From positions 13,698,198-13,762,197 of the forward strand of contig NC_087377.1 in NCBI RefSeq assembly GCF_963675165.1: 64,000 bases of DNA, given 5' to 3'. A model generated the notes under the pieces. That model made no database searches. It was not told the origin of the DNA and was given only the letters and a program-made list of their open reading frames with translations. A program made the position numbers and the translations under genes. Numbering within the stretch: the stretch's first letter is position 1; each line of letters opens with the position of its first letter. Shown one piece after another: positions 1-64,000 of this stretch. The DNA comes from Halichondria panicea. Taxonomy: Eukaryota; Porifera; Demospongiae; Suberitida; Halichondriidae.

Positions 1-327
1 AATTCTAATAAGTTAAAACTTGTAGGCTATTTTCGAAAGCGACAAAAAACACTCTTTTCTAATCAATATAATCGTTGCTTTATAATTATAGCTTCACGAT
101 CATTCCCCATGTTATAATGAAGTCATTACGGTAAAAAGTTATTGTATCCGTTTTACCGCTGTGCACGTGCAATGAAGCTCAATGCACGGCTCTATGAGCA
201 TCTTGTTATAATTATATTAGTCTACGAAAACTGGAAGTGTAATTAAAAGAAGCTATAAATAAATTATCATAAAGGAAGTAAACAAGGAGGTTGTGTAAAC
301 CTTCTCACTGTCAAGAAATAATTTGAG
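1..327 (+). repeat. 5' flank of receptor gene A, part of a duplicated unit
   Basis: No coding sequence is seen here. The stretch containing GGTAAAAAGTTATTGTATC and the following 'gtgcaatgaagctcaa' segment recurs at about 3130-3215 and 4640-4700, in front of the other two subfamily-1 copies. The last 90 bases before the start codon are almost identical to those before gene B. It is therefore the shared promoter / 5' UTR part of the tandem duplication unit. No TATA box could be singled out with confidence. Confidence 0.6.
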
Positions 328-1925
328 ATGACACTAATAGAGATAATAAAGCTCATTAGAGTTCTTCTGATTTGCTTTCTGGCTGGCTTCAGCACTGGTA
401 AGACTGACTACTCAATTATAGATTTCCTTACATTGCTGCATGTTTCGTAAAGCACAATATTCAGTGAGTGTGGAGAGACCATGTCCAATGGAAACAGTCA
501 CTTTCACCTGCACTGCTCCTGGAGATTCCTTAATTGAGATGGTCACCATCAGATGTTACTAGCATCACTATCCTCTCCACCTTGAATGTACCAGTAATGC
601 GATCAGGTTACACTGTAACACTGATTGCAGCCAATGACACTACATTAACATCTACTCTGTCGAGAACAGCAGAGAATGGGATCACTGTGTCCTGTGTTGA
701 GCTTAGTATACCTACTCTGACCACTATAGGATCTTCAACAATCCGATTAGTTGGTGAGTTGCAGTTAGTGTCTCATCAATTGTCTGTATACACTAAGTTA
801 CATAGATCCACCAGGACCACCTTCCACAATAAGACACTCCATTCTGAGCAGCTCAGCTAATGAAGTCAGCGTATCTGTGCAGTGGGACCCTCCTACTGAG
901 ATTGGTGGTAGAGATGACCTCACCTACACAGTGACCGTCTCACCTCCGGCCCAGCTTTCTGCTACTGTCCTCACATCCACCTCTGTCACTGTGACTGCTC
1001 AATACAATGTGGACTACACTGTCAGTGTTGTGGCTACCAATTGTGCTGGGAACAGTACAACAGCTGGGTACAACTTTAGGATTGGTGAGTATTATTATTT
1101 TGACACAAATTGTCAACTCCTTCTCAGGTAAATGTCCTGTGTTGACCAACCCCATGAATGGAGCCTTTGGACCAGTCTCCAGCAGATTATCAGGATCCAC
1201 AGTAACTATCCAGTGTGATGCTGGGTATGTGTCTGCTGTTACGATGGTGACATGTGAGGGTACACTGATGTGGAGTCCAGACCCTGAGGCTATTGAGTGT
1301 ACATCACTAACCACACCTACTCCTACAACTCGTGAGTTAAGCTCTTGGTTGTAGGAAATTAATACAAAATATCTATGTTAATCATTACACAGCTCCTCCA
1401 ATAAACTGCACAGCTTCACTACCCTCACCACGGAATAGCATTATCAGTAATCATTCAGTACCAGCTATTCCCGGTACACAAGTTACCCTCCAGTGTGACG
1501 ATGAACTGTTCCCTGAGGGAATAATGACTGCTACCTGTCTAGCTACAGGAAAGTGGGACGAGAAGATCGTCTGCAGAGGCAAGTGTATTCATTACTTGAA
1601 TATACACTTGTAATAATACTTCTCTCTTGAACAACCTACAGCTGCTCCTTTTAGTTGTGCCAGCCTATCTGATGGGAGTCGATTTGATGCAGCTGTCTCC
1701 ATCGGCGTTGTTGTCACAGCAGTTGTGTTCACAATCATTGGATTGTTGATAGGTCTCTTGATCATGTATTTGTTCATGCGTAAGAAGGCAGTATGCTCCT
1801 CAGAAGCTAAAGGACAAGCTAATTTTGGACCCACTACACCAGTTGGTCCTGTTTATGAGGAGGTGTCACCCAAAGAGGAGATTGAACTGAATACTAACCA
1901 GGCGTATGGACCAGTAGGATTGTGA
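328..1925 (+). CDS. Receptor gene A: signal peptide, Ig-like, FN3, two sushi/CCP domains, TM, short tyrosine tail (one frameshift)
   Basis: Predicted type I cell-surface receptor; the ligand is unknown. Exons by eye: 328-397 (signal peptide, hydrophobic LLICFLAGFST), 453-753 (Ig-like; CPMETVTFTC, later NGITVSC), 806-1084 (FN3), 1128-1331 (CCP1, starting after KCPVLTNP), 1393-1578 (CCP2, from INCTA to IVCRG), 1642-1925 (TM IIGLLIGLLIMYLF, then the tail). The tail carries VYEEVSPKEE and NTNQAYGPV, ending in GL and a TGA. All internal junctions are phase 1. The intron after CCP2 starts with GC (AG|GCAAGT) rather than GT. Compared with gene B there are four extra bases (ATTG) near 533, inside the Ig exon after GDSL. 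They break the frame, so this copy is either a young pseudogene or carries a haplotype or assembly error. The rest is open. Confidence 0.8.
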
Positions 1926-3010
1926 AACTTCTGTTAATGTGCATGCTCAATCACGATTTTAACAACTGTAAACAGCAACATCTGTTCATTAAAAGCCACT
2001 ACATCTTTTGTATTAAAAAAGAAGCTATATTAAACGAGTGGTGCGCTGTGCTAATGCCTCTCGCCATGTTTAGCTTCACTCAATTAAGGTATTAGAGTGT
2101 TATAATTATGTCATATAACACTCAAATACAAAGTATATACTAATACCTCTTCTATGATCATAATTATAATACGATTATAGAAGAGGTATTTGTATGCTTT
2201 GGATACTGTTAAGTTATTATTATGCCTCGGTGTGTATGTGCAAGCAAGGTATACGGCAGTGTGTGTTTGTATGTGTGCATGTGTGTATGTAGACTGCTAC
2301 AGCTGCTCAAAGATCAATAAGCTGCAAGTAAGAGTTTCTATAGGGTTCTAGTAATATTTTCATGGATTCTGATTCGTGGATTTCCAAAATAATGCTTCGT
2401 TCTCGAGTTATATTGGAATGCCATTGCCTTTCAGAAGAGTGCATGCGTTGCAAAAGTTGTCCATGGAGTGTTGCTACTCAGTAGTTAGCTCTGTACTAGA
2501 ACGCTAGCTATTGGTAGCTGCAAGAGTGAGAAGAGAGCTGCAAGGCTCTATACACTGATGCAGCAGCCATAAACTTTGTACTTTTAGCATCCTCTTTAGC
2601 AACAATCATGATTGATCATTTCGATCCCACTCTAGATGCAAAAATATTCACCATGATAATTATATCACGTGTGTATTAGCAATATCAGCTAGTAGCTTTA
2701 TGTTGGCACATCCACTGAGGCATCAGCACCCGCGGTGCTTTCATTATTGTTTGCAATTGTTGACAATGAATCCACACACAGTCAATAGAAGAGGAGCTTA
2801 ATGGCAACAGAAATCTATTATCTGATGGCTTGGTAAACTAGAGCACTAATTTAAAAGTGCTAACCCTCAGCTGTCAACATGAATCTATACAAACTTGAAG
2901 CGTGTTACACAATAAATGCAGATGTATATGTGTATATGTGTGTACATGCATGGACACAAAATGAGCTATTTGAATGAACTAGACACTTTCATAGGCTGCT
3001 TTAACTGCTG
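1926..3010 (+). repeat. Downstream flank of gene A with interspersed repeat
   Basis: No gene is seen. The first 600 bases parallel the sequence after gene B (6418-7000). They include a repeat beginning 'gctaatgcctctcgccatg' and, further on, 'tgcctcggtg' followed by a GT-rich run. The same element is found near full length at 37800-38470 (+) and reverse-complemented at 26880-27790 and 30840-31290. It is most likely a non-autonomous transposon that was already present when the unit duplicated. Confidence 0.6.
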
Positions 3011-3800
3011 TACTTATATATATAGTTGAAACTTTATAGGCGATCTTCGAAGGCGACAAACCAATCGATTTAATCGTTGCTTTATAAATTCACGATCATA
3101 ATTATATTCCCATAATGATAAACTCGTTACGGTAAAAAGTTATTGTATCCGTTTTGCTGCTATGCGATGAAGCTCAACGCACGGGGTGAATGCTCTACTG
3201 AGCATTGTTATGAAAATTAATACTTCCAACAGTATGTTATTTACACAGCTCCTGCAATGAACTGCACGGCTCCACTATCCTCACCACAGAATGGCACCAT
3301 CAGTGATCATTCAGTACCTGCTCTTTCCGGTACACAAGTGACATTCCAGTGTGATGATGGACTCTTCCTTGAGGCTGAGGGCATAATGACTGCCACCTGT
3401 CTAGCTACAGGAGAGTGGGACCAAAACCCAGTAGAGATCCTCTGCAGTGGCAAGTGTAGTCATTGCTTAAAGTAATTATGCTTCTATATACCTTGAACCA
3501 CTTATACAGCTGTTTCTTACAATTGCGCCAGTCTATCTAATGGGAGTCGATTTGATGGAGCTGTCTCCATCAGCATGGTTGTCATGGCATTCTATTCACC
3601 GTCATTGGATTGTTGATGGGACTCTTGATAATGTATATGTTCATGCATTAGAAGAATGTGTACTCCCCGTCAGCTAAAGAGCAAGATAATGTATAGGACC
3701 CACTGCACCAACTGGTCCTGTTTATGAGGAGGTGTCACCCATGCAGAGAGGAGATTGAACTGAATACTATAACCAGGCGTATGGACCAGTAGGACTGTGA
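3010..3800 (+). pseudogene. Truncated third copy of the A/B receptor (CCP2 + TM exons only)
   Basis: The unit 5' flank (about 3020-3215) is joined directly to the intron before CCP2; the signal peptide, Ig, FN3 and CCP1 exons are missing. The CCP2 exon (3249-3449) is open (MNCTAPLSSPQNGTISDHS ... LCSG) and is followed by the same GC donor. The TM/tail exon (3510-3800) is decayed: bases are missing in the TM segment near 3585 and the tail frame is interrupted around 3650-3700. VYEEVSP and NQAYGPVGL can still be traced in pieces. This is a deletion-derived pseudogene between two fuller copies. Confidence 0.85.
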
Positions 3801-3943
3801 AACTTCTGGTACTTTGTTAATGTACATGTAGCATAATTTATAGAGCATGCATGTACTGCATCTGTTCATTATCAACAACTTAGAACAATGTAAACAGAGT
3901 TGTTGGCATAAGTCATGTAGCTACGTATATAGTCAAAGACTCA

Positions 3944-4058
3944 CATTGGATTGTGTTGTTTTATTCTCCCTCTGAGGATCATTCTCTCTAGCAGCTGACA
4001 GAGTGAGGTGAGACAGTCCACTCCAGCAGACTGCACCAGGGCATTGTCACAGCTCTGA
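3944..4058 (-). pseudogene. HEAT-like gene exon fragment (exon type e)
   Basis: On the minus strand this reads ALVQSAGVDCLTSLCQLLER then MILRGRIKQHNP, followed by a consensus GTGAGT donor. The same exon occurs at 7866-7965, 53357-53465 and 55330-55415. No in-frame neighbouring exons of the same gene are close by apart from a short piece at about 4535-4575 (LMETLLKL, exon type c). It is probably a relic carried by segmental duplication. A leucine-rich helical repeat is suggested; function unknown. Confidence 0.5.
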
Positions 4059-4367
4059 GGGTGGGTGGAGGGGGGTACATGTAATTAAGTGGAGTATATA
4101 CTGATCTCGTTATATTGAAATAGCTTAAATGTAGGAAACAAAGACAGAGCAACATTGAACACTCAAAGAAGTTAGATGCATGTAGTCACAGTACAATTAC
4201 ACAAATACAAGAAAATGTTATGTGGAATCTACTTAGAAAATTTCTTGCAGTGTCAGCTTTTGAGGAAATGTAGGTGATCTAGCTGGCTAAGAAATATCAA
4301 CCCACGCTATCGATAGTACAACAAACATCACTAAAGTAACTTTATAGACTTAGAGAGTATAGGGTCA

Positions 4368-4490
4368 CCAGAGGACGTCCGACATGCGTGCATGAATAAT
4401 TACAAGTGCTAGTGTATTTTTTGGATCACACAATGACATCAATGCACTGAACTTATAGTGATTCGTGCACGCATGTCGGATCTTCTCTGG
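4368..4490. mobile_element. MITE with CAGAGGA termini (copy 1)
   Basis: The ends are inverted repeats: CCAGAGGACGTCCGACATGCGTGCA on the left (written in part) and its near complement ending TCTCTGG on the right. It is flanked by GGGTCAC / GGGTCAT. A second copy with a very similar interior lies at 55608-55745. The same terminal sequence is found in elements at 34110, 35082 and 61719. It has no coding capacity. Confidence 0.75.
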
Positions 4491-4619
4491 GGTCATACTG
4501 AATGATACATAAGTATCCTTTATTCACCCATCTCACCAGTTTGAGCAGTGTCTCCATGAGGTTGTACAAGGTATTCGCACACGCACACACACACACACAT
4601 TCTGTACTATATATATATT

Positions 4620-4836
4620 ATAGATTAGTCATTACAGTAAAAAGTTATTGTATCTGTTTTGCCTCTGTGTGCGTGTAACGAAGTTCAACGCACAGGGTGA
4701 ATGCTCTATGAGCATCTTGTTAATTATTTGTCTACGAAAACTGGAAGTGTAATTAAAAGAAACTATGAATAAATTATCATAAAGGAAGTAAACAAGGAGG
4801 TTGTGTAAACATTCTCACTGTCAAGAATAATTCGAG
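4620..4836 (+). repeat. 5' flank of receptor gene B
   Basis: This is a duplicate of the sequence before gene A, including the segment around GGTAAAAAGTTATTGTATC and about 90 nearly identical bases immediately before the start codon. It probably contains the promoter and 5' UTR. No gene is seen in it. Confidence 0.55.
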
Positions 4837-6417
4837 ATGACACTAATAGAGATAATAAAGCTCATAGTTTTTTTGATTTGCTTTCTGGCTGGCTTCAGCA
4901 CACTGGTAAGACTGACTATTCAATTATAGATTTCCTTACATTGCTGCATGTTTCATAAAGCCCAGTGAGTGTGGAGAGACCATGTCCAATGGAAACAGTC
5001 ACTTTCACCTGCACCGCTGCTGGAGATTCCTTAAGATGGGAACCGTCAGATGTTACTCGTCTTCTTGTCCGCTCTGATCTCAATGTACCAATGACGTTAT
5101 TTGGCTACACTGTGACACTGATTGCAGCCAATGACACTACATTAACATCTATTCTGTCAAGAACAGCAGAAAATGGGATCACTGTGTCGTGTGTAGATCC
5201 TGAGCCTACTGCGACCCTGATAGGATCTTCAATAATCCGTTTAGCTAGTGAGTAATGTTTTTTTTTCTGTCTATAGGCCATTGTACCATCATATTCGATT
5301 TCTTATAGATCCACCAGGACCACCTTCCATAATAAGACACTCCACTTTAAACACCTCAGCCAATGAAGTCAGTGTATCTGTACAGTGGAACCCTCCTATT
5401 GAGAATGGTAGTAGAGATGACCTCACCTACACAGTGACCATATCACCTCTGGCCCAGCTCTCTACTACTGTCCTCACATCCACCTCTGTCACGGTGACTT
5501 CTCAATACAATGTCGACTACATTGTCAGTGTTGTGGCTACCAACTGTGCCGGGAGCAGTACAACAGCTGAGCACAACTTTAGGATTGGTAAGTATTATTG
5601 TTTTGTACACACAGTTTCAACTGATCCTCTCAAGCAGCTGTCCTGCATTGACCAACCCCGTGAATGGAGCCTTTGAACCAGTCGCCAGCAGATTACCAGG
5701 ATCCACAGTAACCATCCAGTGTGGCGATGGGTATGTGTCTGCTGTTACAATGGTGACATGTGAGGGTATACTGATGTGGAGTCCAGACCCTGAGGCTATT
5801 GAGTGTACATTACTAACCACACCTACTCCTACAACTAGTGAGTTAAGCTCTTGGTTGTAGGAAATAAATACAAAATATCTTTACACAGCTCCTTCAATAA
5901 ACTGCACAGCTTCCCTATCCTCACCAAGGAATGGCACCATCAGTGATCATTCAGTACCAGCTATTCCCGGTACACAAGTGACCTTCCAGTGCGACGATGA
6001 ACTGTTCCCTGAGGGAATAATGACTGCTACCTGTCTAGCTACAGGAAAGTGGGACGAGGAGATCGTCTGCAGAGGCAAGTGTATTCATTACTTGAATACA
6101 CTTGCTTGTAATAATACTTTTCTCTTAAACAATCTACAGCTGCTCCTTGTAATTGTGCCAGCCTATCTGATGGGAGTCGATTTGATGCAGCTGTCTCCAT
6201 CAGCGTGGTTGTCACGACAGTTGTGTTCACAATTATTGGATTGTTGATAGGACTCTTGATCATGTATTTGCTCATGAAGGCAGTGTACTCCCCAGCAGCT
6301 AAAGAGCAAGCTAATGTAGGACCCACTATACCAGCTGGTCCTGTTTATGAGGAGGTGTCACCCAAAGAGGAGATTGAACTGAATACTAACCAGGCGTATG
6401 GACCAGTAGGACTGTGA
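4837..6417 (+). CDS. Receptor gene B: signal peptide, Ig-like, FN3, two CCP domains, TM, short tyrosine tail (junction problems)
   Basis: Tandem paralogue of gene A. Exons: 4837-4905 (signal peptide MTLIEIIKLIVFLICFLAG), 4961-5247 (Ig-like; here GDSLRWEPSDV is intact), 5309-5587 (FN3), about 5638-5837 (CCP1), 5889-6074 (CCP2), 6140-6417 (TM and tail ending GPVYEEVSPK ... NQAYGPVGL). The intron after CCP2 (6075-6139) again has a GC donor. Two junctions do not keep frame as read. The signal-peptide exon ends in phase 0 because of two extra bases before the donor, while the Ig exon needs another phase. No acceptor before CCP1 gives phase 1. Skipping CCP1 would be frame-neutral. The gene may be expressed in shortened form or be decaying; downstream exons are fully open. 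Confidence 0.75.
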
Positions 6418-7240
6418 AACTTCTGTTAATGTGCATGCTTGTGAACGATTTTAACAACTGTAAACAGCAACATCTGTTCATTAAAAGCCATTACATCTTT
6501 TGTACTAAAAAAGAAGCCATATTGAACGAGTGGTGTAAGCTGCGCTGTGCTAATGCCTCTCGCCATGTTTAGCTTTGCTCAAAAACTAGAGTGTTATATA
6601 ACACTAAAATACAAAGCATACCAATACTTCTTTTAAAATAATTATAAAAGAGGTATTTGTATACTGTTATGTTATTACTATGCCTCGGTGCGTATGCGCA
6701 AGCAAGGTATACGATATATAGTGTGTGTGTTTGTGTGTGTGGTGTGTGTGTCTTGTATGTAGACTGCTACAACTGCTTAAGGATCAATGGAGTGCAAGTA
6801 AGAGTTTCTATAGGCTTCTGGTAACATTTTCTTGGATTCTGATTCGTGGATTTAGTAATACTTTGTTCTCGAGTTATGCCTGGTTTTATTACTGGGAATG
6901 CCATTGAAGCTTTTTCAGAAGAATGCGTAGCAAAATTTGTCCATGGAGTGTTGCTACTCTACTTATAGTAGTTACATGTAGCTCTGCTAAAATGTTCATC
7001 ATGATAATCATATCATGTGTGTACATATTAGCAATATTAGCTAGTAGCTTTATATTGACACAGCATCAGCACCCGCGGTACTGTTGTAATTGTTGACAAT
7101 GAACATTATAGAAGAGGGAAACAGAAGTCTATCTGATGGCTTAGTGAACTAGAGCACTGAAGTGCTAACCCTCGGCTACTGACATGAATCTAACAAACCT
7201 AAAGCGTGTTACACAATAAATGCAGATGTATGTATGAGCA
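6418..7240 (+). repeat. Downstream flank of gene B
   Basis: This repeats the order seen after gene A: 'gctaatgcctctcgccatg', a short hairpin-like AT-rich stretch, 'tgcctcggtg' plus a GT run, then 'gattctgattcgtggattt'. It marks the right part of the tandem duplication unit, which fades out near 7240. From there to about 7850 nothing was recognised. Confidence 0.6.
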
Positions 7241-8754
7241 TAAAAGCTGGCTAGTAAGCAGCAAGTAACAAGAGCAATAAAATTAAAGGCATGCTGAAAG
7301 TTTTGAGAACTGCGTTTTAGTGGTGCATGAGACATGCACTGTGGACTAGAATCACATCAAAGTCAGCAAAGAAGCCTGGAGTCTTGTGGCTCCTGATATG
7401 CTCTGGAACTAAAGAAGCAACAAACTACAATTCTAGCTTTCTACTTTAGGGACCCTGTTCCATTGCTCCTGGTAAAGGATCACTTCAGCTGAAAATACGC
7501 ACCTTGATTAAAGGCCACGCGTATATTCATAATACATGTACACGTACGTGCAAGTGTCTTTGTTAACATTCATAATCGATTAATGACATCTGTTAATCCG
7601 GAAATTTCATATATTTGGATGGAGTCTGGTCTCGCTCTATACCGATTAGCGAGGGTCTACTGTATTAATTTTGCATGCACCTCCCCATGCACTCTCTTTA
7701 TGCAGTAAACGATAATTATTATCACCTCTGAGGCACTTTTCACACGTATAGATTATATAAACTATCTAACATGTAATGACACAATATATGATTTGACACG
7801 GGTACATGCAGTCGTCCTAGGGATTGAGTTGTTGGCCTAAGTCATGTAGATATTATTTAATTACTCACATTGGATTGTGTTGTTTTATTCTCCCTCTGAG
7901 GATTATTCTCCCCAGCAGCTGACATAGTGAGGTGAGACTCCAGCATATTGCACCAGACATTTGTGTGTGCATGCATGTGTGTACATGTAAAATAATAACT
8001 GGAGTACATTATCAATGTTGAAATTGCAGCATAGTACACAAACAGAAAGTGTTTTGGAGCAAACTTGTATGATATTGTAAACAATGGCTTCTAGAGTCAT
8101 AATAACCCACCAGTCCATAAAATATGGGGAGTCCAGGAACAGCTCGAGGTATCTCTTGAACACTCTCTTACCCAGCAACTTGGTAAACACTGGAAAATGT
8201 GGACAAAGAGAGTATTAGAGCAACATCGAACACATGCACTCAAGATACCGTAGTCACAGTACAACACAATATAATTATTTTGTAATGTTCTATGGAATCC
8301 ACTTTGAAAGTTTCTTACAGTGTCAGCTTTTGAGGACATTAGTCTGTTTCAGTGAAGCACTAGTGTCTAATAAATGTCAACCCATACACTATCACTAAAG
8401 CAACTGGAGAGCTACTTTAATATCATCACCCACACTTGGATTGGTCAGTGTGCATGAAAGATACAGGAAGTAGTCACGTTACTCTCCGCATACATCTGAT
8501 GCACAGTATACCTACGTTCAATGCTCTCTCTCTCTCTTGATTATGCTTTAATTGCCTCAATTTACATCACACAACACATTCACAAGTTGTACTCAACATT
8601 TGGACACTTGGATCCTTGTGTATCACTAGTGACCACCATATTTATACCACATGCACATGTACTTTATGTACATGATCAGTACACCTAATCTACACAACAT
8701 CAACATACCTTTATCCCATACCCCACTATACATGCACCCTCAATCATATAGCAT

Positions 8755-8977
8755 ACCGTATAGCGCAAAATTTTTGAGGGGCTTATAATTTTCGCGGATT
8801 TCGTGAGTTAGCCATGAACAATTTTCTTTTAATTAGAATTATCTGCGCTATAACGTTGCAAACATTAAAGGCATGGCTTCCGGTAAGCAGTTCTTCCACG
8901 AACATTGTGCAACGAAATGCTTTTAGAGGCCATTCAACAAAATATAAGTGCCTCGAAAATTTCGCACTATATACGGT
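8755..8977. mobile_element. MITE with ACCGTATA termini
   Basis: It begins ACCGTATAGCGCAAAATTTT and ends with the near complement AAATTTCGCACTATATACGGT. It is flanked by TA-rich sequence. A related element lies at 20315-20531. It is noncoding. Confidence 0.7.
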
Positions 8978-9012
8978 TATAATGTTGTGCTTGTTGTGTT
9001 TACCGTGTATAT

Positions 9013-9420
9013 AGAGTTGTTGTAAAGTTCCAATCTGGAGTTTTCCTCATGTCAAAAGTAAAGATTGTAACTGATGAACACTAATTTTGCAACTTAAGTT
9101 AATAGATCTAGTATGGTATGCATGTGATGTGTAAAAGTTTATGGTGCAGTGGGGTATGGGATAAAGGTAACATAGCTTGAATGTGTGGTAGATAAATAAT
9201 ATGGTGGTAATGTGGTGGTCATTCATAAAATCTATAATTATATACGATAGAACAGGAAAGATTGGAAACGGAAGCGATTCACGTGATGTTTTACATTGAA
9301 GTCTACAAAGTGGCTCTGGGACCATCCGTGTATACTGAATTACATGCCCCCTGGTATAATAGTATAAGGAAGAAAATAAGAGTGCTTCTTCATACTTGTT
9401 TATAGTACCTATAATATTTA
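9013..9420 (+). repeat. Interspersed repeat, inverted copy at 45130-45550
   Basis: The block containing 'ggaaacggaagcgattcacgtga' and 'gaagtctacaaagtggctctggga' is found reverse-complemented between 45190 and 45270. The part near 9030-9110 matches 45440-45550. No open coding region with domain character was seen. Confidence 0.6.
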
Positions 9421-9849
9421 TCCCATACCCCACTACACCCTCAATCACATAGCATATTCACACACATCACACACCCTCACCCTTCACTTTTCTCCCACGG
9501 CTCTCCTGGCTTGTGATAGTGTGAGTCCATACATCCTCGATCCCCTCATTTTGGGGTCAGTGAACCACACGAGTACATCCGCTGGTTTGTGTGGGCCGGG
9601 TCGTCATGGATACGATACATGCACCACCCCAAATACAGCCGGTCCAGTATCAATACCATAGGAGCTGAGGAAGGACAGTAGTAAACTAATTCATGTAAGT
9701 TGCTTCTTAAAAACACAATATCTAAGTCAAATACAAATCTTTCAGACAGCTGTTCAGGTAAGCTCAATGTACAACAATATTGATAGCTTACAAGGTAACT
9801 GATTAGAGAAAGAGATACCGTATAGTGGTAAATTTTCACAGGTGTAAAT

Positions 9850-11368
9850 TTTTGTTATTTGGCCCTCAGCAGAAATGTCCGTGGGTTCTAATATTCGCGG
9901 TTCAATGCCAGGAATCACACCCACCACTAACTATCATCCTCTGAGTGTTGCCAATGCAATGTAGTTTGCATTATATAGCATTCAATAGAGCTACACAGTT
10001 AGCTAGACCAGTGGTGATAGCTAGATTAGTTTTATGCAGTTAAAGCAATTCATGAAAGTGTCCATATATAGTTGGCTCAACACAGTCACAAACCGACAGA
10101 CACACCAATCACTCTATCCCTGTTGTGCATGCGTACACGCACGAGGTAACAAGAGTTACGTACGTACCTCAACCATGCATGCAGCTCATAATTATGTTGT
10201 AAAGAAAACACATGATAGCTATAAGTACAAAAGTGTGATAAAAAGAAGGTCACAGAAGGTTCACTCAGAGTCCATGTTGTAGAAACTCCACAGTTGGGTA
10301 TAGGCGTGTGTGGGAAGGAGTAAACAGCACTGGGGCTTTCCCAGGGATAGTACCACATGTATATACATTATTAGTTACCTAAACCATGCAGCTCGTATAG
10401 TAAACAACACAAACATTTAGTTTCTGATTCACCTAAAAGTGTGCCCAATGCTTGCAAATAGTGTCATATCAGTGATCTCATGCAATCAATATTAGTGGGA
10501 AGTGCAAGACATGCTTACCGGTATATACACTTGAACATAATTCGTATACAACATGTCGATCCACACAAGCATCCATTGTCACTAAAACTTTAGACACAGC
10601 TATATACACTTATAGCAGCTACACTGTCAAGTATAAGAGAGGTGCATGAAGTTTAAATTTTCCTCTTAGACACAGACTATCCTTCTTTAGCAATTCTACA
10701 GCACCGGACAAAAATAGTACTTCACTTTATAAAAGCAAATACTGATATACTGCATGTGCATATTTTGTTTCATGTTTGTAAACAGGTGCCCACTCTAAGA
10801 AGAGGGTTCCTGTGAAAGGTGCCACCAACCCATTGATAGTCACCGTAGTGACGACCAACGGGAAATTCCATTATTGGCAGCGTCACATGGAATTATGAAT
10901 ATCCCTATATGAACATGTAACATGCATGTTACAGGCAATTACATGCAGGTTACCTGTAACATGCATTTATATTATACTTTGCTTCAATTTCATTACACAA
11001 AAAATTCACAAACTGTATAATACTCAACACTTGGACTTGTGCGTCACCAGTGACCACCATCACATGTACCACATGCACATCTGCAAAATACCCTTATCAC
11101 ATCATTGTACATGATCAGTACACCTAATCTACATAACATCAACATACCTTTATCCCATACCTCCCTACACCATCAATCACACAGCATATCCACACACATC
11201 ACACACCCTCACCCCTCACTCTTCTCCCACGACTCTTCTGGCTTATATATATTCAAGCAGCAGCACAAAGTTTAGAGAGAAGCTAAGTCCTGTACTTTTT
11301 GTACAAGTGCATGAAGTGTACAAGATGGAGATAAAACAAGGAATATTATAGTGGTCACCCACAACTTG
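9850..11368. other. Intergenic, no gene recognised
   Basis: Only short repeats were seen. At 11010-11230 the 'actcaacacttggac ... gaccaccatc' and 'ctcttctcccacga' segments are the intron / exon-b flank sequences of the HEAT-like family, here without a readable exon. Around 10880-10970 there is a small cluster of 'ttacatgcaggttac' palindromic repeats. Confidence 0.5.
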
Positions 11369-11683
11369 GTGACTTTTCAAGGTGTGGTTACATTACAAGG
11401 GATGGTGACAAGACTGTTACATATAACCTGCCATATGGCCACAACGCAAGCCATCATCAACTCATAAAACCACACCCACATGATGTCATGGATTAGCATG
11501 CTGAGCAGCTAATCTGCCACGCCTACTATAGAGTGGGCACATGCATGCCAGCACCTGCAGTTGCCAGACCCTTCTTCGAGTGAAGGGGCGTGGCTTGCAT
11601 TGTGACCATGTGGCAGGTTATGTAACAGTCACGTGGCTATCACTGTAATGTAACAAAACCACAACTTGAAAAGTATCATCACC
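11369..11683. mobile_element. Inverted-repeat element (about 95-bp arms)
   Basis: The left arm (11369-11462, from 'acaacttggtgacttttcaagg' to 'cacaacgcaagcc') is complemented by the right arm (about 11590-11683). The spacer is about 130 bp. There is no ORF of interest. It is a typical MITE or foldback element. Confidence 0.75.
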
Positions 11684-12299
11684 TTCTGATAAATACCTAT
11701 GCACTAAATACCCATGGACATTTATAACCCTTTCCCGTTTAGCCGCACACAATCTGGAAAATCTGGAACAGTTCCATCACTTTAGTTTGCATCTGAGCCC
11801 AACCCACCAAATTAGCTTGATGTTATCTCCGCCCCCAATGAGATGGGCGTGGGTCAATGGCTGTGCACAAACTAACCATCGATTTTATGCCTTGCTGCTA
11901 CCTCGATGGAAGTATGTGTGGCCTTTAAAAGCTGCACTCTGGTCAACTAAGCTGCTTAGCAAGCATGTAGACTATTGTAGAGCTTGTGTCCACTTGTGAA
12001 GTGCCTGTGTACACAAATGGCTTGCTGCTTCCTCTTCGAAAATATTCTATGGCTACCAAGATAGTCCAGAGGGTCTACCAATGGATACTACTCAGTCCTA
12101 CATGCTGTATAGCTTGTTTTAAACCTTTTTTTAAGTGTCCTAATTGAACAGCTCAGCAGAACTTCAAAGGATAATCGCATTCATGATACTGTCCAATCTG
12201 CCACATGCAGAATCCAATATCATGCAACATTCACAAGTTGATAGCACGCTCCCTCCCAGATTGTTGTTGTAAAATTTACAACATTTTGACCGGTAAAGG

Positions 12300-12515
12300 G
12301 TTATAAATACCCATGAACATATAAATACCCATGGACATTTATTAAATACCCATGAACATATATAAATACCCATGGACATAATTATATAAATACCCATAGA
12401 CATTTATAAATACCTATGGACATATATAAATACCCATAGACATTTATATATACCCATGGACATTTATAAATAGCTACCCAGTGGATATATATAAATACCC
12501 ATATGGACATTTATA
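12300..12515 (+). repeat. Minisatellite, unit about 19-26 bp
   Basis: About ten imperfect tandem copies of 'ataaatacccatggacatt' with variants (catgaacat, catagacat). Two more units lie at about 11690-11725. It is noncoding. Confidence 0.9.
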
Positions 12516-14365
12516 TTATGTCTCACTTTTATAACAGTTTTGAGACAAACGGCACCTCATACAAATTTGCAGGAAATTTGTTGCTTATACAACAGTTGTA
12601 TATGCAACAAATCGCCTGAAAAAGTTGCCTGGTGCATGCATGGTTGCGGGTTAGGGTTGCCTTAAGAATAAACGTCATAGCCAGTGGAGTGTGTTGGATC
12701 TGAACAAATTATGCCCACATACACGCAATATTTACCTGGTTTGTTTTCTCTTTCCGTTCTATTAATTAAAGAAAAATCAGCCTGGGGACGAGGCTACCAC
12801 AAACAGATCAGCTTACAATTTCGGTTCAATTTACAGATGCCTATAATTAGCAATGTAATGTAGCGAACAATACAAAAACAGTTGGCATGATGTTATAACT
12901 GTTGTACTTAAAAGCTTTAATGCAATTGTCCCGTATAAGCCGTTAAGGACAATCAAGGGCTATACATAGCATTCATATTATTGAATTTCTATGTTGACGC
13001 ATTATTGTAACAATGTAAGAATCAATCCCGAGGACAATGATGAGCCATATATAACAGATACCCACAATGTACACAATGTCATAATACCGTATATAGCAGG
13101 TAATTTTCGTGAGGTCGTTATTTTCGTGGGCAAGCTGACTTCCACGAAAACGTAGGCGTGGTTTACTGGAACGCATTTATATGTAAAAGGATCTTAAGGG
13201 AGCGCAAAATACCCGCCCTCGCCTTGGTTCGGCATTTTTAAGGTTTCAGCACCCTCCGAGATGTCGTTTAGCAAGATAACTTGAGCTAGCTAGCTATATG
13301 TAGTTTTGTATAGATGACTACTGACCTAGTTTTTGGTGTTTGTGGGCACAAAATGTTATTTTTCAGGGTAGGTCGAACTTTTTTCTTTGCAGAAACAACT
13401 CAACTGCCATTCATCATACTAGAGACCACCATGCACTCGTAGCACCAGGCATGCATGCATAGTGCAAGTGAAGGTGACAGTGTCACCATGACATGTAGGT
13501 CCAGTCAGACTCACAGTGAGGGTGGATGTCAGAGTGGTTGACTTTCATTGTCATATTTAAACATTTCGTACAAGGGTGACCACATCTCAGTATCATACAC
13601 AATTACATTGCTGTAAGCTGTAATTATTCCGTAAAACATCGATTAAGGCGCCAATGGACTCTAAAATTAGCGCCAACTTGAATAGTCTAATTTTTCTTGG
13701 TTCTAACTGGGCGCTAAAAAAGCCCTCAAACCAGCTATTTAGCATGGCTATCACTAGCTCAGGTTCGATGATGTATTTTTCTCCGTTCTATTTGTGCGCT
13801 AAAAAAATGTTGTATTTTGTGGCGACTTCATTTTTACTGTACCACAAGCAATTGAGTAATTGCTGAACCTACATAGTGAGAGTTATTACTCGTGGCTATT
13901 GAATACACTTAAGATGTTTACTGTTTGCGCTATACTGGCTATGTTATGTCAATGATATGAGTTATCGCAAGATAAACTTTAAACCCAATCAACTACTTAT
14001 AATAACTATCACAATAAAAACAAGCATCAACACTAGCTGTAATAAAATGGCCTGGTTATATACTATAATGCACACAAAACATATATTATTATATGCACAT
14101 CATGCATATAATAATTATATGTTATGAATGTTCATAGCAACTATAGAAGCAACAGGTATACATGCAGGCACTATAATTTATAACATAGCCTGGCCTGCCT
14201 GAGTCCTATTGAAGTGCAGTGCATGGGCGTGGGGACGAGGCTAAGCCTAATATGCATGTATGGACATTTCAAGGAAGGAAAAACAAAAAACTGACATGCA
14301 TTTGCCTCCCATGGCATAGCTAGTATACATAATAATAGGAAACTGTAACTGTCCGAAGCCTATTA
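12516..14365. other. Intergenic with a possible Ig relic
   Basis: No gene model. Around 13458-13540 (+) the reading ASEGDSVTMTCRSSQT resembles the B strand of an Ig domain, but it soon stops and has no partner exons. ACCGTATATAGCAGG near 13087 is a single MITE end. A 70-codon open stretch at 13654-13866 ('gcgctaaaaaa' repeats) is repeat sequence and was not annotated as a gene. Confidence 0.35.
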
Positions 14366-14580
14366 CAGAGATTTTCAGGTAGGTTGAGGGAATGCTTGGA
14401 GTGCAAAGTTGCTCATGCATAAGCTATAATTAAATTACTGTTGTACTGTTCTGAAAAGAAATAGTTGCCCATTTTGTTGGTGTGTTTGTATTGTATGTAC
14501 ATGGTCCAACAGTAATTTAATTATAACTTATGCTTTAATTACACTCTGAAGCATTCCCTCAACCTACCTGAAAACCTCTG
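14366..14580. mobile_element. MITE with CAGAG termini and TA flanks
   Basis: The arms 'cagagattttcaggtaggttgaggg' and the complementary 'ccctcaacctacctgaaaacctctg' are about 40 bp long and nearly perfect. The element is flanked by TA on both sides, as expected for Tc1/mariner-type insertion. An element with the same ends and TA flanks is at 35940-36089. Confidence 0.8.
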
Positions 14581-14984
14581 TATAAGCACAAATTAAATTA
14601 GGTGAATTCCAGACACACCCAATATAATTATACATGCATGTGATGATGTTGACTGTACAATACCGTAGTGCTAGACTAAACGCAATATGTCACATATAGC
14701 TATAGCCGCTCGCGATTGCATGACTAGTTTATTAGATAGAATAGCACAAAAGTATTCAATGAGATTGAGCTGTATGACCATGACACCCACTATAATAATC
14801 GTTTGTCCTATACCATGTACATGCACCATCTTGTATACATTTACAAACAAACCTTATAATTATTATACACACTTTTGCAAACCTAACCAGCACGCACACC
14901 TTTTCTCATAACACTCCAAGACCATCCACCTCCAAACACATTATGATAACACACTGGCCCTCACTCTTCTCCCATGGCTCTCAA

Positions 14985-15125
14985 GGATTATGATAGTGTG
15001 AGTCTATAATAATTATACATCATCCTCATTTTGGGGACCAGTGAACAACACGAGTACATCTGCTGGTCTGTGTGGTCCGGATCGTCATGCATGTGTATAC
15101 TATGCACCACCCCAATACACCTGAA
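14985..15125 (-). pseudogene. HEAT-like exon b relic
   Basis: It matches the exon-b copies at 9.5, 29.1 and 54.5 kb (antisense of 'ccagcagatgtactcgtgt'). It is short, isolated and frame-broken. Confidence 0.5.
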
Positions 15126-15129
15126 GAGC

Positions 15130-16450
15130 GAAGAGAGAGGATAAACAATTAATACCTCTGCATGCATAATTAAGGCTGTTTTAGCTTATACCATAATTAG
15201 TAATGGTTAGACACTATTTAGGAATTAAGTTTCTACAAGCCCTGAGGGCTTCTAAATCATGTGAAAACTTCCTAAACAGTGTCAAGAACTTTGCAATGAT
15301 GAGTCTCTAGCTATAGCCATCAGATTAATTTGAATGTAATCTTTGCTACATTGTCTAAGTGTTTGTCTAAGTGTTTGTCTAAGTAAATTACATGATTTTA
15401 AGAACACTTTCTCTAATCTGCAGTATTTATCAAACACTGTCTAGCGAGTACAATTATAAGCTTTCTAATTTTATGTCAACATAATTCTATAATAATTATT
15501 GCAGAGCAATATATCACGTAATAATTAGGTGAAGTTCTGATGTATATGTTAAACTCATGAACAAAACTATATGTTTCACTACATATTCTGGTTTGCTCTA
15601 GCTTTCCCACAAAAACACCATAACGCAAGGGGAGAGTATACAGCGCCTAAAAATAACCTAAAGAAAGAAGTTTGTAACAGTGTTGGATATAATTATAGAA
15701 ATGACTTGTCAATTGGTTATGGAATTGTGTTATGAGGAAACTATAACTACTTTCACTTTGAAATTCACCCTTTTCTTATGAATGTCATTAGCAATTACTC
15801 CCCCTACGCTGTAGGCTAATTATGAATACACTTATTAAAATAAAGTGCATGTCTACAGCCAAGAGGGCCACCCATTAATTTGTGATAGACTATATGGGCC
15901 AACTAACATAATAATTATGAATAATTGTTTGAACTGTTTACAGCTAAAACAACCACCCATGCATTATTTGGGGGAAAGAAACCTTAGAGATAAATTATAA
16001 TCCATGCAACTAACATAAACAAACGATCCCATCTTCCTATCCCTGAGAAGCTAAGGGGCAACAATTCAACAATCCTCAAAGGAAAACCTTGATTATTGGA
16101 GAAAATATAAGTCAACCACTATATTATAGCTATACTGTCTACTGTGGAATGACTGAACAGTCTATATTTAGAGATCAATGAATAATGATTATGAGTAATA
16201 TATATAGCTATTTATATATATGTTCTTTTTGGCCTGTTCTGTCTTGTATTGTCAGTTGAGTCATATTATTAATACGGACAAAGTGATAGCTAAGTTAAGC
16301 TAATCCAGACTGTTACATCTACCATGCTGACCACATGACTTGAGATCAATAATTATAGAGTAGCACAATTTTCATTTATGATCTATAATTATATTAAGTA
16401 CACAATACACAAGTAAGGTGCAAGTAACAATCAGGAAACTTCCTATAGAG
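15130..16450. other. Intergenic, no gene recognised
   Basis: It is AT-rich. A triple repeat of 'aagtgtttgtct' lies at 15352-15384. The segment at 15790-16060 resembles 59820-60000 (both contain 'actccccct' then 'gaatacactta' and 'aaccacccat'), indicating an old interspersed repeat. Confidence 0.5.
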
Positions 16451-17230
16451 CTACAAACCTAGCCTCGTTCCCAGGCCTTACTTTTTCTTGCTGTTGTCAC
16501 TGTTCATCCATAAATCACTAGAAAGACATAGTCTAGTGAGGCAGCAAAAAAAGAAATGGGCGTACAGTTAAGAAAAAGTAAGGCCTGGTTTGGGAAATCG
16601 CGTGATCCACAAGGATTTTTATGAACGTGGGCGATATGTAGCCCACAATCGTGACGTAAGGTATTCTCCCACGCATTCAGAGTTAATAAGACTGTACATG
16701 TACTGAGACAACCACCAAGCTGTGCTGCAAGTCAGATCAGAGAACCAGCGTGGCCAGCTCTGGTGGCAGTAGCTACCTGCTATATATGATAATGATGACT
16801 AACTTAAGCTATTCTTGATCTATACTAGCATGTAGAAAGACACAAGAAAAGGTAATAGTCTGATAGAATCTGAACACACAATCTAGACTAGTAGATCATC
16901 TAAGGTATATAGCTAGCTATAGTGCTTGCAAACTTCCAGTTCCAAGTCCATGTCCAGCTTGCTGCAGGCAAAGTTTTATTAGTCATAGATATCTGCGTGG
17001 GCAGTCCAACATCTCTAGCTCAGCATGCCCACGCTCATTTTCACCCTTCTACCACCCTTCTACCCTCACGCGACTTCCCGATACAGGCTCTCCTTTTTCC
17101 TAACTCTACGTCTATTTCTTTCTTTATTCCTCCAATTAATACCGTATTTTATCTCATTGAACGATAAGACAGTATTTTATCTTATTGAACGATGTGATAA
17201 AGAACAGAAAAAGGAGAGCCTGTGTAGAGG
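16450..17230. repeat. Nested inverted-repeat element, second copy at 47250-47830
   Basis: Two foldbacks lie next to each other. The first, about 16455-16605, runs from 'cctcgttcccaggccttac' to its complement ending 'aagtaaggcctggtttggga'. The second, 17082-17222, has ACAGGCTCTCCTTTTTC against GAAAAAGGAGAGCCTGT. The whole arrangement, with the same spacer, recurs at 47250-47830. A relative of the second foldback is at 34477-34658. Confidence 0.75.
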
Positions 17231-17490
17231 CTACTACAAACCTTCATATCTCTATTTAGATACACATGCAATCTAGAGGATGCAATCCTGGATAAGCAGC
17301 AATCATGGGTAAAAGTGATTTGAGACAACAGCAAATATAACTTGAATAATAAACTTTCTTAGCATGTAAGCTGCATGAAAATTAAGTGATTGTGACTAAA
17401 CTACATACGGGGATAAACTAACATAAAATTTAAGTCATGTATTGAGTTGATTCTTTTGCTAAAAGAATTGTTTAACTTCATACCACACAC

Positions 17491-20400
17491 CTAGTGCTTG
17501 GTGTATTGTTTAAAGGGGCGTGGAGGTGCCGGGGGTTCGCTGTTAGGGGCTGGTTTAGGGGGACGGGCTGGAACCATCTCACCAGGTCTGTATGGGGGAG
17601 AGAGAAATAAGGATCATTAATGTAGCTACGAGTAATTAGTAGTGTAGTACAAAACAATGTACAAAAGAACATCGATTATCCGGACACCTTAATTGTTTCC
17701 AATGAATATGCCGATTGATAAACCCTGATAGTGCATGTGGGCGTCTACGCATACATGCGCAGAAGATAAATATGCCTGTGTCTATGGTAACAGCTGTTAA
17801 TTGTGCATGAATATTAAGGGACACGCCCATTTTCCATTGCTAATCGAGGTTCTACTGTAACATTTGCCCAATTTTGTGTTATCACTGATGTTATTGTAGC
17901 AGACTAATTATACTGATTGCGTAGTTTCACACACACAGGTCATGCACTGAGTTCAGTGCCACAACATCATTTTTATAGACCACATACAGACTATTAGTCA
18001 TAGAACAGTGATGACGTAGAGTTCAGCAAATTCATAGAATAACCGTATAGCCAAAATTCTGCGAGTAGCTGAACCTTCTGTGGATAACATTTCTGCGAAT
18101 TAATTTTTCAACTGTTAAATTACTCGTGGTTAATAAGCATTTGCAGATAATATTTCTGCGTTTACTCATTCATTCGCAGAATTCACAAAATTTTTGGGCC
18201 ACAGAAATTTCTAGCTATATACGGTAGTGTAGTCCAGTTGCTCATTACCAGATACCACCACCTTTCGTTGGCTTATAATTATTAATTTTACTTACGACTG
18301 CTTTGGTTGTGTGATAAGGAATAAACTAGCTAGCTACCATATATAATTTATGAATTCGAATTAATAAGCACTCAACTTACGATTTAGGAGGGCGTGGGGG
18401 CGTGAGTATATTTAGTAGTCCAGGGCCATCATCGGTCACTGTAAGGGATTGAGAGGGGAGGGGTGGGGTTTTGCTGTATTTATCGAAGTATTTGGTGTTG
18501 CCAAGCATGAGCTCAACTCCATAGGGAAACAACATGTGTATATATGATTGTGTGGAGTGGAGAGTGATTCATTGGAATGATTCTCGCATTTTTAGTAGCG
18601 TAAAAACACAACTAGTACACATGCACAATAAAGTCAGCTCTCTGCAGAATACAACTACTTCTTGCAACATATATAAATAGTGGGTTTGGCGATTTGGCGA
18701 ATCAAGGTGAGGGTTGCCAAAATAAAAAATTGCCAGTTTTTACAGTCCCAGTATAATTATCGCAAGATATCAATAACACCATGCATGCAGCATGAATAAT
18801 TATGATTGTCAAATCAATGAGGCATCATTCGCCAAATAAAGGTGACTGGGTGAATTATGTTATAGTTAAACAATGGCCTCGAGTGGTATATTTGATTTAC
18901 ACGCGAGAGTAATCTGATAAACCACGAGGCGCAGCCGAGTTGGTTTATCTGATTACTCGAGCGTGTAAAGCAAATATACCACGAGAGGCCATAGTTTAAC
19001 TGGCTTGTACTATGTTTAGAACTGTACTACTATGTTTAGCTACTTCCTGTCATGCTTCTTCAATGAATATGCTTATAACTACTGTTTGACGTCACTGTTG
19101 CTATAGCTATGCAATGAATTGCTATCTTTTTAAAAAGCGCGATGGCTGATTCAAGCAAGCGTCTATGATTCAAGCAAGCAATTGTGAAGGCTGTGTTTCT
19201 GCATCTTTATAGAAGGCACTTCAAGAAAGTACACTGGTGCTACTTGTCTACAAAGAGTGCAAATGTACCCGAAAATATCATTCCACAAGCCTACTGTACT
19301 GGCCCAGTGCAGTGCAGTCTCTTTAGTCTGAGAAACACTTGGCAGTCTGGACCCTTCTTACTGCTCCTGGTCCCATGCAGCAATGCAATAAGCAGGTTGT
19401 GACAACCAATGTTGAAAGTTGAAAAAAAGCAACACAAACAAACCAGTATCGTTCGGTTCACGGAGTTCTTCCAAATTTGCCTCCTTTTTGGAACTATTCA
19501 TCGCTCGAACTTGGCTCTTTTTATGTTGACTAAAACATTAGTAGACCCTTTTTTGTATTGAATTCTCTCTAGCTCTAATATTGATTGAATTGAGTAGATC
19601 TAGTGTGTCATTGTTTTAATTGAAACAGTGTGTCAAAAAACCCAATTTTGTTGCAAAGGTGGGATACTGTATTCAGTTCTAGCTGTACATGTAGTTTGAC
19701 CACAAGCCACGGTATATGGCTGTTATACACTAGGGTATAACAGCCATATACCATGGCTGTGGTCAGACAGGTTGTATAAGTAGTATAAACTACAACTGAA
19801 GCCTTTGATCTTTGGTGCAACCATAGTACAAATATATATATACATTGTGTTGGTGCATGATAGTCCCAGTTGAGTGTTCAGCTATAAGTGAGCTAGGTAA
19901 CGTACGTACTATACAACATGAGAAAGTGTGTGTGTCAGCAAATGAGCCAGGTAGGTGTACACTATAGTATTATTATGGTTTCTAAGTAACGAAGCATTAT
20001 ATACATGTGCATGTACATGTATAATTATGTTACAACATAATATATACCCAAGTTCATTAGGAAGCATTCGATCTGTCTGACCTATGTCACAAATTACTCA
20101 CCATTGTATAACTGCAAGGTATACAAGGCGCTAACAATAACAACGCTTATATAATAACCAAGGACAGACCATGTATAATTATTATACCATGCACGCTTCA
20201 CAGTGAATCTGAATGTGCAATGTGGTGGATTAGTTAGGACAACACACCATCACCTATGCACACAACGACTCTTGGGACAAGTGGGTGTATGTGTGCAACA
20301 CTGATCGACGTTTTGTATAGCGCGAAACACTTATATTTCGTGGATTGCCCATTTCGTTGCACAATGTTCGCGGAATGACTGCTTACCGGAAGCCACGCCT

Positions 20401-23400
20401 TTAAATATTTGCACGTTATAGCAGGTAATTCTAATTAAAGAACAATTTTTGTGGACTTAATTTTCGTGTAGGATTGCTAACCCACAAAATCCGCAAAAAC
20501 TAAGCCCCTCGAAAATTTTGCGCTATACGGTACATGGGTTAAGTAATCATCAAACTATTTCTTAAAGGCAAGTTAAGGATACATCCTATTAATTTTATAG
20601 GCTTCAAACTATAATTATGTGACAATATCAATCTTACACACGTATAGTACTAGGGCTTAAGAAAAGCATTGGAGTCTCAACTATTAATTGCAGGCGTATG
20701 CACTGACTGTACTCACTAGTCCCGTAGATAGTCAGGAGTTCCTTTGACAGTTGCTCTTCTCCGATCTTACTGAGATGATCACCCAGCTCCCTCCATGTTG
20801 GTTGTCCAGAACAACTCCATTGGTTAATCACCTCCGTCAAGCAGCCAGCACTGTCATCGCAACATGAATCCTCAATCTGAGTTGAGAAAATGAGACTTAT
20901 GTATTTTGCCAGTGAGAAAATAATGATAAATCAGGGTATGAGAAAGTTACTTTGCACTGAAAGAACATGTACGTTAGCTCATACCCTTAACGTATTAAGA
21001 TGATGAATCTATGTTTACATCCATCCGTATATATACATACTCCTGCTCACACTTGCAATTGATAATTTTTACATACAACATACAATGATTACTGAATTAC
21101 GTACCTGTTGAATCAATGTCTCTGGCAGCCTCACAGTCTCAGCCAGCTCCCTCCACTTGTGTTTCATTGACCGGATTTGCACCAAGGCCTCGTCAATGTC
21201 CAGGAGTTTGTCTACATCAGCCGGGACTGAGGATTTGTTGGTGAGAGTATAATTATACCGTATATATATATATAGCAGGTAATTTTCGTTGGATAAAATA
21301 ATTATTAGTTATAATTTCCTGTGAAGCTGACCTCAATGAAGCAAACAAAATTTTTACTCACGCAAATCACCGTTCTCAAATTCAACAAATTTTTACCACA
21401 CCACGAAAATTACCCGCTATATAGGGTATACACACAGACATTGAACAAATAACCTATGGACTGGACAATTAAGCAAACAAGTTTTCCGCTCATGCTGCTA
21501 ATAATTATATAAACCACTCTAATCTCCCACTGTCCTATTGAACGACTGCATAACATACACTTTAGCCAAAACTATAATTATATATATATACACCAGGAAC
21601 AGAGACAACTCTACGTACCTATAATCACAAGAATGGGAAAACTATAAGCTTATACTGAAAGGAGAAGATTTCATAACATGATAATTGTCTATCTTGTACA
21701 AATATATCAAAACCATTGACAATGATATTCAAAGCAATGACTCAATCACACAAACAGACTCACCTGTTGGGCTGGCGGGGAGGGTGGCTGCTTGTTTCTT
21801 AGTGGCATCAATATCCACAGTGGCGTAGGTCACCTGATGTTGATTCGCTGTGGCAGTACTAGTCGTGTTGCTTTTCTGGTTGGAGCTAAGGACAGCATAG
21901 ACGACTGGCTCCAATGTGGCCTGTTAAGAAACAAACAGAGTAAAGAATACATAATTTTACTCTGCACTTATAATTGTACTGATTATACACAAACAGAAGT
22001 ATAGCACACGTTCGTGAATATAAATGTGATTGTAATAATTATACAATAATAACAATAATATCACTGTAATGACTAAACACAGAACACACTCACCACATTA
22101 CTGATCTGTCCATAGCCAGGTAGCCTCTGAGCGCTCTGCATATGATTATTATGATGATTGAGTCAAGATAAATTATTTGTACCTGTCCACTGTTCATTAC
22201 ACTGTATCTCTCTTCATTGACACCTATTGCCTGTATATATTGGAGGAATCCAAAAATCATATTAATATGCATACAAAAATATAAGGCTGGCGAGGTTACT
22301 ATCTATACCTTTTCACTGTTGATGGTAACACCATTGTAGGTTAATGAAGCAGGGTTCTGTGATAAAAATTAATTCAGCAGACTAAATTCACATGTGTCAA
22401 CCCACCAAATCATGAGTGACTCTGTTGTAACCTTCTTCGTCTGCTGCTGGAGGCTGGTACTGTGTTAAAAAAATTTATACCACACTTACGTCCCACTAAT
22501 TGATTTCATTGGTCAACAGCTGTACGATACATAGAAAAATAACATACAGCCCCAGGTATGTACAGTTTTCAAGTTGACTTTCAGGTTTTTCATTTGTTCA
22601 AGAAAATAAGCAAAGAGAAAGGGCCATGCATGCTTGACGAGACTCAAGCGACGGCGGAAGCTGCTTTCCAACAAGATGGCTAAGCCCCCATGGGTCCATA
22701 GGTGTGGTTTAGATACCAAGAAAAGCCTGCAACTCCAGTATGGGACATTGAATGGCCAATGCTAGGACCAAGGAGGCTTTTGAGTATCTGTAGGAGTCAA
22801 CGTTTTGCTCAACTACGTAGCTCTTTGACAGCTGCAAAAGCTGGCATAGTCTAGCTTGCTCTTTTTGCATTATGCATTGAATTGTTGCTAGGGGGAGGCT
22901 CTTTTATAGTGCTGCGGTCATGCATGTGGTATATAAGTTTTGTGTTGTAGCTCACGATAAGTATATAGCTTTAATAAAAGCCATGGGATCACAATACATG
23001 CATTCACTGAGACAATAATTAATACACCAACTAAAACCTACATCATTCATTTCCATACTGTCATTTGATTTGAGTCTTACGCTTTCTGTGAAAAACAGCA
23101 TTTTATATTACGTCATTCTTAAGTTTTGTGAATTATGTCAACTCACTTTTTCCCATTCTTCTGAAAACCACTAACATAACTATTGCCCCTAAAATGATGA
23201 GTAACATGATTACTATACCACCAACAACACCTCCAGCAACGTTCCCACGTGTTACTGCCACACCTATTATAATATAAGTATGTAGTATAATCATACATTC
23301 ATAATGTACAATTTTTATAGCAGGTATAATTGCATGTGAGATTGAGAGCACTACAGCATGCATATAATTATATATAAGTTAATAAGAATCTGATGTAGCT

Positions 23401-24753
23401 TACTGGATTCATTTCTGCAGACAATCTCCCCTGGGATCTTGTTCCACTCTCCTGTAGTTAGACAGGTGGCAGTCGTTATACCGTCAGGTAACAGTCCATC
23501 GTCACACTGGAAGGTCACATGAGTACCAGGAATAGCTGGTACTGAATGGTCACTGATGGTGCCATTCCGTGGTGGGGATAGTGGAGCTGTGCAGTTTATT
23601 GGAGGAGCTGTGAGATGCAAGAAGAATTATCAATATATACAACTAAGACGTACACTAACCCAACTCACGAGTTGTGGGAGCAGGTGTGGTAATTAGTGAT
23701 GTACACTCAATAGCCTCAGGGTCTGGACTCCACATCAGTGTACCCTCACATGTCACCATTGTAACAGCAGACACATACCCAGCATCACACTGGATGGTTA
23801 CTATGGATCCTGGCAAACTGGAGACTGGTCCAAACGCTCCATTCATGGGGTTGGTCAACACAGGACAACCTTCTGAGAGAAAGAATTGGAAATGTGACTG
23901 TGAGTGTGTGTTGATTTTCTCGATTATAATGAATGCTACCAGCTTTAATATTTATTAATACTGTCAACTCACCAATCCTGAAGTTGTACTCAGCAGTTGT
24001 ATACTGTTCCCAGCACAGTTGGTAGCCACAACACTGACAGTGTAGTCCACATTGTATTGAGCAGTCACAGTGGCAGAGGTGGATGTGAGACCAGTAGCGG
24101 AGAGTTGGGCCAGAGGTGAGACGGTCACTGTGTAGGTGAGGTCATCTCTACCACCAGTCTCAGTAGGAGGGTCCCACTGTACAGATACACTAACTCCAAT
24201 GGCTGAGCTACTCAGAATGGAGTGTATTATTGTGAAAGGTGGTCCTGGTGGATCTATGTATATGAGTGTTTACATAGCTTATGTATATACACAGACAATT
24301 AAAGGACGAGACACTCACCAACTAACCGGATCATTGAAGATCCTATAGTAGTTGGAGTAGGCAGTGGGTCCACACAAGACACAGTGATCCCATTCTCTGC
24401 TATTCTTGACAGAGTGGATGTTAGTGTAGTGTCATTGGCTGCAATCAGTGTTACAGTGTAACCTGATTCAACATTGGGTACACTGAGATCAGAGGTGGAG
24501 CGAACAGTAATGCGAGAAATATCTGATGGTACCCATCTCAAGGAATCTCCAGGAGCAGTGCAAGTGAAAGTGACTGTTTCCATTGGACATGGTCTCTCAT
24601 CACTCACTAAATATTGTGCTGTAAAGAAAGATTTACCACAATCATCACAATTCTGAAAAGTAATTATTATAGTTTGATACCATGTCCAGTGATAGCACTC
24701 CTAGAAGCAAAATAGAATATGACCACAAGGTCGTAGTATGGCCAACGAATCAT
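17491..24753 (-). CDS. Death-domain receptor gene C: Ig, FN3, two CCPs, TM, tyrosine mini-exons, death domain, proline-rich tail
   Basis: Predicted single-pass receptor of about 690 aa. Exons in coding order: 24753-24681 (signal peptide), 24618-24319 (Ig-like), 24253-23973 (FN3), 23872-23669 (CCP1), 23607-23404 (CCP2), 23263-23147 (TM, VIMLLIILGAIVMLVVF then RR), 23085-23042, 22459-22406, 22356-22309, 22230-22183, 22135-22094 (mini-exons), 21920-21764 (VVYAVL and VTYATV), 21226-21105 and 20876-20717 (death domain; KWRELAETVRLPETLI, PTWRELGDHLSKIGEEQL), 18516-18381 and 17587-17491 (proline-rich, VPARPPKPAP; ends in TAG). Junction phases agree throughout, except that the FN3 exon is two bases too long. 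A donor after 23990 (GTACAA) would restore phase 1. Extracellular exons match genes A/B; the cytoplasmic half matches the gene at 62.3-64 kb. The domain calls are strong; exact splice sites are inferred. The inferred role is sensing at the membrane, with output through SH2-type adaptors and a death-domain complex. Confidence 0.85.
18042..18225. mobile_element. MITE with ACCGTATA termini, in an intron/3' region of gene C
   Basis: It begins ACCGTATAGCCAAAATTCTGC and ends in the rough complement CTAGCTATATACGGT. It sits between the last two coding exons of gene C. Confidence 0.65.
18865..19000. mobile_element. Near-perfect palindromic element
   Basis: It is a 136-bp foldback: GTTAAACAATGGCCTCGAGT on the left is mirrored by ACGAGAGGCCATAGTTTAAC on the right, with 'taatctgataaaccacgagg' near the centre. 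It lies in the large intron of gene C between the death-domain and proline-rich exons. Confidence 0.8.
19700..19765. repeat. Hairpin repeat
   Basis: 'ccacggtatatggctgttatac' is followed after nine bases by its complement 'gtataacagccatataccatgg'. It is intronic in gene C and noncoding. Confidence 0.7.
20315..20531. mobile_element. MITE related to the one at 8755
   Basis: Its left end TTTTGTATAGCGCGAAA and right end CGAAAATTTTGCGCTATACGG are complementary. Internal blocks such as 'tgcttaccggaagccacgcc' match the 8755 element in the opposite orientation. It lies in the large intron of gene C. Confidence 0.75.
21257..21428. mobile_element. MITE (ACCGTATATA ... CCCGCTATAT) between gene C exons
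   Basis: The left end reads ACCGTATAT then AGCAGGTAATTTTCGT; the right end reads ACGAAAATTACCCGCTATAT. It sits in the intron between the ITIM-like exon and the first death-domain exon. Confidence 0.75.
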
Positions 24754-25186
24754 TTCAGCTAGCTGTATTATAGAACAATGCATGAGCTATATAGCTACAA
24801 GGTGTTGAGTCTGCATGCATTGCATTTGCATATCCCACTTGATGAGTGGAATATAAACTATAGAGATGATGTAATTATAAGATGGCCAATGATAAGTTAC
24901 TTTTGGGATGTATCTAATAATAGGTTTATAGGGAATATATACTCCTTATGAGTATCTTTGCATGACTTACTTAGATCCCACTTGAGTGTAGGTATTAAAT
25001 TTTGCTTATAATAAACTTGATATAGAACCTATACTTATATATAGATCCATGCATGCTAGGAACAAGCTAATCTATACTAGAATCTGATTCTATTTGCTAG
25101 CTAGCTGTCCGCAAAAAGGATTCAAAAATCTTCTATAGGGCCTGCATGCTATAGGCTTGGAAGTTGGAATTAAGATCCGATCAAAC
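24754..25186. promoter_or_regulatory. Shared intergenic region between divergent genes C and E
   Basis: The two start codons point away from each other, 433 bp apart. The region is AT-rich and has no other gene. A bidirectional promoter is the simplest inference; no specific binding site was identified. Confidence 0.4.
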
Positions 25187-26321
25187 ATGACGTCCATGTC
25201 AATGGTAAAAAAGGACTCATTTAGATCTATAGATATTGAATTATACATGTTTTGTAACTTTCTGTTTTCAGGTAGTATCGGTGCTCTTAGGACTGTGCTT
25301 GATTATAAATGTGTCTGGTCTGAGGATGACCTTTACGTCATCTCTGCAATCAACGAACAGAACCTACTCTTGTCCTGGGGAGATAGTTACGTATGTCTGC
25401 AGTGGAAATGGAAGTGAAATGGATCTATATGCCCCACCACACGTTTCTTCGACCTTTCCTTTGACATATGACATTAACGACACTCCAGGGTTAGAACTTG
25501 GTGGCTCAGGCCCTATTGTAACGAGTCTTACTTCCACTAGTCCTCTCGAAGCTAACTTGTTAGTACAAAATTCTTCATTGCCGGAGTTTTCTGTTCATTG
25601 TATTGTTCGTGAACATTCAACTTCATCTTCAAAAGAAGATGAAACGCGGTACAGGCCTTCAGGTACGATAGAATCAGCACTTTAATTAACAAAGACTCGC
25701 AATCCACTTTATTGCCTAGGAGGGAGTGTATATTATAGTGGGGATATAATTATGCTGTATAAATTGTCATGCAGGCTAACTAACGATCATTATAATATAT
25801 ACTGCAGGCTTTCCTTTAGATGTGATTTCTCTGAGGACATTTCACGAATTTAACACTGCTGGTGTTACCTGGAGGAATAATGATGGAAATTATGATCCTA
25901 GTCACTACACAGTCCAGTTATTTGCAAATAATACTCTGACTGAATCCACTGTTATTTCTGCAGAAAGCAATAGATCAGTAGCAGAATTTACTACGTCTTT
26001 CAGTGGCACTGTAGATGTCTATGCAAAGATAACAGTGACGTCCAAGTGTAACCAGACATCTAATGGAGTTTTCACTGACACCTTTACAATAACTAGTGCA
26101 AGTTAGTTACTAATAATAATAATTATGGCTTTTCTGTCATACGTTTTGTTACATGTTTAAAGCTACATATTAACTACATGGAGTAGCTGTTCATCTAATC
26201 ATCATGTCTTGTGACCACTGTTACTACTACTTCATTTATTCATTCAGGTATAACAACAGAGTACGTGTTCTGGTTACTCCTTTCAACTGCAACATTCGAC
26301 CTATACAGCAATAGTATATAG
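25187..26321 (+). CDS. Gene E: small Ig-like + FN3 surface/secreted protein
   Basis: Exons: 25187-25204 (MTSMSM), 25272-25662, 25808-26101 and a tentative last exon 26248-26321. The model is in frame throughout (258 aa). The signal peptide reads MTSMSMVVSVLLGLCLIINV and is split by the first intron. The Ig-like domain has the family signature SCPGEIVTYVC and a later VHCIV. The next exon (FPLDVISLRTF ... TFTITSAS) looks FN3-like, with several N-glycosylation sequons. If the intron at 26102 is not spliced, the protein ends at a TAG at 26104-26106 and is secreted. If it is spliced, a hydrophobic end EYVFWLLLSTATFDL follows and membrane attachment is possible. It is divergently oriented to gene C. 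The ligand is unknown; acting as a decoy or co-receptor is speculation. Confidence 0.7.
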
Positions 26322-26695
26322 TGTAGGTGTATGTCTCTGCTTCAAAAACTACAGCCTTATATATATAGGTGTGCTCAGGAGTGCACTCCTGGTGTGCTAT
26401 AAATATTTTTATTTTCATGTAGCAATCTTTTTTCATAGCTGATTTACTGTGATGTCTTCTCTAATGTAAACATTTACGACTCTTACATTTCTTTATTTTG
26501 TAGTACAATCCTGCACTCTATGTTTTGTGCATGTACACTAATGCAGTGAGCGAGGAGAAATCTTTTTCAACTGCATTGCTGCTGAGATTCCTTGTGGGAG
26601 CGTGCTGCTTTCGATATTGAACTCTGTGGTAGATTGGAGAGTGTCATGAATGTGATTATTTATGGGGGGGGGGGCTTTTTATATAGTACTATGAT

Positions 26696-26757
26696 ATTAT
26701 CCTATGGATACTAAAGATTATCACAGTGCATGATAATCATCAGTATCCATGGGATAA
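26696..26757. repeat. Hairpin repeat
   Basis: 'attatcctatggatactaaagattatca' is mirrored by 'tgataatcatcagtatccatgggataat'. It is noncoding and AT-rich. Confidence 0.7.
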
Positions 26758-26879
26758 TGCATTTATTGCTTAGCAACCAAAATGCAGGTTGAGCCTGGGC
26801 ATGCTAATTGAAGACGAGTTTAAGAGAAAGAAAACGGCTAAAAGACAAAGAAATAATTAGACTCTAGAATCTTAACAGA

Positions 26880-27790
26880 AACAGCTTTACACATTAGCTA
26901 TAGCTAGCTCGATCAGTTCAATAAGTGGGTGGGGCTCACTTACTGTGCAATTAATAATGACGTCATTGTTATTATGAGCATGCGTAGTGAGCTAGTGAAG
27001 CGAGCTGACAGTGATGTTACTCACAACAATTCACATCTTCTTATGTACGGAATTAAGAGATATGAATTGTTGTTTTTGCACTGAAATTCAAAACGGTTGT
27101 CACACTTTTCTTTTGCTATAGCGGTCCATGTTTCCTCCTCTGATACACTGGAGCATGATAGAAAGCAAGCACATGCACACTGTTTATCCTTCAGAACTAT
27201 ACATTTTCAAAACGGGTTGCTGGTTGTCAACGTTTTTCTTGTCTGTTCTCTACCAAATCTTTCAGTAGCCTTCTGCAAGCTCTCCTGTCATGCATGAAAA
27301 GAAAAAGAAAGTGTATTCTGTCTCAGGATCTCACACACGTGGGATTGAATGCACATGCGCAGAAAAAGGGGTGTATCCGCCATAGGCTAAAGTTCGCAAT
27401 GGCTGCTGTAGTACTGCCAGCTCTTTTCTGGCTCTTGTATAGCTAACAAAAAGCTATCACTTTAGTGAGAAGCTAAGTTGAATAGAAACTTTGTGCGAAC
27501 AGATGATGCTACGAAAGATTCTGAAGAGACTGCAACAGCCTTTACAGTAAGTAAAATTAGCCATAACTGGAGAACAAAGCTTTAATTTGCAAATCCACAA
27601 ATCAAAATCCAAGAGAATGTGGCTAGAAGCCTGTTATTTTTCGTCGCATTGCAACCGTTGAGCAGTTACGGCTGGAATACATGCACACACACACACAGTC
27701 AGCTTTACTGTATCCCTTGTGCGGCTACGCCTCGAGGCATAAATATTATAGCAATACTAGTGAATTCCGGTTACGGATGGATACACATTT
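26880..27790 (-). mobile_element. Interspersed repeat, inverted relative of 37800-38470
   Basis: Its right end is the complement of the block starting 'gcctcgaggcgtagccgcac' at 37808, and it contains the same GT/CA run and 'gattcgtggattt' motif. The left part contains 'ctgtctcaggatctcacacac', also at 30915. No transposase reading frame was found. Confidence 0.6.
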
Positions 27791-27984
27791 TGTTAGGTAG
27801 TTCTGAGGAGGGCTAACCACGCATGATAAGATCATCATAACTGAGGGATTCTGGGCTAGCTTATCTTGAGTAATCTGAAATAATTGGTGTTTTGGTAAAC
27901 AAAGGATACAAAGCGTTAGAGGAAACCTACATATGTAATGATATTTGTAAATACTGAATGATTCTACAGTCATATAATAACTCA

Positions 27985-29749
27985 CTGGTCAGTAGAAGAT
28001 GGAGTCCAGGAACAGCTTGAGGTATCTCTTGAATACTCTCACCCCGGGGCAACTGTGGACAGGGAGAGGGAGAGAAAATTAATGTTATAATAGAGCAATA
28101 TTGAACACACTCAAGTACATGTAGTTACATGTAGATGATAGAGTTATCGTATAATCTGGTTAATAAGCGCTTAGCGCACATCAACTAATAGGCGCCTAGA
28201 AAGAGCCTTGATAGAAGGAAGGCGCATGGTTTTCTGCACAGTTCTCTGCCCAACAACTGGTCTCCACACTTCTTTATAGATGCTACGTTTCTTTCACTAC
28301 CAGTAGTTGTGTTACTGCTGTCAGATATGACTATAAACTTTTTGCAGACAAACGATCGAGCTAGCTAATGGAGATTTGCTTCATGGAAACATCATGGGCA
28401 TGGTTAATCTATATAGCTCTATAGGGCATCTCGATAATAGGGCCTGCTCTTTTTCCCTATAGGCGCATGCACTTACTAACCAGATTAGTACAATACAAGT
28501 AAACGTTCTGTATACATGTAGAACCCTTTTTGAAAGTTTCTTACAGTGTCAGCTTTTTACATGTAGACATTTATAGGTACTCTGTTTTATTGAAGTAGTA
28601 CAAGAAAATGTTACTCTATTTTACTTATCTCACAAGTTTGAGCAGTGTCTCCAGAAGGTTTATGTGTTGAGGGTTGTGTCTGTGTTGTAGTGTCTCAGCA
28701 CAGAGGGGGAGGAGGGAGGACACTCGGTCACCACACCCACTCACACCACTCAGCTCTTCAAGCAAGAAAAGGGAACTGGAGGGGGCTACAAGATTAGATT
28801 CAAAAACTGGCATACTCTTCCTCAATTACATCACAACACATTTACAAGCTGTATATACTCAACACTAGGACACTTGGATCCTTGTGTGTCACTAGTAACC
28901 ACCACATTTATACCACATGGACATCTACAAAAGTACCCCTATCAAACACATCTTTGTACATGTAATATGAATATTCCTTTATCCTTTATCCCATACCCCA
29001 CTACACCCTCATCACATAGCATCTCCATACACATCACACACCCTCACCTTTCACTCTTCTCCCACGGCTTGTGATAGCCTGCGGTGTGAGAGTCCATACA
29101 TCCTCCTCTCCTCATTTTTGGGGCCAGTGAACCACATGCATGAGTACATCTGCTGGTACAGGTCATCATGGATATACGATGCACCATGGTACCCCAAATA
29201 CAGCTGGTCCAGGATCAATTACCAGAGGAGCTGAGGAAGGGGGAGGATGAACAGTAGTAAACTAATTTGCTTCTTAAAATGCAGCCTATTGATCAAAGCG
29301 TATTACATCACATACTATCTTTCAAACAGCTGTTCACAATTGAAAGAGCTTTAAGCGCTCAATGTACAACACTATTGATTGCCTAGCAGCAGCTTACAAG
29401 GTAGCAAGAGATAGAGAAACTTTGAGTGCTGTAGAAGTGAAGTACAAGATGGAGATAAGACAAGGAATGTAGTGGTCACCCACAACTTAGTGATGTGTTA
29501 CAGAACACAAAGATTTGGAAGGTGATACTTCATACTAGCTAACTGCAACAGGTTTGCAAAATACAACCACAGCCAGTTAGGTCCCAGTCTTGACAGTACA
29601 CCTCAAATTATCAGTACAGCCTATTATATAGTCTGTACAGTATCTCACCATAGGCCTTGGTGACGCTGGTGAGAGCAGCATATCTAACTGAGGGTATGCT
29701 GTCCTCAAGGTTGGAAAAGAATAATGAGAACAGTTCATCCAGCCACAAT
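27985..29749 (-). pseudogene. HEAT-like gene, partial copy (exon types a, b, c, d)
   Basis: Order in the minus direction: type a 29749-29649 (LWLDELFSLFFSNLEDSIPS then VRYAALTSVTKAYG, a HEAT-like helix pair with the VR..A spacing), type b at about 29235-29050, type c at about 28785-28628 (SLFLLEELSGVSGCGDRVSS, then ETLQHRHNPQHINLLETLL), type d at about 28050-27990 (VRVFKRYLKLFLDSIFY, then a stop). Types a and c are open and have good splice sites; type b is rearranged and type d has lost frame. It is a decayed duplicate of a helical-repeat gene whose function cannot be named. Confidence 0.55.
28152..28487. mobile_element. MITE with TAATCTGGTTA termini
   Basis: It begins TAATCTGGTTAATAAGCGC and ends CTTACTAACCAGATTA. 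It lies between two HEAT-like exon relics. No ORF. Confidence 0.7.
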
Positions 29750-29759
29750 CTGAGGAGAA

Positions 29760-30530
29760 AAGGAAACACTAAAAGTATGCACCTGTAGTAGGTACCAGGC
29801 AGAGGAGGAACGCCAGGGTCAATAGGGTCACGTTTAATGAAGGATTAAACATTCTTGTTCTGGACCTTTGCTGCATATAGCAGCTTAGCCCTTCTGTTTT
29901 TTATTTGCCTGCTCTTTTTATTTAGAGACTATACTACATGCATGTACATGTACTTATACTATTTGTTTGCATAGCAACATTGTATGGTAGTTTTGTGGTA
30001 CTAATGCAGTGAATGATTTAGTATTTTGCAAGGTCAATGCAAACAATGCAAACAGCTGTACATGTAGACCACCAAGGGAGTGTCTAATCCAATTACAACT
30101 GATAGATAATCTAGTTATGTACACTTCACTGATTACATGTACAAACAATTAATGCTGTAGTGCTGTGGAATCCAGGCAAGTAGACTTAGAAACAAGCTCC
30201 TTAGCTTTTACTCGTTTTTATAACAACGAAGCTTTAACATCGAAATCTGCCACTTTTAAAACTAATAACTTGTTGCTATCCATGCTGTAAACGCAGTGCT
30301 ATGGCATCCAGGTGAGAAGAATTATTACAAATAAAAAACAAACAACCCACTGACCGCGGCACGGCCTCAGGTAATAAATACAGGTTAGCTCGCACTGCCA
30401 GGGTGCTATCTAAAATACACTATACTATCCACGAGCTATACAGAAAAGATCCATACTTGAAAATTATACACTGTGGGCCCTAGCTAAAAATTGCCTAAAG
30501 TGTCATCTGCATACTGTACATGTGTATAGT
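29760..30530. other. No gene recognised
   Basis: It contains a segment near 30200-30340 ('acaacgaagctttaacat', 'gctatggcatccaggt') that recurs at 55090-55190 and belongs to the HEAT-like duplicated blocks. Nothing else was seen. Confidence 0.45.
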
Positions 30531-30690
30531 GCCAGGGAGACAGCACCTACGCTGCTCTACCAGCTGGTGGTGGAAGGCAAGCTTTAAACTATCTCTCTCC
30601 CTCCCCATCAGGTACTATGTGGTTGAGGGTGTGAGGCTCTACTCTCAGAAGACTCGGAGGGTGGTCACACATACCACCACAACATTTATT
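30530..30690 (+). pseudogene. HEAT-like exon g fragment on the plus strand
   Basis: After 'ctccctccccatcag' the sequence reads YYVVEGVRLYSQKTRRVVT, matching the open exon at 57466-57364 (-), but it then diverges. It is a truncated, inverted relic. Confidence 0.6.
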
Positions 30691-30839
30691 CACAAACATT
30701 ATAGAGTTGCAAAGGAGGTTGGACACGCGTCTGTGTTTTACAAATGTTTTACGGAGGAAATGTGTGTGCATGGAAAAATATATAGTAGCAATCCAGCTAA
30801 GCCAAAAGACTGCAAACAATTTTAGCACTCCATACTACT

Positions 30840-31290
30840 AGTAAACGAGTGCTGCAAGCTATGCTGTGCTAGCGCCTCTCACCATGTTTTGCTTTCGCTT
30901 AAAAACTATTAGAGTGGTACTCTGTCTCAGGATCTCAAACACGAATGCGTATGTGCAGAAAAGAGTTAAATATGCAATAATTATGTTAAAGTTCGCAATG
31001 ACTGCTGGCACTCTGGCATGCAGTACAAGCTTTGCAGCTCTTTTCTGACTCTTGTACAACAAAAAGCTAGCGCTTTAGTGCAAGGCTAACGCATAAGTTG
31101 AATAGAAAGTTTGTGCGAAAAGATGATACTACCAAAGATTCCTTCACTGTAAATAGCCATAACTAGAGAACAAAGCTTTATAGTTAGCAAATCCACAAAT
31201 CAAAATCCAAGAGAACGTGGCTAGAAGCCTATAGAAGCTGTTCGTTTTTCGTCACATAGCGACCATTGAGCAGTTATGGTAAAGACCCAG
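30840..31290 (-). mobile_element. Interspersed repeat copy (family of 37800-38470)
   Basis: 'ctgtgctagcgcctctcaccatg' and 'gcaaatccacaaatcaaaatcc' match the same family after gene A, at 27.6 kb and at 38 kb. It is noncoding. Confidence 0.6.
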
Positions 31291-31334
31291 CCACTCACTA
31301 TACAATATGCACCCATTGCATATTCATCTGCAAT

Positions 31335-31832
31335 CTCGTAGCTGGTCAGGAGTTCCTTTGCCAGTTGCTCCTCTTTGATCTTACTGAGATGATCGGTCAG
31401 CTCCCTCCAGGCTGGTCGTCCAGAGCAACTTTTATCATCCATTGGTCAATCACTTCAGTCAAGCAATTAGCATTGTCATTGCAACACAAATTTTCAATCT
31501 AGTGGAGAAGATGAGATAGTATAATTGAGTGGGTAGTAGTACGATTAAACTAACAACATAACGGCACATGTATCTTATGAAACCACTCAAAGTAAGTAAT
31601 GAAACGGCAAGATTTAAGAATTACTTAGTCACCACTTTTGGTAAAGACTATACAGTGGACAAGTAATAATCACACTGAGCCAAAACACAGCCGGTAAAGA
31701 TCTGCTATACAATAAACATTACGTGAGACAATAAAGGGGTATACATGTACACTTACCAAATGGCCGGTAGCAGTGTGGGTAGGTGTGGTTGTGTCTCCTC
31801 TGAGGGGAGGTGGACCAGGAACTCCCTCATAG
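31335..31832 (-). pseudogene. Orphan YEGV tail exon plus frameshifted death-domain exon
   Basis: Exon 31832-31757 reads YEGVPGPPPLRGDTTTPTHT ... GHL, with clean CAG acceptor and GTAAG donor. The next exon, about 31498-31335, matches the second death-domain exon of genes C and D (CLTEVIDQWM, then SCSGRPAWRELTDHLSKI, EEQLAKELL). One extra base after QWM breaks the frame. No first death-domain exon or TM exon is nearby. It is probably a fragment of a third death-domain receptor. Confidence 0.7.
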
Positions 31833-31839
31833 CTGCAGG

Positions 31840-33229
31840 GGGGAGGGGATATAACAGGTGCTGGGTATACATGTCTCAATGCTAGACACAGTGGAACCTC
31901 TAGACTAACAGTGACCGTAATAAAGAGGTGGTTTAAGTACATGTTTTGGGGGCTTTGGGCTGGTCAACCTGGCTGTATGAAAATGGGTAACCACAAAACT
32001 CTTTTGAATGCTGTAACCTCATCTTCATCAGAGCATGAAATACACCTCAGCATGGAAATGCTAGATATGATATACACCAACAATAGTGTTAATGGATATG
32101 ATGGTATACCTATGAAACATTGCAAGGTGTGTGTGGGGGGGGGGTTAGTATCAATAGATGCATTTAAAGGGAACGACAACTCGAAAAGAAACCTAGGAAA
32201 ATTCATGCATGCAGGTGAATCGTGTACTCTACTGTGCATGGTGATGCATGTATGTCCCTATACATGACAATATATCAGGCCAAACAAAGTTAATTGTTAG
32301 TTTCTCATCATAGTCCGTGCGATTTTAAACCTACTATCCCATCCACTAGATTGAAAATTCGTTTATTGCTGACTGTGTAAAAATTTTTCACGTGACTAGT
32401 GGTGCCAAGCCAATGTGTTGTTAGACAGTGCAGTGTAGGGCTCCTGATCAGCTAGCTTACCTGCATTGTGCATTGATACTAATAGCTAGTCATTGTATAT
32501 GAGCTATAGCTAGTGCTACAGCAAAACTACAGATCCGTTGCAAATCAAGTGCTGAAGATGAAAATAATAAAATGCCTACTATTTTTCTTCTCCAGTGGCG
32601 CACAAATAGAACAAGAAAAAAAATTCTAATTTCATTTGGCTTGGCGCTTATATTAGGCCACTCCAAGTGATACTCTGGTTTCTGGTCCACCGCCTGCATC
32701 AGATTTTATTCTTGGATTTTATATCTCATTATTTCTACTACGCATGCGCAGAATGGTCTATGTGGTACAAAATAGTGTGATAATGATATTCATTTGCAAA
32801 ATAATGAGATTCATAAGGTGAAATTGAATGACATAATGAGAAAAGCCGCCCACCCGCATGCAATTAGAAAAACTTCAAGACCAGAAACCAGAGTATCACT
32901 TGGAGTGGCCTTAGAGTGGCGCTTAGCAATAGAACGCAGAGTACTAGTACTTATAGTAGCTGTTTCTATTTTGTGGACTTGGCGCTTCTATAGAGTGGTG
33001 TTATAATTAAACAAAAGACGGTACTGTCCAGATCCAACTTAATGAGAAATGAAATGAAACCACTCAAAATAAGTTATGAAACGGCAAGATTTAAGAATTA
33101 CTTAGTCCCCACTTTTGGTAAAGACTCTAGAGTGGACAAGTAATAATCACACTGAGCCAAAACACAGACGGTAAGGATCTGCTAGGCAATAAACATTACG
33201 TGAGACAATAAATATACATGTACACTTAC
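31840..33229. repeat. Duplicated noncoding block; paralogous halves at 31640-32290 and 33050-33600
   Basis: The sequence around 'gatttaagaattacttagtc' and 'cactgagccaaaacacag' appears at 31610-31690 and again at 33090-33170. 'ttttgggggctttgggctg' and 'catgaaatacacctcagcatgg' also appear twice, at 31943/33421 and 32035/33516. It is a local tandem duplication of the region carrying the YEGV exon. A third, more diverged copy is at 57.7-58.7 kb. Confidence 0.7.
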
Positions 33230-34030
33230 CAAATGGCCGGTAGCAGTGTGGGCAGGTGTGGTTGTGTCTCCTCTGAGGGGAGGTGGACCAGGAACTCCCT
33301 CATAGCTGCAAAGGGGAGGGGATATAACACGTGGGTGTACATGTTGTCTCAATGCTTGACACAGTGGAACCTCCAGACTAACATTGACCGTAATAAAGAA
33401 GTGTATGGTTGCACAAGATGTTTTGGGGGCTTTGGGCTGCATGGTCAACCTGGCTGTATGAAAATGGGTGACCACAAAACTGTTTTGAATGCTGTAACCT
33501 CATGTTCATCAGAGCATGAAATACACCTCAGCATGGAAATTTAACAAAAGACGGTACTGTCCAATTTTTCCGATCCAACTTAATGAGAAACTAACAATTA
33601 ACTTTGCTTGGCTTATTTACATGTACACTCATCAGCCTCACAGATACTCAGTTCCTTGCCAGTTGCTCCTCTCTAATCTTAGCTTACTGAGATGATCTGC
33701 CAGCTGTAGACTCCATATTGTTGGTCCATCTTTGTCCATCATTGGTCATCATGTTGGTCACAACTGGCATAATAGCAAGGACGCCCTTGATAATATAATT
33801 CATGCATGCCTGGTCACAATCACTTTCGATTTTCATTAACAGCTGACACAAAACAGAGGGTAAAGACCCACTACCCGATAAACATTAAGTGAACAAAGGT
33901 ACTAGGTAAAGGATCCTACAACCTACAACCATTATTTTGATGGACATAAATATTACTGGTGGCTGGTAGCAGTGTGGGTAGGTGTGGTTGTCTTTCCTCT
34001 GGGGGGAGGTGGACCAGAAACTCCTTCGTA
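33230..34030 (-). pseudogene. Second and third copies of the YEGV exon and a death-domain exon relic
   Basis: 33305-33230 is a 76-base copy of the YEGV exon at 31757-31832, the same size and with only a few changes. 33640-33770 is a heavily decayed second-death-domain exon (antisense of 'ttactgagatgatc'). 34030-33950 reads YEGVSGPPP and then THTATS without a proper donor. These appear to be remnants of repeated local duplication. Confidence 0.6.
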
Positions 34031-34109
34031 AACCACTGAAACTGAATAAAACGCAATTGGAAGGGAGAGGAGTTAGGGACGAAAAATAAAATGAATGTCT
34101 CATTTGATA

Positions 34110-34253
34110 CCAGAGGAGGTACGACAGGTGCGGTGCAGCTCAGGTAATTAGCCTTTGATTGAACAATAATTATCCGCCCACGTCGTATGTTTTTGCTGAG
34201 AGTAATCAGAGGCTAATTACTTGAGCTGCACCGCGCCTGTCGGACCTCCTCTG
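34110..34253. mobile_element. MITE with CAGAGGAGGT termini and 9-bp target duplication
   Basis: The left end is CAGAGGAGGTACGACAGGTG and the right end CTGTCGGACCTCCTCTG. Both sides are flanked by the exact 9-bp direct repeat ATTTGATAC. This combination suggests a Mutator-like element. Confidence 0.85.
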
Positions 34254-34476
34254 ATTTGATACACAGGGGAGCGTCTAGCCTTGATTCCATGTTGTTTGTA
34301 TTGTGGTATTGCGACCTGGAATTGAGGCTAGAGAATTTTTAGACTAAACTGAGGTGATTGTATTATGAAGGCGTTGGGCTGATCATGCAATTTGACTGTA
34401 CGAAAATCTATGGTGACCGCAATGAGACAAATTTCGGATGCTGTAACCTCAGAGCTAGCCTCATTCTCACTTCCTA

Positions 34477-34658
34477 GCCTCCTTCGCAGCCTCTCCTTTT
34501 TCTGTTCTTTGTCACAGAAGAGAAAATTGGAGGAACAAAGAAAGAAAGAAGGAAGTCTCTTCCTTCTTTCTTTCTTTGTTCCTCCAATTCGTCCCGTATT
34601 TTATCTTATTGAACTACAGTGACAAAGAACAGAAAAAGGAGAGGCTGCGAAGGAGGCT
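34477..34658. mobile_element. Foldback element
   Basis: 'agcctccttcgcagcctctc' is mirrored by 'gagaggctgcgaaggaggct' at the other end, and the interior is itself a hairpin of 'ttcttctttctttc'-type sequence. It is a relative of the element at 17082-17222. Confidence 0.75.
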
Positions 34659-34731
34659 ACTCACTTCCTCTGAAAGATGAGCATGCAAAAATCAACTATA
34701 GACTCAGATTCTACAGCGTATTAGAAATCTC

Positions 34732-34817
34732 AATCTTGAGTTCGTCAATTATAGATGGATATGCAATTATTAAAATCTTGAGTTCGTCAATTATAGATGG
34801 ATATGCAATTATTAAAA
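34732..34817 (+). repeat. Two-copy tandem repeat, 42-bp period
   Basis: 'aatcttgagttcgtcaatta' and the following bases occur twice in direct succession without differences over most of the unit. It is noncoding. Confidence 0.85.
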
Positions 34818-35081
34818 GCAATCAGTCTACAGATTATTCAGAGGCTCATACATGATCAAGAGCTAAAAGCCCATCAGACAAAGGCTAATTCTACAACACG
34901 AGAAATAGCTAGCTATAAGTAGTGTACAAGTTACATCTTCAGTACACATGCAGTGCTAGTAAAAAAATATTTGTTACATCACACGAGCTCTTTTTATTTG
35001 AGCCAGTGACTCTGTGAGTGTGTACCATGATCTAAACAAAGCTGGGAGAGTCCCTCTCTTGCATAATGTATTGGACTGTGT

Positions 35082-35206
35082 CAGAGGAGGTACGACAGGC
35101 GCGGTGCAGCTCAAGCAATTAGCCTCTGATTTATAAACTAAGCAATAATACAAGACGTGGGTGGATAATTAGTATTCATGCACTGCGCCTGTCGTACATC
35201 CTCTGG
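35082..35206. mobile_element. MITE with CAGAGGAGGT termini
   Basis: The ends CAGAGGAGGTACGACAGGCG and CGCCTGTCGTACATCCTCTG are complementary. The flanks GGACTGTGT and GGACTAGTG are similar but not identical. Same family as 34110-34253. Confidence 0.75.
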
Positions 35207-36821
35207 GACTAGTGCATGTGTACCAGTAAACAAAGTTGGGAGGGGGAGTCCCATGCTTGCAATAATACTACACCATACACAAACATTTGCAATGTGCGAG
35301 TCGCTAAAGGGCAGCACCAAAAAGCGTAGAAACAAGCGAGCGGGGAGAAGACTATGTCAATCTGTCACAACACTGAATTTATTTATATAGATGATACATT
35401 CACCCGTGTGTTAATCATCAGACCACTAAAAAACAACTCTACGTATACATCTGTATACACCTATATTATTGCTATTGGTATACATTGACAAAGATATACA
35501 AATTAACTGTTCTGTAGATCTATTATGTCGTGGACATCTTTTTCACCTCCAACAAAACCTTGTTAATTCTATTCCGCATGGCATGTATAGTAAAACCAGG
35601 AGCAGATAATCGGTAAAACACATACTCGTTGCTCTATATATCAATGTATAAACCACCTTGTTATTCACATGGTAAATATTGTAGCCAGTATAGCTTTAAA
35701 GAATATATACATTATGCACGTGAATGATGTTGTGTATATAGATTGACATACTCCTCAGGCTGTCCTCGTACGCTGCTAAGCAGCTAAGCTAGCTTTTTGA
35801 TATTTGCCCTGGCCAAAACAATCGTAGCAACTTTCAGGTCTAGGGAGCATGCAAGCAAGGGACTCTTGTTTCCAATTGGTGCTACCCTTTAGCAACGTAC
35901 TCGCACATTATAAATGTTTGCATGTATGGTGTAGTATTACAGAGGATTTCAGGTTGGTTGGCAGAATTAAAAGTTGAAGTGCAGTCAACCATGACCACTA
36001 ATTGCTTTAGTAGAAGAAACACACAGTGTGTGGTCATGGTTGAGTGCACTTCAATTTTTAACTTCTGCCAATCAACATGAAATCCTCTGTATTGCAAGCA
36101 AGGGACTCGGCCCCCCTCCCAGCTTTGTGTTTACCTACATCATGTATGGTATTATTATATACACAGTCCCGCAAGCAATGGACTTTCCCATGCAGCTATG
36201 TTTAGATGATGGTACACACACAGAGTCACTGTGGTTCAAAGAAAAGAGCTAGTATGATTAGCAAGCACTCTCATCATAGATCAGCAAGTACCCTCTGCTC
36301 AATGTATATATGAAAACACACCTTCATAAGATCAGCAATGATCACCCTCACTGGCAGAAATACACCCTCATAAAATTAGCAAGCACCCTCACGCAGAAAA
36401 GACACCCTCATTGCAATATTGCAGTCACCCTAATTTTGACCCTAATATATATATCACACCACGGCATATATCCCGTTTATCATTATTAGAATCGGCTAGC
36501 TCTTAGCTGAAGCTTTTATCTTCAATTCCCTAAGCTTAGAAAACATAATTATTCTGAACGCGGGACAAGTGAAAGCTATATAAAGCTTTGTCAAGCTTGT
36601 TAAGGTCAGATATTTTTGTGCGGTTTTGTTTGGCAAGATCTTAGTAGATCCACCATTGACATGATGGTGGATCAAGTGAAGAGTGTGAGCTAGAGGACTT
36701 AGTGCTACCATCATCAGCTTAAACAGAGAGGGGTCGACAATGACACTATATAAACCTGTTTAATACGAGAAATTTAATATTTACACGTATTATAGAATAT
36801 CTACTTCTCTGCACAGGAGCA
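35207..36821. other. Intergenic with one MITE, no gene recognised
   Basis: A MITE at 35940-36089 (CAGAGGATTTCAGGTTGGTT with complementary right arm and TA flanks) is the only structured feature. The stretch at 36290-36430 is a loose repeat of 'atcagcaa..caccctca'. Other open stretches are short and without domain character. Confidence 0.5.
35940..36089. mobile_element. MITE with CAGAGGATTT termini and TA flanks
   Basis: The arms are about 60 bp, including 'ggcagaattaaaagttgaagt' against 'acttcaatttttaacttctgcc'. It shares its end sequence with 14366-14580. Confidence 0.8.
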
Positions 36822-36884
36822 ATGGCTATTATCCATGCAACAGTGCTCCTCTTGGCTATACTAATGGACGAGACTGGACAGTGA
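36822..36884 (+). pseudogene. Possible orphan signal-peptide exon
   Basis: The reading MAIIHATVLLLAILMDETGQ ends at a TGA just before a consensus 'gtaag' donor. It looks like a receptor signal-peptide exon that lost its gene, but nothing downstream in frame supports it. Low certainty. Confidence 0.25.
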
Positions 36885-37542
36885 GGTAAGGGCTTAAATC
36901 CTCTTTTTGTCTTTGGTTTCTTTTTAATCTTGTCCTATACTCATAGGACTGTGTATGTCTGCTCGTTCGAGCGTTGTTTCGAGGCATTAAGAGAATCTAC
37001 GTTTCTCAAGCAAGATTTAACTGAGTTTATATAAATAGGGGCCTAAATCAGAGAGGTCCAGCAGCCTGCTAAACCTTCTTGAAAAGTAATTTAGGGCATT
37101 CAATCATCCTGAAGTTTCCCTGGGTCACTATAATCGTGCTGCAGCACAACCGGCAACTCTCCTTGTGAAGCACCTTCCTATATGTACATCTTTTTGTATA
37201 CTCCACTCAGTGAAATTTCTATGTATAAATTTCAATTATTGAAATATTTTTACCGACTACAAATTAAATACATGAAAACTTTACGCATGCGCAGACAACT
37301 TGTACTAGGCCTAGTTGTTCGCCTATTCGTTATAAAAGCGAAAAACTCGCCCTGGGATCGAGGCTATAGTGCAGAGCTATTATAACTACTAAGTATAGAG
37401 TATAGCAACACTCCATGGAGAAGTTTTTCTACGCACTCAGTGACTACTCTAGAAACCTATAGAAACTCTTACTTGACACACACACACACACAACTGTATA
37501 TCTCGCTTGCGCATGTGCACTGCATGGGTTTTTAACTTACTA

Positions 37543-37640
37543 AATTCCTCAGTTGTATATGTCTATATGCTCGTCAGAGCCCCAATATGATAATTGGCAG
37601 TGATCTTTGTGTTGATAAGATCCAATATATTATATATAGT
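37543..37640 (-). pseudogene. Partial duplicate of gene I exon 1 (3' end)
   Basis: 'aaattcctcagttgta' followed by 'ggcagtgatctttgtgttg' matches 40427-40505, the end of the Ig exon of gene I, with several changes and a stop. It lies about 1 kb downstream of gene I. Confidence 0.65.
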
Positions 37641-37799
37641 TTTTCCACATTACCAATACAAGTGCGTAATATTATTACATCAATTACATTTAAGTGCCAA
37701 GTTTTCTGCTGATTTGACTAATTGTTTTTAATGTTTTCAGTTGCAGTAATCAATAATTATGGTAGTTGCTTTTCACCATCTACTTCCACTAAACAACAT

Positions 37800-38470
37800 A
37801 ATAATTATGCCTCGAGGCGTAGCCGCACAAGGGATACGGTAAAGCTGACTGTGTGTGTGTCTGTCTGTCTGTGTGTGTGTGTATTCCAGCTATAACTGCT
37901 CAACGGTTACAATGCAACGAAAACTAACAGCTTCTATAGGCTTCTAGCCACGTTCTCTTGGATTTTGATTCGTGGATTAGCAAACTAAAGCTTCTTTCTC
38001 GAGTTATGGCTAGTTTGACTCACATTGAAGGCTGTTGCAGTTTCTTCAGAATCTTTCATAGCATCATCTGTTCCCACAAACTTTCTATTCAACTTATGAG
38101 TTAGCCTTGCACTTAAGCGCTAGCTTTTTGTTGGCTACAAGAGTTAGAAAGAGCTGCTAAAGAAGCTAGCTATTTTAGTAGCCATTATTGGCAGACACAC
38201 CCCTATTCCTGGATATAGATCTAATGCGCATGCGCGCTCAATACCACGTGTAAGAGAATCCATTTTGCAGAATCAGCAATTTTCTTCTTTTGAGGTCCAG
38301 GTAAGCCACAAACCAATCTTTTCTACACAATTTGCTTTACTGTGTTTAATGTTCATTCAATTGCTAACACCTATTTGAAAATCATAATTATTGCAAATTA
38401 TTAACCTTTCTATAACACTCTAATACTTTTGAGCGAAAGCAAAAACATGGCGAGAGGCATTAGCACAGCG
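37800..38470 (+). mobile_element. Most complete copy of the interspersed repeat family
   Basis: It runs from 'gcctcgaggcgtagccgcac' through a GT run, 'gattttgattcgtggatta', 'tgttcccacaaactttctatt' and ends near 'gcgagaggcattagcacagcg'. Family members lie after genes A and B, at 26.9-27.8 kb (inverted) and at 30.8-31.3 kb (inverted). No transposase was found; it is probably non-autonomous. Confidence 0.6.
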
Positions 38471-38594
38471 CCAGCTTGAACACTAGTTATTATAGTCATT
38501 GCTTTGTATATTGATAAAAATGAAACTAGAAAGCAATGCATGTATAAAGTTGCAATACTGAAGAACACATTACAATGTTAGTACCTGCATACAG

Positions 38595-40958
38595 TTATTG
38601 GGAATTGTCTTGTAATGATCTACTGACAGGATCCACGTAGTCATACTCGTGTTGTAGTTCACATCCCCCTATCTGACCCACAACACCTGTTAGCTGACTA
38701 TACGACTGGTTAGACTTCAGCAATATCTGCTTCTGCTCAATATTTATTAGCTCAGGATGCTCACTCATTCTCTTTGCTTTCGGTTTCACTTTGATTTCGC
38801 TGTACTGGTGACTCAATGATAAATCTTTTTGGCTGTTACATTCTGGAGTAGCATATGTCGGGCAAGCAGTCGTATTACTTTTGGCAGTTGAAAACTTACT
38901 GTCTGTGTGCCCGTAAGACTCGTTAGCTTTCAACTCAACTTCTGTCATATCCAAGACATTGACTTTGACTTTTGCTAGACCAACCTCATCGTACAAAACA
39001 CTGTTGGAATGCTGACCTTGTTTGGGAAGTGTGGAGGGTGAACTTTTTCTGCTAGGTGTCGTAACTATGCTGTTGAGTATTCACAAATATGACCAACATT
39101 GTATATGAAAGAAGTAAATCTATATGCAGAATGCATATGTACCACATAGGGCTTACCTAGTATTTTTGTTTTTAAATCGCAATGTGAATTCTGAAGTAGT
39201 CCGGGCAAACAACACAAAGTGTAGTGTTCAAGACGAAGTTGCAACATAATAATATTATAAAGCTATAACAAAAGTGAAACTTACTACGATGTTTGTACAC
39301 TCCGTATCCGATAAAGCTCCAAATAGTAATCAAAATTGTTATTCCCAAACATGAAATGACCAACATTGTATCAAGCATACTGTCGCGAAGTGTCATCTTA
39401 ACCTTACTGCATTGTGTACCTATGAGAAGATTAATTTTGTAAGAACAACTTTGCTAGCATAACACTATCTGTATAATTATAATTTTACATAATTTTACCA
39501 TACGAAATGATTCCATAGACAAATATTGAACAAATGCAAATGAATAGCAGCACGAGTAGGATCACCAAGGAAACAATGAGAGATTTCTTTCTACAGACAA
39601 ATGCTTTCACCTTGCAAAAAGCTGCATGTTCATTATTTTTGAGAGGAATTACTCATTTGGGTTGATAGTAACTTACCTCCTATAAAGAGTAATAAGAAAT
39701 GAATGACCGTCAAGAGAAGGTACAGTGAAGTTGTGCTAAGAATGGCAGTTGACCTTAGTGCAAAAGGGATCATTCGATCTGGCAGTGCATGCATAAGAAT
39801 TAATACACAAAAAGCGATTATTGACTCAAACCTATTAACCTGTTACAGATACATTTTCTTTGACACGTAAGTTTTTGTCTGCCTCCATTGAAAAATCAAA
39901 GTTGTGGACTGTACCAGGAATTGAATACGGAATATTCAACATGGTCATGCCATTAATAGGCTGAGCACTGATAACTGTGTGTCGTATAGAACATATAGAG
40001 CCTTCTTGAACAACTGTGCAACCAGCCAAGTGGAGACAGTCAGTTGAATTTACTTTGTTAGAAAAGTATAATTTGCTTCTGTGGCCTAATTATAGTGAAA
40101 TAGACATAGTGTGTATAAGAGAGGAGAAGCCAATGATTGTGTCTTACCTACTGGAAATCTGTACACCAGTACGTGTTTCCTCGGAATAATAGCAAGCAAA
40201 GTTAGTTCAGTGTAGTCTCCTAATATAGCTGAGGTTCTTATAGAGGAGAATCTAGCTTCACAAAATGGACCCACACAATTTCTTACATGCTTGGCTTCGT
40301 CAGATCCATTAATCGTCATGGTGTACATTAGAATCGAGGAGCACATCAACTATATATAATGTATACATTATAATGTCACAAGCGAAAAGAGTGTTTCAAT
40401 TTTTGAATTGTGATAATTATAGCTTACCAAATTCCTCAGTTGTACTTCTATGCTAGTCAGAACCCCAACATGGTAATTGGCAGTGATCTTTGTATTGACA
40501 AGATCCAATATTATATCAGATACCAACTTTTCCTCATAAGTAGCCACATCACCACATGTTATGCTAGTAATGTCTTGATTTTCTAGCTCTTGCAAATCAA
40601 CAGTAAGCATGGATGTAAAATTTGCAGGAGTTTCCATGTCAGAAACAGTGACCAATTGAACAGATAAGAAAGCAGGATTGCTGCTAACCGTAATATTATT
40701 AGAATGATCTGCAAGGAACACCTGTAGTTCTACACTTTTGGAAGAGTTTGAGCCAATGTAACTCCATCGTAATGATATAAGATCCACTCCTTCACAAATA
40801 AGCATCACACTCAGTCTGGCATTCTCAGAGCAAGCCACTTTCTCTTCATTTTTGACAGTTAGGTAAACTTCTGCTGCTACACATAATAGCATAGCCATAG
40901 CTATAATGATTACACATGCGTACAACACCTCCTCACAAGCAAAGCTCACCTTCAACAT
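38595..40958 (-). CDS. Gene I: Ig-like receptor with three TM segments and a tyrosine-rich tail
   Basis: Eight exons, open and in phase (609 aa): 40958-40428 (signal peptide with IIIAMAMLLCVAA; Ig-like, VACSENARLSVMLIC, later TSITCG), 40349-40148, 40085-39840, 39778-39677 (SLYLLLTVIHFLLLFIG), 39621-39499 (SLIVSLVILLVLLFICI), 39419-39285 (MLVISCLGITILITIW), 39190-39157, 39051-38595 (tail, stop TAA). Basic residues (CRKK) follow the first hydrophobic segment and KHR follows the third. The positive-inside rule then gives N-out, three passes, tail inside. The tail, roughly residues 458-609, holds VLYDEV, VELKANESYG, QYSEI, LLKSNQSYSQL and YDYVDP: candidate SH2 and NxxY sites. The two exons after the Ig exon are not assigned to a family. 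The start could also be a nearby upstream non-ATG-free region; the ATG at 40958 is the best in-frame choice. The ligand is unknown. Confidence 0.8.
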
Positions 40959-42397
40959 AAAAAACAATAGCAAACATGGAGATCAAACTAAAAAGCATTG
41001 TTTATAATTATGAAGGTCAATTTCGTTCAGGAGTTTAATTTATACTTATAAAACTTTATACAGCCCATCAGATCTATACCAAGCAGGAAACATATTAAGA
41101 TGCAAATGCTTCACATAAATAATTAGACTGATAACTAGATCAAAACTTTATGAGCCTGCATGCAGCCTGCAGGCTAGCGCTGGACACAATTTAGTATTGA
41201 GCTATATAGCTAAATTTATGCATGCTTATACAGTGGAAAATCTCAAATAAAATGTTATTGGCATATAAGTATCAGTCTGCAGTCCTTCTACTACCACTTT
41301 GTAAAATCTGATGCTCTAAATCAAACTCTTTCCATCAAAGCGCTTCAATCAAACTTTTGCTATTACCTTAATTATTGAGCAATCTATAAGAGGCGTTTTT
41401 CTCGATACTACATTTTACGGCTTCGAGTTTCTAATCCTAATTTGGTGAGTGTGTGACATGTGTGTTCAGTAGCAGTAGCTATATAGTGAGAGTATTATTA
41501 ATGGCCGCGGATCGGTGCCTGTTTTGATTGGCATTCTAACTTCTAACTTATAAAGACGTTATAGTGTTAAACAGTATAGGCACCCATGTCCAAAGACGCC
41601 AATGTAAGTGTCCATAAGTTGCCCACATGAGTATAGTATGTACAATTAGTATCATCCTAGGATGCATAATTATGTCCCAGCATTTTACGCCTCTCCACAG
41701 GATTACGGTGATTTACATACATTACGGTGATTACATAAATTACGGTGATTACGGTGATTACATACATTACACCGATCTATGATATCATTACAATGACATC
41801 ACTGCATTCTCTTAGTGCTTTCACTTTCTAGATACACTTTACATGAGCCCACTATACTAATGCCTATGCGGCTTTAATTCGAGGAACTTCACTACACATG
41901 AGCACTAGCACTATATATACAACTGCTGCATGGATCCCTGCAGGCTTCCTTGCTGGTCCTATAGTCCCAGCATAGCCTATAATTTATTATAGGTCCCAGT
42001 GAGTGATGTGTATTACCAAGAGTTCATGGTATGACCTACCACTGTAGACTAAAAACATTTTTAATTTAGCTTTACGCTACTGCCTTGGTGAGGTTCATGG
42101 TTAAAGCCTTGTTAATAATAATGTACCAGTATAATTATTATGTACTTTTTTTTTATAGTTGCATAATAATTATATAACTACTTTTACAACACTCTATAGT
42201 TGTAGGACATAATTTATATATTTATATAAATGTCTGGTTTAGCGCTCTAGTTCTGGACTGTCTATATATAGTAGTCGACTAGATATTGAAAGTGTCTAGA
42301 CTATAAATTATGTTGTTATAATGATCTTTATCATTGCTCTAGTTTAATCTGCACACCAGCAGTCAATTAGCATTATTTATTAGATGCAGCAATTGCA
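40959..42397. other. Intergenic, no gene recognised; small tandem repeat
   Basis: It is AT-rich. At 41701-41772 a 'attacggtgattacata' unit is repeated about four times imperfectly. No coding exon seen. Confidence 0.5.
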
Positions 42398-44266
42398 ATG
42401 CAGCTACAAACAGTTATTATTTGCAGCACCCAGCTGTTCGTACTGGCTGCAGGTGAGTGTTGCATGTGTGCATGTGGCTAGCTAGCTATATAAACCTTGA
42501 TATAGCTATATACATTTACATTTTTGCAGCCACTCTGACATCCACTCCCACTGTGGTCTGTCCTGGTGACACTGTCACCTTCACCTGCACTCTGCCTGGT
42601 AGTCTCATACGATGGAAAGTCACTCCTCCAAAAGTTCAAGGACCTTCGTTTAGATTGACTTTAATATTCACCGGCAGTGGAAATGTCGCTGTGAATGAGG
42701 GTAATCCAGCATTCCGTGGTGTTCTCCAGTAGATGAATGCTCACTGCCACTCTCACCTCACTGTCTGAGGCCTCCATTGTAGAAGGTACTATGGTGTTGT
42801 GTGAGGGAGCAAGCTCACAAGAGGGTCCTCTCACTATCACTGTGGCTGGTGAGTTGTGGCTGATGGAGTGCATACATGCATGTACACATGCACTCTCAGT
42901 TTATCAATACACTCATGCACAGATTCACCCTCCCCTCCACTGAATCCAAGGGTGTCCTCCTCAGCCCAAAACCAACTCAGCTCCTCTAATATCACTCTGG
43001 AGTGGGACCTTCCCTCCTCTACTGGTGGTGTGTCTGTCAGCTATGTCCTCATCATCTCCCCAACACCTCTCTCCAAGTCACAAGTCACTGTGGAGACTAC
43101 CTTCGCACAGATAACTGTCTCCTACAACACTCCCTACAATGTGACAATCAGAGCTGTCAACTGTGCTGGAATGAGTGATGATGATGTGATGATGATGATT
43201 CTTCCTATTGGTTAGTTTCTATTATAGCTGATCTCTTAGTGTATAATATTGTTTGCTGCAGTTACCTGCCCCTCCAACCCAACACCTGCGAACAGAGTGA
43301 CCATCAATAGTGCTCCACCACTGCCTGCACTAGTAGGATCAACACTGAGCTTCACTTGCAATGGAGAGACAGTACCAGAAACCTGTGAGGACGGTGGTCA
43401 CCTGATCCTACCAGTTATACCTCTGTCCCTCGGGTAAAATTAATGGTGAATCACTGTCATGCATGATTGTTACTATAATAGCCCCTCCTCTCAGATGTCA
43501 CTTGTGGCTTTCCTGTCGCACCTTCCAGAGGCAGTGTGGACGTTAAGGGCCGGACATCACCCTTTTCGATAGACTCAGTGGTAAACTTATATTGTGACAA
43601 GGGACTATTCCCAGCTGGTGATATGTCCAGTACGTGTGAAAATGTGGGTGGAGTGGGAACTTGGAAGCCGGACACGAACACCACATGCAGAGATATGCCT
43701 GGTGAGAATGCCATTGGCTAAAATTTTTGTGTGTATTATTAACATCTAATTTACGTTTCACCGCAGTCAACTGCTCTCTACCCAAAAAGCCATCCAACGG
43801 AACAATAGTGAACTGTGAGAGTTTGAATGAGACAGTGTCGGAGGGAACAGTGCTAACTTACCAGTGTGACAATGGACTCTCACTGACTGGACCCAACACC
43901 ATCACTTGCACTAATGCTGGTGTCTGGAGTACTGAGCCTGAGGCAATCGTGTGAGTAGCGCTTTGTTAACGGTTTATTTCCTTGTTTACCTTCTCCATAG
44001 ATTATATTTCCGCCACCTTATCCACTGGTGCTGCTATCGTTATAAGTGTGATCATCACTTTCATTGTGACTCTAGTCACTTGATTCCTCACTGGACTCTT
44101 AGTGATGCACCTTTGCTCCCGTAAGAAGGCAGCTGAAGGACAAGCTAACGTAGGACCCACTGTACCAGCTGGTCCTGTTTATGAGGAGGTGTCACCCAAA
44201 ATGGAAATTAAACTGAACAGTAACCAAGCATATGAACGGTCAACCAGTGTATACGTAGGACTGTAA
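42398..44266 (+). pseudogene. Receptor gene F: Ig, FN3, three CCPs, TM, tail; several disabling changes
   Basis: First of the subfamily-2 trio. Exons: 42398-42452 (signal peptide MQLQTVIICSTQLFVLAA), 42530-42848 (Ig-like, VVCPGDTVTFTC), 42923-43210 (FN3, SSTGGVSVSYVLIISPTPLS), 43262-43433 (CCP1), 43495-43701 (CCP2), 43767-43950 (CCP3), 44001-44266 (TM and tail, GPVYEEVSPKMEI). Lesions against gene H: a TAG and a frame change near 42730 in the Ig exon, a one-base shift near 43390 in CCP1, a TGA where CCP3 should have its last Cys (43949-43951 region), and a TGA in the TM segment (about 44081). With four independent breaks it is best called a pseudogene, although the FN3 and CCP2 exons are intact. 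Confidence 0.85.
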
Positions 44267-45693
44267 AAGTTTAGCATTAATCCAGTGTCTGCATAATAAT
44301 TTATAGCTTATCAGTTGTACGTGATGTGTATGTATTATAGAGCCAAGGTTTTATACATCAACTTATATATGTTTATTCATCGCGTCTGTTGTTTGTAATA
44401 AAATTATTAACACTTGAGAACTGAATGTAAACAATTAGCACAAATCAATGTGTACATCTCTGTGCATCAACAATCATGATTTGTGTCAGCAATTAACAAT
44501 TAGATTATAATTCTATGCAATATTTTTTATAGTTATTGTTCTGTTAAAATTTGTAATATAGTTTGTATAATTCAGCATGCAGTAAATTAAATGCATGATT
44601 GTTGTATTTGTTAATTGTCTCCATGCACATGACACATGCTTATAAATCTTGATTGCAGCAAGGATAGAACACACACATGCACAGAGCACAGTACAAAACC
44701 TTTTTCTACTGATACAAAGCTAAGTAACTTCTAGGTAGATTGTTCTGTTACAGTTCCAGTGGATACTCCACCCATAGATTGAAGGTTCATCTGCATGGAA
44801 ATTGAATATCCGTACGTTCCAGTTAATTGTCTATATGACAAGTTACTGTTTCTGGTTTTGTGATTCTTCTGGCTGAGCTGGAGATGAGGGTATGTCTATC
44901 TCATCGGCATATCTTCTTCAGTTTGCGGCGAAGACGAGACCTGGAATATGATCAGCATGCATGTCTCCTGACTTAATAATTTATAGTCGTTGGTCTTTCT
45001 ATAATTTATAGTCTCATTTTGTAAGTTAGATTTCCTTGTTTCGATACAGGCGTCCATGCATGGTGACCGTGAACTTCTCTCTACAGGTACTATAGGAATA
45101 TACATGCAAGTATGAAGAAGCGCTTTATTATACCAGTCCTATAATATTATTATATTAGGGGGCATATGATTCAGTATTATTATACAGATGGTCCCAGAGC
45201 CACTTTGTAGACTTCAATGTAAAATATCACATGAATCGCTTCCGTTTCCAATCCTTCTTTCTCTTCTATTTATACTGGTAGTGTATATATAGATCTATAA
45301 TTTTATGCATGACCACCACATTACCACCATAATTATTATTATTTATCTACCACACATGCATGCCATTAAGATTATTATGTTACCTTTTGTTACCTTTATC
45401 CCATACCCCACTGCACCATAAAGTTCTAGTATACACGTACATCACACACCATATTTAAGTTGCAAAATTAATGTTCGTCAGTTACAATCTTTACTTTTGA
45501 CATGCAGGAAAACTCCAGATTGGAACTTTAGAACAACTCGTATATACGGTAAACACAACAAGCACAACGTTATAATGTAATACCCACACACAATAAACCC
45601 ACTGTCTCATGACTGGAGAAGAAGTATCATAGCAATAGGTAAAGATGTCACAATTTGCTTTTGCACTTTACTTGTCTATGTCCTGTTAAAATA
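44267..45693. other. Intergenic, with inverted copy of the 9.0-9.4 kb repeat
   Basis: 45130-45550 is the reverse complement of 9013-9420. The part around 'ctttacttttgacatgcagg' recurs just upstream of gene H (49935-49980), so it belongs to the 5' region of the subfamily-2 duplication unit. The rest is AT-rich with no gene. Confidence 0.55.
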
Positions 45694-47047
45694 ATGATGG
45701 TGAACTTGTTAGTGATCAACTTCAAGTATCTTCTGTTAGTAGTATTGATTAGCTCTCAGATGGGAGGTATGAATAACAATTAAGCTAGGTGTATTTTGAT
45801 GTTTGAATGAACCTGTTCCATTCAACATAGAGGCCTCTCAGACTCTAGTGTCTAATACGAGTGTGGTGTGTCCTGGAGAGACTGCTTTGTTCACATGCTC
45901 TGGTACTGGTACTGCATTGAGATGGCAAGTGGAACCTCCAGCAGACTTTGGGTTGATGTCAGTACAAAGTGCAATCTTCATTAGTTCTCTAGTTGGTCGA
46001 AGGGACACATTTGAATCTGGAGTGATCATGTTTGAGGCTGTTCTTGTGAGCAATGATGGTGGAACTGTGACGTCCACTCTCATCAACCTCAGTGAAGTGT
46101 CTGTACTGGATGGATAGCAATGTCACCTGTTCTGTTTTCGATTCATTTAATGTTGAACTACAGACAATAATATTATTGGTTGCTGGTGAGTAGCTATTTA
46201 CACACAGGTAATTCAACCTCTCCATTAAACCCAAGGATAGCCTCCACTCATATTAGACCCAGTCACCTGCAGTTCTCCTAGCTGCTGCACCATCCTGAGG
46301 TAGTGTGGACATCAGTGGTGGGACACCACCCTTCTCACTGGGTTCACTGGTTAGCTATCGTTGTGATGAGGGACTGTTCCCCCCTGATGTGAGGACCAGC
46401 ACATGCACTAATGGGGGGTATAGGGGAGAGTAGGTGGAGAACCCTGGGAGTTTGGTGTGCAGAGAGAGGCCAGGTGAAATGTATAATTATTATAGCTGTT
46501 TAGAGGCTTGATTTCCTTCGAAAAAGTTCATTCTATAGACATTCAATTGTATATTAGCTTACGTACACAGCCTTTGTTCCACATTATTTTCTTTGGCAGG
46601 CTATTGGGTGCTCGTAATACAGTCAAGCATAATTATCACTTTTTGACCGTCCATATAGCCAACAGCTCTCTTCCTCTTGAGCTGTGCAACGGTGCTATGG
46701 TGGACTATGACAGGTTGAATGAGACAGTGTTGGAGGGAACAGTGCTGACTTACCAGTGTGACAATGGATTCTCACTGACTGGACCCAACAACATCACTTG
46801 CACTAATGCTGGAGTCTGGAGCACTGAGCCTGAGGCAATCAAGTGTGTACTTATGACTGAAGGTGATGAGCTTAAATTTGTATTTGCCCATAGTACATGC
46901 ATATGTATACTATCTCATCTCACAGTTTCTACAGTCGCTCCTTTGTTCTCCATTTCTGCAACTGTCACTATCAGTGTGGTCATCACTTTCATTGTCACTC
47001 TAGTCATTGAATTCCTATTTTATAGTCAGCATGCTCGTTTAAGTTAG
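45694..47047 (+). pseudogene. Receptor gene G: rearranged subfamily-2 copy lacking CCP1 and the tail
   Basis: Exons traceable: 45694-45766 (signal peptide MMVNLLVINFKYLLLVVLIS), 45831-46185 (Ig-like, VVCPGETALFTC; one extra G after VLDG near 46110 shifts the frame), 46208-46473 (the FN3 start SPLNPRIAS fused directly into CCP2 sequence, with CCP1 and most of FN3 deleted), 46659-46862 (CCP3; first Cys replaced by Ser, NSSLPLELCNGAMV), 46926-47047 (TM ISVVITFIVTLVIEFL, then unrelated SQHARLS and stop). The YEEV/NQAY tail is missing. Deletion, frameshift and loss of a disulfide Cys point to a pseudogene. Confidence 0.85.
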
Positions 47048-47249
47048 ATTAGTACAAGTTTACGCTGTATAGTTTGATAGCACAAAATTAATACATATTT
47101 TCATTAAAACCATCGCATATGCAACAAAAATAATAATCAAAATTGTCCTAAAGGAAATGCATCACAGCACATACATAAATATTGGTACAGAAACAGCATA
47201 ATTATCATGAAGTTAGGATAATAAGTGACTGCATGTATATATATACAGT

Positions 47250-47830
47250 GAACCTAGCCTCGTTCCCAGGCCTTACTTTTTCTTGCTGTTGTCACTGTTC
47301 ATCCATGACAGACATAGTGAGGCAGCAAAGAAAGAAATGGGCGTACAGTTAAGAAAAAGTAAGGCCTTGTTTGGGATATTGCGTGATCCACAAGGATTTT
47401 TATACACGTGGGCGATATGTAGCCCACAATCGTGACATAAGGTATTCTCCCACAAGAAAAGGTGATACTCTGATAGAATCTGAACACACAATCTAGACTA
47501 GTAGATCATCTAGCTAAGCCTAAGGTATAGCTAGCTATAGTGCTTGCAAACTTCCAGTTCCAAGTCCATGTCCAGCTTGCTGCAGGCAAAGTTTGATTAG
47601 TCATAAATCTCTGCGTGGGCAGTCCAACATCTCTAGTTCAGCATGCCCACGCTCATTTTTCCACCCTCTACCACCCTTCTACCCTCACGCGACTTCCCGA
47701 TACAGGCTCTCTAACTCTACGTCTATTTCTTTCTTTATTCCTCCAATTAATACCGTATTTTATCTCATTGAACGATTAATACAGTATTTATCTTATTGAA
47801 CGATCATGAGAAAAAGGAGAGCCTGTGTAG
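47250..47830. repeat. Second copy of the nested inverted-repeat element of 16450-17230
   Basis: Same order: 'cctcgttcccaggccttac', the complement 'aagtaaggccttgtttggga', then 'gcttgcaaacttccagttcc' and the foldback with 'acaggctctc'. It is slightly shorter than the first copy. Confidence 0.75.
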
Positions 47831-49270
47831 AGGCATAGATAAAGAAGAGAGGGATTGGCAACGGAAGTTAAAACGTAGACTTTTGTGCAAGGGGTGTGGC
47901 TTAATCCTGAAACGATGCGTGTTGTCCCCCACCGTAACGCCGCGAAACACTTTTTTTATGTTTGAGGCCTTACACAGAGCTTTCTAAGACCCCCCAAAAC
48001 TTTATTTCCATGCTTCTTGATGATGTGTATTATGTGGAAATTCCCAAAATTGTTTCTAGATTGTTGAGAAAGAGCTACAGGTACATAGCGCTTTTTTCAC
48101 CTCTTTTCACCGTTTTTTTATGGAAATGAAGTCTAAAATCAGCAGCAGGATTGTTATACTGACAGTAAGACACTGATCAGTTGTCTCCTCAACCATTCCC
48201 AGCCTGTGCTTTACTCGAGGCTGTCTTCCTACGTTGAAGTAGACAGCCTTGAGTAACGCCGGGGCAACACGGATGGTTATTCGAGGTCGATTTTGTCGCC
48301 AATCCCTCTTTGCTCTATCTATGGTAGAGGCTACAGTGAACCCTCCAGGTTTCAATATAGTCATCTATACATGTAGATCTATATGCTTAATGAGTCAATT
48401 TCTGCGGACAAGTTAGTATTGGAGCTATACTTCCCTAATTCAGCTTTGAGAAGACGTGCGAGACTGTCTATTAGCAAGTAGGCCCTGATAAATTATGCTT
48501 TTTTTCGCCCATTATTCTATTCTTTAATTAATTCTTGAAAAATGTGCCAATAATTTATTATTCTCATAAAAATCCAATTTTTCTCTGATTTTTAAAAATT
48601 AAGACGTCAAAATAAACACAACACACATGTACAACTGACTCAAGACATAATTAATATATCGTGTTATCTCGCTGAATTGAACTGATCCATACTTAGGTAT
48701 TCCTAAAAGGGCGGCTGATCATGAGACTAAATTCACCTTCAGTCATTTTTTGCCATGAAAACATCGTTATGCAAAAACTTAATGAAAATGGACATTGATG
48801 CCTATTATTCCTTTAGACACCTATTATGCTAAAATTATTCCGAGCATAATTTATCAGGGCCTAATAGCAAGTTGAGGTTGATGGTTGGATATAATTTATT
48901 GCACATTGAAGATCGAATTAACATAACAAATGCAAAAGACAGCTACTTAAAATTAATAAGTAAAGGGGAGAAGGGATTGTACAACACAATGGGGGAATTT
49001 GCAATAGTAACAATACATGGAAAGTGACCTAACTATAATTGCACCAAGTAAAAAAATTCACTACATCTGTCTCTGTACACTTAATTGGGGTGAGCGAAGT
49101 GAGTCCCTTGTTGTACCTTGCAATTTGTATGTATGTTTGTTTGTCATGGACCACCAGCACACGATATAGTGTTGTTTTTGGGACTCGAGATCCTTTATTA
49201 CCTTCTACGTGATTTTTTTGTGCATGCATATGCACAATCAGCGCTATAAATAATGTTTAATGAAAATCAA
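47831..49270. other. Intergenic with a MITE, no gene recognised
   Basis: Apart from the element at 48479-48862, only unsupported short open stretches were seen. 'ggtgagcgaagtgagtcccttg' at about 49090 looks like the start of another repeat. Confidence 0.45.
48479..48862. mobile_element. MITE with TAGGCCCTGATAAATTATGC termini
   Basis: The ends TAGGCCCTGATAAATTATGC and GCATAATTTATCAGGGCCTA are perfect 20-bp inverted repeats. The flanks TTAGCAAG and ATAGCAAG agree at seven of eight positions, consistent with an 8-bp target duplication as in hAT-type elements. The interior is AT-rich, without coding. Confidence 0.85.
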
Positions 49271-49465
49271 ATTTTGGATCTGAGTAAGCCAGTTATATTC
49301 CTCTGCTGCTGTGTGTCCCACACCATGTGTTTTAACAATCACCAATTGCAACATACCGTCACGATTCATGGATCTATGCTCACTTTCAGTCACTTGCCAT
49401 GGAATGAAGAACCTCGGCAGTAGCGGGTGGTCCCTTCTAGGTGGCAGTGCTGCTGCCTTTGGCAT
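49270..49465 (+). pseudogene. CCP1 exon relic of a subfamily-2 receptor
   Basis: 'gatctgagtaagcc' matches the end of the FN3 exon and donor in gene H. 'gtcacgattcatggatctatgctcac' and 'ggcagtagcgggtggtc' match its CCP1 exon. It has frame breaks. It indicates a further dead copy between genes G and H. Confidence 0.65.
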
Positions 49466-50141
49466 AATATTATATCTATAGTTGTATAATATAGTTGGAC
49501 GTGTTGTTGACGGTCTGTTTGTGGTGGTACTGATTGTTATAGCTATAGAGCTCATAGTAAGAAAAGAAAAAAGTGGAGCTTATTGTTAATTTGGAAGGTT
49601 GCATGTTTACAATTGTACAAAATCAATTTGGTTTATGACAAATGAGACAATGAGATTATGTAATGACTATCTTGCCCTATAGAGGCCACATTCCATGAGT
49701 TGTAGTCGAATTAGGCTTATGGAGAAATCAAATGCAGAGTAGCTATGCTTCTTGATTGCTAACTATGTGTTTACTTATCAATATAATGGTTATACGATTG
49801 TTTTTAACAGTTTTTCTTTCAACCTTTATGATCACAACAGCTGGCTAAACAAACACTAACAGGCTACTATTTTCCTCAACCGTGCTATATATTAACTAAG
49901 TCAGCAATATAGACGTCTATAGCAAATGTTTCATTAATGATCTTTACTTTTGATATGCAGGAAACTCCTTTAGGACAATGTCCTATTAAAGGAGTTTCCT
50001 GCACCAGGGTACGGTAAACACAAGGTTATGTAGATAACTGACTGTCTCAAGACTGGAGAAGTAGAGATCAGTTTAGCAAAAGGTAAAGATGTCACATTTT
50101 GCTTTTGCACTTTAGATCTACGTATTTGCCCTGTTAAATAA
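49466..50141. other. 5' flank of gene H
   Basis: The last ~200 bases (from 'ctttacttttgatatgcagg') resemble the sequence upstream of gene G, including 'gactggagaa' and 'aggtaaagatgtcaca', and probably contain the promoter. An 'aaactcctttaggacaatg / cctattaaaggagtttcctg' hairpin lies at about 49962-50003. Confidence 0.45.
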
Positions 50142-52409
50142 ATGGTGAACTTGTTAGTGATCAAGCATCTTCTGTTAGCAGTGATGATTGGCTCTCAATT
50201 AGAAGGAGGTATGAGATTGTGTTTCATGTGTGATTGAACATGAACCTGTACCATTTCAACAGAGGCCTCTTTAGTGTCCAACACGAGTGTGGCGTGTCCT
50301 GGAGAGACAGTTCTGTTCACATGCTCTGTGACTGGTACTACAGTGAGATGGCAAGTGGATCCTCCAGCGGAATCTGGGTTGATGTCTGTACAAAGTGCAA
50401 TCTTGCTTGGTTCTGGAGTTGGTCGAAGGGACACATTTGGATCTGGAGTGATCATGTTTGAGGCTGTTCTTGTGAGCAATGATGGTAGAACTCTGACATC
50501 CACTCTCATCAACCTCAGTGAAGTGTCCGTACTGGATGATAGCAATGTCACCTGTACTGTTCCTCAATTAAATGGTACAGTTGTTGAACTACTACGGACA
50601 ATCTCTGTTGCTGGTGAGTAGCTATTATAAACAATAGCACACATGCAGTCTCTTATTGCTTATGTTACACACAGGTAATCCAACCTCTCCACTCAACCCA
50701 AGTTTATCCTCTACTCAAAACCAGCTTAGCTCCTCTATTATCACCCTGGAGTGGGACCCTCCCTCCTCTACTGGTGGTGTGTCTGTCAACTATGTCCTCA
50801 TCATCTCCCCAACACCTCTCTCAGGGTCACCAGTCACCATGGATACCACCTCCATACAGATCACCATCTCCTACAACACACCCTACAATGTGACCATCAG
50901 AGCTGTCAACTGTGCTGGAATGAGTCAAGAAACTTCAATTGTTGATTTGAGTAAGCCGTTTCATGGGGAATGCTGTGATTGATTAGCAATTTTATTAAAA
51001 TATACATACTCGCGTTACTTTTAAATCAATGCAGTTGTGTGCCGCACACCGTCTACTGCTGCTGGTGTGACCATCACCAACACACCTCCCGTCACTATTG
51101 GTGGATCCATGCTCACCTTCACTTGTAGTGGAGACAATGAAGTGAGAACCTCAACCTGTGGCAGTAGTGGGTGGTCTCCTGACCCTGGGACCTTTAACTG
51201 TGGCAGTCCTACAGGTATCATATACATGGGCAATTAACTCTCTAAAAGGAATGTTGATCTCGTGCAGTAGATCCCCCAATCACCTGTGGTTCTCCTGCTA
51301 TACCATCTAGAGGTAGTGTGGACATCAGTGGTGGGACACCACCCTTCTCACTGGGTTCACAGGTCATCTATCGCTGTAACGATGGACTATTCCCCCCTGA
51401 TGTGAGGACCAGCACATGCACTGATGTGGGGGGTAGCGGAGAGTGGGTGGAGAATCCTGGGAGCTTGTTATGCAGGGAGAGGCCAGGTGAAATGTAGTTG
51501 GGCCAAGCCAACTTCTACATGTAGGCAGGCTGATAACAAAAAAAGCTCATTAAAAAATTAAGGGAGAGCGGGAGTTTTTAGACATAGGGAAATTGTTAGG
51601 CTTCCCAAACCACACTGGTAAGTGTGATAACAAATAACCTCTATAGAGTGGGTGGCGTTGGGTTTTTTTAGAGTTTCACAAAAGCATCCTTGAAGCATGT
51701 AAATAAGTTGGCTTGGCCTTGGTTTAGAGGCATAACTAAAAGTTATTTCTGCAACGTAAAATTGTATTATGTATGTACACCGCCTTTGTTCCACACTTCT
51801 TAATTATATATAAGTACATGTATTCAATGGCAGGTTATTGGATACTCATGTTGAGCTGATTCAGATACAAACATGTACTCATACAGTCATTTTCTTATAG
51901 TCAACTGCGCTCTTCCTACTGAGCCTTGCAATGGTGCTATAGTTGAGTATGAGAGGTTGAACAAGACAGTGTTGGAGGGAACAGTTCTGACTTACCAGTG
52001 TGACAATGGACTCTCACTGACTGGATCCAACACCATCACTTGCACTAATACTGGAGTCTGGAGCACTGAGCCTGAGGCAATCATGTGTGTAGGTCAGTAA
52101 TTGTTTGCTATCCCAAAATTAATACAGTCATATCTCACAGTTTCTACTGTCGCTCCCTTGTTCTCCACTTCTGCAACTGTCGCTATCAGTGTGGTCATCA
52201 CTTTCATTGTCACTCTAGTCATTGGATTCCTCACTGGACTGCTAGTGATGTATCTTTTCTTTCGTAAGAAAACAGTGTACTTCCCAACAACTGAAGGACA
52301 AACTAACGCAGCGTCCACTGCACCAGTTGGTCCTGTTTATGAGGAGGTGTCACCCAAAGAGGAGATTGAACTCAACACAAACCAGGCGTATGGACCATTA
52401 GGACTGTGA
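50142..52409 (+). CDS. Receptor gene H: intact Ig, FN3, three CCPs, TM, YEEV/NxxY tail
   Basis: All seven exons are open and in phase (517 aa): 50142-50208 (signal peptide MVNLLVIKHLLLAVMIGSQ), 50263-50613 (Ig-like, VACPGETVLFTC ... SNVTCTV), 50675-50950 (FN3), 51035-51214 (CCP1, IVCRTPS ... FNCGS), 51268-51486 (CCP2, ITCGSPAIPSRGS ... LLCRE), 51901-52092 (CCP3, VNCALPTEPCNGAIV ... IMCV), 52141-52409 (TM about residues 443-469, then FRKK and the tail). The tail has Y495 in VYEEVSP and Y512 in NTNQAYGPL, and ends at a TGA. Every intron is phase 1 with GT-AG ends. Expected at the plasma membrane, with the tail offering one Src-type SH2 site and one NxxY site. It is the only undamaged member of the trio. 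The ligand is unknown. Confidence 0.9.
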
Positions 52410-53356
52410 AACTCGTTCACTCTTTATGAATAGCATTCAACAAGTTACATTGCAATAATTATCATTCTGTTGGTATTTTGTTTGTTGTAGACTTAGTGTT
52501 TTTGATAGCGTATACGTATAATTATAACCAGGAGCCCATATTAAATAAGAATTCTAGATCGATCTCTTATTTATATGGGCTCCTAGTATAACTTATAATT
52601 ATAGACAATTATATATGTAAAACCTATGTATTAGTTAATGTACAGTTATAATTATATTATAGAGGGGTTTATGACAGTAAACCTCCTGACCACGAGGGTG
52701 TAGCCCAAGTTATAGATCTATATGGTTTTTCTCTCAATCAGAAAATTGAGTACACGTGTTTTTTCTTCATGAACCAAGTGATCAATCAAGCTCAGCATGC
52801 GGTTATTAATTATGCCTCGATGTGCGGTAATAATAATTGTTATGTGCATTATACCCTAGCTTTGAGTATAATTATAAATTGTTAATTGTTTTCTTTGCAA
52901 CTTTCATAAAATAATAATGGCATTGTTTATATTCAGCATCGGATATGTATAATTGAGAACAATGCAAACAATAGCTGCATCCGTTCACATATTTAAACTG
53001 ATGAACAAAGAGTAAACGTACACATAATTATATTGCTTCAAATGTAAGAAAAACAACAAGCTATATAATTGTACATTGTATACTGTTCTTTCAGACTTGT
53101 CAAGATTCCTGCAGCAAGTATGGAACATCAGCACATAAAGATCTGGCATGAAGTTAGGATATTAATTAAGCAATAATAATGCCATTACGGGGTTAGATTA
53201 TGGAGGTAGAAAGGAGGAGAGAGTGGCTGAAGGGATTGAATGTACATAGGTAAAGTCGTCCTAAGCCTAATTAAGCTTAATGAGCAGGACTTTGAGTTAC
53301 ACGATTGTAATGTTCATATATAATTATAGTAAACGATAGACATTACGCAAAGACTC
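52410..53356. other. Intergenic with a hairpin, no gene recognised
   Basis: At 52528-52586 'caggagcccatattaaataaga' faces 'tcttatttatatgggctcct', flanked by TATAAC on both sides. These are the same ends as the element at 61264-61515. The rest is AT-rich noncoding sequence. Confidence 0.5.
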
Positions 53357-54600
53357 ACATTGGATTATGTTGTATTATTTTCCCTCTGAGGATCATTCTC
53401 CCCAGCAGCTGATAGAGACAGTCCACTCCAGCAGACTGCACCAGGGCATTGCCACTGCTCTGTGAGGGGGCGGGGTGCATGTAAATAACTGTATGTAGAT
53501 CTACATCATCAATATTGAAATAGCTAGGAAACAAGGACACAAAGTTTTTCTATGCCATTGAAAGTAATAGCTCCTACACATGCAGTCCTAACAACTCACC
53601 AGTCAGTCCATAGAAGATGCAGCTCGAGGTGTCTCTTAAACACTCCCTCACCCAGCGACTTGGGCAGGCAACTGTGGACAGAGAAAGGGAGAGAAAAACA
53701 TTAAACACACTCGAAAAGAAGTGAGAGAGAGCATTTCAAGCTGGAGAAGGGAACTGAAGGGGGGGAGGTACAATACTTATACTCTGGCCTCAATTTACAT
53801 CGCACACAAGCTGTACTCAACACTTGAACACTTGGATCCTTGTGTATCACTAACAGTGGCGGATCCAGAGGGGGTTCTTTGGGTTCAATTGAATCCCCCC
53901 TTTGAGAAAGAAGTGAGTGGGAGGCTCAAGCAGCTAGTTAGCAAGTTGTTCCTTTCTTACTAGCTTCACATGCACTTCTCACTTACCTTTAGTCCTTGTT
54001 AGTCTTTGTCTGTGCAGTTTCAGTGACTATGAAGGCTAAAAACTCTCCAGCATAGTGCATGCAGATTGCTTATTAAATGTGATGATATTTTTTTAGGAAA
54101 AAATTCGGTGTGTTAATGCACATGCTCACTGTTTCGAAGAAGTGGCGACCTTTTTTTTAGATAAATTTAACAGTCCTTGACCCCTGGAACCCCCCTTTCA
54201 AGAATCCTAGATCCGCCACTGACTAGTGACCACCGGATCCTTGTGTATCACTAGTGACCACCGGGTACTACATGCACATCTACAAAAGTACTATAACACA
54301 CATCTTTTGTAAATGATCAGTACACCTAATCTACATAACATCAACATACCTTTATCCCATACCTCACTACACCCTCAATCACATAGCATATATCCACACA
54401 CATAACACACCCTCACTCTTCACTCTTCTCCCACGGCTTGTGATAGTGTGAGTCCATACATCCTCCTATCCTCATGCTGGGGACCAGTGAACCACATGAG
54501 TACATCTGCTGGTCTGTGTGAGCTGGGTTGTCATGGATACAATGAATCTCCCTAAATACAGCCGTTCCAGGGGATCAATACCAGAGGATCTGAGGCAGGG
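53357..54600 (-). pseudogene. HEAT-like gene, partial copy (exon types b, d, e)
   Basis: Type b, about 54600-54415: LERLYLGR, then TSRCTHVVHW in the longest frame, while the paralogous frame gives QQMYSCGSLVPSMRIGGCMD and SHYHKPWEKSEE. Type d 53671-53600: CLPKSLGEGVFKRHLELHLL. Type e 53465-53357: SSGNALVQSAGVDCLYQLLG then RMILRGKI. The splice sites are reasonable, but no frame joins all three here, and a MITE interrupts the intron. Probably nonfunctional. Confidence 0.5.
53854..54221. mobile_element. MITE with CAGTGGCGGATCC termini
   Basis: The left end CAGTGGCGGATCCAGAGGGG and right end GAATCCTAGATCCGCCACTG are complementary. It is inserted into the duplicated 'tatcactagtgacc' intron sequence of the HEAT-like family, so the empty site is visible in the paralogues. 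The ends are typical of hAT-derived MITEs. Confidence 0.85.
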
Positions 54601-55329
54601 AGAGGATGAACAATAATCTTTGCATCTAAAAACACAATCATCTACTATTAAGTTAAACACAATCTTTCAGACAGCTGTTCAGGAAGCTTTAAGCACTCAA
54701 TGTACAACAATATTGATTGCCTAGCAGCAGCTTACAAGGTTAAAGAAAGAGATATATGAATGAAGTACAAAGTGGAGATAAGACAAGGAATGTAGTGGTC
54801 ACCCACAACTTGGTGATCTGTTACAGAATACAAAGGATTCAGAAGGTGATACACTCTAAACTAACTAAACTATAGCTATAACAGGATTGCAAAATACAAC
54901 CGCAGCCAGTTAGGTCCCTTAATACAGTGCAACTATCTTCAAAGGTTCTTAATGTTTCTTAAAGGGGCTTTCATACTTGTAGTGTTGTTTTCACACGATC
55001 AGCTAGTGTACCTCGAATTAAAAGCCGCGTGTAGTTAGCTAGCTGTAACATACAAGTTTAAACTTAGCTTTTACTCGCTTTTATTCGACAACGAAGCTTT
55101 AACATAAAAATCTGCCACTATTAAATAATTAATTGTTGTGTTAAGGCTATCCATGCTGTAAACACAGTGCTATGGCATCCAGGTAAGCAGACCCACACAT
55201 TACAAACAAACAAACAAACAAACCAACAGACTACTATACCCGCTGGCTGCGGTAGGGCCTCAGGAAACAATGTAAACAGAGTTGTTGGCATAAGTGATGT
55301 AGCTACGTAGATAATATTCAAAGACTCAC

Positions 55330-56233
55330 ATTGGATTGTATTTTCCCTCTGAGGATCATTTTCCCCACAGCTGACAGAGTGAGGTGAGACAGTCCACTCG
55401 AGCAGTGCTCTGTGGGTGGGGGGGGGGGGTACATGTAATTAAGTGGAGTTTGCAGATCTCATTATCTATTGAATGTAGGAAACAAGGACAGAGCAACATC
55501 GAACACACTCAAAGAAGTTAGATACATGTATAGTCACAGTACAATTACACAAATATACATCACTAAATTAACTTTATAACTAATTAGAGAGCATAATTAT
55601 AGGGTCACCAGAGGACGCCCAACATGCGTGCACGAATAATTACAAGTGCTAGTGTATTTTTTGGCCTGGACGTTATCACGCAATGACATTAATGCACTGA
55701 AATTGAACTTATAGTGATTCGTGCACGCATGTCGGACCTCCTCTGGAGTCATACTGAATGATACAATGAGTATCCTTTTATCACCCATCTCACCAGTTTG
55801 AGCAGTGTCTCCAGGAGGTTGATGTGTTGAGGGTAGTGTCTGTGTTGTAGTGTCTCAGCACAGAGGGGGAGGAGGGAGGACACTCGGTCACCACACCAAC
55901 TCACACCACTCAGCTCTCCAAGCAGGAGAAAAGGAAACTGGAGGGGGGTACAAGATTAGATTTGGTTAAAACTGCTATTACGTATTGCCTCTATTCACAT
56001 CGCACAACAACATTCACAAGCTCACTTGAGAATTCTCTTGTGACACATTTATCTACCACAACATCTACAAAAACACATACCCTTATCACGAACACCTTGT
56101 ACATGTACATAATTATAAGCTAGCATACCTTTATCCCATACCCCACTACACCATAAAGCTCCACACATCGTCATGGAAACACTACAACAGTACCACTCAC
56201 CAGTCATCCCACGTAGGGTTTCAGACAATCCTT

Positions 56234-56290
<57 letters not shown>

Positions 56291-57466
56291 GTGTGTGGGT
56301 GGATGGGGTTGAATTGTTGAGCTGTAATGTGTAAACATAATTATGTGTGCTACTGAACACATGATATCGGACTCTAGGGGATATAGATTACACAGGCACC
56401 ATCACATGACCACCCACTCACCTTAGTGCCCAGCTCTGCAGTACAGATACAGACTGCCTCTCTCACTGCATGATTGGCTCCCTGGCTCTGGGAGATGTAG
56501 AAGTTCACCTGCACACACACACACACACATCAACATCACAACAAGATTGAGACTGCTTCAATAACATACTTACGATACATAGCATTGTTCTACTGAAAAT
56601 TATGAGCTAACCTACTACTAATTAAACGATTGCACTGTCAGAATCGATTAAAATACAGCTATTTGACTCGCCAAAAAGTGTCGTTTTAACTAAACACACC
56701 TTCCATGGAAACAATCTACCATATAGCCGGTCACACATTCGTAGTTGAGCAATACTTAGTTAGTTTGTGGGATGCATTTTCGTGGCTCTGAGATATGTAA
56801 GCCTACCTGCACAGATACATCACCTTATTAAACAAGATACCGTATATGCTCGATCAGAGGCCGCTCTTGTATAAAGGCCGCACTCAAATAGTAGCCTCCC
56901 TTGCTAGCAAAATGTAACATTTAGTAGCCGCTCTCAAATAGTAGCCTCAGTGAACTTTGACTCTAGCATTTCTGCACGTGGTAGCCAAAAAAATTATTGA
57001 TACTAGCAGCTAGCTATATGTACGTAGCTACTAGGTACAGGTAGCAGCTTGTTAGTGCTTCACAAAGACTTTCTCATGGCAGAGTTCAAGTTTATGCAGG
57101 TGAAAAGAACTTTTGATGACAAACTAAGGTTGTTGAATTAATAAACGCTGCTCTTAAATAAACAGTGGCCTCTCTCGAATTGTAGCCTCGACTCCTCTTC
57201 CAGCAAAATGAAACATTTAGTAGCCGCGGCTCCTGATCAAGCATAATTATAATTATGGTACCTTAATTTAGCTATTGCAATAATGATAGAGATCTCAACT
57301 AACAAATTTGTGCTGCTGGATTTGACTAGCTCGTCCACATTTGTGTTCCAATCACCTACTCACCACTTTGTAGATGTGCTGCTCGACCAGCTGCACTCCC
57401 CTGGTTTGTGTGACCACCCTCCAGGTCTCCTGAGAGTAGAGCCTCACACCCTCAGCCACATAGTAC
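55330..57466 (-). CDS. HEAT-like repeat gene, best preserved fragment (exon types g, f, c, e)
   Basis: Exons in coding order: 57466-57364 (YYVAEGVRLYSQETWRVVTQ ... EQHIYKV), 56508-56422 (VNFYISQSQGANHAVREAVC ... AELGTK), 55937-55794 (FPFLLLGELSGVSWCGDRVS ... HINLLETLLKL), and type e down to 55330. The first two join in phase (0) with good GT-AG sites, as does the third. The A-V-R-E-A pattern and amphipathic helices suggest a HEAT/ARM-type superhelix. No start or stop codon was located, and exon types a, b and d are absent between them, so this may be an incomplete copy. Cytosolic scaffold is the family expectation; the specific role is unknown. Confidence 0.5.
55608..55745. mobile_element. 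MITE with CAGAGGA termini (copy 2)
   Basis: Very similar to 4368-4490 throughout, including the inverted ends and the surrounding 'agggtcac'. It was duplicated together with the neighbouring exon-c/e block. Confidence 0.75.
56239..56301 (+). repeat. GT microsatellite
   Basis: A long (GT)n run followed by GGGT/GGGTGG variants, in an intron of the HEAT-like fragment. A second microsatellite, (CA)n, lies at 56513-56529. Confidence 0.95.
56839..57250. mobile_element. Inverted-repeat element with ACCGTATATGCTCGATCAG end
   Basis: The left end ACCGTATATGCTCGATCAG and the right block CTGATCAAGCATAATTATAA are roughly complementary. Internal 'gtagcc' and 'ggccgc' words repeat. It lies in an intron between HEAT-like exons g and f. 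Confidence 0.55.
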
Positions 57467-57719
57467 CTGAGGGGAGGGAGAGATAGTGAAATACAGTGGA
57501 ACAATGAACAAAGAACCTTCAGAGAAAAGGGACGCTGTAAATAATAAAATAATAAGGACAGTGCTTCCGTCCCCGAAATTTCCTATACTCAAAAACTATA
57601 TCCTCTAAATAAAAGGAAAACCTCTCTCTATCATATTATTAAGTGCCCTAAATATCAGTAAACATAGACAGTATGAAAAGTTTATAAATGGTAAGCATCA
57701 GTCAACCAACAAACACATT

Positions 57720-58640
57720 TTGTACTAGGGTGAATAGATTTGGTAAAGACTTCAGAACAGATAAGCAACAATCACTCTGAGCCCAAACAGACGGTAAAGA
57801 CCCACTCTACAATAAACATGAAGTGAGACAACAGTTAAGCAGATATCTGTGCTTGTGTGTGTGTGTGCCCCCCCCCCCCTCCCCCCCCTCTCCCCCCCTC
57901 CCCCCACACACACGCACGCACAGTTATCAGAGCTACAGCCGTTAGTTTTAAAACAGTCAATAGATGCATTTAAAGGGAATGACAACTTAAAATGAAATCA
58001 GGGATGATTCATGCATGCAGGTGAATCTTACTGGACATGTACTCTACTGTGGTGCTTACGTAGATGTACGTACATGTATGCTTGAACAAAAGTTTCAGTC
58101 TCACTTACTCATTACATTATGCACTACCCCCCCCCCCCCGGGACATACGGGGGATTTTGACTTTAACTTGACTTGAAATGTTACTCCATACTTGGGGATT
58201 TGACCTGGCTTTGCGTAGTAATTATAAAGACTGCTTTTATAACCTGTTTGCAACTGCTTGGTGCTCAAACTCCCTGTTGACTAGGAGATTTGAACACAGA
58301 ATCCTTCCCCCCACCAGGGGGAATTTGACCTAAGGTATGGTCAAATCCCCCATGTTAGCCCGACCCCCCCCGGCCCCGAGGGTGGGGCGACACATTGATA
58401 GGTGCATTACCACTAGATCTATCACATGCCAATATCTATTAAACATACTGATGCATACTCACCAGCTAGCAGCAGCCTCAGGAGTTTCTTTGCCAGTTGC
58501 TCCTCCCAGATCTTGCTAAGATAATTATGATCTGCCAGCTCCCTCCATGTTGGTCGTCTGGCCAGAGCAACTCCTTGCATCCTCCATTTAATAGTCAACC
58601 ACTTCAGTACAGCAGCTGAGACAAAACAGACGGTAAAGAT
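57720..58640 (-). pseudogene. Diverged copy of the YEGV/death-domain block, with a death-domain exon relic
   Basis: 'acggtaaagacccactctacaataaacat' and 'catttaaagggaatgacaac' match the 31.6-33.9 kb blocks. 58605-58480 is antisense to the second death-domain exon ('gccagctccctccatgttgg', 'gccagttgctcctcc') but has extra bases and stops. The poly-C run at 57868-57905 replaces the place of the YEGV exon. Confidence 0.55.
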
Positions 58641-61263
58641 CCACTACACAATAAACATCAAGTGAGGCAAGTTCTGATAAAGGGTCATGCAATCTATACA
58701 CAACCATTATTTAATGGACACAATTATTGGTAACCCAATTAAGGGTCATACAATCTACAACCGTGGATGTGGACACAATTAGAAAGCTTTGTCCTAAAGC
58801 TATGCAGTGGAACATGGGGATTACAGGCTCCTTGTGGTATACTGGTTTAATTAGCTCTTATCTATATCGAACAGACATAATTTTTTTATCAATTACTGGT
58901 CGATCCGCACTTCTTCCTGTTCGTTCAGGTGTACCACTTGTTTACAATAACAATTTACCTGAACAGATCAACTATGCCTCGTGTTACGTTTTGCAAACGA
59001 TACCAATTATAAGCTTATTAAATCAATCTCAAGCTTAAATGATGGCCTGCTAATGCAATCGGATGTTGCATCATTTTTTTGTTGTAGTCTGACAGTATCT
59101 TGCACCATGTTATAATTATTGTATCACTTAAATTAGTTTCATTTTGTACACTTGCTGTGAGTTCATAAATTGTTGATGGTATACCGGTATGCACGACACT
59201 TATGCCATCTTGTGTATGTTCATGAGTGAATGTACATACTTGATCAGACACTATAGTATTGACTTCGAAGCTGATTAGGTAAAGAGTGTTAACTAAACAT
59301 AATTATACATAGTAAGCATCTTACAATCTGGACAAGGGTGTCCACATTTAAACATCACACATAATTACATTGCTAAACTAGTGATTCTACCACAAGCCAA
59401 TGGAATAGGTTAATAGCCATGAGCAGGTAATGTGTTCAAAGGCCCAATGTATTATTGCCCTATGGTATGGTAAAGTCGGAGTGTGTAGCATTCTTTATTC
59501 TTTTCAACTTTTCCTGTTTCTCCCTATAGTTTCGTTATCATAGTCTCTCGTTTGTGTTTTGTTTTGCTTTCTCTAGTGCCTTAAGTTTCCCATAAAGGGC
59601 ACTATGACAGGAGCAACTACCCTGCTTGTCCTGCTCTACTCAATTCATTTTGCTAAATGACCCTTTTGGGATTGGTTATAGACACACCACCTTAAGTAGG
59701 GGAAATATTTAGTGCAAGATATCTGCGGAGCTGACCTACTCTTGAATTACAATCATGCATAATCATGTTTCAACCAGTGTTGGTTATAAATGTGAAAAAT
59801 TCAAGAGGAACTAAATGAATATCTATAGAGTTACTCCCCCTCATGGGCAAATGAATACACTTAAAGTGTTGACAGTTGAGACTACATGTATTAAAAACCA
59901 CCCATTAGTTGAAATGTTATTATATAGAAACCATATCACTGAAAGATAAACTAAGCCATCTACCACAAACAGACAATCATCTTCCTATAATAACTCAACA
60001 TTTCAATGCACTAGCACCAGGTACACAATGTATGTGTGTGAACATGTGCACGTACTTATATTATATATACCTACACAGCTGCTGGCATCACATGAATGTA
60101 TAACCGACCAGGAAAGTAAACGGGAATTCATAGCCTAACATGGTCATACTAATAAACTGCTTTCATAACAGGAAAAACCAACATGCATTTAATGCATGCA
60201 TGCCCACCTATAGAGATACATGCTACAGCACTAATACAACATTTATTTATGCAGGATAAAGACCTAATAACAACATGCAATACCTATGCACAGCTTGGCT
60301 CAATACAAGTTTTCACTGAAATAAGTATACCCCAACTACCACAAACAGACAATAATCTTCCTATAATAACTATCCCTTAGAGTGACAACAACTATTGTAT
60401 TGAACATCAACTATAATGTATGTGTGAACATGTGCAATACATTATTATATATACACCTATACACATGCAGCTGCTGCTGCAATCATAAACAACCAGGAAA
60501 GTAAACAGACTTTACTTTCACTTTATAACCTAACGTGGTCATACTAAGTGCTTTCATAGCAGGAAAAACTAACATGCATTAGTGCATGCCTGCCCACCTA
60601 TAGATACATGCTATGTACAGCACATATATTTTAATGTAGGGAACAATAATTATACAGACAGTTGGCATTGTGTCAAGTGTGTTGATTGTCATGCCTGAAA
60701 GCCTTGTCATGTACGTGTACATATAAAGAATAATTAGAGGTTATAATTATATAGCATTCTATTATTAAGTTTCTGTGTAGAGTCCAACGATGCATTACGG
60801 AAACATTAAAAGTACGCCATAAAAGCAACCAAGCTTCCCACCAATGTTCAAAGTCTGAGTACAAAATTTCAATTCAGATACACAAATGATATTCATGATA
60901 TTTATGATGTCAAGCTTTGCTATGGAAACACCAATCAGTGAGTAGACCGTAATCACAGGGGCTCCGGGTGAATTCCAGACACACCCAACAATAAGAGGAA
61001 ATGACATAAGCAAGCAGGAAATGACAGCTTAAAGGATTATCTACTATTGTTAAAGCCAGTAGGCTTAACTTGGATTGGCACTACTCTTGAAGCTACTTTT
61101 CATATAATTATAGGATTGGCCACAAAACCACACAATTAATCCATAGAAACAAGTGAGGGCTATTTATTATATTAATCTCACAACGCCATGACTATGAACA
61201 GTGAAAATCAGATTATGTTAACAGCACTATACATAGTGGATATAATTATATCTATACACATCA
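58641..61263. other. Intergenic, no gene recognised; diffuse duplication at 59.9-60.6 kb
   Basis: 'accacaaacagacaat' plus 'cttcctataataact', and then 'aggaaagtaaac' plus 'ataacaggaaaaac', occur at 59950-60190 and again at 60338-60590. This is an old tandem duplication of about 380 bp. No exon with domain character was found. Confidence 0.5.
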
Positions 61264-61515
61264 CCAGGAGCCCATAAGTAAGAGAAGGAGCGGCTAACTT
61301 CAACGTATACTCGGGGATCACGTTTCGTAATTGCCGGTGAAACTGCACTTCCTTGTAGAAGCGACTAAGTGCTTGCAAACCGCAGCCCAGTTGCATATAA
61401 CACGTGTAGGGATTCAACCACTAAGTGACTCTGCATATATGGAAGTGTGGTCATAGCCACTTACGAAACATAATCCCTGTAGTCAGCCGCTCCTTCTTTT
61501 ATTTATGGGCTCCTG
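61264..61515. mobile_element. MITE with CCAGGAGCCCATA termini
   Basis: The left CCAGGAGCCCATAAGTAAGA and the right TTTTATTTATGGGCTCCTGG are complementary, with 'gaaggagcggct' and 'agccgctccttc' continuing the arms. The flanks share ATCAC. Same ends as the hairpin at 52528-52586. Confidence 0.8.
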
Positions 61516-61718
61516 GCATCACATAAGTGCAATTTAACAATAATCCGGAGGACACTTCCTATAGAGCTACAAACCAACATCATCACATACATGTACATGT
61601 ACGCACCCGAGTGTGCACGATTCCATATAGAACACAACATGCAATACCTATGCACTGCTTGGCTCAATACAAGTTTTCTTTGTTGTTGCCTGAAAGTTGC
61701 CTGGTATATGGCCTATGG

Positions 61719-61960
61719 CAGAGGAGGTCCGACGACCATGGGCCTAACTTTAATTTAGCATTTTCATAACTTGCGTTTAGAGGTACATGTTGCACTCCTC
61801 TTAGACTTAGTCCTCTGTCTTGTATTGTTAGGTATAGTTTTAGTAATAATTATAGGAGCTCTAACACTCTCAATAACATCTGTAAAGGCAATCAAGTTTC
61901 ATGATTTGCTGATTCAGCCAAAAATTAATGCTAGGCGCACAGTTGTCGAACCTCCTCTGG
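61719..61960. mobile_element. MITE with CAGAGGAGGT termini and exact 9-bp target duplication
   Basis: It begins CAGAGGAGGTCCGACGACCA and ends GTTGTCGAACCTCCTCTG. The 9-bp direct repeat GGCCTATGG flanks both sides exactly. The 70-codon open stretch inside (61771-61983) overruns the element end and is not considered a gene. Confidence 0.85.
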
Positions 61961-62339
61961 GCCTATGGTTTGAGGTATTATAACAAAACAGTTAATTTAT
62001 GGACTTAGAATTGGTAATCAGTGGTTGAAATGAGCTACATGTACATGTATATTCTATAGTTGCTCAACATGTTACTATTACATGTATTATGTCAATCAAC
62101 CAACACTAGCGGAGACTAAGTTTCTTGATAAACATTAATTAAGTGATAAAAAAATTCTTGGGTAAAAAGTGAATTGAGAGGAAACAACCTATCTTGAATA
62201 AAACTTTCCTGACATGTTAAACATGTAAGCTGACAATTAAATGATTGTGGCTAAAATCTGGGGTAAACTAACAAAAATGATTTCATGTATTGAGAGTTTA
62301 TTCTTGTACTAAAAATAGTTTTAATTCCGTACCACACAC

Positions 62340-63968
62340 CTAGTGCTTGGTGTAGTGCTTAGAAGGGAGTGGAGGTGCCGGGGGTTCGTTGTTAGGGGCT
62401 GGTTTAGGGGGACGGGCTGGAACTATCTCAATAGTTCTGCATGGGAAAAGTGATCAAGATAAGAACCGTTAACACTACTAGATGATACAAGGGTAAAGTT
62501 ATGATGACAGAACCACAGTTTATAATTATTTGTATAGCTCAAACATGGGAGACACGTACATGTATTCGATGCATCTGTGGACCCATTATCCCAACCTATA
62601 CCAACCTATACGGACACCTCACCCTTTCGTTGGATTAAGGTTTACCTATAAAAACTTCGATTGCTGACTACCATACAATTGCATTGGTAGTTATACATGG
62701 AAGCATGTTTTGTGGCACTCAACTTACAGTTTAGGAGGACGTGAGGGAGGCAGTGCCTTTGGTAATCCGAGACCGTCATCTGTCATGGTGGGGGATCGAG
62801 AGGGGAGGGGAGGGGGAGGGGCTCGGTCGTACTTGTACACGGTACTTGGTACTGCCTTCATGTTCAACTCCACTGGGAGGCGACCTGTGAGTGAGTGTGA
62901 CGAGTGGGGTAGTGTGGGTCATAATCATACTGTAGGGTGTATTTTGCTCCAGCAATTAAACTACTTGGATCGAGTTAACAGCTGTTAAACATACAGAGAC
63001 TCATTTTGGTAAACAGGGAAGCATAATTATTATGTTGTATACCACAGTTCTCAATTTCTCAATGAATGGAGAGAAGAGCAAGAATGTGGCTTGTTGTAAA
63101 GTGAAGCAGTGTTGTGTCTAGTGGTTGGGTAGTTAGGACAAAACACAATACTGCCCACACAATCAAGGGAAGCCAGGTGTGGGCCCTTGGGATAAGTGGA
63201 TACATATGTACATACATGATGTACATGTACAAGTACATGATTATAATGATAATGACCTTTTGTGATGGCAGTTTAGAGATCGAGCTAAGGTAATTTGAGT
63301 ACAACATTGTGACTGTCAATTAGAAAGGCTATTAGGGTTGCTTAAACATAGGTATAGCAATAACAACAACATGCTTTTCCAACAACATACAGTCGATTGT
63401 GAGTATTAAACATGTGTACGGACACAATGACAGACCACTATTACAGCAACACACATGAAACCACTACTTACCAGTATTATAGATATTCAGGAGTTCTTGC
63501 GACAGTTGCTCTTCCCCGATATTATGGAGATAACCAGCCAGCTCCCTCCAGGTTGGTCGCCCAGAACAGTTTCTCATCCACTGGTCGATCACCTCCGTTA
63601 GACATCCACTATGGTTGACTCCACATGAATCCTCGATCTAAAATGAGATATTTGAGTGAGTTACACCAACAATAGATCGGCACTTCTATTTGTACGATTA
63701 AGGTGTGACCAGACAATGGGTTAATTATAGACTGTTATTGTTATCAACTTTCATCATTTAAAAAAACAACACATTCCTTCACACCACGTACAGAACAATG
63801 ATTGACCCTTGATAGATTTAAGATTAGTAAGTACCTGCTCAATCATTGTTTCAGGCACCCTCATAGTCTCAGCCAGCTCCCTCCATTTGTGTTCCATTGA
63901 CCTGATCTGGACCAAGGCCTGGTCAATGTCCAGGAGCTTGTCCACATCAGGCAGGGCTGGGGCTGAGG
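62340..63968 (-). CDS. Gene D (3' part): second death-domain receptor, cut by the window edge
   Basis: Four in-phase exons: 63968-63835 (DVDKLLDIDQALVQIRSM, KWRELAETMRVPETMIEQ), 63637-63472 (death-domain second half, CLTEVIDQWM, PTWRELAGYLHNIGEEQL), 62884-62728 (NMKAVPSTVYKYDRAPPPPL, then TMTDDGLGLPKALPPSRPPK), 62436-62340 (IEIVPARPPKPAPNNEPPAP ... HYTKH and TAG). Exon sizes and phases match the last four exons of gene C exactly or within one codon step; even the 3' flank ('aagctgacaattaaatgatt') is similar. The upstream part lies beyond 64000. Polyproline stretches suggest SH3 binding. Here the penultimate exon has a clean CAG acceptor, unlike gene C. Confidence 0.85.

Positions 63969-63971
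<3 letters not shown>

Positions 63972-64000
<29 letters not shown>
63972..64000 (+). repeat. GT microsatellite at the window edge
   Basis: It is an uninterrupted GT run directly upstream (in coding terms) of the first visible gene D exon. On the minus strand it is a CA tract ending in the CAG acceptor. Confidence 0.95.

Follow-up and report, generated by a model that had tools for sequence, protein, structure and literature searches.

In the sponge Halichondria panicea, it is well supported at the DNA level that death-domain exons are joined in one gene to the exons of a receptor with an Ig-like, FN3 and CCP (Sushi) ectodomain, a transmembrane (TM) segment and ITIM-like tyrosine motifs. The initial annotation had proposed this union for one gene in a 64,000-nucleotide stretch of DNA (the window), and the proposal was borne out by the wider family: FN3, CCP pieces and the TM segment lie upstream of the death-domain exons on the same strand in 14 of 15 loci, and in one paralog, L002, the 16 exons form one open frame of 677 amino acids. 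At the remaining locus the piece of DNA begins too late to cover the upstream exons. Both death-domain exons were found at no fewer than 15 loci in the genome, all of which were read; the count is a lower bound, as 150 of 255 candidates were scored. Because the same order recurs at other loci, the exon arrangement is more than chance, and a single odd gene is ruled out.

The window copy comprises 16 exons on a single strand, running from 24753 to 17491 on the minus strand with AG/GT borders throughout (Table 1). The single strand and the 16 exons given in the initial annotation were thus upheld, whereas full agreement of the splice phases was not, as surplus bases put the FN3 exon out of frame. 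The signal-like start, TM segment, tyrosine exons and proline-rich end are all present in the exons as read, and the TM exon is 88% identical to its match in L001 and 78% to that in L002.

Table 1. Exons of the window copy and of a second family member (L004) in the window; the L004 window coordinates were converted by hand.
Feature	Position	Strand	Content
Exon 1	24681..24753	-	Start codon; signal-like peptide, hydrophobic (MIRWPYYDLVVIFYFASRSAITGH); counterpart in L001 and L002
Exon 2	24319..24618	-	Ig-like domain, phase 1-1
Exon 3	23973..24253	-	FN3; 2 surplus bases (TA) near 24003 shift the frame
Exon 4	23669..23872	-	CCP/Sushi 1
Exon 5	23404..23607	-	CCP/Sushi 2
Exon 6	23147..23263	-	TM segment GGVVGGIVIMLLIILGAIVMLVVFRRMGK; hydrophobic stretch seen by direct reading
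Exon 7	23042..23085	-	Juxtamembrane
Exon 8	22406..22459	-	Tyrosine mini-exon, EEGYNRV
Exon 9	22309..22356	-	Tyrosine mini-exon, LTYNGV in window copy
Exon 10	22183..22230	-	Tyrosine mini-exon, ERYSVM in window copy
Exon 11	22094..22135	-	Tyrosine mini-exon, PGYGQI
Exon 12	21764..21920	-	ITIM-consensus motifs VVYAVL and VTYATV
Exon 13	21105..21226	-	First half of death domain
Exon 14	20717..20876	-	Second half of death domain
Exon 15	18381..18438	-	Linker ending in TPPRPPK; present in 15/15 loci
Exon 16	17491..17587	-	Proline-rich C-terminus PARPPKPAPNSEPPAPPRPFKQYTKH and stop; present in 13/15 loci (of the 15 searched, no match in the stretches retrieved for L005 and L015)
Locus L004	62340..63956	-	Exons 13 to 16 of second family member; 5' part outside window

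Two neighboring genes could in principle give the same picture, namely a short receptor that ends past the TM exon and an adjoining downstream gene for the death domain. Many receptors of the surrounding cluster do bear another tail directly after the TM segment (150 tail-exon matches), as such a division would have it. However, exons 7, 12 and 13 start at acceptor sites, the placed exons from the TM segment to the stop form one frame in 7/7 near-type paralogs, and order and strand are repeated at the 14 loci named above; in the distant member L014, too, CCP exons and a TM segment lie upstream of the death domains on one strand. Besides L002, the other six near-type paralogs show a single terminal stop after their placeable exons are joined (1 to 6 unplaced in each). 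The exon script allowed only borders in the phases of the window copy, so that phase agreement is partly built in, and most of the borders it placed fall at the exact homologous position. With the order, strand and phases of the exons repeated from locus to locus, we regard a separate death-domain gene as highly improbable. L003 and L010 gave no match for exons 8-11; in L001 the CCP region looks damaged, as does the FN3 match of L005. The ectodomains of L005 and L006 were judged from exon matches, the automatic model having been misled by a false exon-1 match.

The domains differ in how readily general profiles recognize them. In the spliced protein of the window copy, Pfam Sushi (PF00084) matched two stretches at 1.3e-11 (45.1 bits against a gathering score of 20.7), in accord with the two CCPs first described. 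Pfam fn3 (PF00041) scored below its cut-off of 25 in three whole proteins (21.1, 17.8 and 20.2 bits; 3.6e-4 for the 21.1 bits of the window copy), yet a family profile (A4, built from 7 of the 14 FN3 sequences at hand) matched solved domains, among them those of titin FN3 at 7.4e-21; the FN3 call is favored by the family profile and not by the Pfam threshold. The Ig call is a weak point: exon 2 of the window had zero Pfam matches, and a family profile (A3, 11 sequences, leaving aside L005, L010, L011, L014 and L016 as well as the stretches at 4962, 45821 and 42505 of the window) matched mostly Ig chains, weakly, with a best E of 0.034. An AlphaFold model of this exon, from an input with six window sequences, was uninformative (pLDDT 43.5). 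No Ig match was found in L006, and the Ig-like exon has 133 matches in the genome, some of them fragments of one exon.

The death domain fell short of the Pfam Death (PF00531) cut-off of 22.6 in the whole spliced window protein (19.2 bits, 1.3e-3) and in L004 (16.9), exceeded it in L002 (23.1), and when excised from the window copy scored 24.4 bits, above the cut-off. All ten related death domains tested (8 of the 15 loci and both of L014) matched Death at E<=0.01. A profile of eight of the 15 loci and the two L014 domains (A1) was nearest to FADD structures (7.6e-6), followed by RIPK1 (0.0058) and THO complex subunit 1 (0.019); above E 0.04 its matches include proteins that have no death domain. 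Searched against solved structures as a single sequence, the domain matched two designed proteins (E 0.0049 and 0.036) and nothing else, and a whole-genome Pfam Death scan did not list the exons of the window, where the domain is divided between two exons.

Six tyrosine motifs are present in the window tail, in mini-exons 8-11 and twice in exon 12. ITIM receptors carry a cytoplasmic [SIVL]xYxx[IVL], usually in tandem. Both exon-12 motifs fit this consensus in 15/15 loci, in the forms VVYAVL, VVYAAL or VIYAAL for one and VTYATV for the other, and 10 of 12 motif columns are invariant versus 8 of 46 other columns, in keeping with the ITIM-like motifs first noted in the window. The label "ITIM-like" denotes this match and its conservation, for a consensus that can arise by chance, and leaves the sign of the signal unfixed; the YDEV and YSVM motifs could just as well recruit kinases or PI3K. 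The exon 9 motif is LTYDEV in the 8 paralogs with this exon modelled, and that of exon 10 is GYSVM or GYSTM in 7.

The window copy itself may be damaged. The copy has two extra bases, which put the good donor at the end of its FN3 exon (23973) out of frame and leave a weak alternative donor after 24005 as the only one that keeps the phases in agreement. The TA is absent in 5/5 paralogs that matched the site pattern and was seen in the window copy only; FN3 matches extend to the exon end in 7/7 near-type paralogs. It is therefore a serious prospect, falling slightly short of an even chance, that the family is real while the window copy is a pseudogene, an allele or an assembly artefact that makes no receptor, with translation stopping shortly past FN3 and at most a secreted Ig-FN3 fragment left. 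Besides the unique TA, two tyrosine motifs (LTYNGV and ERYSVM) depart from the family form, and the tail dN/dS of the window copy versus L002 (0.40) is the highest of ten pairs, the other nine lying at 0.16-0.29. Nevertheless, the weak donor is available in frame, the remaining frame is open, dN/dS versus L002 is below 1 in the ectodomain (0.52) as in the tail, and the dinucleotide slip could also be an assembly error. The receptor architecture is independent of the failed junction in the window copy.

Constraint is weaker on the ectodomain than on the tail. For 13 of the 15 genes (excluding L015 and L016), dN/dS was 0.19 for the death domain and 0.36 for exon 12; over the 8 near-type genes it was 0.21 for the death domain, 0.61 for Ig and 0.72 for FN3, the last inflated by a low dS (0.167). 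Within those 8 genes, ectodomain dN/dS is about 2- to 3.5-fold the death-domain value. Ratios for the CCPs (0.59 and 0.49) were set aside because L003 and L010 carry another CCP type, so that non-orthologous CCPs are mixed. The ectodomain tree conflicts with the tail tree (support 100/100 and 100/99). For example, L001 and L002, about 860 kb apart, have in common a 4.4-kb 3' block at 98.4% identity versus only 73-82% in their ectodomain blocks. Judged from these sequences, tails have been swapped between family genes, and gene conversion acts on ectodomain and tail alike.

The family sits in a 3.7-Mb receptor cluster between about 11.2 and 14.9 Mb of C1, in which another tail exon, directly following the TM segment in many sister receptors, is present in at least 150 copies. 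Tentatively, and as a possibility that we rate clearly below even, the C1 cluster may be a poriferan allorecognition or immune complex of the paired type, in which gene conversion plugs shared ectodomains into alternative tails, one of them a self-contained tandem-ITIM and death-domain switch.

The Ig-FN3-CCP genes might instead be an adhesion or matrix family, in which the death domain only scaffolds and the tyrosines serve endocytosis or the cytoskeleton. In mammals, death domains can act as scaffolds without causing cell death. Ig and fibronectin domains are also abundant in sponges and are treated under cell adhesion in the available part of one account (PMC4704026). The abundance of the alternative tail exon, however, fits a recognition family better than housekeeping adhesion, as do the elevated ectodomain dN/dS relative to the death domain and the modular exchange of tails; we consider the adhesion reading rather unlikely.

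The reading we favor, and hold to be probable, is that of a clustered family of germline type I recognition receptors with phosphatase and death-type outputs. The Ig-like/FN3/CCP ectodomain would be the variable recognition part and would bind ligand. Once phosphorylated, the ITIM-like tyrosines of exon 12, aided by those of the mini-exons, would recruit an SHP-type SH2-SH2 phosphatase; once the receptor clusters, a FADD-type adaptor and DED-caspases would join the death domain, and SH3 adaptors would be the partners of the proline-rich end. The receptor would then act as a gated death switch, silenced by the docked phosphatase during matched or self contact, whereas loss of the phosphatase or strong clustering would free a death or NF-kB-type arm. 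The same genome has SHP-like SH2-SH2-PTP, FADD-like DED plus DD, and DED-DED-caspase loci. Separately, a cox1 fragment was found copied into the nuclear genome, and it looks like a demosponge sequence. Transcription, all physical interactions and the direction of tyrosine signalling are what we infer from sequence, and allorecognition or microbe sensing in innate immunity would be a plausible biological role.

A combination of Ig-FN3-CCP, ITIM-like motifs and a death domain was not found in those parts of the literature that our search covered. UNC5 netrin receptors likewise have an Ig ectodomain, a single TM segment and a death domain near the C-terminus; they carry TSP1 repeats and ZU5-UPA before the death domain and are not known to have a CCP. 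The window protein, L002 and L004 gave no hmmscan match to ZU5, UPA or TSP1, to the TNFR cysteine-rich domain or to TIR, and membership of the UNC5, TNFR and Ig-TIR groups was rejected. The KIR and LILR paired receptors are clustered Ig genes with ITIM or ITAM that join one ectodomain type to different tails. We know of no death domain or CCP in these or in the Hydractinia Alr complex, which resembles the family, in the sections available, in its clustered Ig receptors with ITIM or ITAM (PMC11999971, PMC12065747). Fas, TNFR1 and p75NTR are described, in part of one source, as single-pass receptors whose death domain lies close to the end (PMC8195603). The family death-domain profile is nearest to FADD, the adaptor of these TNFR death receptors, from which the family differs by its Ig-FN3-CCP ectodomain and tandem ITIM-like motifs. 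Sponge Ig-TIR and Ig-CARD proteins join Ig to a TIR or death-superfamily signalling domain, and a Dysidea avara gene with Ig and CARD is among those responding to microbial patterns; TIR or CARD replaces the death domain in these proteins, and CCP and ITIM go unmentioned in the passages available (PMC12909245, PMC6208332). By described architecture, the family is most like the FcoRs of the Botryllus schlosseri fuhc locus plus a death domain: in the available portion of the report, these form a large clustered type I family mixing Ig and Sushi, with a long tail whose ITIM-type motifs vary among members, and differ in being tunicate genes with Sushi and three Ig, for which that portion does not mention a death domain (PMC12065747).

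To our knowledge, the genes for self/non-self recognition in sponges are not settled. A clustered family with fast ectodomains and tails bearing a death domain and ITIM-like motifs is a concrete candidate for this role. A grafting study in Amphimedon, in its available part, cites earlier work in which the death-domain protein DD2 increased while sponges rejected allografts and in which apoptosis accompanied allografts, and itself saw no such enrichment (PMC5450542). If the C1 cluster is a complex of the paired type, the tandem-ITIM and death-domain tail would make one molecule able to veto and to execute cell death. In vertebrates, inhibitory-motif and death-domain signalling are divided among different receptors; the family would combine the two within a single receptor, in an animal lineage that branched off very early.

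At the DNA level, the joined, single-strand architecture of the initial annotation was borne out: all 16 exons of the window copy (listed in the table) have AG and GT borders. The spliced protein matched Sushi (PF00084) twice in Pfam at 1.3e-11; the proposed FN3 and death domains were likewise matched, by fn3 (PF00041) at 3.6e-4 and Death (PF00531) at 1.3e-3, but below the cut-off in both cases. The excised window death domain scored 24.4 bits, above the Pfam Death cut-off of 22.6, and Death was matched at E≤0.01 by all ten domains tested (from 8 of the 15 family loci, plus both of the distant member L014). A genome scan with Pfam Death gave at least 148 matches (150 of 503 candidates scored), and the split death domain of the window was absent from those listed. 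FADD structures were the top match of the ten-domain profile (7.6e-6), with RIPK1 (0.0058) and THO complex subunit 1 (0.019) far behind and some proteins that have no death domain among the weaker matches. The FN3 family profile matched FN3 domains of titin, Eph receptor and NCAM. Of the domain calls, that of the Ig-like exon is the least secure: this exon had no Pfam match, its AlphaFold model had a pLDDT of 43.5, and the matches of the Ig family profile, from E 0.034 upward, were for the most part light chains of immunoglobulins, CD3 epsilon ranking second.

Positions of the window gene, related features in the window, and candidate downstream genes elsewhere in the genome
Feature	Position	Strand	Remarks
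Window copy	window 24753 to 17491	minus	exon 1 signal-like start; 2 Ig-like; 3 FN3; 4 and 5 CCP; 6 TM; 7 juxtamembrane; 8-11 tyrosine mini-exons; 12 longer, two tyrosine motifs; 13 and 14 death domain; 15 and 16 proline-rich
Second family member L004, exons 13-16 (3' half)	window 62340-63956		truncated by the window end
Three sister receptor tail exons, short tail ending VYEEVSPKEEIELNTNQAYGP	window 1617-1925, 6115-6417, 52101-52409	plus	same exon type as the at least 150 cluster matches
SH2-SH2-phosphatase gene	C3:8.405 Mb
DED and death-domain gene	C7:1.623 Mb
DED-DED-caspase genes	C10:0.860 Mb and C10:2.92 Mb		first one read

The 131-Mb genome (39 contigs, the window lying at C1:13698198-13762197) was searched for the death domain, the tyrosine region, the Ig exon and the alternative tail. 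At least 15 loci, the window included, have the two death-domain exons no more than about 1 kb apart (150 of 255 candidates scored); outside these were two first-half death-domain exons without a close second half and two more partial cases. All 15 loci were read (the window copy, 12 fetched and mapped loci, and two others). Exons 12-15, the death-domain pair among them, were present in every one, and exon 16 in 13, the exceptions being the pieces examined of L005 and L015. In 14 loci the same strand carries, farther upstream, FN3, TM and at least part of the CCP region, and the Ig-like exon was found in all of these except L006; the L015 piece begins 1.2 kb ahead of exon 12, its ectodomain lying outside the sequence read. 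The 16 exons of L002 join as a single 677-aa frame, and each of the seven paralogs with a window-like ectodomain (near-type: L001-L004 and L010-L012), joined from script-placed exons, has a single terminal stop, with exons unplaced in L001 (CCP1, CCP2 and 10), L003 (CCP1, CCP2 and 8-11, a CCP match being present with its borders unset), L010 (CCP2 and 8-11) and L004, L011 and L012 (exon 1). Most exon borders lie at the exact homologous position, and phase agreement is partly built in because the script allowed only window-phase borders. In whole proteins, Death scored 23.1 for L002, just above the cut-off, and 16.9 for L004, below it. The copies differ in integrity and completeness: L001 has its CCP region only as fragments, L005 has a stop within the FN3 match, and exons 8-11 were not found by exon mapping in L003 and L010. 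Two minus-strand matches to the second death-domain exon (window 31335-31513 and 58473-58619) have neither a first-half nor an exon-12 match nearby among those listed and are apparently relics of the family.

The agreeing splice phases originally described apply to the family, whereas the window copy is less straightforward at the passage from the FN3 exon to CCP1. The strong donor at the 3' end of this FN3 exon (TTG/GTGAGT, 23973) gives a frame out of register with CCP1. The window contains AACAGTATACAAC near 24003, including a TA missing from all five near-type loci that fit the search pattern (two further loci did not fit it), and the FN3 match extends to the exon end in 7/7 near-type paralogs. 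Splicing at a weak donor after 24005 would preserve the frame at the cost of the final FN3 strand. The window copy is therefore either frameshifted (as a pseudogene, an allele or an assembly slip) or spliced at this weak donor. Its tail dN/dS against L002 was 0.40, the highest among ten pairs (0.16-0.29 in the other nine), consistent with relaxed constraint on this tail.

The motif [SIVL]xYxx[IVL] occurs twice in exon 12 at all 15 loci, and 10 of the 12 motif columns of this exon are invariant compared with 8 of the other 46. The mini-exons carry YNR[IV] or YSR[IV] (YNII in L001), LTYDEV, GYS[VT]M and YGQL, the last three being LTYNGV, RYSVM and YGQI in the window copy. By consensus we take the motifs of exon 12 and the mini-exons to be of ITIM, PI3K (YxxM) and Src-type SH2 (YxEV) type.

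Across the family, pooled Nei-Gojobori dN/dS (own script) was 0.19 for the death domain (13 genes, 78 pairs) and 0.36 for exon 12. In eight near-type genes it was 0.21 for the death domain, 0.45 for TM, 0.61 for Ig and 0.72 for FN3, the last raised by a low FN3 dS (0.167); the CCP values of 0.59 and 0.49 (seven genes each) mix non-orthologous CCPs. Since no pooled ratio exceeded 1 (single pairs did so in 2 of 28 for Ig and 5 of 28 for FN3), these values indicate a contrast in constraint and do not prove positive selection. The ectodomain tree separates the window copy, L001-L004 and L010-L012 from L005-L009 (100/100, with L006 just 31% filled), whereas the tail tree separates the window copy, L001, L002, L003 and L010 from the rest (100/99), a conflict indicating that L004, L011 and L012 are mosaics. 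Exon by exon, the ectodomain and exons 8-9 of these three are of the first type and exons 14-15 of the second; exons 10-13 give a mixture of the two or no difference, and in L011 and L012 exon 16 lies marginally closer to the first type, so that the breakpoint can be placed only roughly. L001 and L002, about 860 kb apart on C1, are 98.4% identical, introns included, over 4.4 kb from the intron ahead of exon 13 onward, falling to 94.6% around exon 12, 88% at exon 11 and 73-82% in the blocks from the ectodomain to exon 9. Such a pattern would be expected if a tail cassette had undergone gene conversion or unequal exchange.

At least 133 matches to the Ig exon were obtained genome-wide (150 of 188 candidates scored), including separate fragments of a single exon; those listed all lie at 10.42-14.93 Mb of C1, bar one on C32. 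For the alternative tail GPVYEEVSPKEEIELNTNQAYGPVGL there were at least 150 matches (150 of 293 candidates scored), those listed all at 11.25-14.93 Mb of C1. This number and clustering, counted as exon matches rather than intact genes, indicate that the death-domain tail is a minority form within a very large clustered receptor family. L014 (C1:14424500-14434000) is a distantly related receptor built to the same plan. Its tyrosine exon (VYSEV, YTTVDFEATK) is flanked by two single-exon death domains (24.8 and 29.6 bits), and ahead of these come two CCP exons, scoring 20.3 and 21.3 bits for Sushi (cut-off 20.7), and then TM; its N-terminal domain had no Pfam match, and a second copy lies near C1:14.507 Mb. 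Another receptor-like gene with its own tyrosine-rich tail was seen by eye from ORFs at window 38595-40982 (minus strand), and its diverged N-terminal stretch (CEGVDL) resembles that of L014. A piece of mitochondrial cox1 lies in the nuclear genome around C1:5280527 (L013). It reads like sponge cox1 and, together with the small genome and the large set of death domains, makes a demosponge the most likely source.

A receptor joining Ig, FN3 and CCP domains to ITIM-like motifs and a death domain did not turn up in the mostly open-access literature searched, a result that does not prove novelty. Among systems already described, Botryllus FcoR comes closest, with Ig, Sushi, Ig, Ig, TM and ITIM or hemITAM in a family of 53 loci (PMC12065747). 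Among sponges, a Dysidea avara gene that combines Ig domains with a CARD is reported to change upon exposure to microbial patterns (PMC6208332), and earlier work, cited in an Amphimedon grafting paper, linked the death-domain protein DD2 to allograft rejection and described apoptosis in allografts; the grafting study itself did not see apoptosis genes enriched (PMC5450542).

The candidate downstream genes in the table resemble SHP, FADD and caspase-8, judged by domain order and a reading of their sequences. Many tyrosine-phosphatase domain exon matches also crowd contig C4, mostly at 0.04-2.6 Mb. Ligand contact would cluster the receptor, and a phosphatase bound to the ITIM-like sites would damp its signal; where damping is absent, the death domains could nucleate a FADD/caspase or NF-kB-type complex. 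We infer the order and sign of these clustering, damping and death-domain steps. The receptors probably serve to recognize self, kin or microbes, and allorecognition is among their possible uses.
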